Made by a program: the position numbers and the translations under genes. The notes under the pieces were generated by a model, which was given only the letters and a program-made list of their open reading frames with translations, was not told where the DNA came from and searched no databases. From assembly GCA_014380365.1 (NCBI GenBank), contig JACMJZ010000026.1:1-64000 (forward strand): a stretch of 64,000 nucleotides of DNA, in the 5' to 3' direction. Below, one piece after another: positions 1-64,000 of the stretch. This DNA is from Pyrinomonadaceae bacterium (GTDB lineage Bacteria; Acidobacteriota; Blastocatellia; Pyrinomonadales; Pyrinomonadaceae). The stretch's first letter is position 1; each line of letters starts with the position of its first letter.

Positions 1-33
1 AGGGCGTAAACGGCGGTCGAGGAGCGCCCTCCC

Positions 34-1407
34 TTACGGGCGGGCCACTGCCCCAGTCGCGGGGTTAGTTGTTGCACGCGTTGCTGGAATCTTCGCCGGC
101 GCGGGGTCACCTTTTGGCGCAACCCGACCGTTTCGAGTAAGGGCGATGCGCTTATCGCGGCTTGAGCCATCTTCGACCGCCACTTTGATCGCGCGGTACG
201 AACCATCCCGCGCTTTGTTCGTGGGGTTGTAGGTAACCACGTATTGGGTGCGGAGGTCGCGCACTATCTCATTCGCTATTTGCGGCAGTTCCGCAAGGGA
301 TTGCGGGAAGAAGGCGCGCCCGCCGGTTTCGGTGGCGAGTTTGTTAATAAGGTTGACAGCTTTTTGCTGTTCGCTCTTGCGAATAAAGCCCTTGTCTTTC
401 TCGAGCTCGTTGACAAAACCAATTACGTAGATCTGCACGTCCTCCTCGCGCAATCGCGCAAAGAGTTTGTCCTGGGAATAGTAACTGGCCCGATCTTCCC
501 CGTCGGTAATGACAATCAAAGCGCGCCGGCGCCGGTCGTTGTCGTCGCCCTTTTTGTATTGCGCAACATGCTCGGCCGTCAGGTAAACAGCGTCGATTAT
601 GGCGGTCTGTCCGCCTTCAACGTACAGGTTATCAAGCCCATCGATGAGTAAGTCGTTGTTTGAGGTGAAGTCCTGAAGCGTTTCGATTTTATCGCTGCTG
701 ATGAACCGGACCAGGAAAGTTTCATCCCCAGGCTTGTTGCTGTTGACGATGCTTTTCCCGGCGTCGATTACGCTCTGAAGTTGGAAGCGCAGGGATTGGG
801 AAGTGTCTACCGCCAGCCCGTAACTGATGGGCACTTCCTCGCGTGAGAACGTCTCGATCGGCTGCACCACGCCGTTTTCAAAAACGCGAAATTCGCTTTG
901 CCGCACGTTGTCGATGGGTCGATTGTTACGATCAATCACGCGCACGTTGAGCGTCACCAGTTCCGTGTTTACGCGCACGATGCTGCCTTCGTCAATGTCA
1001 TCTTCCGCCGGCGTCGGTGTGGGCTTCGGTATCAGCACGGGCGGCGGCGGAGGCTCTGTCAGTATGGGGATGATTTGACCAGGTAGGCGACGCGCGGCGG
1101 GAGTCGGGGTTGGCGACGGTGGCGGCGCCGTGCGGCTCGTAGTAGTTCGTGTATTAGTTTGCGCAGGCGTTTGAAGCGGCGCTGATGTTGTACGTCGAAC
1201 AGGAGTTGGTGTCGGCGTGGGTGTGGCGCGCGGGTTTGTGGTTGTGCTGCGACGGGGTCGCGAGTCTTGACCGCCCGTTTCAAACGCCGCAAAGGCGAGA
1301 GTTGACTTTAAGGGGCCCGTCACGGCCACAACGCAGGCCATTGCCAGTACCAGACCGGCCACGATCAAAGTTCTTCGTTGTTTGAGGCTGCGTTTCAAGC
1401 TGTTCAT
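34..1407 (-). CDS. Secreted VWFA-related (acidobacterial-type) protein
   Basis: Predicted exported protein with a von Willebrand factor A domain. The ORF opens at 1482, but the ATG at 1407 gives a normal signal peptide (MNSLKRSLKQRRTLIVAG followed by a hydrophobic run), so I prefer it. A Pro/Thr/Arg low-complexity linker follows, then a domain starting TELVTLNVRVIDRNN, typical of the VWFA-related family expanded in Acidobacteria. The metal-ion-dependent adhesion site is intact: DTSQS, a downstream Thr in GGQTAIIDA, and TDGED. A similar gene lies just upstream (1844-2923), so the two are probably tandem paralogues. The ligand cannot be read from sequence; a surface or adhesion role is family-based inference. 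Confidence 0.85.
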   Translation of the reverse strand: MNSLKRSLKQRRTLIVAGLVLAMACVVAVTGPLKSTLAFAAFETGGQDSRPRRSTTTNPRATPTPTPTPVRRTTSAPLQTPAQTNTRTTTSRTAPPPSPTPTPAARRLPGQIIPILTEPPPPPVLIPKPTPTPAEDDIDEGSIVRVNTELVTLNVRVIDRNNRPIDNVRQSEFRVFENGVVQPIETFSREEVPISYGLAVDTSQSLRFQLQSVIDAGKSIVNSNKPGDETFLVRFISSDKIETLQDFTSNNDLLIDGLDNLYVEGGQTAIIDAVYLTAEHVAQYKKGDDNDRRRRALIVITDGEDRASYYSQDKLFARLREEDVQIYVIGFVNELEKDKGFIRKSEQQKAVNLINKLATETGGRAFFPQSLAELPQIANEIVRDLRTQYVVTYNPTNKARDGSYRAIKVAVEDGSSRDKRIALTRNGRVAPKGDPAPAKIPATRATTNPATGAVARP

Positions 1408-1843
1408 ACCACCCAGGAAAGCACTCATCATTAAACTCAATCCACTTAAGAGATAAAGCCCTAATATCACTCGATCCCACAATGTTTCGACTAATCTTAT
1501 CTAAGTCTAACCCTTCAAGGTCCGGGATGCTAAACGCAATCTGCCCCGGTTGGGTAAGACCCTTGTGAAGATGCGCGAGGAGCGTGAATGCGTTGCCGGT
1601 TAAGTCAGAACCCGGCTAGTCTGGTAGGCCGGGGTTCTTCTCAAAACCGCGTGCAGTAGCGGGCGGCCATTCCGTCGCTGCTCTTTTGCTGTTGAAGAAG
1701 CGGGCCAGCCAAGTTGATGGCTTAGTTTGAAGTAGTCTCTGTGCGTCCACAGAGGATGCACAGAGAAAACTGAAACAGGACGCCATGGAAAGGGACTGCG
1801 CTGGAAGTCGTAGGAGAGAGAGAAGGACCGGCTCGAGGCTACC
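1408..1843. other. Intergenic region with a terminator-like hairpin
   Basis: This 436-base gap separates the two tandem VWA genes. Its one clear structure is an inverted repeat at about 1607-1638 (AGAACCCGGC pairing with GCCGGGGTTCT), placed where transcripts of the upstream VWA gene could end. No U-tract follows, so termination is uncertain. ORF 1600-1890 in the track looks non-coding. Confidence 0.4.
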
Positions 1844-2923
1844 TCAACGAGAACTCGCCACCGCGTAGTAGCCCTCTTTCGATCGGACAAACAATCTCGG
1901 CAAGCCTCTGGGCGGAGTTACTTTCACTTTGACTTTATGCCAGCGACCGTCGGTCACGAAATTCGCCGGTTTGTAACCAATCGAATATTGGTGGCGCAGC
2001 TCGAGGGCGATCTGCTCAAAGATGTCGTCCATCTCGGCGGCGCTTCGCGGGAAGAAAGCTTTGCCGCCGGAAACGTTGGCGAGTTCGTCCAGAATCCCTT
2101 GGCCCTCCATGCCCATTGAACTGCCCGCATCGCTGCCGCCCAGAATCCCCACGCCGTAAAGCGTGACGTCTGATTCTTTCAGCAGCCGGCGCAATTCATT
2201 AAACGTATAGCGTGAATTGTTGTCCTGGCCATCGCTGATCAAAAGCAGAGCCCGTTTGGGATGACTGCCGCGCTGCACCTTCTCGACTCCGAGATAACAA
2301 GCATCGTATAACGCCGTCTGGCTGCGAGTTTGGACAAACATGAGTTTGTCGAGCACGCCGTTTCCATCGCGAGTTTTATCCAGCAGCAACTGCGCCCGTG
2401 AATTGAAGGCGATCAGGAAATACTCGTCAGAGTTGTGACTGGTTTGAATAAACTTGGCCAGCGCCTCGCGCGCTCGTTTCACCTTCTCCCCGCTCATTGA
2501 TCCAGAGAGATCGAAAAGCACACCAACGGAAACAGGCGAGTCATCGTCGCTGAAGTAAGTAATTTCCTGGGGCTTCTTGTCGTCTAACACGGTAAAAGCG
2601 CTCTTGCCCAGACCGGAAACATATCGTCCGTAGGTATCCGTAACCGTAACGGTCAGAGTGATCAGATCGGTATTGACCAGGACCGGCCCGTCGACTTCAG
2701 GCGGCGGCGGCTTTTGCTGATCAGGCGGGGTCGCCTCAGGCTTTGCTGGGACTGCTTCGATTTTTGCTGGAACTGCATCAGTCGGCGTCTGCTGCGGAGT
2801 CTTATCCTGCGCGAGGGCCGCATTTATCGGAAGGGTGTCCGAAAAAGTGGAAACTGTTACAACGATTGCCAGGCAGATGGAGAGCGAGGCTATTCCCACA
2901 GCGCGTCTTGTCGGCAGGTGCAT
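1844..2923 (-). CDS. Secreted VWFA-related (acidobacterial-type) protein
   Basis: Second exported VWA-domain protein. Residues 1-39 are a signal peptide ending near NAALAQD. A Pro/Ala/Lys-rich linker (about 40-75) precedes the VWFA-related domain (VLVNTDLITLTVTVTDTYG onwards). The MIDAS motif is complete: DLSGSMS, a Thr in SQTALYDACYLG, and SDGQD. The C-terminal part (LRHQYSIGYKPAN) closely resembles the same region of the neighbour at 34-1407 (LRTQYVVTYNPTN), supporting tandem paralogy. The gene is divergent from the secretion operon at 3252. Function beyond metal-dependent protein binding is unknown. Confidence 0.87.
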   Translation of the reverse strand: MHLPTRRAVGIASLSICLAIVVTVSTFSDTLPINAALAQDKTPQQTPTDAVPAKIEAVPAKPEATPPDQQKPPPPEVDGPVLVNTDLITLTVTVTDTYGRYVSGLGKSAFTVLDDKKPQEITYFSDDDSPVSVGVLFDLSGSMSGEKVKRAREALAKFIQTSHNSDEYFLIAFNSRAQLLLDKTRDGNGVLDKLMFVQTRSQTALYDACYLGVEKVQRGSHPKRALLLISDGQDNNSRYTFNELRRLLKESDVTLYGVGILGGSDAGSSMGMEGQGILDELANVSGGKAFFPRSAAEMDDIFEQIALELRHQYSIGYKPANFVTDGRWHKVKVKVTPPRGLPRLFVRSKEGYYAVASSR

Positions 2924-3251
2924 GTTATCTCGCGTTCCGAGTAAGCGTAATCTTTGTTACTGACTAGAAGGGACTATCAACACAGATGCTGGCGAGACAA
3001 CGCCTGATGTCTGAAGATCTGCAATTTTGTAGATCTAATTCAGGAAAGGCTGACGCGGGAGACGCAACGCATTAATTCCTATCCAGATTGTGTCGACTGT
3101 CCGCATTGTAGGGCAGGGTGTCAGGCGGCGCAAGAAATAAGTTGGTCGCAACTTTAGCCGCTGTTGCGCGTGTAGGGTGGGGGCTTCAGAAAGGATAGCG
3201 TATGCTGCATGTTATACTCTCGCGCTGATCTGAACCGAGAAATCATAAGCA
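2924..3251. other. Divergent promoter region
   Basis: This 328-base gap lies between the VWA gene (minus) and the secretion operon (plus) and should hold both promoters. A palindrome AGATCTGCAATTTTGTAGATCT sits at about 3016-3037. The plus-strand extended -10 is listed separately. Confidence 0.5.
3210..3218 (+). promoter_or_regulatory. Extended -10 promoter element for the secretion operon
   Basis: The sequence TGTTATACT matches an extended -10 (TGnTATAAT with one mismatch) about 34 bases before the gspF-like ATG. No convincing -35 is visible at 17 bases, as is common for extended -10 promoters. Assignment is inference from motif and position. Confidence 0.4.
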
Positions 3252-4493
3252 ATGGCTGAGTTTATTTGCCGATTAGGAACGCCCGCGGGCGAGGTGGTGA
3301 CCCGGACGATTGAGGCCGTGGGCGTGAATGAAGCGCGCGCGCGTCTGGAGCGTGAGGGTTTCCGCGTCTTCAATGTCACGCCGCCTAAGATGACTGGCGT
3401 TACCGGCCTGACTCGCCTGGGCGGACGCGGCGGTCAGCCCAAAGTTAAGGCCAGCGACTTTCTTCTGTTCAATCAGCAGCTCGCGGCACTCTTTCGAGCC
3501 GGCATTCCAATACTTCAGGCCATCACGATGTTGCGTAAGCGTGCAGCTTCGGCGCGTTTGCGCGTGGTGCTCGGGGAAGTTGAGGAACAGATCAAGGGCG
3601 GCGCGGCGCTGTCCGCAGCTTTTGCTTCGCAGGGAAGTCTGTTCCCGAGAATTTACACCGCCTCAATTTTGGCGGGCGAACGCTCCGGGGCCCTCGATGA
3701 AGTTCTCAATCGTTACGTGACCTACATGCGTCGGAACGTCGCGCTGCGGCGCAAGATTCGCGGCGCCCTCGCATATCCGCTCTTCCTGCTTTTCGCTTCC
3801 GGCATCATGGTGACGTTTCTGACGGTGTACGTTGTGCCGCGAATGTCGGATCTTTTTTCCGGGTTTGGCACCGAGCTTCCCATCGTCACTCAGATCGTGG
3901 TGGGACTATCGACCTGGCTATCGTCAAACGTGCTTTGGTTCGGACCACTGTTCATCGGTGGCAGCGTGGCCCTATTTCTCTGGTCGCGCACCGCCGGCGG
4001 GCGCATGAAAGTGGACGCATTCATTTTGAAAATTCCATTGGCGGGCAGCCTGGTGGTTCAACTCTCGGTCGCGCAAGCGACGCGTTCCCTGGCTACCTTG
4101 CTTGCCGGCGGAATCACGTTAGTCGAGTCATGGGAAATTGCGGCGGAGTCGATCACTAACCGGGAACTGCGCCGTCGTAGTTCAGACATACTGCCCATGA
4201 TTCGCGAGGGACGTACGTTTACCGAAAGCCTTGAACATGCGAACTGGGTGCCGCCCCTGGCAATTGACATGGTGGGAATTGGCGAGCGATCAGGCAGTTT
4301 GCGGGAGATGCTGGACGAGGTGGCGGTCTTCTACGACGCCGAGTCGGAGGTGCGGCTGGAACAGTTGACGACCACCCTTGAGCCTGCGATTCTGGTGGTG
4401 ATGGGAGGGATCGTGGTTACGATTTTGTTGGCTATCTACTTGCCGATCATTTCATCGATCTCAGGCGGCGCAGGCGTGACTGGCAACCGCTAA
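3252..4493 (+). CDS. gspF: Type II secretion / type IV pilus inner-membrane platform protein (GspF/PilC family)
   Basis: Polytopic inner-membrane platform that couples the cytoplasmic ATPase to pseudopilus assembly. The 413-residue length is normal for the family. After an N-terminal cytoplasmic part there are two T2SF domains (about 70-192 and 272-396) with the typical repeats FNQQLAALFRAGIPILQA and RSLATLLAGGITLVESWEI. Membrane segments lie near 171-195, 229-246 and 377-402. It is first in an operon with the ATPase, secretin and pseudopilins; a 108-base spacer with an inverted repeat separates it from gspE. Sequence alone does not distinguish T2SS from T4P use. Confidence 0.93.
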   Translation: MAEFICRLGTPAGEVVTRTIEAVGVNEARARLEREGFRVFNVTPPKMTGVTGLTRLGGRGGQPKVKASDFLLFNQQLAALFRAGIPILQAITMLRKRAASARLRVVLGEVEEQIKGGAALSAAFASQGSLFPRIYTASILAGERSGALDEVLNRYVTYMRRNVALRRKIRGALAYPLFLLFASGIMVTFLTVYVVPRMSDLFSGFGTELPIVTQIVVGLSTWLSSNVLWFGPLFIGGSVALFLWSRTAGGRMKVDAFILKIPLAGSLVVQLSVAQATRSLATLLAGGITLVESWEIAAESITNRELRRRSSDILPMIREGRTFTESLEHANWVPPLAIDMVGIGERSGSLREMLDEVAVFYDAESEVRLEQLTTTLEPAILVVMGGIVVTILLAIYLPIISSISGGAGVTGNR

Positions 4494-4512
4494 CCGACGT
4501 TAGTTCGGCGGA

Positions 4513-4563
4513 GTTTAGAGTACAAGCTTTAGCTTGCGTCTGACCGAAGAGCAACGTAAATGT
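4513..4563. repeat. Inverted repeat between gspF and gspE
   Basis: AGAGTACAAGCTTTAGC and a later arm ending TGTTGTACTCT pair as a hairpin. The AAGCTTTAGCTTG core resembles the hairpin near 47887-47942 and the text near 6312-6328 (aaacttcagcttgcc), suggesting a dispersed family. Confidence 0.5.
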
Positions 4564-4601
4564 TGTACTCTGAACGCCTGGTCTTAAAGTGAACAATTCG
4601 A

Positions 4602-6269
4602 ATGAAAGAATTAATAGAAACCCCTATCCCCGAGCAAACGGACGATAGCCACGACCCTCCCGAGGTGCGAAAGGCAAAGGAGTTGGCGCGTCGATATCGC
4701 CTGACATTTGTTGAGCTCCTTCCTGCCGATCAGGAATCCCCGGTCAATTACGAACTCTTTAACGAAATCCCCGTGGATCTGATGGTGCGCCACCAGTTTC
4801 TTCCGCTCAAGCGCGATGAAAAGGGACTGCATATCGCGATGGCGGATCCGGCAGACCTCGACCGGCTTGACGAACTTGCCGGCGCTCTTCGCGCTCGCAT
4901 CGTCCCTTACGTGGCGACGGCGGGCACAATTGAACTCATCCTGCGCCGGGGCGATGCAACGCAGCGCGTGTTGCAGGAAGCGGCGTCCGGCTTTCGTATC
5001 TCATTAGTCAGGGAGACGGAAACCGGCGAGGAAGTACTCGATCTCGATCGATTGGCGACCGACTCCGACATGTCGCCGATTATCAAGCTGGTCGATACGA
5101 TTATTTACAACGCAATGGAGTCGCGCGCGTCGGACATTCACATTGAAACGCGCGACACGGAAGTGCAGGTCAAGTATCGAATCGATGGCGCGCTCTACGC
5201 CAAAGTAGACCCGATTGATCTCTCGTTTCATCAGACATTGATCTCGCGTATCAAGGTCATGTCGGAGTTGGACATTGCCGAGCGCCGCGTGCCGCAGGAT
5301 GGCCGCTTCCGCGTTCGCTACAAGGGACGCAATGTCGATTTCCGCGTCTCAATCATGCCGACCATCCACGGCGAAGACGCAGTGATTCGTATTCTCGACA
5401 AAGAACAGATCAACGAAGAGTTTAAGAATCTGAATCTGGATGTCGTGGGCTTTGACGCTGACGACTTGCGGAAGTTTCGCCACTACATCGCCGAACCTTA
5501 CGGCATGGTGCTGGTGACTGGCCCCACCGGCTCAGGCAAGACGACCACTCTCTATGCGGCGCTCAACGAGATTCGAAATGAAGAAGACAAGATAGTCACG
5601 ATCGAAGACCCGGTTGAGTATCAGTTGCACGGCATCACTCAAATTCCCGTCAACGAAAAGAAGGGGCTGACCTTTGATCGCGGGCTCCGTTCAATTCTGC
5701 GTCATGACCCGGACAAGATCATGGTCGGGGAAATACGCGACACCGAAACAGCCCAGATTGCTATCCAGTCTGCGCTGACCGGCCATCTTGTGTTTACAAC
5801 CGTTCACGCCAATAACGTCATCGATGTTATCGGTCGCTTTTTGAATATGGGCGTCGAGCCTTACAACTTCGTCTCCTCGCTAAACTGCGTGTTGGCCCAG
5901 CGACTGATTCGTATCCTGTGCCCTTATTGCAAGCGGGAGTACCGCGCGAAAGATGAGGAGTTGGTCGATTCGGGACTGCGCCTCGAGGAGCACCGCGATA
6001 CGCCATTCTTTATGAACACCGGGTGCGACTCGTGCAACCATACGGGCTACCGTGGCCGAACGGCGATTCATGAGTTGCTGGACCTTTCCGACAATATTCG
6101 CGAGATGATAGTCGAACGCCGGCCTGGTTCAGAGGTTCGCCGGGCGGCCGAGGCCGAAGGGCTCAGGAGCCTAAGGGAATCAGCGCTCAAGAAGGTATTT
6201 GCCGGAATTTCCACGCTGCATGAGATTAATCGCGTTACGTTCGTACATGAGATCAGCGCCGGCAAGTGA
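4602..6269 (+). CDS. gspE: Type II secretion / type IV pilus assembly ATPase (GspE/PilB family)
   Basis: Hexameric cytoplasmic ATPase that powers pseudopilus extension. An MshEN-like N-terminal domain (about 30-120) is followed by the GspE core. Walker A is GPTGSGKT (307-314), the Asp box is TIEDPVEY (about 333-340), Walker B is IMVGEIRD (373-380) and the His box is around TTVHANN. A zinc-binding four-cysteine element is present (C440, C443, C475, C478 in CPYC and CDSC). The 555-residue length and complete motif set indicate an active enzyme. It lies between the platform and secretin genes. Confidence 0.95.
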   Translation: MKELIETPIPEQTDDSHDPPEVRKAKELARRYRLTFVELLPADQESPVNYELFNEIPVDLMVRHQFLPLKRDEKGLHIAMADPADLDRLDELAGALRARIVPYVATAGTIELILRRGDATQRVLQEAASGFRISLVRETETGEEVLDLDRLATDSDMSPIIKLVDTIIYNAMESRASDIHIETRDTEVQVKYRIDGALYAKVDPIDLSFHQTLISRIKVMSELDIAERRVPQDGRFRVRYKGRNVDFRVSIMPTIHGEDAVIRILDKEQINEEFKNLNLDVVGFDADDLRKFRHYIAEPYGMVLVTGPTGSGKTTTLYAALNEIRNEEDKIVTIEDPVEYQLHGITQIPVNEKKGLTFDRGLRSILRHDPDKIMVGEIRDTETAQIAIQSALTGHLVFTTVHANNVIDVIGRFLNMGVEPYNFVSSLNCVLAQRLIRILCPYCKREYRAKDEELVDSGLRLEEHRDTPFFMNTGCDSCNHTGYRGRTAIHELLDLSDNIREMIVERRPGSEVRRAAEAEGLRSLRESALKKVFAGISTLHEINRVTFVHEISAGK

Positions 6270-6304
6270 CCGGCAAGTGACCGGCAAGGTGACCGGCAAG
6301 CAAA
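6258..6304. repeat. Short tandem repeat (about 11 bp) overlapping the gspE stop
   Basis: Four near-copies of TGACCGGCAAG run across the end of gspE; the first copy supplies the TGA stop. Because 11 is not a multiple of three, copy-number changes here would not alter the encoded C-terminus. Confidence 0.7.
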
Positions 6305-6499
6305 ACATACGATAAACTTCAGCTTGCCGTAACGACGAACGGCCCTGTTCAAGGAGAAACTAAAGCATTACCGGCCAGTCGATTTGGGGAACGAAACTCT
6401 CTACTTTACGTGTAACAGTAAGTTTCCGGCAGAGTTGCATCCTGGCTTCCACAACGGCATTATTAGGCCACTAACCGTCCAGTCCTACTGAGAGACACT

Positions 6500-9202
6500 A
6501 TGAAATATAAGATACACACCCGAACCCCGATTTCCCTGTTGCTTGCCGTTTGCATTTTGATGATGCCGATCGTCGCGCTGGCCAAGAAAGGCGAGAAAAA
6601 CTTCAAACAGGGAATGCGTTATGAGGCAGCCCAGCAATGGGAAAAAGCGGCGCAGGAGTTTACGCTCGCGCTCGCCGCCGATCCCTCCAACGTGGACTAC
6701 CAGCTGCATTTTCGGCGCGCCAGCTTTAACGCCTCGCAGTCGTTTATGCAGCAGGGACGCGCCCTCGCGGAGCAGCGAGATTTCGTAGGAGCGTATAACG
6801 CCTTCAGGCAAGCGTTTGGGTACGATCCAGTTAACGAGTTAGCGGTATCAGAGATGGAGCGAATGCTTCACCTCCAGCGCGTCAAAGAATCACAGAATGG
6901 CAATGGCGGCCCGGCCAAGACGGGAGAACCTCAGCAGGGAAATCTGGGTGCGCCCGCACAGCCTCAGGAAGCCCCCCCGCCTGCCCCAAGGGCGCCGGAA
7001 GTGTTACGCGTCGTCACTTTCAGCGGAGACCTCAAGTCGTATATCCGCACCCTGGCTGAGCAACTGAACCTGAATGTTATTTTCGACCGGCAGTCGTTCG
7101 TGCAGCCGAAGACAATTGATATAAACTTGCGCGACGTCACCACTTCGCAAGCTCTCGACTACATCTTTCTTCAGGAAGGCCTATTTTTCCAGAAGCTGAG
7201 CCGTCGCACCATCGTGGTCGCTGATCAAACACGACGGCCTCAATATCAGCAACTCGTCTTGCGTACTTTCTTTCTCGCTAATTCCGAACCTGAAAAGGCG
7301 AAGATCCTGATCGGCCAGGCGATTCCTCCGTCCGTGGGCCGCCCGCAGACAATCGTGGTTGCCGACAAAGACACCAACAGTTTGACCGTGCGCGATACGG
7401 CGGAAAACGTGCGGCTAATCGGGGAACTACTCCAGAGCATCGATAAGGATCGCGCCGAAGTTGTGATGGACGTGAACATCTACGAAGTTTCAAAAAGCGA
7501 TCTGATGCAGTTTGGAAACCAACTTGGAGATTCAACCTCGCTGACTACTCTCGGGGGACTGCGGTCGTCGGGTACCACGTTCGGTGGGTTGGCGCGAGCT
7601 CTGGCGCCAGGGGCGGCGACGGCGACGTCATTGCCGGTAGCCTTTGGCGCGGCCCTCATTCTCCCTGCATCGCAGTTCCAAGCTTTGCAGAGCAGGAGCA
7701 ATACGAAGCTGATTGCTTCAACTCAGGTCCACGCTTTCAATGGTGAAGAATCAACCGCACGCATCGGACAGCGCGTGCCGGTGCAAACCGCCCAGGCTTT
7801 TCCGTTTGGCGTTCAGACGGGAACGACCACACCCACGCCGGGAAATCCTTTTGGCGGTGGCGGCGGCTTTCCGGTGATTAACTATGAACCAACCGGGCTA
7901 ACCCTGAAGTTTACACCGCAGGTATTTCCCAATCATGACGTGCAGGTCAAGATGTCGATTGAATCCAAAGACGTGCTGGGCGCAAGCACTCTGACACCGA
8001 CATTTACCGAAAGAACAATAACCGGAACCGCACGCGTGCAGAACAACCGCACCATGATGCTGGCCAGCGTTTCTCAGGATGTGCACACCACCGGCCGGCG
8101 GGGATTGCCGATTCTGGGGCTGATTCCTGTGTTGGGTCGGTTGTTCACCGCGCCCACGCGGGACGAGCGGCGGATTGATATTGTGATTGCGGTCACGCCG
8201 CGCGTGTTGCGCGCGCCGGCGATTACGCCGCGTGATGAAGAGATGCGGCCTAGCGGAACGCTACAGTCGCCCACGACGGGCACACTCGAAGCGATGCTCC
8301 GCGAGTCTGATCGCGAAGAACAGTTGGCGGAATGGCGTCTGCAACAGCAGAACGCAGCGACCGCCAGAACTGCTGCGGCCCAGTCGTCGCCTGTGGTGCC
8401 GGCAACAGCTTTGGTGATTCCTGCGCCGGCGCCGGTGCAAACCAGTGCGGCTGAGACTGTAGTCGCGAAAGACGCCGCAAGAGAGATGACTAGTCCGGCG
8501 GCGGCCACTACGGTCGCGCAACTGTCGCCCGGATCGTCCTTGGCGAGTGACGCGTCGGGCTCTGTCGAAGAGTTACCGGCTTTTGTGCCCGCCCCCAAAT
8601 CGCTGGTTAGCAATCGTTCGGCGGCGGAAGTTGCGGCGGTGAACACGAATGCGAATCTCAATGGAGAGGCGCGGGCGGTGCTGACAAGCCTGACGAACTC
8701 GAATAAGACGGTGCCAGTTGAGGCAGTAGTTAGTCCGCGCAGCGGTAGAACTGCCCAGCTAAGGCTGACACCTGGCGGCGACCAGATCACGCAGGTAATG
8801 AAGGTTGGCGAGAAACGGCGGTTTGCGGTCGAACTCAACTCGGATGTGTCGCTGGCGATGGCGGTATTGGCGCTGCGGTTTGATCCGAAAGTCGTGAAGA
8901 TCAATTCCGTCTTGGCTGGGAAGCTCCTGAGTGGCGTTGATGCCCAGGGGGCGGCCACAGGTGCAGTGCCGACTGTTACACAGTCCACGGATCCGACTGG
9001 TCTCTGTCTGATCTCGATATCGACTCTGAATGGCGCACCCGCCATGAAGGGTGCGGGAACGCTCGTCTTCATAGAGATCGAAGGTGTCGGGGTGGGCGAT
9101 GCCGCGTTCGCATTTGAAAAAGGCGCCATGCACTTGGTGGCGACAGACGCGCGTGATGTGACGCTGGTTGCGATCACGGCTCGCGCAGTTGTGAATCAGT
9201 AA
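6500..9202 (+). CDS. gspD: Secretin (GspD/PilQ family) with C-terminal cohesin-like domain
   Basis: Outer-membrane channel of the secretion or pilus system. Residues 1-29 form a signal peptide ending PIVALAK. A TPR-like helical region (about 30-125) and a Pro-rich linker precede the secretin N-domains (FSGDLKSYIRTLAEQLNLN onwards). The secretin core lies at about 390-580, with the hallmark VSQDVHTTGRRGLPILGLIP. A long Ala/Thr/Val-rich stretch follows, then a beta-rich domain at about 755-895 resembling cohesin (VMKVGEKRRFAVELNSD and GAGTLVFIEIEGVG). At 900 residues it is much longer than most secretins because of these additions. The pseudopilin gene begins 4 bases after the stop. Confidence 0.92.
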   Translation: MKYKIHTRTPISLLLAVCILMMPIVALAKKGEKNFKQGMRYEAAQQWEKAAQEFTLALAADPSNVDYQLHFRRASFNASQSFMQQGRALAEQRDFVGAYNAFRQAFGYDPVNELAVSEMERMLHLQRVKESQNGNGGPAKTGEPQQGNLGAPAQPQEAPPPAPRAPEVLRVVTFSGDLKSYIRTLAEQLNLNVIFDRQSFVQPKTIDINLRDVTTSQALDYIFLQEGLFFQKLSRRTIVVADQTRRPQYQQLVLRTFFLANSEPEKAKILIGQAIPPSVGRPQTIVVADKDTNSLTVRDTAENVRLIGELLQSIDKDRAEVVMDVNIYEVSKSDLMQFGNQLGDSTSLTTLGGLRSSGTTFGGLARALAPGAATATSLPVAFGAALILPASQFQALQSRSNTKLIASTQVHAFNGEESTARIGQRVPVQTAQAFPFGVQTGTTTPTPGNPFGGGGGFPVINYEPTGLTLKFTPQVFPNHDVQVKMSIESKDVLGASTLTPTFTERTITGTARVQNNRTMMLASVSQDVHTTGRRGLPILGLIPVLGRLFTAPTRDERRIDIVIAVTPRVLRAPAITPRDEEMRPSGTLQSPTTGTLEAMLRESDREEQLAEWRLQQQNAATARTAAAQSSPVVPATALVIPAPAPVQTSAAETVVAKDAAREMTSPAAATTVAQLSPGSSLASDASGSVEELPAFVPAPKSLVSNRSAAEVAAVNTNANLNGEARAVLTSLTNSNKTVPVEAVVSPRSGRTAQLRLTPGGDQITQVMKVGEKRRFAVELNSDVSLAMAVLALRFDPKVVKINSVLAGKLLSGVDAQGAATGAVPTVTQSTDPTGLCLISISTLNGAPAMKGAGTLVFIEIEGVGVGDAAFAFEKGAMHLVATDARDVTLVAITARAVVNQ

Positions 9203-9206
9203 GAAA

Positions 9207-9872
9207 GTGATTTACCTCCAAGCACAAGGTAAGAGTCAGTCAAAACGCGGCGACACGGTGAAAGCGGTTGAGTTTCCGGGTCGCCGCGTCACTCTGTCGC
9301 GACTGTCGGCGCGTGGAGGCCGCGACCTGCGCGGGTTCACGCTGATTGAACTCGTCATCACGGTTACGGTGCTCTCGATTCTGACGCTCGGGGTAGTGCC
9401 GTTGATGAAGCTTTCAGTAAAGCGTCAAAAAGAAGAGCAGCTCAGGTCTGCTTTGCGAGAGATGCGTTCGGCGATCGACGAGTTTCACCGCGACACTGCA
9501 CAAATGGAATGCGGAGGGACTGGTGGTCAGAACCAATATGTCGATCCACGCAGCCGGGTAAAAATATCGGAATGCACCATATTTGGCGTCGATAATATTG
9601 ATCGGTATCCGCCGGATCTGGACATATTGGTAAGCGGCGTGAATGTCGTCCCGCGAATTACGGGCCCTGTAGTCGGTTCGCAGTTGTCCACCAAAAAGAA
9701 GGTGTATCTTCGGTCGATTCCAATTGATCCGATGACCGGCGAAGCCGAATGGGATTTTCGTTCCTGTTACGACGAGGCTGATTCAGGATCGTGGGGCGGC
9801 GAAAATGTTTTTGATGTACGTTCGAAGTCGAAGGACAAAGCTCTGAATGGAGAGAAGTATAGTGACTGGTAA
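9207..9872 (+). CDS. Type II secretion pseudopilin (GspG-like)
   Basis: Pseudopilin with the N-methylation/cleavage motif RGFTLIELV and a following hydrophobic helix (about 43-65), processed by a prepilin peptidase and assembled into the pseudopilus. The C-terminal part contains the GspG-type sequence IPIDPMTGEAEWDFRS. The track start is a GTG at 9207 with a weak ribosome site; an in-frame GTG at 9258 would shorten the unusually long leader from about 42 to 25 residues. It follows the secretin by 4 bases and overlaps the next pseudopilin. Confidence 0.85.
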   Translation: MIYLQAQGKSQSKRGDTVKAVEFPGRRVTLSRLSARGGRDLRGFTLIELVITVTVLSILTLGVVPLMKLSVKRQKEEQLRSALREMRSAIDEFHRDTAQMECGGTGGQNQYVDPRSRVKISECTIFGVDNIDRYPPDLDILVSGVNVVPRITGPVVGSQLSTKKKVYLRSIPIDPMTGEAEWDFRSCYDEADSGSWGGENVFDVRSKSKDKALNGEKYSDW

Positions 9873-10341
9873 AACGCAGAAGGCAGCAAGCAGAAGGCAG
9901 AAGGCAGGCAATCATGAGCGTGTTGGCCGCTCTCTGCCTACTGCCCACTGCCGTCTGCCTACTGCTTTCACTGGCTTCACGCTGCTTGAGTTGATGATTG
10001 TGATCACCATCATCATCATTCTGGCGGCCATTGTACTCCCGCAGTATCAGAAGACCATTCTTGCCACGCGCGAGGCGGTGCTGCGTGACGATCTCCACAA
10101 GCTGCGCACCTTGCTCGATCAATTTGCGACCGACAAGCAAAAGTTGCCAGACTCACTCGCGGAGTTGGTTTCCGAGGGCTACATCCGTGAGGTGCCAAAG
10201 GATCCGATGACTGGGGCGGCGGATTGGAGAGAGGACAGGGGCGACGATCCAAACTCGACCAAGGACGGAGACGGCGTTATTGATGTTCATAGCTCATCCC
10301 CCGATATGTCATCGGAAGGAACGCCGTACAACGAATGGTAA
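9862..10341 (+). CDS. Type II secretion pseudopilin (GspG-like) with repeat-encoded leader
   Basis: Second pseudopilin, with cleavage motif TGFTLLELM, a long hydrophobic helix and the GspG-type element VPKDPMTGAADWRED. The ATG at 9847 would overlap the previous gene by 26 bases; the GTG at 9862 has a GGAGA ribosome site 8 bases upstream and is preferred. The leader before the cleavage Gly is about 40 residues, far longer than usual. It is encoded by an intergenic-type inverted repeat (GGCAGAA words and their complement), giving RRQKAG and LPTAHCRLPTA. The mature domain looks normal. Confidence 0.85.
   Translation: MTGKTQKAASRRQKAGNHERVGRSLPTAHCRLPTAFTGFTLLELMIVITIIIILAAIVLPQYQKTILATREAVLRDDLHKLRTLLDQFATDKQKLPDSLAELVSEGYIREVPKDPMTGAADWREDRGDDPNSTKDGDGVIDVHSSSPDMSSEGTPYNEW
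9874..9973. repeat. Word-type inverted repeat (GGCAGAA) inside a pseudopilin gene
   Basis: The left arm is repeated GCAGAAGGCAG units; the right arm is CTGCCTACTGCC-type units about 40 bases later. Together they would form a long imperfect hairpin covering the leader-peptide coding region. Confidence 0.8.
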
Positions 10342-10344
10342 GCT

Positions 10345-10456
10345 GAATTTCGGATTTCGGATTGCGAATATAGAATTGGTTTCCTGATTTCAAGCTCTTA
10401 AACACGATGTCTCACGACGATAAATTCGCAATCCGAAATTCGAAATTCGAAATTCA
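10345..10456. repeat. Word-type inverted repeat (GAAATTC/GGATTTC words)
   Basis: The left arm GAATTTCGGATTTCGGATTG (about 10345-10364) pairs with the right arm CAATCCGAAATTCGAAATTC (about 10430-10455). It fills the spacer between the second pseudopilin and the pilM-like gene. A close relative lies at 25485-25601. Confidence 0.85.
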
Positions 10457-10458
10457 CA

Positions 10459-11409
10459 ATGCCTAATCCTCTTACAAAGCTAATAAATCCACGTTACCCA
10501 TCGACGGCAGTCGGTTTCGAAAAGGGACTGGCGACGATGGTTCAACTCGAACGCGGGCGCAGCGGCTCCAGCAGTCTGCGGCGGGCGGCTACCGTTGCTT
10601 TGCCCGAATCCCTGATTCGCCCCAGCTTCGACGAGCCAAACATTGCCGACCCTGCCGAGCTCCGCGCGGCCCTTTCCGAACTGGCGACGAGCGCCGGGCT
10701 GCTGCAAACCAAGCGTTGGTCTGTGGCTTTGCCGGATGGCGTTAGTCGGACTCTGATTTTGTCTCTGGAGTCTCAGCCCAGTTCAAAAAGTGAACTCGAG
10801 GAAGTGCTGAGGTGGAAAGCGGAGCGCGGCTTTAGCGCTTCGCTCGAGGAGCTTTCAATTTCGCGGGAGCGCCTGTCGCCGGACAATCAGGGCAGAGATC
10901 GCTATCTGGTAGTCGCGGCCCGCGCCGCCATCCTTAGCGAGTATCAGGATGTCTTGCATTCTCTTGGCTGGCGCCCGGGGCTGATTCTTCCGCGCCACAT
11001 GGGCGAGGGGCAATGGTTAACTACTAACGGATCCAAAGGCGACGCGCTGTTGCTTAGTTCGTCTGACGGTGGATTTACTGCCGTGGTGTTTCGCGGCAAA
11101 CAGCCGCTGATCATCCGGACTGTTTCGTGCGACCCGCTGGAATGCGAAGACGAATTGTATCGCCTGCTCCTTTTCTATCGCGATCGTCGTGGGGGTGAAG
11201 CCGAGAAGATGGGACAGGCGCTCGGGCGCGTGCTCACCATTGGTGAGATGATGAGCAAAGATCGCTCGTGCGAGATAGTGAATGAAACGCTGGGAACAGA
11301 TCTGCGCCCGCTAAACGCCGCTGATCTAGGTCTGCAACTTTCCACCCAAGAGTTGAGTTTTGACGCCATTGCCGCGCCGGCAGGATTGGCGACGTTATCG
11401 TGGCAGTAG
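10459..11409 (+). CDS. PilM-like (actin-fold) type IV pilus/T2SS assembly protein
   Basis: Probably the cytoplasmic actin-like component that links the pilus ATPase to the inner-membrane complex (PilM or GspL cytoplasmic domain). The assignment rests on position as last gene of the operon, on 316-residue length, and on PilM-like segments such as WSVALPDGVSRTLILSLE, ELEEVLRWKAER and LLLSSSDGGFTAVVFRGKQPL. No membrane segment is seen, unlike full GspL. PilN and PilO homologues, usually next, are absent; an ECF sigma gene follows instead. Sequence divergence makes this a moderate call. Confidence 0.65.
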   Translation: MPNPLTKLINPRYPSTAVGFEKGLATMVQLERGRSGSSSLRRAATVALPESLIRPSFDEPNIADPAELRAALSELATSAGLLQTKRWSVALPDGVSRTLILSLESQPSSKSELEEVLRWKAERGFSASLEELSISRERLSPDNQGRDRYLVVAARAAILSEYQDVLHSLGWRPGLILPRHMGEGQWLTTNGSKGDALLLSSSDGGFTAVVFRGKQPLIIRTVSCDPLECEDELYRLLLFYRDRRGGEAEKMGQALGRVLTIGEMMSKDRSCEIVNETLGTDLRPLNAADLGLQLSTQELSFDAIAAPAGLATLSWQ

Positions 11410-11413
11410 AACA

Positions 11414-11490
11414 GTTGTCAGTCGGCAGTCGGGAGTCTCGAGTCAAGAAATCGAAGACTCTAGACTCACGACTTAAGACTCCAGACTGCA
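11414..11490. repeat. Word-type inverted repeat (GAGTCTAGAGTC-like words)
   Basis: Left-arm text GTCAGTCGGCAGTCGGGAGTCTCGAGTC is opposed by right-arm text GACTCTAGACTCACGACTTAAGACTCC. It sits between the pilM-like and sigma factor genes and may act as a terminator or mRNA end. Confidence 0.7.
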
Positions 11491-11532
11491 TTTGAAACAT
11501 GTTTGATTTTCCTTTCGTACCACCTAGGCACC

Positions 11533-12141
11533 ATGAGTACTTCTGCATCTCCTAATATCTTGAGTCTGAGCGCAGCAAACGATCGTGAGCTTGTGGCCAG
11601 TGCGGTTACCGGCCTGGAGGGCGGCTTTGAAGAGCTCGTCAGGCGTTACCAGCGGCCAATCTCTGCTTATGTCTACCGAATGGTGGGCAATTACGAGACA
11701 GCACTGGATCTGACTCAGGAGATTTTCATCAAGATCTATGGCTCGCTTGCGCGTTATCGTCCGGAGTTTAAATTTTCGACCTGGATTTACAAGATTGCTC
11801 ATAACGCCGCCATCGATCATCTGCGTCGCAGTTCAGGACGCGAACGGTCGCTTATCGTCGGCAGTGAGAACGATCAGTATGATCTGCCGATTGAGAGCGA
11901 GGGTTTGACTCCGGAACAGCAAACAGAGCGGGAAGAGCGCCGAGTTGAGATTGAGTCGGTAGTGCGCGCGCTTCCGACCGCTTATCGTGAGTTGATCGTC
12001 CTGCGCCACTCGCAGGATCTTACCTATGAAGAAATTGTCGAGGTCACGGGGTTGCCGCTGGGAACGGTCAAAAATCGGCTGTTTCGCGCCCGCGACTTAA
12101 TGCGTCAGCAGTTTCTGAATCGAGGCATCACGGGAATCTGA
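11533..12141 (+). CDS. ECF-type RNA polymerase sigma factor
   Basis: Extracytoplasmic-function sigma factor. The track opens at a TTG (11503), but ATG 11533 (MSTSASPN) is preferred; it gives 202 residues, normal for the family. Region 2 is clear (RYQRPISAYVYRMVGNYETA, DLTQEIFIKIYGSLARY, FSTWIYKIAHNAAIDHLRR). Region 4 carries the helix-turn-helix LTYEEIVEVTGLPLGTVKNR followed by LFRARDLM. The next gene, 9 bases downstream, encodes a zinc-finger anti-sigma factor, so activity is probably held in check at the membrane until an envelope signal arrives. Confidence 0.95.
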   Translation: MSTSASPNILSLSAANDRELVASAVTGLEGGFEELVRRYQRPISAYVYRMVGNYETALDLTQEIFIKIYGSLARYRPEFKFSTWIYKIAHNAAIDHLRRSSGRERSLIVGSENDQYDLPIESEGLTPEQQTEREERRVEIESVVRALPTAYRELIVLRHSQDLTYEEIVEVTGLPLGTVKNRLFRARDLMRQQFLNRGITGI

Positions 12142-12150
12142 ATTAAGACT

Positions 12151-12729
12151 GTGCCCCACCACGATCACATTTGCGAACCCGAGCATATCGCCGCCTATAT
12201 TGAGGGCGACCTCGAGTCCTCCGCGCGCATCGCTCTCGAAGAACATATCCAGCAGTGTGATCGTTGCGTTTTGGAATTGCAGGAACAGCGTCGCTTTATG
12301 TGTGAGTTGGATTCTGCGTTTCGGAATCCATTCGAACTTGCGGTGCCAACCAACTTCGCCCAGGTGGTGGCGGTTCATGCCGCGAGCGACATGCGCGGAG
12401 TGCGTAACACAGCGGAGCACAAGCGCGCTCTTCAATTCTGCATTCTTCTGGGTCTGGCGGCTTTCATTCTCCTGGGCGCCGCAGCCAGCAAAGCCGAGAT
12501 CGCCGGCGCGGCCTCGGTAGTTAACAAGGCGGCTGGGGTTTTTGGTCTGATCGCGAGGACTATTTACGAAATCGGTGATGGTGCTGCTTCGATGGCCCGC
12601 CTGCTGAGCAGGAGTCTGATCACTGCGTCACCCATCACAGGCCTCGTCGGCGTTGTCTTCATCGCGGTAGCTATAGGTTTGCTTTCGCTTCTCATCGTCC
12701 GCTATCACCGCACGCGCGTGGTCGACTAA
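12151..12729 (+). CDS. Zinc-finger (zf-HC2) anti-sigma factor, membrane anchored
   Basis: Likely regulator of the preceding sigma factor. The N-terminal cytoplasmic part has the anti-sigma zinc finger, with Cys/His near the start (HICEPEHIAAYIEGDL) and the HxxxCxxC core HIQQCDRC. Two hydrophobic segments follow (about 92-112 and 163-184), so the protein is membrane embedded, with an Ala-rich stretch between them. Translation starts at GTG 12151, 9 bases after the sigma stop, consistent with co-translation. The function is inferred from motif and gene pairing. Confidence 0.88.
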   Translation: MPHHDHICEPEHIAAYIEGDLESSARIALEEHIQQCDRCVLELQEQRRFMCELDSAFRNPFELAVPTNFAQVVAVHAASDMRGVRNTAEHKRALQFCILLGLAAFILLGAAASKAEIAGAASVVNKAAGVFGLIARTIYEIGDGAASMARLLSRSLITASPITGLVGVVFIAVAIGLLSLLIVRYHRTRVVD

Positions 12730-12740
12730 GGCGCCGCGCG

Positions 12741-13766
12741 ATGTACACCGTTACTGCATCAATGGTGAATGAAAGTGTTCTTGCCATCCCGCACCAGCTC
12801 CTTCGTCTGGAAGTCGTGTTCAAAGCCAGTTTGTCGGTGATAGCTATTCTGTTTTTCCTAAGCTTCGCTAACGCGCAGGAAGCCCCGCAGGCAAAACCCA
12901 CTGAAAGTCCCACTGTCGTAGAAGGCGTAAGCGACACCACCGCTTACAGTCTGGGCGGTTCATTGAGAATTAATGGGACGGTCAAGGGAGCAATTGCTCT
13001 GGGTGGCGACGTGATCGTGCAGGGCATTGTCGAAGGAGACGTGGCTACGATTGGCGGGTCGGTTATTCAGCTCGAAGGTTCACGTATTGACGGCGACGTG
13101 ATGGTTCTGGGAGGTACCTATCATCACGGCAATCGCGCCCCGGGTCGAAATCCTGCCAGCACGACCGTGATGTACGCCGGATACGAACATGAGCTGCGCC
13201 ACATGATGCGTTACCCGTCCGGTCTTTTGAAACCAAACTGGTCGGCCGGCTACATTGGACTGCGGCTGGTTGCCATACTCTTTTGGTTCATAGTTTCGCT
13301 GGCCTTAACCGCGGCGACGCCGGGAACAATCAGCCGCGGCATTGCACGGTTACAGTTAGGCCTTGGTCGCGTAGCTATCATCGGGTTTATTGCGGCAATT
13401 GTGATAGGCGCCGGGGTGCCATTTGCCTTGCGCTACCTACCATTCACTATTGGCGTGCTGGTTGGGCTGATGGCTTTGCTATTGATTCTGATTGCCGGGC
13501 TATTCGGGCGCGTAATCATTTACGCCGCGACCGGACGCTGGCTGCAGCGTAAGTTTTTCAGGGTCGGTAAGAACTCCGAGTCGGTGGCCCTGTTAATGGG
13601 TACGACCTTCTGGATTGCACTCTCCTCGCTGCCATATGTTTGGCCAATCGTGGTCGCGGTCGTCCTGGTTACCAGCCTGGGTCTGGCATTGACTGCAAAA
13701 TACCGGGTTGGGTGGGGTCCTCGTCAGGGAACTCGCCAGGAATCTCGTCGCGAAGCCAAAGCCTGA
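12741..13766 (+). CDS. Membrane protein with bactofilin-like polymer-forming domain
   Basis: Third gene of the sigma/anti-sigma operon. A signal sequence or anchor (about 27-46, ending FANAQE) is followed by a short beta-helix typical of polymer-forming/bactofilin domains (GGSLRINGTVKGAIALGGDV, VQGIVEGDVATIGGSV, RIDGDVMVLGG; about 68-125). At least four membrane helices come next (about 165-185, 205-235, 237-260, 285-312). Family members of this shape are usually uncharacterised and often sit beside ECF/anti-sigma pairs. It may be an envelope target or sensor of the sigma factor; that is inference. Confidence 0.8.
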   Translation: MYTVTASMVNESVLAIPHQLLRLEVVFKASLSVIAILFFLSFANAQEAPQAKPTESPTVVEGVSDTTAYSLGGSLRINGTVKGAIALGGDVIVQGIVEGDVATIGGSVIQLEGSRIDGDVMVLGGTYHHGNRAPGRNPASTTVMYAGYEHELRHMMRYPSGLLKPNWSAGYIGLRLVAILFWFIVSLALTAATPGTISRGIARLQLGLGRVAIIGFIAAIVIGAGVPFALRYLPFTIGVLVGLMALLLILIAGLFGRVIIYAATGRWLQRKFFRVGKNSESVALLMGTTFWIALSSLPYVWPIVVAVVLVTSLGLALTAKYRVGWGPRQGTRQESRREAKA

Positions 13767-14052
13767 TTCTCGTCAAAAATCTCGCTAAAAATTCAGACGA
13801 AAAGCGGGCCTGGCGCATCATAAGCCTTTCCGTTTGGAACTCGGTGCCGAATTGTGCAACTTTTCCGAACACGAGGCGTGAAACCCGGTGGCTGGGCACG
13901 TTCGTAAGCTTCTGACAAGACGCAACTACCAGAACATTGAGACACCTCTTCGCGTAACACACAGGGATATCCAATGCGCTGCCGGAGTTTGCGCCGCAAT
14001 AATCAGTTTTCATAACCGTACCTTTAGCATGTTTTCATAGCAAGGAGGCCGA
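13767..14052. other. Intergenic region upstream of the DUF5666-like gene
   Basis: This 286-base spacer has no supported gene. A strong ribosome-binding site AAGGAGG lies at about 14042-14048, directly before the ATG at 14053, so the next gene is translated independently. I see no clear promoter hexamers or hairpin. Confidence 0.4.
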
Positions 14053-15303
14053 ATGAAGTCATTTCTTTTCATAGCTGCTCTGGGGTTGGTTTTAGTGCTT
14101 TCCAGCACTGCTGCTGCGCAAGGCACTCCGAGCGCGCCGCAGGCTGCTGATCCGGCCATTACACCTAATGGAGCGGTAGGCGAAGTTAAGGTCATCGACG
14201 CCGCAGGAAAGCAGATGATCGTCAAGACGGACGCTGGATCGCTGGTCACTGTCGTCTTAAACGACGCCACCACCTACATGCGGGTCGCGCCCGGCGAAAC
14301 GACATTGAGTAAAGCTACCAAGATTGTTTTCACAGACGTGGGCGAGGGCGACCGCGTGTTCGCGCGCGGCCTGGTCTCAGATGACCGAAAGACTGTGCCG
14401 GCGCGAGTCGTAATCGTAATGAACAAGGTGGACATTGCGAAGAAACAGGAGATGGAACGAGAGGAATGGAAGAAGCGCGGACTTCTCGGGGTGATCACTG
14501 CTCTCAAGCCGGAGACTAAAGAGATTACGGTTTCCAGCCGCACGATGGCGGGTCAGCAGTCCATCGTTATTCCAGTTTCAGAGAAAGTCGAGATGCGCCG
14601 GTATGCGCCCGACTCGATTAAGTTTGCCGATGCGAAAACAGCGAAGTTCGAGGAACTGAAAGTCGGGGATCAAGTCCGGGCTCTTGGGGACCGAAACGCA
14701 GAAGCCACGCAGTTCACCGCTGAAAAAGTTGTCACCGGAACTTTTCGTAACGCGGCTGGTGTCGTCACCGCTATTGATGCAGCCACCGGCGAGATAAAGA
14801 TCAACGATATGCAGACGAAGCAGCCGCTGACGATCGTAGTCAAGTCGGATGCAGTACTACGAAAGTTTTTACCGCCCGAGCAGATGGGGGCCATGAGGAC
14901 GGCGCGCGGCGGCGAAGGACCGGCGGGAGGCCAGCAAGGTCCGCGGCCAGCGCAGGAGACGCTCAGGCCGGGTAACGATCCGAGGAACCAGGCCCCGACT
15001 GTCGGTACGGGTGGCCCGCCGGGAGGGCCGACCGGTCGCATGGGCGGCGGCGTGAACATGCAGGACGTGCTCGAACGCCTGCCTACAATCTCGGTTGCTG
15101 ACTTAAAAGTGGGGGACACAATTATCGTCTCCAGCACCCAGGGCGCTGACCCGAGCCGTCTAACCGCGATTAGTCTGGTTTCCGGCGCTGATGCGCTGCT
15201 AAATATGATTGCAGCCAGACAGCCGCAACCAGCCGGCCCGCGTGCTGCTCCAAATCCTTCAGCTGGATTGGGTGGAGTTCAATTTGGCATCGGCCTACCA
15301 TAA
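14053..15303 (+). CDS. Secreted protein with repeated DUF5666-like beta domains
   Basis: Exported protein of unknown function. Residues 1-23 form a signal peptide (SSTAAAQG cleavage region). At least three copies of a small beta module follow, each with the pattern G-x-V-x-x-I-D..., a 'V..DAVTYM/VEMRRYAP/AVLRKFLP' strand and 'VGDRV.A.G', as in GEVKVIDAAGKQMIVKTDAG, GVITALKPETKEITVSSR and GVVTAIDAATGEIKINDMQ. This resembles DUF5666. A Gly/Pro-rich linker (about 295-335) precedes the last module. The strong AAGGAGG site fixes the start. It lies upstream of the TonB receptor gene. Confidence 0.75.
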   Translation: MKSFLFIAALGLVLVLSSTAAAQGTPSAPQAADPAITPNGAVGEVKVIDAAGKQMIVKTDAGSLVTVVLNDATTYMRVAPGETTLSKATKIVFTDVGEGDRVFARGLVSDDRKTVPARVVIVMNKVDIAKKQEMEREEWKKRGLLGVITALKPETKEITVSSRTMAGQQSIVIPVSEKVEMRRYAPDSIKFADAKTAKFEELKVGDQVRALGDRNAEATQFTAEKVVTGTFRNAAGVVTAIDAATGEIKINDMQTKQPLTIVVKSDAVLRKFLPPEQMGAMRTARGGEGPAGGQQGPRPAQETLRPGNDPRNQAPTVGTGGPPGGPTGRMGGGVNMQDVLERLPTISVADLKVGDTIIVSSTQGADPSRLTAISLVSGADALLNMIAARQPQPAGPRAAPNPSAGLGGVQFGIGLP

Positions 15304-15312
15304 CCAGTTCTT

Positions 15313-15420
15313 GTCAGGTCCACCTGCTGGCGGGTGGGCAGCGATGTGTCAGAACCACCTGCGGTAGCGGGCGGGCCTCGTGCTCCTGCCACAACCATCA
15401 GCAGGTAGCGACAAGGTGGG
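15313..15420. repeat. Dispersed repeat (CAGAACCxCCTGCGGTAGCGGGCGGG family)
   Basis: Contains TCAGAACCACCTGCGGTAGC followed by GGGCGGGCC, with partly complementary CAGGTGGACC-type and CAGCAGGTAGC-type text around it. The same unit is found at 24170-24300, 38724-38857, in mutL (52457-52491) and near 62525-62575. Confidence 0.75.
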
Positions 15421-15458
15421 TCATCATTAATCTCTCCGAAAGCGATAGGTTTCTATTT

Positions 15459-18400
15459 ATGAACGTTTCCAGGATTATTTTGCGACCGAGTTTATTTGTC
15501 GTCTTGATTGTCATGTTTTCCTTCGTTTCCGCGCTGGCACAGCAGTCCAGAGGAACACTGCGTGGTGTCATCAAGGACGAATTTGGCGCGACGATTGTCG
15601 GCGCTACTGTCACGCTCACTGATGCCGCCGGAGTTAAGAAAGACGCCACTACCAACAATGATGGCGCCTACGTTTTCAACGGGTTAGCTCCGGGCAAGTA
15701 CTCATTGACGGCGTTTGCTGTCGGCTTTGCGATTGCCGAGGAAACTGAAGTCAATATTGCGGCGGGGCAGCGACAAACACTCGATGTTACCCTGCAAGTA
15801 ACTATTGAAGAGCAAAAGGTAACCATCGCGGCGGAGACTCCGCTAAGCACTGAAGCCAGTAACAATGCCAACCAAACGCTGATCACGGGCAAAGATCTTG
15901 ATGCTTTACCCGACGATCCGGACGAGTTAGCGGCGGCGTTGCAGGCTCTCGCCGGCCCGTCGATGGGCCCGAATGGCGGCCAGATTCTGGTCGATGGTTT
16001 TTCCGGCGGGCGTTTACCTCCGAAAGAATCGATCCGTGAGATTCGCATCAATCAGAATCCTTTCGCGGCGGAAAACGATCAAGCGTCGGGCCGAATTGAG
16101 ATTCTCACTCGGCCGGGCACCGACAAACTTCGCGGCAGCGCGTTCTTCAACTTTGAAGACGAGAGTCTCAATTCGCGCAATCCGTTCTCGAATGAGCGCA
16201 CGGCGTTTCAGGTTCGACAGTATGGCGGCAACCTGGGCGGACCCATTGTGCAAAAGAAGGCGTCCTTCTTTTTCGATTTTCAGCGTCGCGAGACGGATGA
16301 TAACGAATTGGTAAAAGGCAGACGTCTGGACGACAACTTTAATCCGATCGATTTCGGTTTTGGCATCGTCGCACCACGCCGCAACTTAAACTTCAGTCCG
16401 CGTCTTGATTATCAAATCAACACCAACAACACCTTGATTGTGCGTTACAGCTACAGCCGTTCCAGCGCGGAGAACAGCGGCGTGAGTGGGTTCTCGCTGC
16501 CGGAGCGCGCTTACGACACGGCTTCAACGCAGCAGAGTTTTACGGTTACTGAAACGGCCATCCTCAATGCGTCGATGATTAACGAGACTCGGTTTCAGTT
16601 TAATCGGAATCGCAGCGAGATTTTTGGCGACAATACCGTGCCAGTGCTAAACGTGAGCGGGGCATTTATTAGTGGTGGTTCGCAGGTGGGTCATGTCGTC
16701 AACAGCAACACGAGCTGGGAACTTCAGAATTTTCTGGCCTGGCAGAGGAACAATCACGCGTTCAAGTTTGGCGGCCGTGTACGCGGCGTGAGAATCAACG
16801 ATAACAATTCCAACAATTTCGGTGGCACTTATGTTTTTACCGGCGGGCTCGTTCCGGTGTTGGACGCCAACGACGAAATAGACTTCAGTCAACAACCGAT
16901 ATTCGCAGATAGTCTGGAACGATATCGCCGCACAGTGGCTTTGTCGCAGCCGACTCTGACGCGTGCGGCTTTTAGTCCGCTTGAGATTCGCAGACGCGGC
17001 GGCGGCGCGGCTCAGTTCAGCATCGCTACCGGCGATCCGTTAGCCAGCGTGAGCCAGGTTGATGCAGGTTTCTACGCGCAGGACGACTGGCGTGTGCGGC
17101 CGAATCTAACCCTGGGCCTCGGCATTCGTTACGAAAACCAAACGAACATCAAGAGTTCTTTCAACTTTGCTCCGCGTGTCTTCATGGCTTGGTCGCCCGG
17201 CGCGACCGATTCGGCGCGTCCGCCAAATATGGTCATCCGGGCTGGCGCCGGCATTTTCTATAATCGGTTTGGCGAAGGCAACACACTGAATGCCAATCGA
17301 TTCAATGGTGTCAATCAGCAACAGTTTTCAGCGAGTGAAGCCCCGCTTTACCGCAATGTGAATGGCGTGCTGACGTACACTGCGCCCACATTAATTGCGG
17401 TCGACGCATTCGACCCGGCCAATCCGAATAACCTACCTGCGCTCTCGGAACTAACCGCCGCGCGGCAGATCACCTGGCGTGTTTCCGACGATCTCCAAAC
17501 GCCCAGAGTTTACGTCGCCGGAGTTCAGGTTGAGCGGCAGTTACCTTATCGATTCACCATGTTTGCTGGTTTCTACTCCGTACATGTTCGTAACGTGATT
17601 CGCGCTCGCGACATCAATGCGCCTCTGCCCGGATCAATTACGAACGCTAACCGTGAGGGTACGCGTCCATTCGGGAACATCGGCGAGATTTACCAGTATG
17701 AATCGACCGGACGTTTCGATCAGAACCAGTTTTTTGTTGGATTCAATAACCGGTTGAATCGGACTATCTCATTTTCGTCGAACTACTCGATGAGCAAGAC
17801 GAAAAACGATACGGATGGGCAGGGATTTGGTGGCGGTCTTTTCCCGGTTAACCACTATGATCTCAGCGGCGAATACGGTCGCGCTGGATTCGATATTCGG
17901 CACCGTTTCAGTTTCTTTGGAACTATCAACCTGCCCTGGCAGGTGAGTCTGAACCCTTTGGTCACTTTCAGCTCGGGCCGACCGTTCAACATCATTACGG
18001 GCCAGGACACGAATCTTGACCGGTTGTTTACTGAGCGTCCTGCCTTCGCTCCCGAAGGAGCAGATTGCACCCAGTCAAACATCCGTTGCACACGATTCGG
18101 AAACTTTAATTTGACCCCAGCTCCGGGAGAGGCGCTAATCCCGCGCAACTTCGGAGAAGGTCCAGGATACTTTGCCGTCAACATGCGTATCAGCAAGACG
18201 TGGAATTTCGGCGACATGCCGTCGGCGAGGGCCGCAACTCCCGCCGGACAGCCACAACCAGGCCGGACTGATGGTCGTGGTGGGCCGGGTGGGGCCGGTG
18301 GTGTGCCGCGTATCCCCAGTGCCGGCGGCGGCGGACCTGGTGGCGGTGGTGGGCCACAGGGAGGAGGCGGTGGACGTGGCGGCGGCGGGATCCCGGGCGG

Positions 18401-18641
18401 CGGCATTCCGGGAGGTGGAGCCGGCGGCGGTGAGGCTAAACGCTACAGCATGGTGTTTTCACTGAATTTCAACAACCTGCTTAACAAGGTCAATCTAGGG
18501 AATCCGGTGAGTAACCTTTCATCGCCTTCCTTCGGCGAGAGCCAGTCGCTGGGCGGCAGCTTTGGCGGCTTTGGTGGGTTTGGAGGTAGCACTGGCGCCG
18601 GAAACCGCAGGGTCACCGCGCAGGTTCGCTTTAATTTCTAA
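15459..18641 (+). CDS. TonB-dependent receptor, Oar-like, with carboxypeptidase-regulatory domain
   Basis: Outer-membrane beta-barrel receptor of the acidobacterial Oar-like type. Signal peptide 1-28 (FVSALAQQ) is followed by a carboxypeptidase-regulatory-like Ig fold (about 30-112, GTLRGVIKDEFGATIVGATV), a plug domain (about 125-215, QILVDGFSGG and SIREIRINQNPFAAEND) and a long barrel ending in RVTAQVRFNF, a typical C-terminal aromatic signal. A very Gly-rich segment (about 945-990, PGGGGGPQGGGGGRGGGG) interrupts the last strands. At 1060 residues it is normal for this family. The substrate is unknown. The LolA-like gene follows after 78 bases. Confidence 0.93.
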   Translation: MNVSRIILRPSLFVVLIVMFSFVSALAQQSRGTLRGVIKDEFGATIVGATVTLTDAAGVKKDATTNNDGAYVFNGLAPGKYSLTAFAVGFAIAEETEVNIAAGQRQTLDVTLQVTIEEQKVTIAAETPLSTEASNNANQTLITGKDLDALPDDPDELAAALQALAGPSMGPNGGQILVDGFSGGRLPPKESIREIRINQNPFAAENDQASGRIEILTRPGTDKLRGSAFFNFEDESLNSRNPFSNERTAFQVRQYGGNLGGPIVQKKASFFFDFQRRETDDNELVKGRRLDDNFNPIDFGFGIVAPRRNLNFSPRLDYQINTNNTLIVRYSYSRSSAENSGVSGFSLPERAYDTASTQQSFTVTETAILNASMINETRFQFNRNRSEIFGDNTVPVLNVSGAFISGGSQVGHVVNSNTSWELQNFLAWQRNNHAFKFGGRVRGVRINDNNSNNFGGTYVFTGGLVPVLDANDEIDFSQQPIFADSLERYRRTVALSQPTLTRAAFSPLEIRRRGGGAAQFSIATGDPLASVSQVDAGFYAQDDWRVRPNLTLGLGIRYENQTNIKSSFNFAPRVFMAWSPGATDSARPPNMVIRAGAGIFYNRFGEGNTLNANRFNGVNQQQFSASEAPLYRNVNGVLTYTAPTLIAVDAFDPANPNNLPALSELTAARQITWRVSDDLQTPRVYVAGVQVERQLPYRFTMFAGFYSVHVRNVIRARDINAPLPGSITNANREGTRPFGNIGEIYQYESTGRFDQNQFFVGFNNRLNRTISFSSNYSMSKTKNDTDGQGFGGGLFPVNHYDLSGEYGRAGFDIRHRFSFFGTINLPWQVSLNPLVTFSSGRPFNIITGQDTNLDRLFTERPAFAPEGADCTQSNIRCTRFGNFNLTPAPGEALIPRNFGEGPGYFAVNMRISKTWNFGDMPSARAATPAGQPQPGRTDGRGGPGGAGGVPRIPSAGGGGPGGGGGPQGGGGGRGGGGIPGGGIPGGGAGGGEAKRYSMVFSLNFNNLLNKVNLGNPVSNLSSPSFGESQSLGGSFGGFGGFGGSTGAGNRRVTAQVRFNF

Positions 18642-18719
18642 TTAACGTACGCTTGTTGGTTCGCATCTTGTACCAGGGTCGGACCGGCAATCGCAGTCAC
18701 AAGGAAGAGGAATGTAGCC

Positions 18720-19484
18720 ATGAAGAAGCGTATTTTCCAGTCTTCAGTTTTGTTTACTCTGGCATTGTGTTTTTCGGCGACCACCTACTCCCAGGGCGGC
18801 GCAAGTGCAAAGGCGGTGACTGATGGCGTCAAGGATCCCACGCCTGCGACGGCTATCACGGCCACCACTGCCCCGGTGGATCTTGCGCGTGCAGCCCTGG
18901 CGGCGCAGGGCGGCGAAAAGTTGAAGGCCGTCAAGAACATGATCTTAAGAGGGTCGGTTGATCTTTACCCGCCAAATTCAACGCAGGCCATCCCCGGTGG
19001 GTTCGTCATCGTCACCGCGGGTGACAAGCTGCGAAGCGAAGTTGACGCGCGGCCGGCTATTAGTTTCAAGCAAATCTATGACGGGCAGCAGTCGTACAGT
19101 TCGCTGCCGGGAGTTGATCTGCCGCCGCTTACCAAGTTTGGCATGAACCTGTTAATGAGGTACGACCAGGTTGGTTACACTGTCTCGGCTATTCCCGACA
19201 AGAAAAAGCTGCGCGGGTTTCGCATCTCCGATGCGGCGGGAAACGTGACTGACTTTTACCTTGACGCAACCACCGGTCGCGTGATGTCATTCTCGATTCC
19301 TTACTCCGGCTATACGTTCGCGACGGAGATTAAGAAGTTCAAAGAAGTCGATGGGGTGCTGGTTCCCGTTAACTTTACCCAGCGGCTCGAGATGCCGCAG
19401 GGCGCCTTCTTCGCCGACTACAGCGTGAAAGACGTGAAACTTAACACTCCGATGGGCGACGACGTCTTCGCAATTCCCAATTAG
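18720..19484 (+). CDS. Secreted LolA-like/outer-membrane lipoprotein-sorting-type protein
   Basis: Exported protein with a signal peptide (1-24, TTYSQGG). The rest has the pattern of the LolA/LolB-like fold found in acidobacterial proteins beside TonB receptors: AQGGEKLKAVKNMILRGSVDL, an aliphatic strand pair, FYLDATTGRVMSFSIPYSG and a C-terminal GDDVFAIPN strand. It may bind lipid or another hydrophobic ligand. It is co-directional with the TonB receptor (78-base gap, AAGGAAGAGG before the ATG), and the terminator after it suggests a two-gene unit. Confidence 0.72.
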   Translation: MKKRIFQSSVLFTLALCFSATTYSQGGASAKAVTDGVKDPTPATAITATTAPVDLARAALAAQGGEKLKAVKNMILRGSVDLYPPNSTQAIPGGFVIVTAGDKLRSEVDARPAISFKQIYDGQQSYSSLPGVDLPPLTKFGMNLLMRYDQVGYTVSAIPDKKKLRGFRISDAAGNVTDFYLDATTGRVMSFSIPYSGYTFATEIKKFKEVDGVLVPVNFTQRLEMPQGAFFADYSVKDVKLNTPMGDDVFAIPN

Positions 19485-19549
19485 TAAACTTATGACTTAG
19501 GAGCGAAGACCTCGATGTCCCTTTGCCCCGTTTTGACAAAAGAGGAACA

Positions 19550-19580
19550 GGGTCGCCCTCAATGAGGACGGCCCCTTCTT
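19550..19580 (+). terminator. Probable terminator after the TonB/LolA-like genes
   Basis: GGGTCGCCCTC pairs with GAGGACGGCCC across a three-base loop (one mismatch, one G-T pair), then CTTCTT. It lies 66 bases after the LolA-like stop. Confidence 0.55.
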
Positions 19581-19659
19581 AGTCAGCTAGGCCAGGAAGA
19601 TGAACCGTAATAGGCCAATGTCACGCGCAGTAACTTGATGCCCGTTGCGAGAGGAGTCG

Positions 19660-20697
19660 CTATCTCGCCCATCCCCCAAGCAAAGGCTTCAGTCTTTGAA
19701 AACTCAGCCGTTCGCCACGCCAACTATACTCTCGCAAGCCGTCGATTCCGGTCCACGTGGAATGGAACCGCTCGTATATGTCTTCCGCGTCCGCGTCGCC
19801 CCAACTACCATCACCGTTCTGAGACGAGAGAAGATAGTTCATGCCTTTTCTGATTAGCGGATGAGACTCAACGAGTCCGAACGACTTAAGGGAATCCAAA
19901 AACTCGCCCAGGGCCTCAGGGTCTGCCATTTTGATCGCTTCAGTGAGATTCCGCTTTAGGAATGCGTATTCATCGGGCAACCAGCTTGGAGAGAGCTTGT
20001 AAGCGCTGTAATCATTCAGCGTATAGACAACGTGGGTCACGGCATAGATCGCCCAGTAAAAGTCAGAGCTGTCCCCATGTTTCGGAGGGTTGGGATAAGG
20101 ACGCATGACGGGTAGCCAGTTCAGGACGTCGGTGTACGACGCGCCTAGTCTGACGCCATATTGCTGTCCGGTGTAGCTGGTGGTTAGCGCGCTAGACCAC
20201 ACCTCATAAGCACTCATCATGGTTAACGAGGTCCGGCACCGTTGGCAAATCTTTCGGCCCCGGGGATTGTGTTCGCCACAGCCACATTCCATTGGCATAT
20301 CTTTAGGTGGCGGCTCGGTACTGGGGTCAAAAAACAAAAAATCCCGGCTGCTGAAACGTGCTGCGATCCTTTGCAACCGCTTTTTCAAGACATCGTCGCG
20401 CACGCCCATTCGGTCGGCAGCATCACTACCGAAGACGAGATCGGCTACATCCTCGGCTTCGGCGTTACGCGAAACTTCGCCGTACTCCCGCCGCCACAGA
20501 CGCGCGCGCTCTCGTCCCATCGCACGCGCCACCCGGCGCAACTCAGAGTCCCTCGAAGTAGCAGAAATACAGTAGAAGCAGCATAAGTAGGCTGACCCGT
20601 ATGAATAGAAGTTCGCTGGTTCGCAGGCAGTGTTGTAAATGAAGGCTAGACCGCGCCGAATCGCGGAATCACGTTGTGAGGCGGTAAATTGGCGCAT
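19660..20697 (-). CDS. Unknown protein with alpha/alpha-barrel (prenyltransferase/terpene-cyclase-like) repeats and a zinc ribbon
   Basis: Not confidently assigned. The C-terminal part contains IRKGMNYLLSSQNGDGSWGD, very like the QW-type repeats of squalene-cyclase/prenyltransferase alpha-alpha toroids, and the start (AIRRGLAFIYNTACE) resembles another such repeat. A central treble-clef or ribbon-like cluster, CGCGEHNPRGRKICQRC, has the spacing of a zinc site. No DXDD or Asp-rich catalytic motif is evident, so enzymatic cyclase activity is doubtful. There is no signal peptide. It is the downstream partner of the membrane protein at 20767-21624 (69-base gap, same strand), hinting at a two-gene operon. 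Confidence 0.6.
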   Translation of the reverse strand: MRQFTASQRDSAIRRGLAFIYNTACEPANFYSYGSAYLCCFYCISATSRDSELRRVARAMGRERARLWRREYGEVSRNAEAEDVADLVFGSDAADRMGVRDDVLKKRLQRIAARFSSRDFLFFDPSTEPPPKDMPMECGCGEHNPRGRKICQRCRTSLTMMSAYEVWSSALTTSYTGQQYGVRLGASYTDVLNWLPVMRPYPNPPKHGDSSDFYWAIYAVTHVVYTLNDYSAYKLSPSWLPDEYAFLKRNLTEAIKMADPEALGEFLDSLKSFGLVESHPLIRKGMNYLLSSQNGDGSWGDADAEDIYERFHSTWTGIDGLREYSWRGERLSFQRLKPLLGGWAR

Positions 20698-20766
20698 GAG
20701 GAATCAACCTTTCAAAAATTACAGGGGGGGATCACCGGCGCGAAGGTCCGGGGCGCCCACTGGTTT

Positions 20767-21624
20767 TCACTCTTGTTTGAGGGTTTTCCAATCAAAGTCC
20801 TTATCGTATTTCCGCAACAAGTTTTCCACGTATTGGCCCATATATTCATCGGCATAACTAAGGACTCGATACTTGTATTTAGCCGCCAGTTTCCCATTAG
20901 GGCCGAGCAGGTATATCCAGTAGCCCAGGTGCGCTTTCAGCGCATCTTTAGTGATCAAGTTCTGATCGACGTAATGGCAAAACATTACCAGACCACTTAG
21001 AAAGTCATCGAAGCATTCTCTTATGATTACCGCTCGGTCGTTGAGCCCACCCAATTTCTCTGACGTTGTAGTGAGAGCTGAATAGATTTCGTTGTTGGAA
21101 ACAAATACTCTCCGATCCTCGTACTTGTCTCCCTCCAGAAGGTCGATTTGTCTACCCGCGGGATATTGAGCCAGGGAATCAATCATCTGCTTCGCGTTCC
21201 GGACCCTCTTCGAATCATCAAACTCCTTGACCGCTGCCGCCAAGAACTTCTCTCGTTCCCATTTTTGCGTTTGGCCATATTGGTAAAGGCCAATCAGGAA
21301 GAAAAGCACGGTAGCGACTAAGCCAAACTTTGATAAGAGGTCCACCAGATCAACAACCCGATCAAGTCTTCTTGAGCTGGAAAGATCTTTCTCGGAGATA
21401 TAGAGAATCTGATCCCAAGTGAAAATCTCTTTTCCATGCTTAGCGGTTTCGACGGTTACGTACTTGTCAGTAGTGGTTACTTCTCCGTCCCTATCCCCAC
21501 CCTCTGCAACTGCCGGCTTCAAATGTACGATGGCGGGCCGAGCACTCTTGATGTCGTTAACGACATAAAACAAGAATGCGACAAAGATGAGACCCAGAGC
21601 GCCAAAGATCATAAACCGACGCAT
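20767..21624 (-). CDS. Unknown membrane protein
   Basis: A 285-residue protein of unknown function. It has an N-terminal membrane helix (about 4-24, FMIFGALGLIFVAFLFYVV), a roughly 75-residue periplasmic or extracytoplasmic stretch, a second helix (about 102-122, KFGLVATVLFFLIGLYQYG), and a mostly helical cytoplasmic C-terminal region. The C-terminal part (FDDFLSGLVMFCHYVDQNLI and YRVLSYADEYMGQYVENLL) looks like the helical domain of DUF4760-type proteins, but I cannot confirm this. It precedes the toroid/zinc-ribbon gene and probably shares its transcript. Confidence 0.6.
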   Translation of the reverse strand: MRRFMIFGALGLIFVAFLFYVVNDIKSARPAIVHLKPAVAEGGDRDGEVTTTDKYVTVETAKHGKEIFTWDQILYISEKDLSSSRRLDRVVDLVDLLSKFGLVATVLFFLIGLYQYGQTQKWEREKFLAAAVKEFDDSKRVRNAKQMIDSLAQYPAGRQIDLLEGDKYEDRRVFVSNNEIYSALTTTSEKLGGLNDRAVIIRECFDDFLSGLVMFCHYVDQNLITKDALKAHLGYWIYLLGPNGKLAAKYKYRVLSYADEYMGQYVENLLRKYDKDFDWKTLKQE

Positions 21625-21886
21625 AGTGAGATCCCTCCCGGGTTACAAGAAGCATGGCTGGCGCGAGAAGAGTGCGGTAGTCGCAGGCTCTGAGGGACCA
21701 GCCTGGCATTGTTTCGAAGTTTCGGGTCCCGGGTTAATCCAGAGGGGACCCAAATTCAAGTCAAGGGTAAAGCGAAGCGGGCGCATGATATGAGACTGAA
21801 GGAAGGGAGTCAACCAAGGGAAAGCGTGCGGCAAGAATCTGATATTTACCGAAGCCCAGCGCAACTGACAAGCGAACTGCTCGGGC

Positions 21887-22447
21887 CTACACGCTCATGA
21901 TCTCGTGCTCTTTTCCCTTTGCCTGTTCGTCGATTTTACCGATGTAGGTGTTGGTGAGTTTCTGCACTTCGTCGAGACCGTCGCGTTCGTTGTCTTCCGA
22001 GATCTGCTTGTCCTTGAGCATCTTCTTCAGACGGTCATTAGAGTCGCGCCGGATATTGCGTGCCGCGGTGCGGTGATCTTCGGCGATCTCGTGGACTTGT
22101 TTGGCGAGTTGCTTGCGACGCTCTTCGGTGAGCGGGGGAATGGGGATTCTTATGAGCTTGCCATCGTTTGACGGATTGAGACCGAGGTCCGCTGTGCGTA
22201 TTGCTTTTTCAACTGCGGGAAGCTGGGTCTGGTCCCAGGGCTGCACGGTGAGCATCTGCGGCTCGGGAGCGTGGACGGAAGCCATTTGGCCCAGCGGCGT
22301 CATCGTGCCGTAATAATCAACCATCACCGAATCCAGCAGAGTGACGGCGGCACGGCCCGTACGCACAGTCGCCAGTTTGCGACGAAAGTCCTCAATGACC
22401 GTGTCCATGCGCGGTCGAGTCTCTTTGATTACGTCCTTTTCGCTCAT
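21887..22447 (-). CDS. frr: Ribosome recycling factor
   Basis: Releases ribosomes from mRNA after termination, together with EF-G. The 186-residue length and family signatures are complete: [21 protein letters not shown] near the N-terminus, [18 protein letters not shown], the hinge [27 protein letters not shown], and a helical C-terminus. It is last in the rplM-rpsI-rpsB-tsf-pyrH-frr cluster, its usual position after pyrH. An inverted repeat fills the 119-base spacer to pyrH. Confidence 0.98.
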
Positions 22448-22461
22448 AGCTGTCTCCGAAC

Positions 22462-22567
22462 CAGTTTCGAGTTTCGAGTTTTAAGTTTCGAGTTGGATTT
22501 CAATCGAGGAGTTCCCATTCCAAGTTCAGGCTTTCGAACTTGAAACTCGAAACTTGGAACTCAAAAC
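22462..22567. repeat. Word-type inverted repeat (TTTCGAGTT words) between pyrH and frr
   Basis: Left arm AGTTTCGAGTTTCGAGTTTT and right arm AACTTGAAACTCGAAACTTGG form a long hairpin. It may influence pyrH/frr transcript ends. Confidence 0.85.
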
Positions 22568-23319
22568 TATTTACCCATCCAAACTCGGGTGCCGACCCCG
22601 ACCTCGCCAGTCACGACCTTCATGATGTTGCCGGATTGTCGCATATTAAAAACAACGATCGGCAGACTGTTGTCCATGCAGAGTGAAATCGCCGACGCAT
22701 CCATCACCTTCAACTGCTGTTCCAACACTTGCTGGTAGGTAATTGAATCGTAACGTACCGCGGTCGAGTCCAGCATCGGATCCGCGTTGTAAACGCCTTC
22801 GACTTTTGTTGCCTTGAGAATTATGTCGGCCCTGATTTCCAGCGCGCGCAGCGCGGCGGCCGAATCGGTAGTGAAATAGGGGTTGCCGGTCCCGGCGGCG
22901 AAGATCACGATGCGTCCCTTCTCGAGATGCCGCACCGCCCGCCTTCTAATGAACGGCTCGGCTAACTGCGGGATGTCGATGGCCGACATCACGCGCGTGT
23001 TGACGTCGACTTTTTCCAACGCATCCTGGAGGACGACCGCGTTCATCACGGTCGCCAGCATGCCGATATAGTCGGCTGCGGACCGATCCATGTTGCCCGC
23101 GCTTTTAGAGACGCCGCGGAAAATGTTACCGCCGCCAACCACGACGGCCACCTGGACACCCAGCTCGTGAACCGCTTTCAATTCCTCGGCGACCCCGCGA
23201 GCGACATCAACGTCGATGCCATAGTTTTGCTCGCCCATCAGGGCTTCGCCGGAAATCTTCAGCAGCACCCGCCCGTAAGTTAATCCGGGATTCTCAGGAG
23301 TGGATTCTTCAGCGGTCAT
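22567..23319 (-). CDS. pyrH: UMP kinase
   Basis: Phosphorylates UMP to UDP in pyrimidine nucleotide synthesis. It is an amino-acid-kinase-fold protein with the canonical start ([12 protein letters not shown]), a glycine-rich loop ([13 protein letters not shown]), the nucleotide region ([19 protein letters not shown]) and the C-terminal [19 protein letters not shown]. The 250-residue length is slightly above E. coli PyrH because of a short N-terminal extension ([12 protein letters not shown]). It lies between tsf and frr as in many bacteria, with a repeat-rich spacer before it. Confidence 0.98.
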
Positions 23320-23334
23320 ATGGTTTTTGGTCTG

Positions 23335-23440
23335 CTTTGCGTGCTTTGCGAAACCTTTGCGAACTTTGCGGTTTGAATGTTTTGCCTTAAAAATCCAAAC
23401 CGCAAAGCACGCGAAGTCTACGCAAAGGACCGCAAAGTTT
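23335..23440. repeat. Word-type inverted repeat (CTTTGCG family, copy 1)
   Basis: Left arm: TGCTTTGCGTGCTTTGCG and CTTTGCGGTTTG. Right arm: CAAACCGCAAAGCACGC and GCAAAGGACCGCAAAG. Three further copies occur at 28395-28463, 40037-40132 and 54069-54155. Confidence 0.9.
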
Positions 23441-23474
23441 CCATATTGAAAAACGAACTCTGAACTACTGGCGC

Positions 23475-24137
23475 CTAACTAACGAGTGATGCCACTTCGC
23501 TGCCAAAGTCCTCATCTCGTCGATCGAGGCCTTCGCCCATCTTATAGCGGGTGAACCTGCGAATGGTAATCTTCTCGCCCGTCTTCGCCACCTTTTCCGT
23601 CACCATCTCAGCTACGGTCTTGGACGGATCTTTGACGAAAGGCTGGTCGAGCAAAACAGATTCTTCATAAAACTTATTCAGTCGGCCTTCGACGATCTTG
23701 TCGATCACCTGGTCCGGTTTGGTCGCATTCTTGGGATCGTTCTTCGCCTGAGCTCGGGCGATCTCCCGTTCCTTGTCGAGTTCGGCAGGATCCACGTTAT
23801 CGCGAGACACGTAGCGTGGTTCAGCGGCGGCCACATGCATGGCAATGTCCTTCACCAACTGCTGAAACTCTGCGCCGCGCGCGACGAAGTCGGTCTCGCA
23901 GTTAACCTCTACCAAAACGCCAACCTTGCCGCCCATGTGGATATAGGAACCAACAATTCCTTCGGCGGCAATGCGTCCTTCGCGCTTCTTGGCCGAAGCC
24001 ATGCCGCGCTCGCGCAAGATCTGAATGGCACGCTCCTCATTGCCTTCGGCGGCGACCAGTGCATTCTTGCATTCCATCATTGCCGCGCCGGTCTTCTCGC
24101 GAAGCTGTTTCACTGCTGCTGCTGTTACATCTGCCAT
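23475..24137 (-). CDS. tsf: Translation elongation factor Ts
   Basis: Guanine-nucleotide exchange factor for EF-Tu. The ORF track extends to 24317, but the first 60 residues have no EF-Ts character and run through a dispersed repeat; ATG 24137 gives the canonical start [20 protein letters not shown]. The EF-Ts signature is present ([19 protein letters not shown]), followed by a [18 protein letters not shown] core and ETDFVAR. At 220 residues it is of the shorter type with a reduced C-terminal dimerisation region. It lies downstream of rpsB, but with a terminator-like hairpin between them. Confidence 0.97.
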
Positions 24138-24169
24138 GATTCTTAAAACTCTCCGATTGATATTGTTTG

Positions 24170-24300
24170 TCAGAACCGCCTGCGGTAGCGGGCGGGCCAC
24201 TCTGTAATCTTGTTGAGCCACCTGCGATAGCTGGTGGGCCTTTTGTGCCTGACTCACTGGCCCGCCCGCTACCCCGACTCGTCGGGGTTCTGACAGGACA
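24170..24300. repeat. Dispersed GC-rich inverted repeat (CAGAACCGCCTGCGGTAGCGGGCGGG family)
   Basis: TCAGAACCGCCTGCGGTAGC plus GGGCGGGCCA forms the left arm; TGGCCCGCCCGCTACCCCGA, followed by CTCGTCGGGGTTCTGACA, forms the right arm. It occupies the rpsB-tsf spacer. The right end (CCCGACTCGTCGGGGTTCTGACA) is nearly repeated at 60692-60718. Confidence 0.88.
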
Positions 24301-24323
24301 AACCTCAGCTCGTCCAACCTAAT

Positions 24324-24364
24324 GAAAAACGCAGCCCGGCGGAAGTACCGCTTTTAAGGCTGCG
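24324..24364 (-). terminator. Rho-independent terminator or attenuator after rpsB
   Basis: On the minus strand CGCAGCC pairs with GGCTGCG and is followed directly by TTTTTC. It lies 33 bases after the rpsB stop and before tsf, so part of rpsB transcription probably stops here, leaving S2 in excess of EF-Ts or tsf with its own promoter. Confidence 0.7.
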
Positions 24365-24397
24365 CTCGCCGATACGTAAAAGTCGAAATGCTTAAGG

Positions 24398-25387
24398 CTA
24401 GCTCGCCGCTACAACCGATTCAGCGTCTTTGTCCGCGGTCCTGTTGGCCTCGCCAGCTTCGCCGCCGTCTGTCGCCGGCGTCGTATCACTACCCTGACGC
24501 GCCTCGCTGCCATTACTTGATTCTGCGGCTACAGGCGCTTCCGCAGTTTCCGACGTCGCCGAGGAGGGTGTCGCCGGTACCGCCGGGGCAGCCGTTGGCG
24601 TTACTTCCGCAGGGGATTCTGCCGGCTGGTCAGCCGTAGCGGTTTCTCCGCCCTTGGCCTCACCTTCTTCACCCTGGGGAATGACGCCGCCTTCGGTGGC
24701 AATATTCTGGCCGTCGAGAATTGAGTCGGCTATGCGGGAGGCGAAAAGGCGCACTGCGCGCAGAGCATCGTCATTGCCCGGAATCACATAATCAATTCCT
24801 TCGGGGGAACAATTGGTGTCAACTACAGCCACGATGGGAATGCCTAAGCGGTTCGCTTCCGCAACTGCTATCTCTTCTTTCCTGACGTCGATAATAAAAA
24901 CAACATCGGGAAGGCGAGTCATAGACTTGATTCCCGAAAGGTTCTTATTCAAGCCTTCACGCTCGCGATCAAGCTTGATACGCTCTTTCTTCGTCAACTT
25001 TTCATAGCGGCCATCGGTCTGCATGCTCTCGAGTTCCTTGAGACGCTTAATAGACTTCTGCACGGTTTGAAAGTTTGTCAGGAGACCGCCCAGCCAGCGC
25101 TGGTTAACGTAATACTGACCACAGCGTTCGGCTTCCTCGCGTACAGCATCCTGCGCCTGGCGCTTGGTGCCGACAAAGAGCACAGTCTTCCCGCGGTCTT
25201 CGGCAATTGCCTCTGTGACAAAGGCGATCGCGTCGCGAAACATCCGCTGAGTTTTTTGCAGATCGATAATGTAAATGCCATTGCGCTCGCCAAAGATGTA
25301 TTCCTTCATCTTCGGATTCCAACGCCTGACCTGGTGGCCGAAGTGCACGCCAGCCTCCAGCAATTCTTTCATCGTAACCGAAACCAA
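24398..25387 (-). CDS. rpsB: 30S ribosomal protein S2 with long C-terminal tail
   Basis: Ribosomal protein S2, which binds the small subunit near S1. The core (residues 1-about 240) is canonical: [67 protein letters not shown] and [25 protein letters not shown]. Beyond it lies a tail of almost 90 residues rich in Ala, Glu, Thr and Pro (for example [17 protein letters not shown]), making 329 residues against about 240 in E. coli. The tail is probably disordered. It follows rpsI and precedes tsf, the usual order. Confidence 0.97.
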
Positions 25388-25484
25388 AGTTAAGTCTCCT
25401 TTTCAGTGAATTGGTTTAATGTACTCGCCATAACTCACGGGCTCTTCCTGAAGAGCAACCAACCCGAGTTAAAGCAATGGTTTT

Positions 25485-25601
25485 TAGAATTTCGGAATTC
25501 GGAGTGCGGATTTCGAATTTCTGTTGTCAACGTCCAGGACTGAGAGACCAAGCAGCTCGGTGGGCGAATTCCGCAATCCGAAATTCGAAATCCGAAATTC
25601 T
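25485..25601. repeat. Word-type inverted repeat (GAATTTCGGAATTC words)
   Basis: Left arm GAATTTCGGAATTCGGAGTG and right arm GAATTCCGCAATCCGAAATTC form a long hairpin ending at the rpsI stop codon. It is related to the copy at 10345-10456. Confidence 0.85.
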
Positions 25602-25996
25602 TATCTCTTCGAGAACTGGAAGCGCTTGCGAGCGCCCTTCTGTCCATACTTCTTACGTTCTTTGATACGCGGGTCGCGCGTCACCAGCCCCGCTTCCTTC
25701 AGCGCTGGGCGAAGGTCAGCGTTGTATTCCATCAGCGCACGCGTGATGCCGTGGCGAATAGCGCCTGCCTGTCCCGCCGGACCGCCGCCGCGAACATTAA
25801 CCAACACGTCAAACTTGGTGGTCGTCTCAGTCAACTTCATCGGCTGCTGGATGATCATGCGCAAAGTTTCGTTTGGAAAATACTGATCAAATCCCTTGCG
25901 ATTAATCTTAAACTCGCCGCCACCGTTGCGCAGATAGACTCTGGCAGTGGAAGTCTTTCGTCGGCCTGTTCCGTAATATTGAATCATGTCAGCCAC
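25601..25996 (-). CDS. rpsI: 30S ribosomal protein S9
   Basis: Small-subunit protein S9, whose C-terminal tail reaches the P-site tRNA. The 131-residue length is standard. Signatures are [20 protein letters not shown], the family motif [19 protein letters not shown], and the basic C-terminus [17 protein letters not shown], ending in the conserved SKR. It follows rplM after 33 bases, the normal L13-S9 pair. An inverted repeat begins exactly at its stop and may act as a transcript end or stabiliser. Confidence 0.98.
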
Positions 25997-26029
25997 AGCT
26001 ATATTGTCCTCTTATCAACTCTCGGGTTA

Positions 26030-26512
26030 TTAATCTTGATTTGGTTTGGCTTGATTTGGTTTGGACTCGTATCGAGGCGTGAGTTCGTAGGCTTGCGGGC
26101 GTTGGGCACTGTGCCGGTGTTCGCCATCGGCGTAAACCTTCAGCTTTTTGGCCATGGCCTTGCCCAGTTTGTTTTTGGGCAACATCCCCTGGACGGCCAG
26201 GGTAATCACGCGGTCGGGCGTTTTCGCAAACATCTCGGCAGCCGTGGTTTCACGTAGCCCACCGGGATAAAGCGTATGGCGCCGGTACATTTTCTGTTCG
26301 GCTTTTGCGCCCTTGAGCACGGCCCGGCGAGCATTAATCACAATTACGTGATCGCCCATATCCATAAAAGGCGTCCAGGCGGGATTACGCTTCCCACTCA
26401 AGATAGACGCGACCTCAGACGCCAGGTGACCAACGGTCTGCCCTGCCGCATCCACAACGAACCACTTGCGTTTTCCAGCGAGATCTTTGCCGCTGGGAAA
26501 GTATGTTGACAT
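26030..26512 (-). CDS. rplM: 50S ribosomal protein L13 with repeat-encoded C-terminus
   Basis: Large-subunit assembly protein L13. The core is canonical ([51 protein letters not shown] and [21 protein letters not shown]). At 160 residues it exceeds the usual 142-145: the last about 20 residues, ending [12 protein letters not shown], are encoded by a direct repeat of TTGATTTGGTTTGG (plus-strand reading, 26036-26065). It is first gene of the ribosomal cluster, so the region upstream (26513-26826) should hold the promoter. Confidence 0.97.
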
Positions 26513-26826
26513 GGTTAAGTATCTCTGTTTTCAGCGAGTAAAACGCGAACGGCTAGAATAACCAACGCCTCAAAAGGTGTCAAGTTGAGGACTAGCGAGG
26601 TAGCCCGCATGAACGCTGAAGGCGTTAGTTAATTTCAGCCGAAGGTTGGAGCGCAGCGACAACCTTGTGATCGATGGTCAAAATCATACAGTGCGCAACG
26701 CTGAAAGCGTTGCGCACAACCCACCACGGTCAGGTGGTGGCTTAATTTCCATTTTGCGAGCGAAAAACCAAAAGGCCCCAGAGCATTGTTGCCCTGGAGC
26801 CTTGGCGCAGGTCGCTGCTTTCCTCG
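26513..26826. other. Intergenic region with short palindromes upstream of rplM
   Basis: This 314-base gap lies upstream of rplM and downstream of the M48 gene. It carries several short palindromes centred on GAAGGCG/GAAAGCG, for example GAACGCTGAAGGCGTT (about 26611-26626) and GTGCGCAACGCTGAAAGCGTTGCGCAC (about 26692-26718), plus a CCACCACGGTCAGGTGGTGG hairpin (about 26721-26740). They resemble the palindromes at 30320-30490 and 30960-31400. A ribosomal promoter is expected here but not clear by eye. Confidence 0.55.
26764..26805 (-). terminator. Rho-independent terminator after the M48 protease gene
   Basis: Read on the minus strand, AAGGCTCCAGGGC pairs with GCTCTGGGGCCTT, followed by TTGGTTTTT. 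It begins just 22 bases after the M48 stop. This is a strong and well-placed terminator. Confidence 0.8.
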
Positions 26827-28047
26827 TTATGGTTGCGAGGGTTTGGGGGCCTCGTTCTTCTTGAGTTTTGGAGCGTCCTGTTTCTCAGCAGGTTTCGACT
26901 CGATGCCGTCAGGATTTGTTGGTTCGTCAGGCGTCGGCACACGGCGCTTCAGCGTCGGTCTTCCCGGCGGTTCGTCGTCGGCTCCGGGCAGCGCACCCGC
27001 GATGGAGGCTCTTGAGTTGGAAAGTCTCAGTAACCGCGACTTAACCCGTTGAAACTCCGAAGTGCTAATCACATATTCCTCATGCTCGGGGAACCTGGCG
27101 GCCAACGCGAGAGCGGCAGCACGCCTGTCCGGTGGAGCTGGGTGGGAAGCAAAAGCCCTGGCAATCAGACCGGGCTTCTTCTTGTTTTTTGCCTCTAGTT
27201 TTTCGAACATCGTAGACATCGCGCTCGGATCGTAACCAGCGGCGTACATGTATTGAACGCCGAGTTTGTCCGCTTCGCTTTCCGCGCTGCGGCTGAATTT
27301 CATGAAGGCTCCCAACAAGCCAAGTCCGGCGGTGTTCTGATAAATCATTCCGGGGATGCCGCCGAGAAAAATGGACGTGCCCATCGCGAGGTATTCCAGC
27401 AGGGAACCTTTGGTTTGATTCTCAACTGAATGGCGAGCGGCCACGTGAGCAATCTCATGAGCCATCACGCCGGCTACCTCAGCTTCGTTGTCCGCCGCCA
27501 GGAGCAATCCCTTGTTCACATAGAAAAAGCCACCGGGCAGGGCAAACGCGTTGACCTCATCTGAGTCGATCACCTTGATGGTGAAAGGAATTTTGGCGTC
27601 TGAGTGCAAAACAATATTCTGGCCAACGCGATTCACATACTCGGTAATTATCGGATCGTCTACAAATTTCGCCTGCCGATCCACTTCGGCCGCCAGTTCG
27701 CGTCCAATCTTCACTTCCTTCTCGGTCGAGCCGCTCATCTTGGCGATGATGCCTTTGTTGATGTTGCGCTTGCCGATCATGTTCGGATCTTCGTTCACCG
27801 AAAGCGGCTTATTCGAGCTGACCACCGGAGCGGGGCTCGACTGCTTGGAGTCTTTTTTGCTGTCGGCTTTGGTTTGGGACTTGGCGGCGGGTTGGGCTGG
27901 CGCTTGCGTAGGTGATGACGTTTGTGCCGGCGGCGCTTGAGTCGTTTGCGGCGGCGTCTGAGTGGATTGGGCGAGGCCCGCGACGGAACCTGCAAGCACC
28001 GAAGCCACGAGAACCAGCGCGGTGGTGATGCGGGAGAAGCTATTCAT
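26827..28047 (-). CDS. Secreted M48-family metalloprotease
   Basis: Zinc endopeptidase of the M48 (Ste24/HtpX/BepA-like) family, probably periplasmic and involved in envelope protein quality control. The track start (28266) adds a non-coding-like extension; ATG 28047 has a GGAGG ribosome site 9 bases upstream and gives a clear signal peptide (MNSFSRITTALVLVASVLAG). A Pro/Gln/Ala-rich linker leads to the catalytic domain: HEIAH zinc motif in VAGVMAHEIAHVAARH and the third-ligand helix SRSAESEADKLGVQYM. The C-terminal region ends in a Pro/Lys-rich tail. A terminator follows. Confidence 0.92.
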   Translation of the reverse strand: MNSFSRITTALVLVASVLAGSVAGLAQSTQTPPQTTQAPPAQTSSPTQAPAQPAAKSQTKADSKKDSKQSSPAPVVSSNKPLSVNEDPNMIGKRNINKGIIAKMSGSTEKEVKIGRELAAEVDRQAKFVDDPIITEYVNRVGQNIVLHSDAKIPFTIKVIDSDEVNAFALPGGFFYVNKGLLLAADNEAEVAGVMAHEIAHVAARHSVENQTKGSLLEYLAMGTSIFLGGIPGMIYQNTAGLGLLGAFMKFSRSAESEADKLGVQYMYAAGYDPSAMSTMFEKLEAKNKKKPGLIARAFASHPAPPDRRAAALALAARFPEHEEYVISTSEFQRVKSRLLRLSNSRASIAGALPGADDEPPGRPTLKRRVPTPDEPTNPDGIESKPAEKQDAPKLKKNEAPKPSQP

Positions 28048-28519
28048 GTTGAAAAACCTCCAGGTACTTCGAACGATGTTGGCGGAAGAACTCTCCCAGA
28101 AAGTCTTTGCCAAACTAAGAATTGTGGTTTTGCACCGACGAAAACTTGAATCGGAGTAGCCCCGTAAGTCTAATATTGACAGGAGCCATTTTTCGCTATT
28201 TTCAAACGTGCAGTCTATGATGCCCACGAATACCCGCATGGTTGTCGCGGGTCTGGTGCTACTCAAACGACTAAAAACGCTTTTTCGGGAGCAATACGCG
28301 TTAAGCTTTTGAAATGGGGAAGCAACGGCATTATAGCCGAACGCACACCCAGGAACCTAAGAACTTATCGCGGAGCGACTGGTTGCTAGTTTCGGCTTTG
28401 CGATCTTTGCGGTTTCCGCTTTCTAACGCAAAGTGCGCGAAGGTTGCGCAAAGAATCGCAAGGGACGTAACAGTCTCTCCCGCACCTGCCAGTATCGCGC
28501 AGAGTCCCGCAGGGGCTAT
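28048..28519. other. Divergent intergenic region with a CTTTGCG-family repeat
   Basis: This 472-base gap lies between two divergent genes. Its 3' part holds the word-type inverted repeat at 28395-28463. The rest should include both promoters, but no clear -35/-10 pair could be chosen by eye. Confidence 0.4.
28395..28463. repeat. Word-type inverted repeat (CTTTGCG family, copy 2)
   Basis: Left arm GGCTTTGCGATCTTTGCGGT; right arm text ACGCAAAGTGCGCGAAGG and GCGCAAAGAATCGCAAG. It lies upstream of the DUF2520 gene. Confidence 0.85.
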
Positions 28520-29479
28520 ATGGCAAAAAAACTATCCGCCAGGAACAAGCCTAGTGTTTCCATTATCGGTATCGGTCGGGTAGGCCAGGCCCTGGCCAAT
28601 GCCCTCCAGTCCGTCGGCTACCCAGTTGTGGCTTTAGTCTTTCGCGACTCGGCGCAAGCGAAAAGGGCCCGCAAACTCTTCTCTAAGAGCACGTTTCCAG
28701 ACACCTTGCTATTGGCTTCTGATCAACTCGAGAGCCTGCCGGCAAGCGACTTACTACTGATTACGACTCCCGACGATGCCATCGAAGAGATGGCCGAAAA
28801 GGTTGCCGCCCTCCCCAATGGCGGACGGCCTAATGGCAAACCTAATGGCAAACAAAGCGCGGTACTTCATACAAGCGGCGCGCTCTCGTCTGACGCCCTG
28901 GCGCCGCTGAGCAAGGTCGGATTTTCAGTCGGTTCGATTCATCCCCTCGTGGCGATAGATCCCGCTGAGGGGGCGGCCGCTTTGCGCGGAGCGTTCTATT
29001 GCATCGAAGGGCGCAAGCTCGCCGCGTCATTTGCGAAGTCGATTGCCCTCGACCTGGGCGGCACGCCGATCCGCATCAAGACGGCAAACAAGGCGCTTTA
29101 CCACGCCGCGGCTGTGATGGCTTCGCCGCACGTGGTCGCTCTTTTCGATCTTGCGGTGAAACTGATGGTGATGAGCGGCGTGGAGTGGTCCGACGCGCGA
29201 AAGATGTTGTTGCCACTCGTGGATAGCACCGTGAAAAACCTGCGTGCCCGCGCGCCATCATCCGCCTTGACGGGAACGTTCGCACGTGGAGACATCGGCA
29301 CCGTAGAACGCCACTTGAAAGCGCTGTCGCAGGGCAGCCCCGGCGACGCACTCGAAGTCTACAAACTCCTTGGCCTCCGCTCGCTGCAACTCGCGAAAGA
29401 GAACGGTCTTGATCCCGCGAAGGTCAAGCAGATAACAAAACTCCTGAAGAGCAAACCGAAGAAACCGGCAAAGCCTTAG
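28520..29479 (+). CDS. Rossmann-fold plus DUF2520 domain protein
   Basis: Predicted NAD(P)-dependent oxidoreductase-like protein of unknown substrate. The track opens at 28433 inside a repeat; ATG 28520 with an AGGGG ribosome site gives the expected start just before the dinucleotide-binding fold (VSIIGIGRVGQALANAL). The N-terminal Rossmann domain (about 8-140) is like ketopantoate reductase/F420-dependent oxidoreductase families. The C-terminal DUF2520 domain (about 150-285) includes the typical YHAAAVMASPHVVALFDLA. A duplicated NGKPNGK stretch marks the hinge. At 319 residues it is slightly longer than typical. Confidence 0.85.
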   Translation: MAKKLSARNKPSVSIIGIGRVGQALANALQSVGYPVVALVFRDSAQAKRARKLFSKSTFPDTLLLASDQLESLPASDLLLITTPDDAIEEMAEKVAALPNGGRPNGKPNGKQSAVLHTSGALSSDALAPLSKVGFSVGSIHPLVAIDPAEGAAALRGAFYCIEGRKLAASFAKSIALDLGGTPIRIKTANKALYHAAAVMASPHVVALFDLAVKLMVMSGVEWSDARKMLLPLVDSTVKNLRARAPSSALTGTFARGDIGTVERHLKALSQGSPGDALEVYKLLGLRSLQLAKENGLDPAKVKQITKLLKSKPKKPAKP

Positions 29480-29543
29480 GCAAGCTATTTGCTGTTTGAG
29501 TACTGGGGTAATTATGTGGTGCTACCGGGCGAGTTGCGATGAG

Positions 29544-29618
29544 GGGCACTAGCCCGACCGTTAGGGAGGGCTCAGTCCTGCACCTTGGAGCCCTACCTGA
29601 CGGTCGGGCTAATGCCCC
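29544..29618. repeat. Hairpin repeat (AGCCCGACCGTTAGGGAGGGCTC family, copy 1)
   Basis: CACTAGCCCGACCGTTAGGG plus AGGGCTC pairs with GAGCCCTACCTGACGGTCGG plus GCTAATG across a 15-base loop. Two other copies are at 61850-61927 and 62391-62521; each lies beside a gene end. Confidence 0.9.
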
Positions 29619-29689
29619 GGAGATTGGCATCACACTTTTGCCCCATTACCGCTGTTTGCTCCTCATTCGCCAAGCCCGCTGGCTCCCGC

Positions 29690-29695
29690 TATACT
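29690..29695 (+). promoter_or_regulatory. Possible -10 element for the HhH lipoprotein gene
   Basis: TATACT lies 46 bases before the ATG at 29741. No good -35 is seen at the right distance. Confidence 0.3.
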
Positions 29696-29740
29696 TTCGT
29701 CGACGCCCCTTCCAATAATTCACTTCAACAGGAGAAACCG

Positions 29741-30310
29741 ATGTTTCCACGAAAGATGTTTTCTGGATTTGCTCCGCTGTCTTTTGCGCTGCTGCTCATG
29801 TTTGTTCTTAGTGCATGTACTTCGGGCGGCGACAATCGCTCAACTAACGTGACGAACGCCAATGCCGCCTCAAGTCAGAGCGCGGCAACCACGCCCGCCG
29901 CCACCACCAACGCCACCAACGCCAGCAGCGCTCCCAAAGCGAAGCTCAATATCAACACGGCTTCGAAAGAGGAGTTTCTGGCAAGTATTCCCAACTTCGG
30001 AAATCGCATGGCGCACGAATTCGATGAGTATCGGCCTTATAAAAGTATCCAGCAGTTTCGCAAAGAGATTGGTAAGTACGTGGACCAGAACCAGGTCGCC
30101 GAGTATGAAAAGTTTATCTTCGTACCGATTGACGAGAATCAAAGCGACGCGCTCACGCTGCAACAAATTCCCGGCCTCGATGCCAACGAAGCTCAGACGT
30201 TGATTGCCGGCCGGCCCTACGCGTCGCGTGACGCCTTCCTAGCGAAGCTCGGCGAGAAAGTTTCGCCTGAAGAGTTGGCGGTCGCCAAAACTTACCTGGC
30301 CCAACAATGA
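29741..30310 (+). CDS. Lipoprotein with two helix-hairpin-helix (ComEA-like) domains
   Basis: The ATG at 29741 follows an AGGAG ribosome site and begins a lipoprotein signal (MFPRKMFSGFAPLSFALLL, then VLSAC as lipobox); the longer track ORF is not supported. A Ser/Thr/Ala/Asn-rich linker leads to a ComEA-type HhH motif, LNINTASKEEFLASIPNFG, and a second HhH-like unit, LTLQQIPGLDANEAQTLIAG. HhH units usually bind DNA; in ComEA they bind incoming DNA during competence. Surface DNA binding is therefore plausible, though small HhH lipoproteins of this kind are largely uncharacterised. Confidence 0.8.
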   Translation: MFPRKMFSGFAPLSFALLLMFVLSACTSGGDNRSTNVTNANAASSQSAATTPAATTNATNASSAPKAKLNINTASKEEFLASIPNFGNRMAHEFDEYRPYKSIQQFRKEIGKYVDQNQVAEYEKFIFVPIDENQSDALTLQQIPGLDANEAQTLIAGRPYASRDAFLAKLGEKVSPEELAVAKTYLAQQ

Positions 30311-30319
30311 AAGTCCCAA

Positions 30320-30490
30320 ATTTAACGCCGAAGGCGTCGGCTAATTCCAGCCCAGGGTTTGCTTTGAAACCCTGGGAATAAGGTTCATGTTTGTTTTGGC
30401 GCAACTCTGAAGGAGTTGCAACAGGTTTGCGGTTACCGCGGCGCGACCCCTTCGGCGGAACGGAAGGTTCAACCGCCGGCGGAGCGAAGG
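30320..30490. repeat. Cluster of short palindromes (GAAGGCG type)
   Basis: Contains AACGCCGAAGGCGTCGG, CCAGGGTTTGCTTTGAAACCCTGG, GCAACTCTGAAGGAGTTGC and CCGCCGGCGG-type hairpins in series, similar to those at 26577-26750 and 30960-31400. Confidence 0.6.
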
Positions 30491-30499
30491 TTTCAAACT

Positions 30500-30952
30500 A
30501 TGAGCGCAGCAGAAGTTCCAACCACGGTCGCGGCGGAAGTGTTGAGACGTCTGCGCCGGTTCCTTTTAGTGCTTGCCCTTTTTCTTTTTGGCGGAGCGCT
30601 CGTTGAACTCTGGCTCGTTGGTCACACCAAGGACCTGATTCAGTTGCTCGCCTTTGCCTTAGCCGGCGCGGGAGCTTTGGCGGTGTTGGTTGTGGTGTTT
30701 CGTTTAAACTCCGCCACTGTACGCATCCTGCGCGTGTGCATGCTCGTGATTGCGCTTGGGAGTCTCTTTGGGATGTACGAACACTTTACCGGCAACGTCG
30801 CCTTTGCTCGCGAGATCCAACCAAATTCTGCGGCGGCCCAACTCTTTTGGCGCGGCTTGCAGGGCGGTAACCCTCTGCTCGCCCCCGGCGTCCTCGCCGT
30901 CGCCGCAGTGTTAGCACTAAGCGCAACCTATCGATACCGAGTCACGACTTAG
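30500..30952 (+). CDS. Small four-helix membrane protein, unknown
   Basis: Start chosen at ATG 30500, since the 28 upstream residues of the track ORF come from the palindrome cluster. The 150-residue product has four hydrophobic segments (about 21-40, 50-68, 80-97, 125-142) and little else: FLLVLALFLFGGALVELWLV, LLAFALAGAGALAVLVVVF and LAPGVLAVAAVLALSATY. Function unknown. It follows the HhH lipoprotein by about 190 bases of palindromic DNA and is probably transcribed separately. Confidence 0.65.
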   Translation: MSAAEVPTTVAAEVLRRLRRFLLVLALFLFGGALVELWLVGHTKDLIQLLAFALAGAGALAVLVVVFRLNSATVRILRVCMLVIALGSLFGMYEHFTGNVAFAREIQPNSAAAQLFWRGLQGGNPLLAPGVLAVAAVLALSATYRYRVTT

Positions 30953-31531
30953 AGTTAAGTGGTTTGGTGTCAAAGTCCTGGACTTCGTTCACTACGCGGC
31001 TTGCCGCGCACAGTGCGGAAACCCTATGGCTTTTCGATCAGCCACCCGTCCCTAATCTTTCCTGAGGCTCAGTCTCAGGAAATGGGTTTCTATTGACCCG
31101 GCATCGGTAGGGCAAGCCTTACCGCACTGTGCGGCGGCAAGCCGCAAGCGCGTGTTGATAATTAGCGCGGCTCTAAGCGCGCCAACGGCGCGAAATATAA
31201 TAGCCAGGGGCAACCGCGTTTCGCGCGCTACCCCTGGATCAAGAATCCCCCTGAACACTTTTCGCGCTGAAGGCGCGAAAGGAATCTCACATTCCGCGCC
31301 TTCAGCGCTCCAATAGAAGTTCTCGCATTGGTTCCTGCGCCGTTGGCCAGGGCGGGATCCCCAGCCGAGCATCTCGGTTGGGGTGCGAGACTATTACATC
31401 TCGCGCCTTTGGAGCTTCAGACTAACCGCGCTTTCCCCTCGATTCTCGTCCTTTTGGCTGGTATCCTCTAGCTAGATCATAGACATTAATCTGTTTGAAA
31501 CCAGAAACGTGTTTGAACGGCCGGCTTAGTT
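30953..31531. other. Intergenic region packed with palindromes
   Basis: These 579 bases hold no supported gene. Visible hairpins are TTCCTGAGGCTCAGTCTCAGGAA (about 31060-31082), a long-range pair CGGCTTGCCGCGCACAGTGCGG with CCGCACTGTGCGGCGGCAAGCCG (about 30996-31144), GCGCGCCAACGGCGCG (about 31175) and GCGCTGAAGGCGCGAAAGGA with CGCGCCTTCAGCGC (about 31264-31308). They belong to the palindrome type also seen near 26.6, 30.4 and 33.2 kb. ORF 31052-31372 is an artefact of this region. Confidence 0.6.
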
Positions 31532-32563
31532 ATGAAACCCGAAGAGCTCGCTGCATACAAGAAGGTAACTGAGGAGTTAACCAGTCGCGAATGGCTTGGT
31601 CGGCGGCTTGCCGAAGAACAGGTGAAGGCCGACTCAAGTGTGAATAGACTGATCGCAGCCAGCATGACCAAAGAACAGGTGAAGGCCGACTCAAGCGTGA
31701 ATAGACTGATAGCAGCGAGCATGACGGGAATCCGTGAACGCGCCGCAGTAAGCGCTGTTGCGGGAATGGCTAGACACCTGGGTGCGTACGACAATTGGAC
31801 TCAAGCATTTGAGGTCCAAGCCAGAAGCCAAGTTGAAGAATTGGTTCGTAAGATGACCGTGTCAGCCTTTAACGCTGAGCGGTTTACTGCTAGGTATGCG
31901 GTAACAGAGCAGATTCGATCTCTCGCCCAAATCAGGAGAGGGATTGATGCATCCATAATCGCCAATCTTGGGAGAGCAAGTCCGCCTGAAAGCGTATTGT
32001 CACTGTCTGCCGTTCTCGAAGAGCGCCTTCGAACGCTTGAACAATTCCATTCGGTTTTTGCGCAAACGATGGCGCAAACGCTTAAGACTGCATTCGAGGG
32101 ATTAGAGGAACGCAACAAAGAGTCTCTAGCCAAACTTGAAGAATCAATCGACAACAAGATTGAAGCGTTACCCCTAAGGATGCGCGAGTCTGTTTTGGTC
32201 AGAGTCGTAAATGCGCTTATAGCTCTTGTAACGATAGCTGGCGTCGTAATAGCTTTCGCTCAATTTCTGGATTCAAAAGAACAGTCAAAGCTGCTTACTG
32301 CGTTTATGATGGAAGCAACCAAGACGTTGCAAGAGATAGCGACTAACACCGCAAAGCAACCAGACTCGTACTACGAGGCGAAGAGAGGCGTCAAACTTAA
32401 ACTGAGACCGGATAATCGGAGTACTACGCTAGCAACGATACCGCGAGGTGACGAAGTTCTCTTGATTAGCAAAAAGCACAAGTGGATTTTTGTAGCATAT
32501 ACAAATGACTCAGGCACGATATGGGGGTGGGTGAATAAGAAGTACCTTAAGAAATCCAACTAG
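31532..32563 (+). CDS. Membrane protein with internal tandem repeat and C-terminal SH3-like domain
   Basis: Function unknown. The N-terminal cytoplasmic region begins with helices and a perfect-looking 19-residue duplication (EQVKADSSVNRLIAASMT twice), continues as a coiled-coil-like helical region to about 215, and reaches a single membrane helix (about 225-245, VVNALIALVTIAGVVIAFAQF). The last about 70 residues look like a bacterial SH3 domain (GVKLKLRPDNRSTTLATIPR, then WIFVAYTNDSGTIWGWVNKK), which in exported proteins often binds peptidoglycan. Lower GC and no obvious operon partner suggest accessory DNA. Confidence 0.65.
   Translation: MKPEELAAYKKVTEELTSREWLGRRLAEEQVKADSSVNRLIAASMTKEQVKADSSVNRLIAASMTGIRERAAVSAVAGMARHLGAYDNWTQAFEVQARSQVEELVRKMTVSAFNAERFTARYAVTEQIRSLAQIRRGIDASIIANLGRASPPESVLSLSAVLEERLRTLEQFHSVFAQTMAQTLKTAFEGLEERNKESLAKLEESIDNKIEALPLRMRESVLVRVVNALIALVTIAGVVIAFAQFLDSKEQSKLLTAFMMEATKTLQEIATNTAKQPDSYYEAKRGVKLKLRPDNRSTTLATIPRGDEVLLISKKHKWIFVAYTNDSGTIWGWVNKKYLKKSN
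31616..31729 (+). repeat. 57-bp tandem duplication within the SH3 gene
   Basis: Two adjacent 57-bp units (31616-31672, 31673-31729) differ by only a few bases, mainly silent, and each encodes a 19-residue unit starting EQVKADSSVNRLIAASMT. The similarity at DNA level implies a recent duplication. Confidence 0.92.
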
Positions 32564-32662
32564 CGGCGATGCAAGCCACTGCCTCCCAAATAATTTCTAA
32601 CGTCATTACGTGAGTAATTGGTAGGCATGTCTAACCTCTTGTGGATTATTCTTCCTGCAAGG

Positions 32663-33151
32663 CTAGTTGTCGTAGTCGAGGCCTTGGCCGGAGCCGAAGT
32701 AGCTTTCCATTTTGAGCATGAAGGCGTCGAGCTTGGCGCTGTTCTTTTCGACGTTGGCGTTGGTCTCGGTGAAGGCGGCGAAGAACCTCGGAAACATTTC
32801 CAGGATGCTCTGCGCTGATTTGTTGTGCGCCTCAATTGATTCCCAACCCTGCTTCATAGCTTCGTCGAAGGCCAGCATTTGCTTGCTCAACATCTCCATC
32901 AATTCACAGATCATTTCTGCGTTGGTCTGAAACCTTTTTTGGTTCTCTGCCAAATTCACTGCCAGAGCTATTTGCTCGTCGCTGAAGTCTTCCTGCACGC
33001 GCGTGAGTCTTTCTTCCAGATACGCTCGAAAGTCTTTGATGTTGTCGTTCAGCGCATCCAGGACACCACTGGTTAGTGTAAGACCGGTGACGAACTCCTG
33101 CCGGCTTTGATTGAGGTGATTGGCTAAGGACTGTAGTTGTTGTTCGTTCAT
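32663..33151 (-). CDS. Helical/coiled-coil protein, unknown
   Basis: A 162-residue, mostly alpha-helical protein with no signal peptide or membrane segment. The sequence is rich in Glu, Gln, Leu and Asn and has heptad-like runs (FRAYLEERLTRVQEDFSDEQ, ICELMEMLSKQMLAFDEAM, FTETNANVEKNSAKLDAFML), consistent with a coiled coil or helical bundle. It ends in a Gly/Asp/Tyr tail. Family not recognised. It is co-directional with the small gene at 33551, but 399 bases of palindromes separate them. Confidence 0.6.
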   Translation of the reverse strand: MNEQQLQSLANHLNQSRQEFVTGLTLTSGVLDALNDNIKDFRAYLEERLTRVQEDFSDEQIALAVNLAENQKRFQTNAEMICELMEMLSKQMLAFDEAMKQGWESIEAHNKSAQSILEMFPRFFAAFTETNANVEKNSAKLDAFMLKMESYFGSGQGLDYDN

Positions 33152-33184
33152 CTTGTTGCTCCATTCGTCGGATGATGTGAAGAA

Positions 33185-33415
33185 GAGTTTTGCAAAGTCC
33201 GCGTTAGCGGACGGTTGATAGTAGCCCAGCGATTAATCGCTGGGAACAAGGGAGGGAAGGAAATGAAGTCCGTGAAGCGGACGGCTGAACAAAGCGTCAT
33301 TGTCTCCGTTCAGCCGTCCGTTACACGGGCTGCTTTTTTTTCGTTTTCAAATCCCAGCAGTGAACTGCTGGGCTATTGTCATTCGTCCGCTTCGCGGACT
33401 GGTAGTCGTTAATGT
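33185..33415. repeat. Series of short palindromes plus a strong hairpin
   Basis: In order: GTCCGCGTTAGCGGAC, AGCCCAGCGATTAATCGCTGGG, GTCCGTGAAGCGGAC, GGACGGCTGAAC...GTTCAGCCGTCC, CCCAGCAGTGAACTGCTGGG and GTCCGCTTCGCGGAC. Outer and inner units repeat one another (GTCCGC...GCGGAC three times, CCCAGC...GCTGGG twice). A T8 tract follows at about 33334-33341. No gene is supported between 33152 and 33550. Confidence 0.75.
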
Positions 33416-33493
33416 TGCCGCACTTGTCTGCGCGTCATGATTGACTCCTGGCGGTGCGACTCCTCGATAACCGCACCGCCCCGAAGGAGCCGG

Positions 33494-33533
33494 AAGACAG
33501 AGGTCAGAGATCAGAAGTCAGAGATCAGAGACC
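33494..33533. repeat. Direct word repeat (TCAGAGATCAGAAG)
   Basis: Repeated TCAGAGATCAGA/TCAGAAG words, resembling one arm of the word-type inverted repeats; no complementary arm was found nearby. Confidence 0.6.
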
Positions 33534-33550
33534 ACTGGTTAGGTTAATGG

Positions 33551-33961
33551 TTAAGGTGTTGAAGAACCGGAGCCGGAAGTGCCGCCGGTGCCGGAGTCGC
33601 CGGTGCCGGAGGAGCCGCCGGACTTCTTAGTTTGTTTTTTGCGGTCGCTGGTGCGGGTGCCGCCCAGCATTTCATACTCGTTGCTGTCCGGGCCGTATTG
33701 CGCCTCGCCGGCAGAAAGAATGCGCCGGCTCAGATCGGCGGTTTCGGATTCCTCTCTGTTTACTTCGTTTTGCTCCTCATCAACTTCAGAGAGCATTGTG
33801 TTATAGCCATCGAGACGGTTGCTGAGCGATTCGATCTTCGCTGTGTAGATCTCTTCGGTCAGGTTAGCGCCGAGATTTGCTTTTGGATTGATTGCCTTGA
33901 GGCCGGCGAGCCGTATGCGGGCAGCTTCAAGAACAGCGGATTTGCGCTTTATTCGCGCCAT
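33551..33961 (-). CDS. Small helical protein with Gly/Ser-rich tail, unknown
   Basis: The ATG at 33961 is set by a strong ribosome site (AGGAGG, seven bases upstream), giving MARIKRKSAVLEAARIRLAG; the longer track start is rejected. Residues 1-about 85 are helical and coiled-coil-like (EEIYTAKIESLSNRLDGYNT, LSEVDEEQNEVNREESETAD), followed by a short GEAQYGPDSNEYEMLGGT element. The final about 35 residues are a Lys- then Gly/Ser/Thr-rich disordered tail. Family not recognised; GPDSxEYExxGG-type elements also occur in small proteins of unknown role in cyanobacteria and acidobacteria, so it may be conserved. Confidence 0.65.
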   Translation of the reverse strand: MARIKRKSAVLEAARIRLAGLKAINPKANLGANLTEEIYTAKIESLSNRLDGYNTMLSEVDEEQNEVNREESETADLSRRILSAGEAQYGPDSNEYEMLGGTRTSDRKKQTKKSGGSSGTGDSGTGGTSGSGSSTP

Positions 33962-34142
33962 AAGGGTACCTCCTGGAGGAAAGGCCTGAGCCAAAGGGTG
34001 GTGAAATCAGGCCGGGTTTGGAAGTTTCGAGGTCGCTGACGGAGGCAGTATATGCCGTTTACTCTGGAAATCAAGAGAATATGCGTTTTACCTCAATAAA
34101 TTGCCCTATTCCCGCGCTATAGACGGGTTCGTCTGAGGCGTT

Positions 34143-34373
34143 ATTGGGTACCCGAGAATGGAATTTGGGTGCCCCGGAATTGATTCTGAGTACCAAAGAA
34201 TGGATTTTGGGTACCCGGGAAGAGAGTTTGGGTACCCGGGAAAAGAGTTTGGGTTCCCCGGAATAGAGTTTGGGTAGTCGCAAAGAGAGTTTGGGTACCC
34301 GCGAAGAGAGTTTGGGTGCGCGCGAAGAGAGTTTGGGTACCCGCAAAGAGAGTTTGGGTAGTCGGGTATTAAT
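34143..34373. repeat. 21-bp minisatellite, about 11 units
   Basis: Eleven adjacent 21-base units with consensus close to TTTGGGTACCCGCGAAGAGA plus G. The right-hand units are nearly identical; the left-hand units are more diverged. The period is a multiple of three, so it reads as seven-residue repeats: ESLGTRE on the plus strand, and PKLSSRV-type in the minus-strand ORF 34071-34403. Other plus-strand frames are also largely open. I do not call a gene here. Confidence 0.92.
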
Positions 34374-34563
34374 TTTGTGAAGACAGAAACTACTTGCGAG
34401 CACCCAAGAGTAGTTTTCAGGGACAGCCGTCGAGCTTGCAGTGACGATTTGTTACGCCTTCGGCGTAACGGTCGAATGGAGTCCGATATCCCTTCGCTGG
34501 TCGCCGCGTCGGAGATTTGACGCGAACTGGCGGAGATCGCTTATGGATTCGTTCGCACTCTCC
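34374..34563. other. Intergenic, one palindrome
   Basis: Contains GTTACGCCTTCGGCGTAAC (about 34451-34469), just beyond the stop of the patatin gene; a possible transcript-end hairpin without a U-tract. Nothing else is seen. Confidence 0.4.
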
Positions 34564-37356
34564 TCACAGCCCTAATTTTCGTGCGTTTTGCACAAACTTG
34601 TTCAGGCCAGGATCATTTATGGACGGTCCAGTGCCAGGTCCAGTTGCCTTGGGTTTGCAGATACTATCGATGATATGCGAGCCCAGCTTGCGGTAGCTTT
34701 CAAACTGCGTTTCGCTGAACCATTGGTCCACAGTGCTCTCGTGTGGGAATGTATCGTGGGTCATGCCGTAGTGATAGATATCGCGAGGTTCGTTGCCGTA
34801 GAAGACGGGCTTGACGTAGATGATCGTTCCGTCCTCGGCGGGAACTTGAACGGTTTTGCCGGTCGCATCAACCTGGCTCATCGTGTCCACACACGAATAT
34901 TTGATCGTACCGATCGCGCAATAACCACCCTCAGTCTTGTTGTCCTTGCGAGGGAAAATCTGCATTTTCTCAAAATCGACGGGTATGCCAAAGTCTGTGC
35001 GAATCTTCTGCACGGCGTTGCCCAGATTGTCGAATTTAAACTCTGAGTCATCACTGGCGTCGCTAATGATGATCAGCTTGTTGCGGCGCAGCACCATTTC
35101 ATATAAGCCAAGATTCTCAAAGTGTCCGCCGTCAGAAAGATAGACGTAGCTGTTGTCATCGTCCGTTAGGCCCAGCATCTCAGCCATGATCGGATAGACT
35201 GCCGACTTCGGGTAGGCTAGCTTGTAGTAGTCTTCTCCTGGAGGGCCAGGATTACCCAGCCACCATCCCAGTCTCACGTTAAAGAGAGTCATCAGAAGCG
35301 TCACCACCGGCGAAGAGTAATAGCCCATGTTCGGGCTCACCGCCGCGCCAGAGATGGCTATCGCTGTTCCCAGGGAGATGCCGCCATCGCCGCCGTATTC
35401 CTGGGTGCGGCGATACGAACCATAAACGGGTTGCGTGCGATCTTCGGCGTCGGGGACTTGAAAACTTCCACAATGAAGCGTCGATGCAGTAAACGACTCC
35501 GCCTTACGGTTCTGCCAGGCGAGACGGTCGCCGTGCACGAGATTAAGAGTCATGTTCACAATGTGAAGAGGTTTTTGTGAGGCCAATTTGCTCATGGAGA
35601 GGTTGTCGTCTGGGTCGAACCCGGTGAAGGGCTCCGGCTGCCGGTCGGCATTCTTCCGCGAGGCGCCCAGATACGCGCGAATCAAACGATTGCGGTACAT
35701 CGCATGAATGGAAAACTTGTTCGTATTAATAAGCTTGGCCATCAAAAAGCCGAAGGCCAAGGTCAGTATGATTAGGAAAACGACTTCCAGAAGGGAGGGG
35801 AAGAGCGGGTTGGTGGGCGAGATCATCTGCGACGCCACCTGGCTATACTGCCAATTAGACACCTGCGGTAGCCGCCCTCTTAAGAACGTTAGCAACGTGT
35901 CTGTTCCGAGTGCCAAAAGGACGACCAGCACACCCAGGAAAGCGACCGCACCCATCGGGAGTGCATAACTCATAATCGTGGCGACGATTCCGGTTTTTTG
36001 ACCTTTCTCGTCCTTGGCGGGCAGTTTGGCACTGCGTGCGAGAAGGGCCGTAATCAGCCCGATTATCCCGCCACCGGGCAGTACGTAAGTTCTCCAAATG
36101 TTGTCCGCCAGGTTTGGACCGAGCAAGACGAGCAAACTCGCAAGTGTCCAAAACACAATTACTATCAAAACCCAGCCGCCGAATCTGGCCCACCACTCTC
36201 GGTCTTCGTCCTCAGTCCAGCGACTTGAAATGCCGGCAAAGATCGCCAGTGCCAAAAAGGTAAGGATTAGATACGCGGGGACAGCCACGGCGGAATAAAA
36301 GGGTAATTCCTTAACCTCTATGCCGAGAAAGGGCAACGACTGAAGTGGCTGCTGAGGAAGTATTTTGGTCGCAACCAACCAGAGGATCAGACCTCCAACT
36401 AGCCCGTTGGCAATCAATGCAGCGAATTCCTTCCACGCTGTACCTTGTTTCAAACGTCGCAGTATGCCGGAGTAAACCACGCCACTAACCAGATGCAGTA
36501 GCAGGGCGAAAACAATAAAGGGCACTGCCGGATGAAGGTTATTGAGGAGATCAAATGTCAAACTCTTTTCCCATTGCCAGTCGTTGGCACGCGTGGCCCA
36601 AGTCCAATAGAGCGCCAGGAGAGTGGCGGAAAGGATCAAGGGAACAAGGCACCACATAAAAAAGTGCTCTTGATCGCGACGGGTCCTGGCAATACTGGGT
36701 CGCCTCAGCGCCATGTAGATGAGGACCACCACGCCCAAAAGAAAACCAAGCAGGAGAGTGGTCACTCTTATGAAGGGTCGAGCCTCCAACTGCGCCAATG
36801 ATAAGAAGAGTCGGGGTAGAGCCAACGCCGCGACAAAGAAGGGGATCAATACCAGCCAGTTGAGGATCAGGTTGCGCGTAATGATCGCAATCAGAGTCCA
36901 GGTGTCTGCCGACAGCAGTCCTATCTGGGGTGTAAGGTAGTTACTGTAGCTGCGCAGATGGGAGACGGGTTCGGGCTCGGGCCTGAGCAGCAGAGGAGGA
37001 TCCTCGCTCGGCAGATCTTCGACAACGCCGGCCAAACCCTTTTCATGCCGATGTATCCATGCAGAAAGCCACCCACCAACGTAACCGCCTCCGGAAACCG
37101 TCGACAGATAGGAAAACTTATCGAGCAGGTGGTTGTGGGCAAGTCCCTGAAGGATCCCCAGCCCAAAAGTCGCACTACGAATCCCGCCGCCGGAGAGGCA
37201 AATTGCAGAATGCTCCTGTTGGTGAATCTCCTTGTAAATGTTTCTGAGCCGCTCTTCGGAAGTCGTACCCTGACCGGCGGTAGGAGAAGGCTTTCCATGC
37301 AGATTTTCGTACTCTTCTTCGAGGACTTGGTAGAGATGGAGGGGGCGGTTCGACAT
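34564..37356 (-). CDS. Patatin-like phospholipase with a large multi-helix membrane insert
   Basis: Predicted membrane-bound lipid acyl hydrolase. The patatin oxyanion loop is AICLSGGGIRSATFGLG (from residue 51) and the nucleophile elbow is STVSGGGYVGG (Ser88), a variant in which the usual first Gly of GxSxG is Thr. The catalytic Asp is in YLSDGGHFENLGLYE, around residue 750. Between the two halves lie about nine to ten hydrophobic helices (roughly 155-545), so the catalytic fold is split by a membrane domain. At 930 residues it is much longer than soluble patatins. No signal peptide is seen and no neighbours share its strand or operon. Confidence 0.85.
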   Translation of the reverse strand: MSNRPLHLYQVLEEEYENLHGKPSPTAGQGTTSEERLRNIYKEIHQQEHSAICLSGGGIRSATFGLGILQGLAHNHLLDKFSYLSTVSGGGYVGGWLSAWIHRHEKGLAGVVEDLPSEDPPLLLRPEPEPVSHLRSYSNYLTPQIGLLSADTWTLIAIITRNLILNWLVLIPFFVAALALPRLFLSLAQLEARPFIRVTTLLLGFLLGVVVLIYMALRRPSIARTRRDQEHFFMWCLVPLILSATLLALYWTWATRANDWQWEKSLTFDLLNNLHPAVPFIVFALLLHLVSGVVYSGILRRLKQGTAWKEFAALIANGLVGGLILWLVATKILPQQPLQSLPFLGIEVKELPFYSAVAVPAYLILTFLALAIFAGISSRWTEDEDREWWARFGGWVLIVIVFWTLASLLVLLGPNLADNIWRTYVLPGGGIIGLITALLARSAKLPAKDEKGQKTGIVATIMSYALPMGAVAFLGVLVVLLALGTDTLLTFLRGRLPQVSNWQYSQVASQMISPTNPLFPSLLEVVFLIILTLAFGFLMAKLINTNKFSIHAMYRNRLIRAYLGASRKNADRQPEPFTGFDPDDNLSMSKLASQKPLHIVNMTLNLVHGDRLAWQNRKAESFTASTLHCGSFQVPDAEDRTQPVYGSYRRTQEYGGDGGISLGTAIAISGAAVSPNMGYYSSPVVTLLMTLFNVRLGWWLGNPGPPGEDYYKLAYPKSAVYPIMAEMLGLTDDDNSYVYLSDGGHFENLGLYEMVLRRNKLIIISDASDDSEFKFDNLGNAVQKIRTDFGIPVDFEKMQIFPRKDNKTEGGYCAIGTIKYSCVDTMSQVDATGKTVQVPAEDGTIIYVKPVFYGNEPRDIYHYGMTHDTFPHESTVDQWFSETQFESYRKLGSHIIDSICKPKATGPGTGPSINDPGLNKFVQNARKLGL

Positions 37357-37803
37357 CGTTTTCTCTCAATCCTTTCAACTCAATGGGCTGCGACTTCCAA
37401 CTTGTAAGCAGTTATCGTTTCGAAGGGTCTCCCAGAAGACTTGATCATTCTCCAAGAAGTGCGAGCTGTGACAGATGTTTCATCTGCGCCTACCGTGAGA
37501 CTGGAATCGGTTCACTCATTACTAATGAATTTTGAAGCACTTTCATTTCACACGAGGTCACGGCATTAGCTTGAATATAGGCACCTAATTCAGTCTCAAA
37601 GCGAGGCGACGTCTTGACGAGAAGTTCTAAAGGCCAGCGATTTAATGAGCTTTTCGCTCCGATTCGGAAGCCGGTGCAAGGAGTTTTGCTGGCCGAACGC
37701 GCGCACCTTACTTGGTCTCGCCCTTCCATGTCAATACCGCTGAATTTGACGCGGATGGCGGGGCGTGGCATCGTCTCTCTTCCCCTTCCCCAGGACGTAC
37801 TGT
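37357..37803. other. Intergenic region, possible small or remnant gene
   Basis: This 447-base region lies between the divergent patatin and YitT genes. Only the uncertain ORF at 37490-37771 is seen. The YitT ribosome site (AGGAC) lies at its right end. Confidence 0.4.
37490..37771 (-). CDS. Possible small or degraded PilZ-like protein
   Basis: A 93-residue ORF preceded by a purine-rich GGGGAAGGGGAAGAGAG segment. The middle, IRVKFSGIDMEGRDQVRCAR followed by SASKTPCTGFRIGAKSSL, faintly recalls PilZ-type domains of acidobacteria (V.VSGxDxxGxxF...ARTxxISxxGxRI). The rest is unrecognisable, so it may be a remnant or not a gene at all. Confidence 0.25.
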   Translation of the reverse strand: MPRPAIRVKFSGIDMEGRDQVRCARSASKTPCTGFRIGAKSSLNRWPLELLVKTSPRFETELGAYIQANAVTSCEMKVLQNSLVMSEPIPVSR

Positions 37804-38655
37804 ATGAAAAGGTTAATTCGCGAAGCGCTGAATATCTTGCTCATCGTACTGGGCATTCTCTCCGCCGGGTTGGGACTTAAAGGGTTTCTCTTGTCGAGCC
37901 GGTTCATTGACGGCGGCGTCACAGGCGTTTCCATGCTCCTGTCCAACGTGCTCGGATGGCGGCTCTCCATCCTTATCCTCGTAATCAATCTTCCTTTTAT
38001 TGTGCTCGGCTATCGGCAGATCGGCAGGACGTTTGCAATCAAAAGCATCCTCGCGATTACGGGCCTGTCCCTTTGTCTGGCTTTCGTGAAATATCCGGAC
38101 GTTACTCCCGACAAACTTCTGACTGCAGTTTTTGGTGGTTTCTTCATCGGCGCCGGCATCGGACTCGCGATTCGCGGCGGCGCAGTCTTGGATGGAACTG
38201 AAATCGCGGCATTGCTAATCAGCAAGAGCAGTCATCTGCTAAGAGTGGGAGACGTGATTCTCCTGCTGAATGTCTTTATCTTTTCCGCGGCAGCCTTCTT
38301 CCTCGGGATTGAGTCAGCGCTTTATTCGATGCTGACTTACTTTGCTGCGTCGAAGACGATCGACTTCCTGATACACGGCGTGGATGAACACACGGCAATC
38401 ACAATTATCTCCGACAAGAGCGATGAGATAAGGGAAGCCATCATTCGGGACCTAAACCGCGGCGTAACAATCTACAAAGGAGAAGGCGGACTGGATCGCG
38501 TTTCGCAGGACATTCTGTTTTGCGTGGTGACGCGCCTGGAGATAGGTGGGGTGAAAACGGCGGTGCGCGAAATAGATCCCTCGGCCTTCATTGTTGTTTA
38601 TCCCCTCGCCGACGCTGAGGGTGGGGTGCTCAAGAAGCTCGCTTCGCATCCGTAG
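37804..38655 (+). CDS. YitT family membrane protein (DUF161/DUF2179)
   Basis: A 283-residue integral membrane protein starting at ATG 37804 (AGGA site 9 bases upstream); the track's 13 extra residues are not needed. Five to six hydrophobic helices (about 9-28, 46-70, 78-96, 104-130, 150-172) form the YitT/DUF161 part, with typical GLGLKGFLLSSRFIDGGVTG and GGAVLDGTEIAALLI. The C-terminal cytoplasmic DUF2179 domain follows (TAITIISDKSDEIREAIIRD to DPSAFIVVYPLADAEGG). YitT proteins are widespread and thought to be transporters, but the substrate is not established. Confidence 0.9.
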   Translation: MKRLIREALNILLIVLGILSAGLGLKGFLLSSRFIDGGVTGVSMLLSNVLGWRLSILILVINLPFIVLGYRQIGRTFAIKSILAITGLSLCLAFVKYPDVTPDKLLTAVFGGFFIGAGIGLAIRGGAVLDGTEIAALLISKSSHLLRVGDVILLLNVFIFSAAAFFLGIESALYSMLTYFAASKTIDFLIHGVDEHTAITIISDKSDEIREAIIRDLNRGVTIYKGEGGLDRVSQDILFCVVTRLEIGGVKTAVREIDPSAFIVVYPLADAEGGVLKKLASHP

Positions 38656-38973
38656 CGCGAAAGCGAAGCAATCAACAGTCAGCACTAACCGCGTAGCAAT
38701 TGAGACCGGTTGGGTCGGGTCGACAAATTCAGAACCGGGAGCGGTAGCGACCGGGGTCCGGATACAACGTCCAGGATCCGCACGGTGCACAAAGTTTAGA
38801 AAGGCCTAGTCCAACTTGATTGTTTTACTTGGTCGCTACCTCTCCCGGTTCTGAATTATTCTGCTCACTCAAGGAGCTTTGGTTTACCGATTCCGGTAAG
38901 GCAACAGCTTAGCTAATTGTTCTTGGCTTTTGGTGTAAAGCCATATTCATACGAACAGAAGGAGAGAATACTG
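38656..38973. other. Intergenic region containing a dispersed inverted repeat
   Basis: This 318-base gap consists largely of the repeat at 38724-38857; the remainder shows only the AAGGAG ribosome site of the methyltransferase gene near 38959-38964. Confidence 0.45.
38724..38857. repeat. Dispersed inverted repeat (ATTCAGAACCGGGAGCGGTAGCGACC)
   Basis: The left arm AAATTCAGAACCGGGAGCGG plus TAGCGACCGGGG is mirrored by GGTCGCTACCTCTCCCGGTT plus CTGAATT about 70 bases later. It is a variant of the CAGAACCxCCTGCGGTAGCGGGC family. Confidence 0.82.
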
Positions 38974-39993
38974 ATGGCAATCCAAATGGCGGCAACGCCG
39001 GAGCGTCTCATGCAGATTGGTCTGGGGTTTTGGGCCTCCAAGACACTCCTGAGCGCAATCGAACTCGGATTGTTCACCGTCCTGGCCGAAGCGCCGCTGG
39101 ACGCGCAGCAATTGAGGGCTCGTCTCGGTCTGCACGAACGCAGCGCGCGCGACTTCTTCGACGCTCTCGTGGCTCTCGGAATGCTTGAACGCGAAGATGG
39201 AGTCTATCGCAACACAGCGGAGACCGATCAGTTCCTGGTTCGGGGCAAACTCACCTATCTCGGCGGCATGCTTGAGATGGCCAACCAGCGCCTGTATCCG
39301 TTTTGGGGTTCGCTGACGGAAGGGTTGCGCACCGGCTTGCCGCAAAATGAAATGAAGACGGGCGGCGCAGGGCTCTTTGAGTCGATCTACGGAGACCCGG
39401 AACGCTTGCGTCTGTTTCTCGGCGCCATGACTGGGTTGAGTATGCCGGCGGCGAAGGCCATCGTCGAGAAGTTTCCCTGGAAAGATTACCAAACGGTGGT
39501 TGACGTCGGCGGTGCGCAGGGAGGTTTGTTGGTACAGCTGGCTCTTGCTCATCCACATTTGCGTGGCAGCAACTTCGATCTGCCGGTGGTAGGGCCGGTC
39601 TTTGAAGAGTATGTCGCGGCAAGCGGGCTGAGCGAGCGGCTAAAGTTTTCGCCCGGCAGCTTTTTCGAGGAACCGCTCCCGCCCGCCGAGGTAATCACGA
39701 TGGGTCACATACTGCACGACTGGGACCTGGACCAGAAGCGTATGTTGCTCCGTAAGGCTTACGAAGCGCTTCCTGAGGGTGGTGCGTTAATCGTCTTCGA
39801 GGCACTAATTGATGACGACCGAAGGCAAAACGCTTTTGGCCTGCTGATGAGCCTGAACATGCTGATTGAGACGCCGGGAGGTTTTGATTACACAGGACAG
39901 GACTGCTCGGAGTGGATGAAGGCCGCAGGCTTCAGCTCAACACGGGTGGAGCACCTTGCGGGTCCTGAGTCGATGGTGGTGGGAATCAAATAA
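38974..39993 (+). CDS. SAM-dependent O-methyltransferase (plant/ASMT-like family)
   Basis: Class I methyltransferase of the acetylserotonin/caffeate O-methyltransferase group (339 residues from ATG 38974, AAGGAG site). The N-terminal winged-helix dimerisation domain (about 10-95: [40 protein letters not shown]) decides partner and substrate. The catalytic domain has the SAM-binding motif [17 protein letters not shown] and the signature [20 protein letters not shown] containing the presumptive catalytic His. Family members methylate phenolics, polyketides or other secondary metabolites; the substrate here is unknown, since no biosynthetic genes adjoin it. Confidence 0.88.
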
Positions 39994-39994
39994 A

Positions 39995-40020
39995 GTGATG
40001 AGTCATGAGTGATGAGTACT
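39995..40020. repeat. Direct word repeat (GATGAGTCATGAGT)
   Basis: GTGATGAGTCATGAGTGATG words just after the methyltransferase stop, resembling one arm of a word-type repeat, adjacent to CTTTGCG copy 3. Confidence 0.55.
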
Positions 40021-40036
40021 GGGTGAGGGGAAGCCC

Positions 40037-40132
40037 TTCTTTGCGTTCCTTTGCGAACACTTTGCGTTCTTTGCGGTAAAACGGCCAACATAACTGCAAA
40101 GACCGCAAAGGTTGCGCAAAGAGTCGCAAAGG
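40037..40132. repeat. Word-type inverted repeat (CTTTGCG family, copy 3)
   Basis: Left arm TCTTTGCGTTCCTTTGCG and CTTTGCGTTCTTTGCGGT; right arm GCAAAGACCGCAAAGG and TTGCGCAAAGAGTCGCAAAG. It lies between convergent genes and may serve as a bidirectional transcript end. Confidence 0.9.
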
Positions 40133-40136
40133 CAAA

Positions 40137-41156
40137 TCAATCGGCGACGCTGGCGCGCAAGCTCTGTGCAATCAAAGGCACGATGCGGCGGGGGATGTCG
40201 ATAGCTGCTTTGATATGGCGGGCGTGGGTGAAGTGGCCGGCGACGTAAACGCCGCGCACGCTTGTTTCAAATGTTACCGGGTCGTAAGCGGGAACTTCGG
40301 TTAACTTTCCGGGCTCAGTCTGCACGCCGAGTTTTTTCAGCATAGTCAAATCAGCGTCGCTCCCAATCAGAACAAACACCACATCGTTGGCAATCTTGAG
40401 AATCTCACCTTCCTCTGTTTTCAGGGTTACGGTCAGTTCGGTAATCTCAAGAATGTCTTTGTAAAGGATGACGCGCAGATGGCCGGCGGCAATCTGCTGC
40501 TCAAGAGGTTTGCGTACCCAGTGCTTCATCGCGCCCGCTTTGGGGTCATGGTTCTCCCAGTCGTCCCGCCAGATTGCCAGCGTCGTGCGCGCCCCCTCCT
40601 CGGCCAGGAACAAGGCTGCTTCGGCGGCGCTGTTGCCACCGCCAACTACGAGGGCATCTTTGCGAACATAAGCGTAAGGCTCAACGAACAGATGGTGAGT
40701 CTTGGGGAGGTCTTCGCCGGGAATGTTCAGCCGCCTCGGATGGGCCATCGCACCAATGGCAAACAATATCCGCGACGCCTGGTAGCGGTTCTTGTCAGTG
40801 TGAACGAGGAACTCCGGGCCGCCTTTCTCAATATCGTTCTCAATGAGATTCTCAAGGTCGACAACTCGCTCCCCGGCATTGATCCGCAGATCATGTTCGA
40901 GGACAAAGTGTATGTAATGGGAAAGCAACTCCTCACGCGTCGGCTTGTCGCGACAGGGTTTCAATGCGCCTGCATCCATCTCCAACTCGTTAGGAGTAGA
41001 AAAAAGAGTTCGGCCCACGGGATAGCGACGAATGGTGTCGGCAATCGTTCCTTTCTCGATTACGAGATAGCTCAGTCCTTCCTGCGCGGCCGCGCGCGCG
41101 GCGGAAAGTCCGGCTGGGCCAGCGCCGATGATTAGTAAGTCGAGTTGATTGCTCAT
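40137..41156 (-). CDS. ypdA: YpdA-type FAD/NADPH-dependent oxidoreductase (putative bacillithiol disulfide reductase)
   Basis: Flavoprotein of the thioredoxin-reductase-like group that lacks a redox-active CxxC pair. FAD motif: DLLIIGAGPAGLSAARAA; NADPH motif: LVVGGGNSAAEAALFLAE. Characteristic YpdA text is RYPVGRTLFSTPNELEM (compare YPVGMTFFST in Firmicutes) and the C-terminal GVYVAGHFTHARHIKAAI. At 339 residues the length fits. YpdA reduces bacillithiol disulfide in organisms that make this thiol; bshC at 49139 in this window supports that role. Flanked by repeats on both sides. Confidence 0.85.
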   Translation of the reverse strand: MSNQLDLLIIGAGPAGLSAARAAAQEGLSYLVIEKGTIADTIRRYPVGRTLFSTPNELEMDAGALKPCRDKPTREELLSHYIHFVLEHDLRINAGERVVDLENLIENDIEKGGPEFLVHTDKNRYQASRILFAIGAMAHPRRLNIPGEDLPKTHHLFVEPYAYVRKDALVVGGGNSAAEAALFLAEEGARTTLAIWRDDWENHDPKAGAMKHWVRKPLEQQIAAGHLRVILYKDILEITELTVTLKTEEGEILKIANDVVFVLIGSDADLTMLKKLGVQTEPGKLTEVPAYDPVTFETSVRGVYVAGHFTHARHIKAAIDIPRRIVPLIAQSLRASVAD

Positions 41157-41170
41157 CTGATCAGGTTAGG

Positions 41171-41271
41171 AAAGTCCAAAGTCCAAAGTCCAAAGTTAGC
41201 AGCCCGCATCGCTATCAAGGGGTTGCCTGGGTTTTCTGACTTTGGACTTTGGACATTGGACATTGGACTTT
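41171..41271. repeat. Word-type inverted repeat (AGTCCAA words)
   Basis: Left arm AAAGTCCAAAGTCCAAAGTC; right arm GACTTTGGACTTTGGACATT plus GGACATTGGACTTTC. It sits between ypdA and phzF. The same word occurs inside mutL at 52496-52535. Confidence 0.9.
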
Positions 41272-41272
41272 C

Positions 41273-42376
41273 TTAGACGAACACCTCGCCGTGCGCGACA
41301 ATCACTGAAGGCCCACCCACGCGAACTTCAGTAACCGCACCGGGTTTGCCTGTGACTTCAATATTGATTCTGCTCGGGCGATGCATGAAATCACCTTGCT
41401 CTATTACGAAGCGGAACTGCCCATCAATCGGTTCAATACTCTGCGCGCCGTGATGAACCAGGTAAGCGCCCAAGGCGCCGGCGGCGCTGCCGGTCGCCGG
41501 ATCTTCCGGAATGTTGTCGCCCGGCGCGAACATGCGTGTGTGTACACGCGCCGCGCCAATCTCGATCGTTTCACGACTAAAGACGGAGCAGCCGGTGGCA
41601 CCCGTCCCGTCATAGATTTCCGCGAGCAATGCAGCGTTTACCCTGCATCTGCGCAAGTCTGCTAGTGATCGAATCGGAACCGCCAGGAACGGCAAGCCGG
41701 TGGAAATCACCTGGATCGGCAGAGTCTCGTCAAGGTCTTCGATCGCCAGGCCCAACGCGCGTGTAAGGTCCTCCTGTTCGCCCCGGTCATCCAGCACGTT
41801 CCCCATTTTAGGATTGCCCTGCGTCATCACCACTTGTACGGGGACGCCAGCTTCGAACTCGATGTCGACCGGCAAGACACCGATGCCGACTTCTTGATAA
41901 ATCCGCGTCCAGCCATTGTTATTCTCCGGCAACGGCACAACACCTTCATGCGCCAGCGCGTTCCACGTGCCAACAACCGGATGACCGGCAAAAGGGATTT
42001 CCCGCGCTGGTGTGAAGATGCGAAGGCGACGTAGGACTTTGGGGGAATCAGAGTTCGCTTGCAAATTCCTCTGGGCTACTTCCCCCGCGTTACGATTCTC
42101 TGTCCCTGCGGTTTGTGCGCTCGGTTCGCTGACATCCGTCGACGTCGGATCGCTTGCAGCTTTCGGTTCACTCTTCGCTGACTGTTGATTGCTTTCTGCT
42201 GATTGCTCCCTAACCGGCCTGAGCACAAACACCGTTTCTGAAAGATTCATCTCGCGAGCAATCTTCATCATCTGTTCGTCAGTGAGTCCTTCAGCCTCAG
42301 GAAACACTGCGAGGGGATTCCCGGCAAAAGGTTCGCGCGTAAACACGTCGAGTTGTATGAAACGGTGGCTGCTCAA
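41273..42376 (-). CDS. PhzF-family isomerase-like protein with a low-complexity insertion
   Basis: Member of the PhzF/diaminopimelate-epimerase-fold family. The family landmarks are intact: QLDVFTREPFAGNPLAVFPE, the catalytic-Glu segment REMNLSETVFV, EIPFAGHPVVGTWNAL and the C-terminal DNIPEDPATGSAAGALGAYL. The substrate is unknown; most non-Pseudomonas members are not in phenazine pathways. An about 50-residue insertion (about residues 56-108) rich in Ser, Glu, Gln and Ala interrupts the fold just after the catalytic segment. It begins REQSAESNQQSAKSE, encoded by a repeated ATTGCT/CTGA-type word. A decayed copy of this gene's 5' part lies at 43810-44030. Confidence 0.88.
   Translation of the reverse strand: MSSHRFIQLDVFTREPFAGNPLAVFPEAEGLTDEQMMKIAREMNLSETVFVLRPVREQSAESNQQSAKSEPKAASDPTSTDVSEPSAQTAGTENRNAGEVAQRNLQANSDSPKVLRRLRIFTPAREIPFAGHPVVGTWNALAHEGVVPLPENNNGWTRIYQEVGIGVLPVDIEFEAGVPVQVVMTQGNPKMGNVLDDRGEQEDLTRALGLAIEDLDETLPIQVISTGLPFLAVPIRSLADLRRCRVNAALLAEIYDGTGATGCSVFSRETIEIGAARVHTRMFAPGDNIPEDPATGSAAGALGAYLVHHGAQSIEPIDGQFRFVIEQGDFMHRPSRINIEVTGKPGAVTEVRVGGPSVIVAHGEVFV
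42140..42215. repeat. Word-type repeat in frame within phzF
   Basis: Plus-strand text CGCTGACTGTTGATTGCTTT followed by CTGCTGATTGCTCC consists of repeated CTGA/TTGATTGC words and encodes the start of the PhzF insertion. Confidence 0.6.
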
Positions 42377-42771
42377 GGTTTAATAATCCAGTATTTTTGA
42401 AATGCTTCTCCACATCATCCGGGCGTTGTAAGGTTTGGGTCAAGCACAGAAATTTTACTATTGCATGAAAGGTGTTGGCAGTGATCGTCATCATTATTGA
42501 ACCATGGAGTTGGTTGGTCCCAAAACGAATTAGCCTGACACCCGTCAGAGGGAACGGGAAAGAGCCTGAGACGAGCGAGCGTCTTGTTTGGAGCTTGCGG
42601 CTACTCAAGCATTCTCACGTCGTTGGAATCTTGTAAAAAGTTCATTGACTTTCCCGTCCCTGTTGGAATATCGTCGGCCCGCTTTTTACGCATTCCTCCC
42701 AAACTGACACAAGTAATGGGAAGCTGGCCCCTGGCTTTACCCGTTTGTCTGGCCGATAGGCGGAACCCGAA
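42377..42771. other. Intergenic region, divergent phzF / cassette
   Basis: This 395-base gap should contain promoters for phzF and for the membrane-protein pair at 42772. A CCCGTCAGAGGGAACGGG palindrome occurs at about 42540-42557. No other structure or gene is supported; ORF 42297-42608 overlaps phzF and looks spurious. Confidence 0.4.
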
Positions 42772-43128
42772 ATGACAAGACTAATAATGTTTGCTCGATA
42801 TGAAGTTGTGTTCTTGTTGGCGGCACTTGCCGCAATAGTGCTATTTCAGATCTTCACGGGAAGAATCATCACCAGGGGGCTGCTCAGTGAGAAAGGTAAG
42901 GAGGGTGTCGCAGCCTTCAGCCCGACGCGTTTGCAGTTACTTCTATTCACCCTCGGCGTCGGGTTTTATGTTCTCGGGCAGGTCATGAACTCTATCGCCG
43001 CGGGCAAGCCCGCCTTTCCCGAAATAGACCTCAACGTGATGTTGATCCTGGGGGGCAGCCATGCGCTTTTCCTGGGCGCCAAGGCATTGCCTCAATCCGG
43101 ATCGAAACCAGATGTCTCAAACCAATAG
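42772..43128 (+). CDS. Small three-helix membrane protein, paralogue A of a pair
   Basis: A 118-residue membrane protein of unknown family. Three hydrophobic segments are visible (about 9-26, 53-74, 83-102): VVFLLAALAAIVLFQIFTGR, LQLLLFTLGVGFYVLGQVMN and NVMLILGGSHALFLGAKALP. The stretch from SPTRLQLLLFT to the end aligns by eye with the corresponding part of the next protein (SRFQFLIFTFVIALSLFLI, PAFP, then a small-residue helix), so the two are paralogous subunits. Start could be 42772 or the ATG at 42787. It opens an apparent six-gene cassette ending in peptidoglycan hydrolases. Confidence 0.65.
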   Translation: MTRLIMFARYEVVFLLAALAAIVLFQIFTGRIITRGLLSEKGKEGVAAFSPTRLQLLLFTLGVGFYVLGQVMNSIAAGKPAFPEIDLNVMLILGGSHALFLGAKALPQSGSKPDVSNQ

Positions 43129-43146
43129 AAATCAAAGGAGCCCAAG

Positions 43147-43593
43147 ATGTATTTTGAAAATACCAGCTTCGCATTTGCTTTTGAGTTTCACAACCTTGCC
43201 TTGTTCATGGGTTGGACACTTGCGATTCTCATAGCGGTATTCGCCCTGGCGATCATCTATAAGATGTGGAAAGGGCACATTGACCTCTCCTATCTAATCG
43301 CAGGAGACGATGGCGCCGCGAGCCTCTCGCGGTTCCAATTTCTTATTTTCACGTTTGTGATTGCGCTGAGTTTGTTTTTGATCATTGTCAACACGCCAAC
43401 TGGACCAGCATTCCCAGATATCCCCAATAGCATTCTCGCATTGTTAGGGATCAGCGGAGGCTCCTACGTGGCGTCGAAGGGTGTTGACGTTAGTGCACCG
43501 GCGAAAACGACGACCACAATAGTATCGCCGAATGACCCGCCAAAGGACCCTACTGTCATAACCGAGAAAGTCGAACCGAAATCGGTGGAATAG
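43147..43593 (+). CDS. Small three-helix membrane protein, paralogue B of a pair
   Basis: A 148-residue protein with three hydrophobic segments (about 18-39, 62-82, 93-112): LALFMGWTLAILIAVFALAI, FQFLIFTFVIALSLFLIIVN and NSILALLGISGGSYVASKGV. A charged, Thr/Pro-rich cytoplasmic or periplasmic tail follows. The AAAGGAG ribosome site precedes the ATG, and only 18 bases separate it from the preceding gene, so they are co-transcribed. The shared pattern S.xR.Q.L.FT...PAFP.I...L.L..GG links both. The size and topology resemble holins or small channel subunits, but homology to these is not shown. Confidence 0.68.
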   Translation: MYFENTSFAFAFEFHNLALFMGWTLAILIAVFALAIIYKMWKGHIDLSYLIAGDDGAASLSRFQFLIFTFVIALSLFLIIVNTPTGPAFPDIPNSILALLGISGGSYVASKGVDVSAPAKTTTTIVSPNDPPKDPTVITEKVEPKSVE

Positions 43594-44316
43594 AGCAAGT
43601 GTTTTTAGCAGCTCACTTGCCGGTCATCTGGTCTAGTTTGGCGAACGGAGACGACGCGAGCAGGTTGTGGGGTGGGAGTGCGCTGCGATTCCTTCGCGGC
43701 GCCCCCCGCGTTACGATTTTCCGTAACCGAGGCCTAGCTGGTAGTTCAGAGTTCAGCCGTGAGGCTGCGGATTTTGCTACCTATTGGAACGCAAACTAAG
43801 TTTTGAACTCCGAACTGCATCAGTACTTAACGAATCGTTTGCTTGGTGTTTACTGTCTATTCGCGCTGACTGTTCCTCAGTCGGCTTGAGCGCAAAAGTT
43901 TTCTTTGAGAGATTCATCTCGCACCAATCTCATCGTTTGCCATCGCTCAACCCTTCCGTCTCCGGAAACATTGCCAGCGGATCACCAGACTTGGCCAGGT
44001 TCGTCGTTGAAACGTTTTCGCACCTTGTGACATATCGGGTAGATGCAAGAGTATTGGCAGTACGCATGCCAGTAAGTTCTGAATTGAGTACGGCACTGGT
44101 GAGGTCGACGATCTTCCGGTCTCTTATCGTGGGGCTTTCTTCTAAGAGCACCTTTGAAAGGCCACGTCGAGCGCACTCTTTAGTTCAATTGCTCCGTCAG
44201 GTGAACCGCCAATGGGATGGTTTTCACATGCAAGTTCTCTCACACTTAGTCAAGCAGCTAAGATTCATACGGCCCGCCAGAGCAGCAATGGCGGACGGTT
44301 GGAAAAGGAGACGTCA
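43594..44316. other. Degenerate region with phzF remnant
   Basis: 723 bases without an intact gene. The left part (about 43810-44030) holds the phzF remnant described separately; to its right lies minus-strand coding-like text (RDRKIVDLTSAVLNSELTGM) of unknown origin. The right end carries the AAAAGGAG site of the next gene. Confidence 0.55.
43810..44030 (-). pseudogene. Decayed 5' fragment of a phzF-like gene
   Basis: On the minus strand, SGDPLAMFPETEGLSD matches AGNPLAVFPEAEGLTD of the intact PhzF at 41273-42376. After a frameshift/stop, EMNLSKKTFALKPTEEQSA matches EMNLSETVFVLRPVREQSA. Nucleotide similarity is also plain (GAGATGAATCTCTCA against GAGATGAATCTTTCA). The similarity stops soon after the point where the intact gene carries its insertion. 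The catalytic SET has become SKK, so the copy is non-functional. Confidence 0.82.
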
Positions 44317-44727
44317 ATGGCAAACAAGAAGACCGTTGTCAGCAAGCTCTGCAAGAAAACGAGGAGAGTATTGATTGGGAGTGTCCGAGTTAATGAAGGG
44401 CAGCATCTTCATTACTTTGTGACGGTCAAGGGTTCAAGGCCGCTATTTACTCTGGCCTGTGAACACAAACCGCATTTCGATTCCAAAGAACTTGGCCCTT
44501 CCCGACAAGACTACGACATCGTGTGGCCGAGGAGTTCCGCAGATGCGGGAGGTCCGGATACTTACACTTTCGCGATGTCATTCGCCGGCGCCGACAAATA
44601 CACGCTCCGCGTGGAACTACACGATGCGAGCCATCAGCGGGTTGATGACGGAGTGATAGTGGATGCCGACTACGACGGCAACCCCGCCTCAATCTTGTGT
44701 AACGAATCTTTCGTTGTTCGCACCTAG
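44317..44727 (+). CDS. Small beta-sandwich-like protein, unknown
   Basis: A 136-residue protein starting at ATG 44317 (AAAAGGAG site 9 bases upstream); the longer track start is rejected. The sequence alternates short hydrophobic strands with polar turns: LIGSVRVNEGQHLHYFVTVK, TYTFAMSFAGADKYTLRVEL and VDDGVIVDADYDGNPASILC, suggesting an Ig-like or C2-like beta sandwich. No signal peptide or membrane helix is present. Its gene lies 18 bases before the next one in the cassette. Family not recognised. Confidence 0.62.
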   Translation: MANKKTVVSKLCKKTRRVLIGSVRVNEGQHLHYFVTVKGSRPLFTLACEHKPHFDSKELGPSRQDYDIVWPRSSADAGGPDTYTFAMSFAGADKYTLRVELHDASHQRVDDGVIVDADYDGNPASILCNESFVVRT

Positions 44728-44745
44728 CCCATGGAGATTAATCCA

Positions 44746-46053
44746 ATGAAAAACAGACTCACTATCCAAACCATCTTAATCTTCATCATTCTGTGTATTC
44801 CAGGCATGGTCTTCGCACAGGATGAGTGCATAAGTCCGACTCAGCCTCGCACGGTAACCGAATACTTAGAGGAACGCATCTGTGTGAATTTGATGGGGCG
44901 TGTCGATCAGACCGATCCCACCAAGCAGGCGGGAGCCCCGGCTGCGGCCGCAAACTCCACCTCGCTGGTGGAAAAAAGCTCGGCCCCAGACCTCTTGGGT
45001 TTTGGGCTGGATCTCCTGAAACTTTCGGACAACGGTGGAGCTGACAAAAAGTCTGCCACCCCCAAGACGCTGACGTTTTCGGCGTACGCACTGAAATCTG
45101 CTATGTCGGGTCAGGATCCGCTCGACCCTGAAATCTACAACCAGAACCGGCGGGCGCGCAGTGTCTCTTTTACGGTGGGCTACGAGGTGCCCGAGAACGC
45201 TGATGATAGGGACCCTATTATTGGGATTAAGTGGCTCGCGATCAACGGCCGAGATCTCAGCCAAAAAAAGAATCAGGACGAACTGGACAAAGTCCTGCCT
45301 GCGTTGCAAAAGTCGGCAGTAGGTTTTAGTGTGATTCGCGCTAAGGCCGTGGACTACATTTTCTCTCTCTTAGTGCTAAGGGCCAATCTGCCTACTGGAG
45401 TAAAGCTAACGGATCGGGAAGACTTTGATAAGAAAACTGTCGTTAATGGAGCGATCTTTGAGAGCATCCTGAGCTCTCTGAGTGACGATGAGAAGAAACG
45501 AATTGATGTAATAGTTGCGACCAGGATCAGTGACTTCGCCAGTTTAGACACCGTGACGAAGAACGCTGTAGAGGCCATTCGCAGCCAACCCCAGCTCGCG
45601 TTGGCGTTCTCTACTACACAACGCAAGGGTGGCCGGCCTGACGAGTACAATGGCACTTTGACGTTCGACAAGGGAATGGGAACGAACAGCATCTCGATGA
45701 ACGGCTCCTTCATCTTCAAAAAGAACGGGCTCGGTGAGGACACAAGCGGGGGCAAGTTTGCGGCCGCGTTCCACCTGCCCCTCAGCGGCTTCAAGCCCCT
45801 TGATTACAAAGACCCAATGCTCCTCAGTATCGAAGGTGATGCCACGGCGATGACGAAAACCGCGCCAATTTACAAGGCGCAAGCGAAGTTGACCATTCCG
45901 ATAATGGCCGGCATGGAGATTCCTATCTCCGTCTCAGTCGCCAACCGAACGGAGTTTGTGAAAGAGAAAGAGGTCAAAGGTAAGTTCGGCTTCACCTTCG
46001 ACGTCAGCAAAGCCTTGAAGGCGTTCCGTGACAGCTTCCTAAGGATACAATAA
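44746..46053 (+). CDS. Exported protein, possible outer-membrane beta-barrel
   Basis: A 435-residue exported protein with a signal peptide (MKNRLTIQTILIFIILCIPG, cleavage near FAQDE). ATG 44746 is preferred over 44731 because a GGAG site sits 9 bases before it. The middle is partly helical (SDDEKKRIDVIVATRISDFA). The last about 160 residues alternate in a way typical of transmembrane beta-strands (ALAFSTTQRKGGRPDEYNGT, NSISMNGSFIFKKNG, KFAAAFHLPL, PISVSVANRTEF, GKFGFTFDVSK). Outer-membrane location is inference. It lies in a cassette with two peptidoglycan hydrolases. Confidence 0.62.
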   Translation: MKNRLTIQTILIFIILCIPGMVFAQDECISPTQPRTVTEYLEERICVNLMGRVDQTDPTKQAGAPAAAANSTSLVEKSSAPDLLGFGLDLLKLSDNGGADKKSATPKTLTFSAYALKSAMSGQDPLDPEIYNQNRRARSVSFTVGYEVPENADDRDPIIGIKWLAINGRDLSQKKNQDELDKVLPALQKSAVGFSVIRAKAVDYIFSLLVLRANLPTGVKLTDREDFDKKTVVNGAIFESILSSLSDDEKKRIDVIVATRISDFASLDTVTKNAVEAIRSQPQLALAFSTTQRKGGRPDEYNGTLTFDKGMGTNSISMNGSFIFKKNGLGEDTSGGKFAAAFHLPLSGFKPLDYKDPMLLSIEGDATAMTKTAPIYKAQAKLTIPIMAGMEIPISVSVANRTEFVKEKEVKGKFGFTFDVSKALKAFRDSFLRIQ

Positions 46054-46192
46054 TCAACATCCCCTAGACGCTGCGGACGGAAGCCGAACCTGTGATTAAG
46101 CCCGGTTTCTGAACTCAACCCAAATGCCAGGAAAACCGCCATGTGTTTGAAACAATCGTTCCCCATCAAACCTGGACTAAAGGAGAAGAATC

Positions 46193-47074
46193 ATGCCAGT
46201 TCTAAAACAAGGGTCATCCGGACCAGAAGTAACGGCACTACAAACGAAACTAAAACAGCTTGGCTTTGCGCCCCAGGGAGTGGACGGAAATTTTGGCCCG
46301 GGCACTGAGGCTGCGGTTATCGCCTTCCAAAAGAGCAAGGGTCTGACCGCCGATGGTAAGGCCGGGCCGGCGACACTTGCCGCGCTGGAATCCAGCGGCG
46401 GCGCATCGGACGCAGCTTCGACAAGCTCGCCCACGAGCAACGCGAGCTCCGCCGCTACCAGCAGCGGAGGGTTAAACTTGGCCGCTCTCTCGGGCCTTAT
46501 TCCTGCTGCTGTTATTGCGCAGATTCCTGAGACTGCCGAGAAATTTGGCATCACGAGCAACCTTAGATTGGCTCATTTCCTGGCCCAGTGCGCTCTTGAG
46601 TCGATGGAATTCAAGGCTACGGTCGAGAAGCTGGGCTACAGCAGTGCCGAGCGCATACTCAAAATATTCAAGAAGTATTTCAAAACCGTCGATCCCGCTC
46701 CGTATGTCAACAATCCTGAAAAACTTGCCAACCGCGTATATGCCAACCGGATGGGAAATGGCGATGAGGCTTCGGGCGACGGATTCAAATTCCGTGGCCG
46801 GGGTTACATCCAGCTGACCGGCAGAAACAACTACACCAGCTTTAGCAGCTTCATTGGTGAAGATTGCGTTGCCAACCCCGACCTGGTCGCCACAACCTAT
46901 CCTCTCGCTTCGGCCGGATTCTTTTTCAACTCAAACAGGATATGGGGGCTGTGCGATCGAGGATCGAGCGACGCCGCGGTGTATGCCGTCTCGAAGGCAG
47001 TTAACGGCGATCCGCCGCATGCTGTTCCGGAGAGAACGCAGTACTTCAAGAAATTCTATAACGCATTGACCTAG
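46193..47074 (+). CDS. Peptidoglycan-binding domain plus GH19 (chitinase/endolysin-like) hydrolase
   Basis: Cell-wall hydrolase without a signal peptide. Residues 1-68 form a PG_binding_1 domain (VLKQGSSGPEVTALQTKLKQ, GVDGNFGPGTEAAVIAFQKS). After a Ser/Ala/Thr linker, a GH19/lysozyme-like catalytic domain follows (about 100-293), with LAHFLAQCALESMEFKATVE carrying the likely catalytic Glu, NRVYANRMGNGDEASGDGFK, FRGRGYIQLTGRNNY and LASAGFFFNSNRIWGLCDRG. Phage endolysins and some tail-associated lysins have this domain order. An AAGGAGAAG site precedes the ATG. It is followed by a second hydrolase of different bond specificity. Confidence 0.88.
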   Translation: MPVLKQGSSGPEVTALQTKLKQLGFAPQGVDGNFGPGTEAAVIAFQKSKGLTADGKAGPATLAALESSGGASDAASTSSPTSNASSAATSSGGLNLAALSGLIPAAVIAQIPETAEKFGITSNLRLAHFLAQCALESMEFKATVEKLGYSSAERILKIFKKYFKTVDPAPYVNNPEKLANRVYANRMGNGDEASGDGFKFRGRGYIQLTGRNNYTSFSSFIGEDCVANPDLVATTYPLASAGFFFNSNRIWGLCDRGSSDAAVYAVSKAVNGDPPHAVPERTQYFKKFYNALT

Positions 47075-47096
47075 CGCGCGTATTCTTCAAGTTTTG

Positions 47097-47138
47097 TAGT
47101 TGGCGGTAGGGATCGGTACAGCCGATCACAACCGACTA
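47097..47138. repeat. Imperfect hairpin between the two hydrolase genes
   Basis: GTAGTTGGCGGTAGGGATCG and CCGATCACAACCGACTAC pair imperfectly in the 141-base spacer; possibly an mRNA-processing or partial termination signal. Confidence 0.5.
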
Positions 47139-47215
47139 CTCCAGCCTTGAACCGACTGTTCACGCGTGTGATCTGACACGCGACTTACCAACCAAACTAC
47201 TCAGCGGAGGCTACT

Positions 47216-47851
47216 ATGAAAATCGAAACACAACTTCCCGAAAGCGGGGTCGGCTTTGGTACGAACAACCGGGGGGCCAGCGGCGAATTTCAGTTTGGAC
47301 AGCAATCAACAATCGACGCGGCTCTCGCCGTCGGCACTGCGTGGAATGCTGCTCATCCTGACCATCCTTTCTCGATCGGACAGATTTCCCTTAAGGGCGG
47401 CGGGCCAATGCCGCCACATCTTTCGCACCGGCTGGGCGTGGATGTTGATGTGAGGCCGGTGCGAAAGGATGGAAAAAACGCGAGGGTACTCATCACCGAT
47501 CCTGAATACGATCGAGCCCGAACCACGGCGTTGATCGACCTATGGTGGCGGAAAGCTCCAGTCCAGTTGGTGTTGTTCAACGACACCACCGTCATCGGCG
47601 CGGGGTTAAGTAGACCTTCGCCGGGCCATGCCAACCACTTCCATGTCCGCCTGAGGATGCGAGGCGCGACCATCAAAATCAAAGACCGTGGCTCTGACGT
47701 GGCGGAGTTGCAGACGAAATTGGGGATCGAGTCGGATGGCCGTTTTGGTCCGGGCACGGCGCAAGCGGTCGAAGACTTCCAGGCTGGACATGGTCTCATT
47801 CCCGACGGCGTTGTCGGCCGCGACACATGGAAGGCCCTGGGAATTACCTAA
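47216..47851 (+). CDS. M15/MepA-like peptidoglycan endopeptidase with C-terminal PG-binding domain
   Basis: Predicted zinc peptidase cutting peptide cross-links, with no signal peptide. The catalytic part (about 1-145) resembles penicillin-insensitive murein endopeptidase/M15: the metal-binding HLSHRLGVDVDVRPVRKDGK (H...D) and GHANHFHVRLRMRG (HxH) are present. A PG_binding_1 domain forms the C-terminus (about 150-211, DRGSDVAELQTKLGIESDGR, FGPGTAQAVEDFQAG). The domain order is the reverse of the GH19 protein upstream. Together the two enzymes would cut glycan and peptide bonds. Confidence 0.86.
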   Translation: MKIETQLPESGVGFGTNNRGASGEFQFGQQSTIDAALAVGTAWNAAHPDHPFSIGQISLKGGGPMPPHLSHRLGVDVDVRPVRKDGKNARVLITDPEYDRARTTALIDLWWRKAPVQLVLFNDTTVIGAGLSRPSPGHANHFHVRLRMRGATIKIKDRGSDVAELQTKLGIESDGRFGPGTAQAVEDFQAGHGLIPDGVVGRDTWKALGIT

Positions 47852-47886
47852 ACAAACCGGGCTCACCGGTGTCGACTCACCCTTAT

Positions 47887-47942
47887 GTCCGATAAGCTTT
47901 GGCTTGTCGTTGCGATGCGACAAACTGAAGTTTGTCGGACAT
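47887..47942. repeat. Hairpin (TGTCCGATAAGC / TGTCGGACA)
   Basis: TGTCCGATAAGCTTTGGCTT plus GTCG pairs with CGACAAACTGAAGTTTGTCG plus GACA. It lies after the endopeptidase gene and could end its transcript; related to text near 4513 and 6312. Confidence 0.7.
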
Positions 47943-47956
47943 CTTTTTAGACCGCT

Positions 47957-47986
47957 TTGCCTGCGCCTTAACTGGCCCGTTATAAT
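47957..47986 (+). promoter_or_regulatory. Sigma-70-type promoter for the DapA-like gene
   Basis: TTGCCT (-35 like) and TATAAT (perfect -10) are separated by 18 bases. The predicted start of transcription is at about 47993, only a few bases before the TTG start in the ORF track, so the mRNA is either leaderless or translation begins further in. Confidence 0.6.
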
Positions 47987-47995
47987 CGCCTCACC

Positions 47996-48982
47996 TTGGC
48001 GCCCGACAACCAGAATGATTCTCAATCTCGCCGCTCCGCATCCCTTTCTCGCAAAGACTTGTGCGGGCTTTTTCTTCCCATCACCACGCCATTTCTAAGC
48101 GACGGAAGTCTTGATGTGGAGGGCTTGTCTACGAACATCCGGAAATGGAATCAGACGGGAGTCTCTGGCTATGTTGTCCTGGGGTCAACCGGCGAACGCG
48201 TACATCTGGACGAACGTGAGTACGTCGATGTAATCGAGGCGGCTCGCCGCGAGTCGCCGAGTAGTCTTCCTTTCATCGTCGGCGCTGGTCAGCAAAGCAC
48301 GCGCGGGACTATCGCTGAAATCAAGCGTGCCGCGTCGGCAGGTGCGGATGCTGTGTTAGTGCTCACTCCACATTTTTACCGCGCTGCCATTACCTCTGAA
48401 GTCCTTATCAGGCATTATCACGAAATTGCGGGTGCTTCGACACTGCCGGTAATTCTTTACAGCATGCCGGCTCTGACGGGGATAAAAATCGATGCAGAAA
48501 CCGCGGCGCGCTTGAGTGAACATGAAAACATCATCGGCATCAAGGATAGCTCTGCTGAAATAGACGGACTACAAAAAACCATCAACCTTGCCGGCGACGA
48601 TTTTGCCGTACTCACCGGAAACGGAACGGTGTTTTACGAAGGACTGCGAGCAGGCGCATGTGGCGGGATCCTCGCGGTGGGTTGCGCGGCTCCGGCTCTC
48701 TGCCTGGCGATCTTTACCGCAGTGCAATCGGGAGAAATGGAGCGTGCGGCGCGATTGCAAGCGACTCTCTCTCCGCTGGCGGCTGCGGTAACCACCAGGT
48801 TCGGAATCGGCGGCCTCAAGGCTGCCCTTGAAATCAGGGGCTACGCCGGCGGCTTCCCGCGCGCACCACTGCAAGCGCCGGAGCAAACGGCCCGCGAAGA
48901 GATCCGACGATACCTGGAAGAATCTGATAACGCCCTCCGTAACCTTTCCGATCCCACAGATTCAAATCAAGGCAACCTCTAA
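47996..48982 (+). CDS. Dihydrodipicolinate synthase/N-acetylneuraminate lyase family aldolase
   Basis: Class I Schiff-base aldolase of the DapA/NanA family. The landmarks are present: GLFLPITTPFLSDGSLDVEG, VVLGSTGERVHLDEREYVDV (substrate loop GSTGE), the catalytic Tyr in LPVILYSMPALTG, and the Schiff-base Lys in IIGIKDSSAEIDGL. At 328 residues it exceeds typical DapA by an N-terminal extension (MAPDNQNDSQSRRS), which may be artificial: the promoter -10 lies just upstream of the TTG start, and an in-frame TTG at 48059 would give a standard N-terminus. The substrate could be a 2-keto-3-deoxy sugar acid rather than dihydrodipicolinate; context gives no answer. Confidence 0.88.
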   Translation: MAPDNQNDSQSRRSASLSRKDLCGLFLPITTPFLSDGSLDVEGLSTNIRKWNQTGVSGYVVLGSTGERVHLDEREYVDVIEAARRESPSSLPFIVGAGQQSTRGTIAEIKRAASAGADAVLVLTPHFYRAAITSEVLIRHYHEIAGASTLPVILYSMPALTGIKIDAETAARLSEHENIIGIKDSSAEIDGLQKTINLAGDDFAVLTGNGTVFYEGLRAGACGGILAVGCAAPALCLAIFTAVQSGEMERAARLQATLSPLAAAVTTRFGIGGLKAALEIRGYAGGFPRAPLQAPEQTAREEIRRYLEESDNALRNLSDPTDSNQGNL

Positions 48983-49138
48983 CACGACTCCATTCCCACC
49001 CTTTTTCTTAATCGGTGTAATCCGCGTAATCTGTAGATGGGAGTTTTCAGCGGCTCTCGGCGCCAAGTCGCCACTGGTACAAGACGGGTATCCTGCGTAG
49101 AATGCGTTTAAGATGACGGTCGTCAGGAGTACCATAAA

Positions 49139-50824
49139 TTGAGCACCGCGGAACCTGCGTGTTACAGCACCCCTGAAGAATCAGGCTTGCGAGTCGAACC
49201 ACTTTCTTTCGATCGCATTCCCCACCAAACCCGCCTGTTCCTCGATTACTTACGTGACCCCACCGCGTTGCGCGAGTTCTATCCCGGAGCCGTACGTTTC
49301 CATCACGAACTCCCGGCCCGCGCTCCCGAAGTTTTAGCCGCCCACAGGACCGATCGAAATCTGTTGTGCGACGCGCTGCTCGATCTGAACACCTCATGGG
49401 GCGCAGGCGAAGAGACTCTCAAGAACATCCAGTTGCTGCGCGACGAAGATTCGGTGGCTGTCGTTTCTGGTCAGCAGGCCGGCTTGTTTTCCGGTCCGCT
49501 GTACACAATCTACAAAGCTCTCTCCGCCGTGAAGCTGGCGGGTTGTTTGACTCAACGCAAGACGAAGGCGGTCCCGGTGTTTTGGATCGCAACTGAAGAT
49601 CACGATTTCCCCGAGGTTGCGAAGGCGGAATTCATCGGACGCGATTGCAGACTGGCAAGCGTGGAGGTCTCTTCCGCCCTCCACCAAGAAGCTCAGCCGG
49701 TGGGCCGTGTTGTGATCGACGATTCCATTAATGGAGTCCTGGACAAGTTGTTCGAACTACTTCCGAGTTCTGAATTTACTCCGGATCTCGAAGTTTTGTT
49801 GCGCGACGCGTGGCGTCCCGGTCGCGGCTACGGCGAAGCATTCGCACGCATGATGACTTCATTGTTGGGTGGGCACGGCCTCGTCCTCCTCGATCCTCTC
49901 GATGCGAGACTTAAGGCCCTGGCCGCTCCCCTGTATGCGAGTGCGGCACTCCGCGCTCATGAAATCGCTACGGCTATCGAAGCGCGCAGCCGCAGGCTGG
50001 TGGAGGCTGGTTACCACGCCCAAGTGACGGCTTCCGAGAATTCGTTTCCATTATTCCTGCACGACGGCGATGGAGCACGTCATGCGGTAACTCGCACACC
50101 CGATGGGAAGTACTCGACGAAGCGCGACGAGCAGGCGTATACGGTTGAGGAATTGTCAGAAATGGCTCTGGCCCAGCCGGAGCGGTTCAGCCCGAACGTG
50201 ACGCTGCGTGCTGTAGTCCAGGATTATCTGTTGCCGACGATTGCTTACTATGGCGGCGCCGCCGAGGTCGCATATTTCGCGCAGACAGGCGAAGTCTATC
50301 GATTGCTTGAGAGGCCCATCACGCCGATTCTTCCGCGGTCCAGCCTGACGATGATTGAATCGCATACTGGTCGCGTGCTGGAGCGTTACGGTCTCTCGTT
50401 GGTGGACTTGTTTGCTGGTCAGGAGAATGTTCTCAAACGCGTAGTCGAAGAACATCTCGGAGCAGACACGGCAAAGTCTTTCGTAAGTACGGAGGAGACT
50501 GTGAATACTCAGCTCGACGCGCTACGTGAAAAACTGCGGAGCGTCGATCCCACCCTGGCTGATGCTCTGGAAACCGGCCGGCGGAAAATCAACCACCAAC
50601 TCGAGGGATTGCGCACGCGGTTTCATCGCGCGCAGATGGCGCGAGACGAAGCCGCTCAGCGGCAGCTGCAGCGTGCGTTTGAACAACTCTGTCCGAATAA
50701 GAACCTGCAGGAGCGCCACATCAACGTAACCTCTTTGCTGGCTCGTCACGGCCGCTACGTTATCGATTGGATCTACAACGCCATCAATATCGGCTCAGAT
50801 GAGCATCAGATCGTCTACCTCTAG
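49139..50824 (+). CDS. bshC: Bacillithiol biosynthesis cysteine-adding enzyme BshC
   Basis: Last enzyme of bacillithiol synthesis, joining cysteine to GlcN-malate. The start is a TTG at 49139 with an AGGAG site 9 bases upstream; the 561-residue length is normal. Family features include LLDLNTSWGAGEETLKNIQL, the nucleotide/active-site motif AVVSGQQAGLFSGPLYTIYK, VPVFWIATEDHDFPEVAKAE, and a long C-terminal coiled coil (LDALREKLRSVDPTLADALE through RHGRYVIDWIYNA). bshA and bshB are not in the window. The YpdA-like reductase at 40137 supports an active bacillithiol system. Confidence 0.93.
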   Translation: MSTAEPACYSTPEESGLRVEPLSFDRIPHQTRLFLDYLRDPTALREFYPGAVRFHHELPARAPEVLAAHRTDRNLLCDALLDLNTSWGAGEETLKNIQLLRDEDSVAVVSGQQAGLFSGPLYTIYKALSAVKLAGCLTQRKTKAVPVFWIATEDHDFPEVAKAEFIGRDCRLASVEVSSALHQEAQPVGRVVIDDSINGVLDKLFELLPSSEFTPDLEVLLRDAWRPGRGYGEAFARMMTSLLGGHGLVLLDPLDARLKALAAPLYASAALRAHEIATAIEARSRRLVEAGYHAQVTASENSFPLFLHDGDGARHAVTRTPDGKYSTKRDEQAYTVEELSEMALAQPERFSPNVTLRAVVQDYLLPTIAYYGGAAEVAYFAQTGEVYRLLERPITPILPRSSLTMIESHTGRVLERYGLSLVDLFAGQENVLKRVVEEHLGADTAKSFVSTEETVNTQLDALREKLRSVDPTLADALETGRRKINHQLEGLRTRFHRAQMARDEAAQRQLQRAFEQLCPNKNLQERHINVTSLLARHGRYVIDWIYNAINIGSDEHQIVYL

Positions 50825-50826
50825 AA

Positions 50827-50870
50827 GATGCCAGATGCTGGATGCCAGATGCTGGATGTTAGATGTCAGA
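50827..50870. repeat. Word-type repeat, left arm (GATGCTGGATGCCA)
   Basis: GATGCCAGATGCTGGATGCC with AGATGCTGGATGTTAGATGT. The complementary arm lies beyond the four-helix-bundle gene at 51250-51292, so the two bracket that gene. Confidence 0.85.
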
Positions 50871-50877
50871 AGGAACC

Positions 50878-51279
50878 GTGTCAGCAAAAGCACCGATTCG
50901 AAGCCATCGCGACCTGATCGTGTGGCAGAAGGCGATGGATCTGGTTGTAAACGTCTACGGCGCCACCGAAAGTTTTCCCAAAGCGGAAATGTACGGTTTG
51001 ACGAGTCAGATACGACGTGCGGTCACCTCAATACCGGCCAACATTGCTGAGGGACAAGGCAGACGGTTGTCGAAGGAATTTATTTACTTCCTTGCTAATT
51101 CCAGAGGATCGCTTCTGGAGCTTGATACACATTTAGAAGTGGCAACTCGACTCGGATTCCTCGAAGCGCCCAAACATGCCGAACTGCAGGGTCAACTGGA
51201 TGAGGTGGGACGCTTGCTCAACGGTCTCATGCGCTCAATAACCAATTCTAGCAGCCAGCATCTAACATCTAACAACTAG
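50878..51279 (+). CDS. Four-helix-bundle protein (S23/IVS-type, Avd-like fold)
   Basis: A 133-residue member of the four-helix-bundle family first known from intervening sequences in 23S rRNA genes. The typical text is IRSHRDLIVWQKAMDLVVNV, SQIRRAVTSIPANIAEGQGR and FIYFLANSRGSLLELDTHLE. The GTG at 50878 has an AGAAGGA site and is preferred; the ATG at 50863 lies within the flanking repeat. Function is unknown, although the fold is shared with Avd of diversity-generating retroelements; no reverse transcriptase is present here. The C-terminal residues (SSQHLTSNN) are encoded by the right repeat arm. Confidence 0.85.
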   Translation: MSAKAPIRSHRDLIVWQKAMDLVVNVYGATESFPKAEMYGLTSQIRRAVTSIPANIAEGQGRRLSKEFIYFLANSRGSLLELDTHLEVATRLGFLEAPKHAELQGQLDEVGRLLNGLMRSITNSSSQHLTSNN

Positions 51280-51292
51280 TATCTAGCATCTC
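51250..51292. repeat. Word-type repeat, right arm (CAGCATCTAACATC)
   Basis: CCAGCATCTAACATCTAACA and TAGTATCTAGCATCT are the complement of the left arm at 50827-50870. The gene between them ends inside this arm. Confidence 0.85.
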
Positions 51293-51298
51293 TTTCCA

Positions 51299-53314
51299 AT
51301 GTCTAAAATCCGACTCCTTCCCGATCACGTCGCCAACCAGATTGCCGCCGGGGAAGTTGTAGAACGTCCGGCTTCGGTTGCTAAGGAGCTTGTCGAAAAC
51401 GCGATCGACGCGGGCGCGACGCGCATTGCGATTGACGTTGAGGCGGGCGGGCGCAGACTTTTGAAAGTCTCTGACGATGGTGACGGCATGGTCAGGGACG
51501 ACGCCGTTATGGCCTTCGAGCGACATGCCACTTCCAAGATAGCCAAATCGGAGGACCTCAGTTCCATCAGCACGCTCGGCTTTCGCGGTGAAGCCCTGGC
51601 CTCAATTGCGTCGGTTGCGCGCGTCGAACTCACCACGAACACAGAAGAGGGTCCGGCAACTCGCGTCGTCATCGACGGCGGCAAGATGCGCGACGTGAAA
51701 GACGCGGCCCACCCGCGCGGAACCACGCTCATCATCCGCGATCTTTTTTTCAACGTCCCGGCGCGCCGAAAGTTCTTGCGCTCGGAGGCAACCGAAAGTT
51801 TTCACCTGACCAATCTGGTAACTCACTACGCGCTCGCCCACCCCGAAATCGCTTTCACACTCACTAACAATGGTCGCGAAGTCCTGCGCGTCGCCTCAGC
51901 TAAAGACTTGCGCGAACGTGCCTATCAAATCTTTGGTGCGGAGTTCCTGGATAATCTGCTCGAAGTCAGCGGCGGACACCAGAAGATTGCGCGCGTGAGC
52001 GGTTTTGTTTCCGCGCCGCGCGACCGGCGCACGTCGCGCGACGCGCAGTATCTGTTCGTCAATGGTCGCTTCGTCCGCGACCGTCTGATTTCGCGCGCGC
52101 TTTCCGAGGGCTATCGTGCCGTATTGCCGCACGGCGTTTATCCGGCAGCGCTGCTGTTCATCGAGACGCCGCTGGAGGAGGTGGATGTAAACGTCCATCC
52201 GGCCAAGACGGAAGTCAGGTTTCGCCGCGCCGCGGCAGTCGCCGACGCAGTGCGCGAATCGGTGCGTGCAGCCTTGGCCAGCGCGGGCCACGTTCGGCGT
52301 GAGACGAACGAACAGTCACCGGTTGCGGTTCTGGTAGATGAATCCGATTCTGCTGTTTTGGCCAACGCCGTGCCGGCCGCAATCGAGGCGCCGCTTAGCG
52401 CCATTCAACCCCGCATCGAATTCACCGCTTCGCCCATCGACGACGCTCCGCTCCAGTCGTCAGAACGGCCCGGGGTAGCGGGCGGGCCAGTATATGTCCA
52501 AAGTCCAAAATCCAAAGTCCAAAGTCCAACCTCCAATCTACGGGTTCAACCTCCTGCTGGGACCGCGGGCGTCCCGCCCGCAACGAGCGCGCAGCGCGAG
52601 AACGTACCTGCCCTCTCCCCGGACATCACCGAGGAAATATCAAGCGCGTCTGCGTCACCCGGCAGCCCATCCATGCAACTCCCGCCGCTCAACTCGGCTG
52701 ACAAGTACGCGCGCGAAGTCTCGGTCGAGTCTCTTTCCACCGACATCAGACCCCTCGGCCAGCTTGACGAAAGTTTCATCATCGCCACCGACAATGAAGG
52801 CCTGTTGCTAATCGATCAGCACGTAGCCCACGAACGCATCCTGTTCGACAAGTATCGCGCGCTCGAGTCCACTCGAATTGCCGAGTCGCAACATCTATTA
52901 ATTCCCGAGACTTTTGATCTCACACCCGCGCAGGCATCAGTATTCGATTCGGTTGCGAAGGAACTCGAAAACTACGGCTTCGAGCTTATGCGTTTGTCCG
53001 GCCGGACAGTGGCGATTAAGGCGACCCCGGCAGACTTGCCCCCCGGTGAAGCGCGCAACATGCTCGCCGAGATACTCGATACCGTTGATGCAGAGAAGAA
53101 GGGAAGTGCGCGAGAAACGTTGCGGGATGACATTGCCGCCTCGCTCGCCTGCCACGCGGCCATCAAAGTGAATATGCCGCTGACGCCCGAGAAGATGCGC
53201 TGGCTAATAGATCGTTTATTGCAGACTTCGTCGCCGACCACCTGTCCGCACGGCCGCCCCGTCATCCTCCGTCTCGCCACCCGCGACATTCTCAAAGGCT
53301 TCCACCGGATCTAG
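51299..53314 (+). CDS. mutL: DNA mismatch repair protein MutL (endonuclease-type), linker invaded by repeats
   Basis: Mismatch-repair ATPase that couples MutS to downstream steps. The GHKL ATPase domain (1-about 330) has ELVENAIDAGATRIAIDVE, SDDGDGM, LGFRGEALASIASVARV and RGTTLIIRDLFFNVPARRKF. The C-terminal dimerisation domain has DQHVAHERILFDKY, ACHAAIKVNMPL and CPHGRP, close to the DQHA(x)2E(x)4E endonuclease motif though the last Glu is Asp. The linker (about 385-445) is built partly from dispersed repeats in frame (VAGGPVYVQSPKSKVQSPTS then GTAGVPPATSAQRENV). Both conserved domains are intact. Confidence 0.96.
   Translation: MSKIRLLPDHVANQIAAGEVVERPASVAKELVENAIDAGATRIAIDVEAGGRRLLKVSDDGDGMVRDDAVMAFERHATSKIAKSEDLSSISTLGFRGEALASIASVARVELTTNTEEGPATRVVIDGGKMRDVKDAAHPRGTTLIIRDLFFNVPARRKFLRSEATESFHLTNLVTHYALAHPEIAFTLTNNGREVLRVASAKDLRERAYQIFGAEFLDNLLEVSGGHQKIARVSGFVSAPRDRRTSRDAQYLFVNGRFVRDRLISRALSEGYRAVLPHGVYPAALLFIETPLEEVDVNVHPAKTEVRFRRAAAVADAVRESVRAALASAGHVRRETNEQSPVAVLVDESDSAVLANAVPAAIEAPLSAIQPRIEFTASPIDDAPLQSSERPGVAGGPVYVQSPKSKVQSPTSNLRVQPPAGTAGVPPATSAQRENVPALSPDITEEISSASASPGSPSMQLPPLNSADKYAREVSVESLSTDIRPLGQLDESFIIATDNEGLLLIDQHVAHERILFDKYRALESTRIAESQHLLIPETFDLTPAQASVFDSVAKELENYGFELMRLSGRTVAIKATPADLPPGEARNMLAEILDTVDAEKKGSARETLRDDIAASLACHAAIKVNMPLTPEKMRWLIDRLLQTSSPTTCPHGRPVILRLATRDILKGFHRI
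52457..52602. repeat. Three dispersed repeats in frame within the mutL linker
   Basis: In order: GTCAGAACGGCCCGGGGTAG plus CGGGCGGGCCA (CAGAACC...GCGGGCGGG family, about 52458-52488); GTCCAAAGTCCAAAATCCAA-type words (about 52496-52535); and GGGACCGCGGGCGTCCCGCC plus CGCAACGAGCGCGCAGCGCG (about 52558-52598). All lie inside the region encoding the flexible linker. Confidence 0.88.
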
Positions 53315-53393
53315 TTGCTGATGGCTTCTCCCGCGGTACCGTGCGCAAGCCATTTAGCTTATGATTGCGTATTGCCGCAAGGAGACCAAAACC

Positions 53394-54062
53394 ATGTATA
53401 CCGCGTTAATTCTTGGCTCAGCCGTTCTGCTTATCGGGTTCACGATGTCCTGCCAGATAGCGGGTGCTTCCGCTACCAGGATTCCTGATCCGTTGGTCGA
53501 CGCGCCGCTCGCAACCAGCAAAGGTGAACAGACTGCCGTGCTGGCGGGTGGATGCTTTTGGGGTATCGAAGCTGTCTTTGAACACGTCAAAGGAGTTTCG
53601 AATGCGAAGTCAGGATATTCAGGTGGTTCAGCCGCCACGGCTACTTATGACAAGGTCAGCATGGGGCGAACTGATCATGCTGAGGCAGTCGAAGTAACTT
53701 ACGATCCGTCGCAGGTGTCTTATGGTCAACTGCTGAAGGTTTTCTTTTCAGTAGCCCACGATCCCACGGAACTCAACCGGCAGGGGCCCGATACGGGAAG
53801 GCAGTATCGCTCGGCGATCTTCTATGCTAACGAAGAGCAAAAGAAGATTGCCGTCGCCTACATCGAACAGCTTAACAAAGCGAAAGTGTTTGGACGGAAG
53901 ATCGCAACGCAAGTGGCCGCGCTCGATTCCTTTCATGAAGCCGAGGCGTATCACCAGGACTACCTGGTCAATCATCCTGATCAGCCTTACATCGTGATCA
54001 ATGATTTGCCCAAGGTGGAGAACCTGCGGAAGCAACTGCCTGGGCTGTACAAAGAGAAGTAA
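53394..54062 (+). CDS. msrA: Peptide-methionine (S)-S-oxide reductase MsrA, probably exported
   Basis: Repairs oxidised methionine in proteins. The catalytic motif is AVLAGGCFWGIEAVFEHVKG, with the nucleophile Cys in GGCFWG. Other family segments are YSGGSAATATYDKVSMGRTD, HAEAVEVTYDPSQVSYGQLL and QYRSAIFYANEEQ. The ATG at 53394 follows an AAGGAG site; it adds a hydrophobic leader (MYTALILGSAVLLIGFTMSC) that looks like a lipoprotein or signal sequence, so the enzyme probably acts in the periplasm. Convergent with the HAD gene across a CTTTGCG-type repeat. Confidence 0.95.
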   Translation: MYTALILGSAVLLIGFTMSCQIAGASATRIPDPLVDAPLATSKGEQTAVLAGGCFWGIEAVFEHVKGVSNAKSGYSGGSAATATYDKVSMGRTDHAEAVEVTYDPSQVSYGQLLKVFFSVAHDPTELNRQGPDTGRQYRSAIFYANEEQKKIAVAYIEQLNKAKVFGRKIATQVAALDSFHEAEAYHQDYLVNHPDQPYIVINDLPKVENLRKQLPGLYKEK

Positions 54063-54068
54063 GCACGC

Positions 54069-54155
54069 TTTTCCCTTTGCGGCCCTTTGCGACTACTCTG
54101 CGTTCTTTGCGGTTATGGCTTTTTACCGCAGAATACGCAAAGTGTCGCAGAGAAA
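54069..54155. repeat. Word-type inverted repeat (CTTTGCG family, copy 4)
   Basis: Left arm CCCTTTGCGGCCCTTTGCG, CTGCGTTCTTTGCGGT; right arm ACCGCAGAATACGCAAAG and GTCGCAGAGAAAGG. It lies between the convergent msrA and HAD genes and may end both transcripts. Confidence 0.88.
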
Positions 54156-54205
54156 GGCAGGCGCATTCAGCTCTCCAGCAACTCTGCTCGTCTTGAAGTA
54201 ATGAC

Positions 54206-55021
54206 TCAGAGGCGGGCCAGCGTATCCATCGTTAACTTCAGATCCGTGAAATCCGGCAGCAGGGCATCGGGGTTGTGAGCGAGAAGTTCCTCCCGCGAGT
54301 AGAAGCGACCCGTACCTACAATCAGCGTGCGCGCGCCGAAGTGTTTGGCGCAATCAATGTCGTTGGTAGTGTCGCCGATGACGATGAATTGGTCGGGCGC
54401 GAGGTCGAGTTGCAGCGACTCACGAATGCGATCAGCGGCAAGTGTGGGCAGGTCGCGACGATCGTGTGATTCATCGCCGAAGGCGCCGGGCAAATCGAAG
54501 AAATCTGAGAGACCCACCATCTTCATCTTCAGATGCGCCGCGGGTTCGATGTTGCCGGTGAGCAGCGCAGAGTGATAACGAGGATGCTCGGTGACCGCCT
54601 GGAGAACTTCACGCACGCCCGGCAGCAATTCAAAAACTTCCTCGCCATTGCCGGTGAATTTATGCATCGCCTTCATGTAGCTTTCACGCAACTCGTGCAC
54701 GCGCTCGCGTATGTGCTCATGCGTGAAGCCTTCGTGCTTCAAAGCTTCGCCTACAATTTGCAGGTCAGTCATTCCCGACACTTTCATTTGCGGCAATTGC
54801 CCGGCAGTACCGAAAACTTCTTCCAGCATTGGTATCGTGTAGTCTTTGAACCCGCCGGCGCGCTTGGTGCGCATGAGCGTGCCGTCGATGTCCCAGAGGA
54901 GGATGCGGAGGGATGAAGGATGAGGGATGAAGGATGAATGAGAGTTTTCTTTGGTCAGCGGCACGTTAGTTTGTTTCCGGGGATCTGGAGTGTCGGTAGC
55001 CGGCTCAGTTTCATCCCTCAT
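54206..55021 (-). CDS. HAD-superfamily phosphatase (phosphoglycolate phosphatase-like)
   Basis: Haloacid-dehalogenase-type hydrolase. Motif I is LLWDIDGTLMRTK, motif II is SALLTGNIEPAAHLK and the C-terminal motif is FIVIGDTTNDIDCAKHFGAR; an alpha-helical cap lies between. The substrate is probably a small phosphate ester. The ORF starts at ATG 55021, only 3 bases after the BCCP gene's stop. Residues about 27-39 (SHSSFIPHPSSL) are encoded by a GATGAGG-type word repeat. The catalytic domain begins immediately after, so the repeat makes up most of a dispensable N-terminal extension. Motifs are complete and activity likely. Confidence 0.9.
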   Translation of the reverse strand: MRDETEPATDTPDPRKQTNVPLTKENSHSSFIPHPSSLRILLWDIDGTLMRTKRAGGFKDYTIPMLEEVFGTAGQLPQMKVSGMTDLQIVGEALKHEGFTHEHIRERVHELRESYMKAMHKFTGNGEEVFELLPGVREVLQAVTEHPRYHSALLTGNIEPAAHLKMKMVGLSDFFDLPGAFGDESHDRRDLPTLAADRIRESLQLDLAPDQFIVIGDTTNDIDCAKHFGARTLIVGTGRFYSREELLAHNPDALLPDFTDLKLTMDTLARL

Positions 55022-55024
55022 CCC
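54905..55024. repeat. Word-type inverted repeat (GATGAGG/GATGAAG) at the 5' end of the HAD gene
   Basis: GGGATGAAGGATGAGGGATG and following words (54908-54942) are opposed by TTTCATCCCTCATCCCTTA (55008-55026). The second arm overlaps the HAD start and the BCCP stop; the first encodes the N-terminal extension. Confidence 0.8.
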
Positions 55025-55546
55025 TTATTCGATCACTGCCAGCACGTCGCCCGCGCTTACGGTGGCGCCCACTTCAGCATTGATGGAAACAACAGTTCCC
55101 GCCTTCGGTGCCTTCATTTCGTTTTGCATCTTCATTGCTTCCACCACCACCACACCTTCCCCTGCTTCAACCTGCGCGCCGGGTTCCACCAAAACTCGCA
55201 CTATCTTTCCTGGCATCGGCGAAATGATTTGAGCCGCACCCCTGCTGTGGGCGGTGGTGGTTTCCCCGGTTCGCAGACGCTTAGGATCAACTATCGTTAT
55301 CTCATGCGTATGTCCACCTACTGCGACGTCAAACAAACCGTTCGCGCCGCGTGAGCCTGGCCTGCTGTCGACTCGTGCTTTATAAACACGCCCGTCCACT
55401 AGCAGCAAATACTGTCCTTTGGCCAACTCGCGAACTACGACTTCATACGGGCGTCCATCAACTTCGGCGGAGGCCCCCACCGTCCCGGCATTGAGCTCAA
55501 TCGAGACGTCGTGCTCCAGACCTGCCAATTGTGCTTTCAGCTTCAT
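55025..55546 (-). CDS. Biotin/lipoyl-attachment (biotin carboxyl carrier) protein
   Basis: Carries the biotin that is carboxylated by the upstream biotin carboxylase. The C-terminal biotinyl domain (about 100-173) has the biotinylation motif VVEAMKMQNEMKAPKAG with the modified Lys. The N-terminal about 85 residues (VDGRPYEVVVRELAKGQYLL) resemble the BT-domain region of propionyl-CoA carboxylase alpha chains. Its ATG lies one base after the stop of the carboxylase, so translation is coupled. The two genes look like a split alpha subunit of an acyl-CoA carboxylase; no carboxyltransferase gene is in the window. Confidence 0.92.
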   Translation of the reverse strand: MKLKAQLAGLEHDVSIELNAGTVGASAEVDGRPYEVVVRELAKGQYLLLVDGRVYKARVDSRPGSRGANGLFDVAVGGHTHEITIVDPKRLRTGETTTAHSRGAAQIISPMPGKIVRVLVEPGAQVEAGEGVVVVEAMKMQNEMKAPKAGTVVSINAEVGATVSAGDVLAVIE

Positions 55547-55547
55547 C

Positions 55548-57113
55548 TTATTTGTCGCGCGAGGCCTTGTTACCGCTTCTGACTATGCTTCTCGCCTCAT
55601 GTAATGCCGCGCGGCCAGACGTTTTCCAGCGAGATTGGTTATCTCCGGAGGCAGCGTTTCCCCGGGAGCGTCTTTGCAGCCTTGCGTAATGAATAGCTGC
55701 CGCTATCAGCGCGAGGTCTTCTTGCACCTCGCCTGTGTGATTCAGGTTCTCGGCCTCTATAGCGCGGCGCGTGTTAAAACGGGAGATGAATCCGGTATCC
55801 AGCCGTCCGGATCTGAACTCTTCATCTCGAACGATCTCGCGGAAGAAGGGAAGTGTGGTCTTTATGCCGCCAACTTCGTATTCGTCGAGCGCGCGCCGCA
55901 ATCGATCGATGGCTTCCTCGCGCGTCCGTCCCCAGGCTGAAAGTTTTGAAACCAGCGGATCGTAGTGAATGGAAACTTCAGAGTTTGCTTCGACGCCGCT
56001 GTCATCGCGGATTCCAGGGCCGGACGGAACTCGCAAGTGGGAGATCGTCCCAGGGGAAGGAAAGAAACTGTTGTCCGGATCTTCGGCGTAAACACGGCAT
56101 TCGATCGCATGGCCGTGCCAGGCAATTTCTTCCTGAGAAAACGAGAGCCGCGCGCCACTGGCAACCGTAATCTGTTCACGCACGAGGTCGACGCCAGTGA
56201 CAAGCTCCGTTACCGGATGCTCAACCTGGAGCCGCGTATTCATTTCCAGGAAGTAAAACTCCCGCGTCGCGTCCGCCACCAGAAATTCAACTGTGCCGGC
56301 GCCAACGTAGTTCACAGCGCGCGCGAGTTTAACTGCGGCCGCGCCCATGCTTTCTCTCAGCCCGGACTCGTTGATGGGCGATGGACACTCTTCGATTACT
56401 TTTTGATGGCGGCGTTGAATAGAACATTCCCGCTCGCCCAGATGCACGACGCTGTCATGGCTGTCGCCGAAAATCTGTATTTCAATATGCCGCGGACGGT
56501 CGACGGCCTTTTCGAGATAGAGCGAATCGTCACCAAACGCCGCAGCCGCCTCGGATTTCGCGTTGTCGAAAGCTGAGCGCAGCTCGTCAGACCCTGCGAC
56601 CAGTCGCATGCCCTTGCCACCGCCGCCGGCCGAAGCCTTCAGCATTACCGGATAACCAAACTGTTGCGCGGTGCGCTCGGCTTCGGCAAGCGACTTCAGC
56701 GGTTCAACCGTTCCAGGAACAATCGGCACCCCTGCTTCGACGGCAGCGCGCCGCGCGCTCGTCTTGGAACCCATGATCCGCATCGCCCCCGGACTTGGGC
56801 CGATGAAGGTCAAACCCGCGTCCGCAACAGCCTGAGCAAAGTCTGCGTTCTCGGCGAGAAAGCCGTAGCCCGGGTGAACCGCCTGAGCGCCAGTGGTTCT
56901 GGCCGCCTCGATAACCCGATCGATGCTGAGGTAACTATGAACTGAAGCGGCTGGACCGATGCAAACTGCTTCGTCGCTGAGACCGACATGAACTGCCGCG
57001 GCATCCGCTTCGGAGTAAACAGCAACCGGCGAGATGCCCAAATCGCGACAGGCCCGAGTTATTCGAACGGCGATCTCACCGCGATTGGCAATTAGGATTT
57101 TGCTGAACATCAA
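55548..57113 (-). CDS. accC: Biotin carboxylase subunit of an acyl-CoA carboxylase
   Basis: ATP-grasp enzyme that carboxylates biotin using bicarbonate. The canonical text includes KILIANRGEIAVRITRACRD, the ATP loop MLKASAGGGGKGMRLV, HLGERECSIQRRHQKVIEE, EFLVADATREFYFLEMNTRL and QVEHPVTELVTGVDLVREQI. At 521 residues it exceeds AccC (about 450); the extra C-terminal segment (NLNHTGEVQEDLALIAAAIH) resembles propionyl/methylcrotonyl-CoA carboxylase alpha chains, with the BCCP encoded separately just downstream. Substrate may be propionyl-CoA or another acyl-CoA rather than acetyl-CoA. Confidence 0.93.
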   Translation of the reverse strand: MMFSKILIANRGEIAVRITRACRDLGISPVAVYSEADAAAVHVGLSDEAVCIGPAASVHSYLSIDRVIEAARTTGAQAVHPGYGFLAENADFAQAVADAGLTFIGPSPGAMRIMGSKTSARRAAVEAGVPIVPGTVEPLKSLAEAERTAQQFGYPVMLKASAGGGGKGMRLVAGSDELRSAFDNAKSEAAAAFGDDSLYLEKAVDRPRHIEIQIFGDSHDSVVHLGERECSIQRRHQKVIEECPSPINESGLRESMGAAAVKLARAVNYVGAGTVEFLVADATREFYFLEMNTRLQVEHPVTELVTGVDLVREQITVASGARLSFSQEEIAWHGHAIECRVYAEDPDNSFFPSPGTISHLRVPSGPGIRDDSGVEANSEVSIHYDPLVSKLSAWGRTREEAIDRLRRALDEYEVGGIKTTLPFFREIVRDEEFRSGRLDTGFISRFNTRRAIEAENLNHTGEVQEDLALIAAAIHYARLQRRSRGNAASGDNQSRWKTSGRAALHEARSIVRSGNKASRDK

Positions 57114-57247
57114 ATGGGCAGACGGTGGTCGTCGTCAGGATTAGTCGGCTATCGCAGTTGGCATTAGCGACTTAAGTACCCTCAATAATTGACGACGGAA
57201 GGGCTACAGTCAACCAACCACTCCCGGCGCCCGGTCATACTCGACAT

Positions 57248-57284
57248 AATAAACCCTCTCCGCCGGCGAAGAGGGTTTTATGGC
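57248..57284 (-). terminator. Terminator after the zinc-ribbon membrane protein gene
   Basis: Minus strand: AAACCCTCT pairs with AGAGGGTTT around TCGCCGGCGG, followed by ATTATGT. It lies 26 bases beyond the stop at 57310 and before accC, so the two units are transcribed separately. Confidence 0.68.
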
Positions 57285-57309
57285 TTGGTCGATGAATTCT
57301 GATGCTGAC

Positions 57310-58272
57310 TTATCGCTGGGCTGCTTCAGTTGAGGCTGCGGTGCTTCCCAGTCGCCGCGTAGACTCTGAGGGTTTGGTGATCACGCCGTCGCGAACCATC
57401 AAATCGTCGTCCGTGCCCATTAACTTGTCTGGCCCCGGCAGCCGCAGGTCATAGCCCGTGAATGACAGCCCTTCCCCAATTGCGTCCTCAGAGGCAGCGC
57501 CTAGTGAAGCCTTGCTAATAACTGCACCACGCAAAGTTTGCGGATTCTGTTTTGCGGCAAGTTCGGCATAAGGGCGATAGGCGTTTGGATAAATTGAGGG
57601 GTTTAGCGTGTTTAGTGCTGCGGCAATTGATCCATCTGCGTCGGGAAGTTGGCGAAGGTCGATGAGTTCATTCGGCACCCGCTGAAACTTTAGTTTGTAC
57701 TCGAGGACGGCGCGGTCAACGGTCCGGCGGGTAATTTGTACACCCGCATCAATCCCATCTTGTCGATGGCGCAGGCGCTCCGGCACCGTGACTCCAATCA
57801 AAATCAGGATCAGTAAGGGCACTGTCGCTGACGCGAGAAGTCCCGCGCGAGCGCAACGCGCCCCACAGAAATCCGCCGGCGATTTACGGATTGAGCGATA
57901 AAGTCTTCGACCCCCGAAAGCAATAAGAAGTGTGACGGGGAGCATCACCCATTTGAGCCGCCAGGCTGCGGTTTCCGCAGCGGCAATCCAGGACCAAATA
58001 TCGAGAGGGACCATCGAAAGGAACGCCAGGTTTGACTTGGCGCCACGTGACGAACGTTCGGTCAGGGCCATGAACGTCTGGGTCAGAAACGTAAGTGACA
58101 TTACCGTCCCCGTCACGACCAACAAGAGCGATCGACCGTAGGAGGGAAGCTCGTGTGTGGGTCGGGGAAGGGGCTCGCCAACGGCGCGTGCGCCGCAGGA
58201 CTGGCAGCCGTCACTCAAAGTGGCATTAAAAGTGGCGGCGGATTTATGACCACAGCAGGGGCAGATTGTCAC
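57310..58272 (-). CDS. Membrane protein with N-terminal zinc ribbon, unknown
   Basis: A 320-residue protein of unknown role. The N-terminus has a zinc-ribbon pair (CPCCGHKS and CQSCGAR, residues 4-26). Three to four hydrophobic segments follow (about 50-70, 85-100, 110-128 and 145-165), then an extracytoplasmic region with pseudopilin-like features: RAVLEYKLKFQRVPNELIDL and GYDLRLPGPDKLMGTDDDLM, the latter like the calcium-binding DPGPDGxxGTxDD loop of GspG-type pseudopilins. It may be a membrane protein carrying a pseudopilin-like domain, but no cleavage motif is present. Confidence 0.62.
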   Translation of the reverse strand: MTICPCCGHKSAATFNATLSDGCQSCGARAVGEPLPRPTHELPSYGRSLLLVVTGTVMSLTFLTQTFMALTERSSRGAKSNLAFLSMVPLDIWSWIAAAETAAWRLKWVMLPVTLLIAFGGRRLYRSIRKSPADFCGARCARAGLLASATVPLLILILIGVTVPERLRHRQDGIDAGVQITRRTVDRAVLEYKLKFQRVPNELIDLRQLPDADGSIAAALNTLNPSIYPNAYRPYAELAAKQNPQTLRGAVISKASLGAASEDAIGEGLSFTGYDLRLPGPDKLMGTDDDLMVRDGVITKPSESTRRLGSTAASTEAAQR

Positions 58273-58326
58273 GTTGTCAGTACCTCAATACTAAAAGCAG
58301 AATCAATTGAAAGTCGCCGGGTGTGC

Positions 58327-59046
58327 CTAGCCAGCCTTGTGCACTAATGGCTGTTCAGCTCGTCGTTCGGACCCGGGGTTGGATGCGGAAAGAGCGGTTA
58401 GCGTCTCTTCGTCACTTCGTTCGGTAGTTCTTTTGTTCAACTCATACCACGTGTGATACATGCGATGAGCGAAGGTCCAGTAAGAACCCACCGCAAGTAC
58501 CCACAGCACTGCCGGCATTCGGTTAGCGAAGAAATTTGTCGAACCCGGATGGGTGCTCAAGGCGCCGATAATCAAAAGAACGACTCGCTCGGGGCGGCGC
58601 AGAAACCCTACATCACACTTGGGAATTAAACTCTCGGCCCGGGCGCTCGCGTAGCTTACCATAACTGACCCCATTAGTCCTGCGCCCGCGAGGAAAACAT
58701 TCAGGGTCGAGTGAAACTGCGTGTCGCGGGCATAAAAGACCATTAACCCGACGAATATCACCATGTCAGAGAGGCGATCCAGCGAGGAATCCAGGAACCC
58801 GCCAAAGCGTGTAACCCGGCCTGACAAGCGCGCCACCTGTCCGTCCAACATGTCAAAGAGATTGGCGACGAGCAGCACAATCCCCGCCCAGAAGAAATAG
58901 CCGAAGCCGAAAAGGAGTCCCGAGCCGACGTTGATGGCCACGCCGATGACGGTAAGAAAGTTTGGGTTGATATGGCCGTAGGCGAGCCAGCGCACCATCC
59001 CATCGATGATTCTTTGCGCCCCGCGGCCAATAGCACCTACAAACAT
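58327..59046 (-). CDS. CDP-alcohol phosphatidyltransferase family protein
   Basis: Integral membrane enzyme transferring a phosphatidyl or similar group from a CDP-activated donor to an alcohol. The family signature DG(x)2AR(x)8G(x)3D(x)3D is complete in DMLDGQVARLSGRVTRFGG with the following FLDSSLD. Five or six membrane helices are spread over residues 20-205. Products could be phosphatidylglycerol phosphate, phosphatidylinositol phosphate or an ether-lipid precursor; the sequence does not decide. A Glu/Arg-rich tail (RTTERSDEETLTALSASNPG) follows the last helix. It lies 55 bases upstream of the zinc-ribbon gene at 57310-58272, so they may share a transcript. Confidence 0.92.
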   Translation of the reverse strand: MFVGAIGRGAQRIIDGMVRWLAYGHINPNFLTVIGVAINVGSGLLFGFGYFFWAGIVLLVANLFDMLDGQVARLSGRVTRFGGFLDSSLDRLSDMVIFVGLMVFYARDTQFHSTLNVFLAGAGLMGSVMVSYASARAESLIPKCDVGFLRRPERVVLLIIGALSTHPGSTNFFANRMPAVLWVLAVGSYWTFAHRMYHTWYELNKRTTERSDEETLTALSASNPGSERRAEQPLVHKAG

Positions 59047-59218
59047 TGTCTGGTTGGATTCTCCTCTACGCCATTATGCCCAAAACTGTTCGCACATGAC
59101 AGCTTTTGGAGATTAGCGGCGAATTTTAGGGAGGAGCTGTGACGCTGTCAAGGTAAGGAGCTTTGCGGGTAGTGTCCAAATTAAAAAGGGCGTCACCGCC
59201 TCATGAACGATCACGACC

Positions 59219-59365
59219 CTAACCGTAGCATCCTGCGTCTGGTTCAACGAACGTGTCCGTGATGCTCCCGCCAAGTAGCACGTCGTAAGTAAAGAAGGTG
59301 GATGCACAAGCAATGAGGACTACAAGCAAAACTGCCACGATCCGAATTGTGCGGCGGCTCATCAT
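59219..59365 (-). CDS. Possible small membrane peptide
   Basis: A 48-residue ORF from the ATG at 59365 (or 59362) encoding a basic start (MMSRRTIRI) and one hydrophobic helix (VAVLLVVLIACASTFFTYDV), then a short acidic tail. It looks like a real single-pass peptide or signal-anchored product, but no strong ribosome site is visible and no family is recognised. The remaining sequence between 59047 and 59505 shows no other supported gene. Confidence 0.35.
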   Translation of the reverse strand: MMSRRTIRIVAVLLVVLIACASTFFTYDVLLGGSITDTFVEPDAGCYG

Positions 59366-59505
59366 GGGCAGGATTGTATAACCCACGCAGCCATAATCCA
59401 AAGGTCTAAAGTCCAGATTAGGACGCTACCAGGTTTGCGTGCTGTGTGGGAATGTAGCGAGAGCCTCCTTATGCCCGGCGACACTCCCCGGGTCATGTGG
59501 AGTTC

Positions 59506-60099
59506 TTATTTCCGTTCCGACCCGCTCAGGTGCCTGGTTGTTTGTTCCGTCACGCTGAACGGTGAATCGATGAATTCGCTCGTATCGGCGGAGCGCAGGG
59601 CCGGAGGTTTTGCGTCTTCGTCCGGGTGGTTCGGTCCCTTTTGCGACGCCCGATTTGCAATCTCCACCAGTCTCTTGCTCACGACGGCGCCATTCACGAT
59701 GAGCGCTAACCCCAGGAAGAAGGGAATCACTCCAGCAATCCATATTCGACTGAGTATCTCCGCCTCGTCAGGCGAAACATTGGCGACGATCCCCTGCATC
59801 AAGACATACAGAAAGATTGACAACGCTATTCCCAAGCTGCTCACGATTACCCCGGCCTTGATTTCCCTGTAACGCTTGATCTCCGGCGTGATGCCTAGCC
59901 GCCGTTCCATTTCTTCCTTGCGTCGCTTCTGAGCCTGGCCGGAAAGAAAAATGTCGGCGACCCAGGTGTCGCTCCAATCGAATTTCTCGGCCGGCTCTTG
60001 AGTGTCAACAACCTGACGTACGGCGTGGAGATTCGCTCCACACATCGTGCAAAACTTTACCTCGTCGCTCTGTTTGGATGAACATCGCGGACAGAACAT
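59506..60099 (-). CDS. Zinc-ribbon membrane protein, unknown
   Basis: A 197-residue protein with an N-terminal zinc ribbon (MFCPRCSSKQSDEVKFCTMC plus GANL), a charged linker (QAQKRRKEEMERRLGITPEI), two membrane helices (about 80-103 and 118-142: GVIVSSLGIALSIFLYVLMQ and IWIAGVIPFFLGLALIVNG) and a polar tail. This architecture is common in Acidobacteria and related phyla but has no assigned function. It is separated from greA by 45 bases on the same strand and may be downstream in the same transcript. Confidence 0.72.
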   Translation of the reverse strand: MFCPRCSSKQSDEVKFCTMCGANLHAVRQVVDTQEPAEKFDWSDTWVADIFLSGQAQKRRKEEMERRLGITPEIKRYREIKAGVIVSSLGIALSIFLYVLMQGIVANVSPDEAEILSRIWIAGVIPFFLGLALIVNGAVVSKRLVEIANRASQKGPNHPDEDAKPPALRSADTSEFIDSPFSVTEQTTRHLSGSERK

Positions 60100-60144
60100 G
60101 AGCCACTCCTATCCTGGGTGTTGCGGCAATATACTACTTACGCG

Positions 60145-60666
60145 TTAAGACTGGCTTTGGTTCGCGTCGTCGTGAATGGTGGTCAACCGCCTAATCTCGA
60201 AGTTGCGCGCGCCGGCGGGGGTTCGCACCACGACTTCGTCGCCTTCTTCCTTGCCCATCAAACTCCGGCCCACCGGTGAAGTGGTAGAGATCAAGCCTCC
60301 TTGCGGATCGCTCTCTTCGGGCGTGACCAGCCGGTAAGTGACTTCTTCATCGCGTTCGGCGTCAAACAAAACCAGGGTGGAGCCGTAAGCCGCTTTGTGG
60401 CGGGATATTTTCGAGACGTCAATGGTCGCGACCTCGCTGATTCGTTGGCGCAACTCCATAATCCGCGCTTTCACAATGCTCTGCCGGGCCAACGCCGCAT
60501 GGTATTCAGAGTTTTCGCGCAGGTCGCCAAACTCAAGCGCGCGTTTGATCTCTTTGGGAAGGTGAACGCGCAACTCGGATTCGAGTTCGTCGAGTTCCGC
60601 CTGCAACCTTGCTTTGATGGCTTGTGACAATTCGTTCCTCTCTTTTGGTAATAACTGCTGCGGCAC
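60145..60666 (-). CDS. greA: Transcription elongation factor GreA
   Basis: Stimulates transcript cleavage by stalled RNA polymerase. The N-terminal coiled coil ends in the usual acidic tip (EIKRALEFGDLRENSEYHAA, containing Asp and Glu that reach the active site), and the C-terminal FKBP-like domain includes GSTLVLFDAERDEEVTYRLV, SPVGRSLMGKEEGDEVVVRT and P. The 173-residue length is a little over E. coli GreA (158), through N- and C-terminal extensions. A GTCGGGAT-type repeat lies just upstream. Confidence 0.96.
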   Translation of the reverse strand: MPQQLLPKERNELSQAIKARLQAELDELESELRVHLPKEIKRALEFGDLRENSEYHAALARQSIVKARIMELRQRISEVATIDVSKISRHKAAYGSTLVLFDAERDEEVTYRLVTPEESDPQGGLISTTSPVGRSLMGKEEGDEVVVRTPAGARNFEIRRLTTIHDDANQSQS

Positions 60667-60679
60667 AGCTGAACGGGAC

Positions 60680-60720
60680 GGGCCCCGTCGCTATCCCGAC
60701 GCGTCGGGATTCCGACAAGA
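60680..60720. repeat. Partial dispersed repeat (CCCGACGCGTCGGGATTCCGACA)
   Basis: CTATCCCGACGCGTCGGGAT plus TCCGACA closely matches CTACCCCGACTCGTCGGGGT plus TCTGACA at 24270-24296; it is the outer half of the larger repeat family and contains a perfect TCCCGACGCGTCGGGA palindrome. Confidence 0.75.
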
Positions 60721-60721
60721 G

Positions 60722-61834
60722 CTAGGGTTGGCGGTGATACCTGGCTTCGTCAGGCGCGCCAAAGGATATCCCCGTATCGCGCGCCGTGCGCACTAGCTGA
60801 CCATCTGCCGGGACTGTCTTGACATTTGCGATTGCCAGGCTGATGGGAACTGTGATTACGTCGCCCGCCTGGAGCGCCACCATCATACCTCGTTTTCCGT
60901 CGACCAACGCACGCACCGCACAGGAACCGTAGTTTGTCGCCAGCATGCGATCGAAGGCATTGGGCCGTCCGCCGCGCTGCAAGTGGCCCAGAACCACGCA
61001 ACGAGCCTCTTTTCCAGTGAGCGTTTCAAGTTCTCTTTGGCAATACGAGCCGATGCCGCCCAGCCGCGGGGCGTGCTGCCTGTCGCCCTTGTCCTGGTAA
61101 ATCAGTTCGCGGCCAGTTTCGAGCGCACCTTCGGCGGCCACTACGATGCTGAAATTCGATCCAGCTTCGTCACGCGCACGTATTCTGTCAGCCACGGATT
61201 TCATAGTGAAGGGAATTTCCGGAATCAGGATTACGTCGGCGCCACCTGCGAGGCCGGAATGCAGGGCTATCCATCCGGTATTCCGGCCCATCACTTCCAG
61301 GATCATCACGCGGTCGTGCGACTCGGCGGTGGTGTGCAGCCGGTCAAGCGCGTCGGTTGCGATATCGAGCGCAGTGATAAAACCGAAGGTAAGTTCGGTA
61401 CAGGCAAGGTCGTTGTCGATCGTTTTGGGAACCCCGACGACCGGCACTCCCAGCCGATCAAATTCCACGGAGATCGCCAGCGTCCCTTCACCGCCTAACA
61501 CTACGAGCGCGTCGATGCCCAGGCGGCGAATATTCTCCACCGCCTCCTTGTAAACGGCGTCCGGTTTGGAGTCGACTCCTTCGGCACTCCGCTCAACAAA
61601 CTTCCCGCGGTTGCGCGTGCCCAGGATCGTTCCGCCGCGCGGCAACAAACCCCTGACGTCGGCGGCGGTAAGCGGGCGGGTTTGGGTTTCGCCCAACAAA
61701 CCCTCGAAGCCGTCTTCGATGCCGATGACATTCAGGCCGTATTGGCCGGTAGCTGTGGTTACCACCGCGCGAATCACCGCATTGAGGCCTGGAGCATCGC
61801 CGCCGCCCGTCAATATTCCAATGGTTTTATACAT
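60722..61834 (-). CDS. pfkA: 6-phosphofructokinase (group III type)
   Basis: Phosphorylates fructose 6-phosphate in glycolysis. The start is ATG 61834 (MYKTIGILTGGGDAPGLNAV). Key motifs are GGEGTLAISVEFDRLGVPVV, PKTIDNDLACTELTFGFITA and MGRNTGWIALHSGLAGG. In E. coli numbering, position 104 is Gly (GGEGT), typical of ATP users, while position 124 is Lys (PKTIDND) instead of the Gly of classic ATP enzymes. This Gly/Lys pairing is known from ATP-dependent group III enzymes of actinomycetes, so ATP is the likelier donor. At 370 residues it also resembles that group more than E. coli PfkA (320). Confidence 0.94.
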   Translation of the reverse strand: MYKTIGILTGGGDAPGLNAVIRAVVTTATGQYGLNVIGIEDGFEGLLGETQTRPLTAADVRGLLPRGGTILGTRNRGKFVERSAEGVDSKPDAVYKEAVENIRRLGIDALVVLGGEGTLAISVEFDRLGVPVVGVPKTIDNDLACTELTFGFITALDIATDALDRLHTTAESHDRVMILEVMGRNTGWIALHSGLAGGADVILIPEIPFTMKSVADRIRARDEAGSNFSIVVAAEGALETGRELIYQDKGDRQHAPRLGGIGSYCQRELETLTGKEARCVVLGHLQRGGRPNAFDRMLATNYGSCAVRALVDGKRGMMVALQAGDVITVPISLAIANVKTVPADGQLVRTARDTGISFGAPDEARYHRQP

Positions 61835-61849
61835 AAACAATTACCAAGG

Positions 61850-61927
61850 CAGTAGCCCCGACCGTTAGGAAAGGCGCTCAAAGTTACCTTGGACACAGGC
61901 CCTCGCTAACGGTCGGGCTACTGCCCC
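61850..61927. repeat. Hairpin repeat (AGCCCGACCGTTAGG family, copy 2)
   Basis: CAGTAGCCCCGACCGTTAGG and GCTAACGGTCGGGCTACTG are complementary arms about 16 bases apart, just upstream of pfkA. Confidence 0.88.
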
Positions 61928-62014
61928 ATACTGTGAATAGCGTATGACCAAGAGTAATTGAAGAGGGGGTGAGAGTCCAACCATCGAGGGTTCACAGTAT
62001 CGGGCTAAAACGAG

Positions 62015-62389
62015 ATGGTTGACCCTCCACTTGCTGCTCGCGTAGCATGTGCCGGGACGGGCGTGGATTGCTTCGAGTTTATCGGGTTCAATTTCATCAA
62101 GAGGGGCAGCTCAAGGTTGGAAATAGACGACGACGCAAAAGAGATCGTGAGAGACATTGGAACGGCGATCAACGAGTCGGTTGAAAACTCATCGAAGGTT
62201 GCCGAGGCCATCGAACGGCTGCGCGATGCAGGCTATGAGATGGAGTTGACCTTGCGGCTGGAAATCGGCTTGCGTCCACACGCCGGCGAGGATGGCGAGG
62301 AACGCGACACAACTCTCGACCTGACTGACGAGGATGTGGAAGTGCTGCAACGGATGAAGATTAGGATCGACCCGGAAGAAAAAGACTAA
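62015..62389 (+). CDS. Small acidic protein, unknown
   Basis: A gene for up to 124 residues. The convincing part begins near residue 35: LEIDDDAKEIVRDIGTAINE followed by SVENSSKVAEAIERLRDAGY is helical, then ELTLRLEIGLRP and LDLTDEDVEVLQRMKIRIDP form a beta/alpha ending. The first about 34 residues (VDPPLAARVACAGTGVDCFE) look less coding-like; a TTG at 62117 with an upstream GAGGGG could be the true start, giving 90 residues. The protein is acidic, without membrane or signal segments. Function and family not recognised. It is flanked by two copies of the AGCCCGACCGT hairpin repeat. Confidence 0.55.
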   Translation: MVDPPLAARVACAGTGVDCFEFIGFNFIKRGSSRLEIDDDAKEIVRDIGTAINESVENSSKVAEAIERLRDAGYEMELTLRLEIGLRPHAGEDGEERDTTLDLTDEDVEVLQRMKIRIDPEEKD

Positions 62390-62390
62390 A

Positions 62391-62521
62391 GCAGAAGCCC
62401 GACCGTCAGGGAGGGCTCAAGTTTCAAGGCCGCAGCCACTTTTGAGAAAGCCCCAGCGCCTTATGAGAGCGATGGGGCTTTTGATTACTGAAGAACCCTC
62501 CCTGACGGTCGGGCTTTTGCC
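62391..62521. repeat. Hairpin repeat (AGCCCGACCGTCAGGGAGGGCTC family, copy 3)
   Basis: GCAGAAGCCCGACCGTCAGG plus GAGGGCTC pairs with GAACCCTCCCTGACGGTCGG plus GCTTTTGC. Between the arms lies a separate terminator hairpin. Confidence 0.9.
62447..62483. terminator. Bidirectional terminator between convergent genes
   Basis: AAAGCCCCAGCGC pairs with GCGATGGGGCTTTT, with T-runs on the plus strand and A-to-T on the minus strand. It sits between the convergent gene at 62015-62389 and the surface-protein gene ending at 62589. Confidence 0.78.
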
Positions 62522-62524
62522 ATG

Positions 62525-62585
62525 ATCCCGGCCCGCCCGCACCGACAAGGCAGGCCCGCCCGCTAACGCAGGCGGTTCCGACAGA
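62525..62585. repeat. Dispersed repeat (CGCTAACGCAGGCGGTTCCGACAG)
   Basis: GGCCCGCCCGCACCGACAAG followed by CCCGCCCGCTAACGCAGGCG and GTTCCGACAGA is the reverse-strand version of the CAGAACCGCCTGCGGTAGCGGGCGGGCC family. Confidence 0.75.
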
Positions 62586-62588
62586 TCA

Positions 62589-64000
62589 TCAAGGGCCGAA
62601 GCGCTGTCGATATTCGCCCGACACGATGAAGGACCTGACCATTTCAGCACCAATGTAGTCGCCATTGGCCTGATTCAACTTGTTCAACCAGAAATTATAG
62701 CCACCGAAATCAAGGCCAAACTCCGGCGGGTCATTTGGATTGCGACGCAGGTAGCCAAAATACTGCATCAGCACAAACGCCTTGTTGAACTCCTGGCTCG
62801 TGAGCGTGGCGTTTTCAGCCACCAGCCGCAACACATGGGCACGCGCCGGCGTGCTCGCGGTGTTACTTGCGCTGCCAAACGCGTTAATAGCTGCTGTCCG
62901 CGCCTCGGCCGTTGGGGTCACGCCGCCATTAGCAAAAAGAGCGTCAACAAACTGCGCCGGGGTCAGGGTTGTAGGATGTTTTGTTATGAAGGGTGCACGC
63001 GAGACGAAGTCCAGTGCGAAGAAGATCTTGTTATTGTTCAGCCGGGTCTGCCAGTCGCCGACTCCAACCTCCACCCCGTTGCCGATCTGCTGTGTGTCGG
63101 GTAGGAATTCAGCAAGCCTGACCGGCACCGGCGCGCCGGGCAGATTTCCGTAGCCGGCCTTGTACATGCGGTAGACGAGATAACCCGTCTCCTGAAATTC
63201 AATGGAAAGGTAGAAGGCCGCGGACACGTTGGCGCGCTTCACATCGATGCAGGCCGCGTCGGCGCCGCACGAAGTAATCTGATTCACCCAAAACCCCAGA
63301 CCACCCGTATCGGGCGCGCGGTTAAAAAAGTCAAGATAATGCTGGCGCACAAAGAACTCAGCGTTTGAAAAGGGATTTGGCGCATTCGGGGCATCATCGC
63401 TGGTAATGGTAACGGTGACAGTAGTGGTCGAGCCGAGTGTGCAGGCTACCGGGCTACTCAAGGTGACGTTGAACGTTTCCGCGCTTTCGTTGAAAGAGTC
63501 ATCCACGATGAAGACTGTAATGGTCTTCGAAGTTTCCCCACCGTCGAACCGTAGTGTGCCGGCAGTGGCCTCATAGTCAGATCTGTCCGTGGCCGTCTGC
63601 GGGGTGGCATCGTTCGTCGCATATTTAACGCTCGCCGCCCCGGCGGTATCGCCGGTGCGGGTCACCGCTAAATCAACCTTGATCGTCGCGTTGGGAGCTT
63701 CGTTGACGTTCGCCGTGCTGGCACTAAACTGCACTGTGTTGGGTCCGGGGCCGCCTGGCAAGTTCCAATTGAAGGTGACGCTGCCATCTGCGCTGCCATA
63801 TCCGTCGACCGCGATCTGGTATGTCGTGCCCGCGACTGCGGAAAACTGAACGCGACTGGTTAAAATGCCGCCCGGGTTATTCTCGTCGTCGTTTCGCTCG
63901 ATGAGGGTTAGGCCGTTGACAGCCGAGCCAGTGTAAACCGCTAGCAACGTGTCATATGTGCTGCCCACGGTTGTCATCGTCACTGTGCCGCTGGTTGGCG
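62589..64000 (-). CDS. Surface/exported protein with Calx-beta and DUF4214 domains (incomplete, 5' end outside window)
   Basis: The reading frame stays open to the window edge, so the true start lies beyond base 64000. The visible part, in order: a pre-peptidase-C-like beta domain (STYDTLLAVYTGSAVNGLTL, GTTYQIAVDGYG), a Calx-beta module (VDLAVTRTGDTAGAASVKYA, then VFIVDDSFNESAETFNVTLS), and a C-terminal DUF4214 domain (FFVRQHYLDFFNRAPDTGGL, GFWVNQI, then SIEFQETGYLVYRMYKAGYG). Such multi-domain proteins are common in Acidobacteria and are thought to be exported. A terminator follows its stop. Confidence 0.88.
   Translation of the reverse strand, partial: PTSGTVTMTTVGSTYDTLLAVYTGSAVNGLTLIERNDDENNPGGILTSRVQFSAVAGTTYQIAVDGYGSADGSVTFNWNLPGGPGPNTVQFSASTANVNEAPNATIKVDLAVTRTGDTAGAASVKYATNDATPQTATDRSDYEATAGTLRFDGGETSKTITVFIVDDSFNESAETFNVTLSSPVACTLGSTTTVTVTITSDDAPNAPNPFSNAEFFVRQHYLDFFNRAPDTGGLGFWVNQITSCGADAACIDVKRANVSAAFYLSIEFQETGYLVYRMYKAGYGNLPGAPVPVRLAEFLPDTQQIGNGVEVGVGDWQTRLNNNKIFFALDFVSRAPFITKHPTTLTPAQFVDALFANGGVTPTAEARTAAINAFGSASNTASTPARAHVLRLVAENATLTSQEFNKAFVLMQYFGYLRRNPNDPPEFGLDFGGYNFWLNKLNQANGDYIGAEMVRSFIVSGEYRQRFGP

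Follow-up and report, generated by a model that had tools for sequence, protein, structure and literature searches.

What is a single small gene doing between two complementary arrays of a heptanucleotide word, wedged into the spacer between bshC and mutL? In the window, the 64,000-nt stretch of Pyrinomonadaceae DNA analyzed here, this spacer is filled by a unit made of one reading frame and two arms. The gene belongs to PF05635, a common and conserved family with solved structures for which we know of no function; its members are oligomers and relatives of Avd.

The arms (Table 1) pair over 33 nt at 82% complementarity (50833-50865 with 51259-51291) and, in a second register, over 38 nt at 76% (50826-50863 with 51247-51284), and their local-alignment score of 36 was equalled in 0/200 dinucleotide shuffles, confirming the complementary word arms reported on both sides of the gene by the initial annotation. 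That description was also accurate in placing a start codon in the left arm and the last codons in the right one, since the ATG (50863) lies within the former and the stop (51277-51279) with the final codons within the latter; an alternative in-frame GTG (50878) falls just beyond the left arm. As RNA, the unit folds with its arms paired and closing it (z -2.3; 1/100 shuffles). The reading frame matches PF05635 over the full domain (E 8e-38, 129.3 bits, curated cut-off 33.8) as well as TIGR02436 (124.7 bits, cut-off 24), and its predicted structure is a four-helix bundle (pLDDT 94.7). The model matches 2GSC, a solved structure of the family, with weaker matches to Avd 4DWL (TM about 0.7) and DGR RNP structures. 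Downstream, the mutL coding region contains in-frame GTCCAAA words at 52494-52530; they encode VQSPKSKVQSPTSN, part of the linker that joins the MutL domains, and spacer words seem there to have entered coding sequence.

Table 1 The PF05635 unit with its neighbors, gene-less word hairpins, and two further PF05635 units.
Feature	Position	Strand	Sequence	Basis or remark
Complete unit (gene and both arms)	50826-51291			Fills the bshC-mutL spacer
Left arm, GATGCYN 7-nt word array	50826..50870	+	AGATGCCAGATGCTGGATGCCAGATGCTGGATGTTAGATGTCAGA	Arm complementarity and shuffles
PF05635 23S_rRNA_IVP / TIGR02436 four-helix-bundle gene	50863..51279	+		Family profiles, structure model
Right arm, complementary word array	51247..51291	+	TCTAGCAGCCAGCATCTAACATCTAACAACTAGTATCTAGCATCT	Arm complementarity and shuffles
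bshC, upstream neighbor	49139..50824	+		Stop at 50824; left arm starts 2 nt later
mutL, downstream neighbor	51299..53314	+		Start 8 nt past the right arm
Gene-less hairpin TTTCGAG	22470..22568	.		Word class and polarity as in the arms of own PF05635 copy L003
Gene-less hairpin GTCCAAA	41167..41275	.		Word class as in PF05635 unit L061 of a relative
Gene-less hairpin GATTTCG	10345..10448	.		Without cognate PF05635 arm in the sample
Gene-less hairpin GATTTCG	25486..25601	.		Without cognate PF05635 arm in the sample
L149 PF05635 unit			AGTGCTGA	
L005 PF05635 unit			GTCGGCAGAC	

The gene-in-arms architecture is general. All nine PF05635 genes of the same genome are armed, with a word that differs from copy to copy, and conserved flanking arms, which had been proposed as a check, were found at nearly all homologs in this and related genomes (36/38 loci). 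Across phyla, a broad genome scan yielded 80 loci, a sample leaning to one subfamily because the full alignment was too diverse for such a scan; arms were detected at 56 of the 79 testable loci, versus 1/145 decoy placements 1.2 kb away. Three out of three cyanobacterial plasmid copies checked also have arms. Pooling all units, 130/159 are armed and 29/159 lack detectable arms; the word period is 7 nt in 98 of the 130 armed units, and the G-richer strand forms the 5' arm in 92%. Among control reading frames of the own genome, 16/822 are bracketed by some inverted repeat, with heptad words at just one, itself a PF05635 gene. The hairpin and arm census, covering 1.264 of the 4.98 Mb of this genome, revealed only four word-type arm pairs spanning more than 130 nt, three of which enclose the three PF05635 genes present there, the fourth being a word-array cluster without a gene of its own. 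In locus L112, two PF05635 genes (near 2395 and 3012) stand in close tandem, 73% identical and with different words.

Judged by sequence comparison, arms and gene have been inherited and dispersed together. For non-syntenic pairs, defined as pairs without shared flank homology, the mean 5-mer cosine between words rose from 0.03 at less than 40% protein identity to 0.22 at 60-70%, 0.44 at 70-80% and 0.83 above 80%; in Mantel permutations this association was reached in 0/2000 cases overall, 0/1000 within the class alone and 0/1000 across phyla alone. Co-inheritance can produce such an association without recognition of the words by the protein. Moreover, two copies in the relative G004, L149 between gapA and pgk and L153 beside an efflux adaptor gene, are homologous from outer arm end to outer arm end and no further. 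Across copies, the reading frame evolves with a dN/dS of 0.06-0.13, indicating purifying selection that conserves the PF05635 protein. The units included no near-identical copies and showed no target-site duplication, the closest pair being 88% identical in amino acids, so that no recent jump has been caught, and PF05635 had 0 matches in 50,697 phage records, which argues that any spread does not proceed via the sampled phages. The suggestion of a minimal, transposase-free unit, mobile or passenger, proved largely right, supported by homology that stops at the arms of two non-syntenic copies and by words that track the protein clade at non-syntenic sites, with transposition itself as the presumed event behind this pattern.

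Spacers between operon genes were found to be occupied or empty depending on the relative. The sites examined closely all lie between protein genes, and bshC-mutL, pyrR-pyrB and gapA-pgk are co-directional pairs; at the latter two, three states occur among relatives: empty, hairpin only, and hairpin with gene. Between pyrR and pyrB, G000 and G012 carry orthologous PF05635 genes (81% identical), G002, G009 and G017 have gene-less hairpins of the same word class, and several other relatives show the pyrR terminator alone. In G036 this spacer contains an unrelated PF05635 gene (29% identical) with another word, and was thus reached independently. In unit L007, the pyrB start codon (1897) and first codons lie inside the right arm, so that a host gene seemingly takes its start from the element. 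In the gapA-pgk spacer, G004 and G012 contain the gene and G000 a hairpin whose word is similar, and other relatives are empty or carry other words. At bshC-mutL, G000 alone has the gene within its own family, 13 relatives show a hairpin that lacks the gene and is built from other words, and four show no hairpin; the other words in most relatives may reflect in-place word turnover or a site hotspot. Upstream of mutL in G036 lies a PF05635 gene that is 66% identical and flanked by the same GATGCTG words. In the bshC-mutL spacer of G022 (L224), a GTTCAAA hairpin is nested in the loop of a GTAGGCA hairpin. In a tree of the three flanking proteins, G004 pairs with G012, and G000 pairs with G006; recurrent loss of the gene from these sites and its recurrent gain would both be compatible with this topology. 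The empty sites anticipated in related genomes were thus found, and the copies upstream of mutL, pyrB and pgk are mostly armed, rather than being fixed syntenic homologs without arms as expected had the mobile-unit idea been wrong. The variation of words between copies, the gene-less hairpins sharing these words, and the occurrence in several phyla go beyond the initial annotation.

Short-loop word hairpins number 31 in the 1.264 Mb surveyed, and 20 of them share word and polarity with a PF05635 arm, either from this genome or from a different one, whereas none matches in reverse polarity. These gene-less hairpins look like non-autonomous members of the element family or its remnants. A simple dependence of hairpin density on PF05635 gene number was unsupported, since a relative with 17 genes had two word hairpins in about 180 kb, a small sample. 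The window also contains short-loop inverted repeats that are not of the 7-nt word type (30996-31145, 38726-38857 and 62391-62520; e.g. AATTCAGAACCGGGAGCGGTAGCGACC), perhaps REP-like families.

Several known systems invite comparison. In REPIN/RAYT systems, palindromic intergenic repeats, many of them gene-less, accompany a specific protein gene that these repeats also flank. The present element shares the gene-less palindromes (the 20/31 hairpins matching arms of own or related genomes), the same-repeat flanks of a protein gene, and a repeat sequence that follows the protein lineage. In contrast to REPIN/RAYT, the arms are variable-length tandem word arrays and not fixed REP sequences, and no Y1 (HUH) transposase was found between the repeats, where the reading frame matches PF05635 and, below cut-off, bAvd only. 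With the intervening sequences (IVSs) of Leptospira and Coxiella rRNA, which encode 23S_rRNA_IVP/S23p, the unit shares the gene family, a single reading frame, a similar size, and complementary flanks that form a stem around it. Such IVSs replace the tetraloops of rRNA helices, have complementary borders and are excised by RNase III (PMC4990558). Likewise, CPR bacteria carry 23S_rRNA_IVP in rRNA insertions, with ORF-containing and ORF-less insertions at the same sites (PMC11270868), which parallels the three states at the spacer sites. Unlike rRNA IVSs, however, the unit lies between bshC and mutL, and its kin occupy protein-operon spacers, with lineage-specific 7-nt word arrays, many copies per genome, and gene-less relatives. 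The element works like REPIN/RAYT systems and rRNA IVSs, yet departs from each in one defining property, having no Y1 domain and not residing in rRNA.

Other resemblances are more partial. PF05635 resembles Avd (PMC10053308), and our model has the fold of DGR Avd/bAvd, but the protein scores below the NCBIfam DivGenRetAVD (37.6 bits vs an equivalog cut-off of 80) and Pfam bAvd cut-offs, and the unit lacks a reverse transcriptase, a template and a variable repeat. As in MITEs, the unit is short, with terminal inverted repeats and without a transposase; unlike in MITEs, the terminal sequence differs among copies and the full unit contains a selected non-transposase gene. The heptanucleotide TAACTGA repeats of Beggiatoaceae are likewise intergenic tandem 7-mers near start codons, but are direct repeats for which no inverted pair around a gene is reported (PMC4679880).

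We consider it probable that the bshC-mutL unit belongs to a family of minimal mobile palindromic elements that is widespread and has PF05635 as the sole gene, whose protein would act on its own word hairpins; word recognition and strand transfer are inferred steps in this reading. Each unit consists of a loop with a single PF05635 gene, closed by complementary arrays of one word that is roughly 7 nt long and specific to the lineage. The protein may bind arms of the cognate word class in hairpin form, help them to spread or persist, and, by analogy with RAYT on REPINs, act on gene-less hairpins as well, strand transfer being left to host replication or repair or to a trans-acting enzyme. Among relatives G000-G038, the number of Y1_Tnp transposases correlates with that of PF05635 genes (rho 0.58) and Y1_Tnp is never absent from gene-rich genomes, making it a possible trans-acting partner, although overall mobile-element load alone may account for the correlation. 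The corresponding value for RVT_1 was 0.42; a reverse transcriptase acting in trans was provisionally set aside, as 9/24 genomes with at least four PF05635 genes lacked an RVT_1 match, several assemblies being incomplete. A bolder version, which we put forward tentatively, is a transposase-less mobile class in which arrays of a 7-nt word that undergoes concerted evolution across the two arms serve as terminal inverted repeats, and a word-specific PF05635 oligomer spreads units and gene-less hairpins across bacteria. Under either version, rRNA IVSs would be related elements that settled at the tips of rRNA hairpins, and under the bolder one a special case of the class.

Could the arms instead belong to the site, as host or independent spacer repeats, with the PF05635 gene a passenger entering their loops? 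The tip position of rRNA IVSs (PMC4990558), the nested two-word hairpins of G022 and the gene-less hairpins of 13 relatives at bshC-mutL are in line with this, but we regard it as unlikely, given that the homology of L149 and L153 takes in the arms, that words at non-syntenic sites go with the protein clade, which site ownership would not predict, and that empty sites without any hairpin occur. The arms could also be maintained as a stem in the RNA, serving to control operon transcripts or to have them processed by RNase III, as in rRNA IVSs, mobility then being incidental. The architecture is the same, the size is similar to the 428-nt Coxiella IVS that RNase III excises (PMC4990558), the transcript folds with its arms paired, and units lie between co-directional genes; differences between arms on the coding strand nevertheless showed no wobble bias for G.U pairs (158 compatible vs 151 not) and thus lend an RNA-stem role no support, and we hold this reading to be quite improbable. 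That ordinary spacer repeats merely happen to surround an ordinary small gene is barely conceivable: word hairpins are indeed common in this genome, but arms accompany most PF05635 genes in many phyla and are close to absent elsewhere, and the controls refute coincidence.

No description of word arms around PF05635 genes was found in the open literature to which the search was confined. The apparent movement of gene and arms between sites as a package points to a mobile element of a new, minimal sort and hints at what the PF05635 family does. If PF05635 genes are indeed the core of word-hairpin elements, the family would gain a testable job, the binding of its own word hairpin; rRNA intervening sequences, the retroelement protein Avd and intergenic heptamer repeats would be linked; and an explanation would be on offer for many unexplained 7-nt spacer hairpins.
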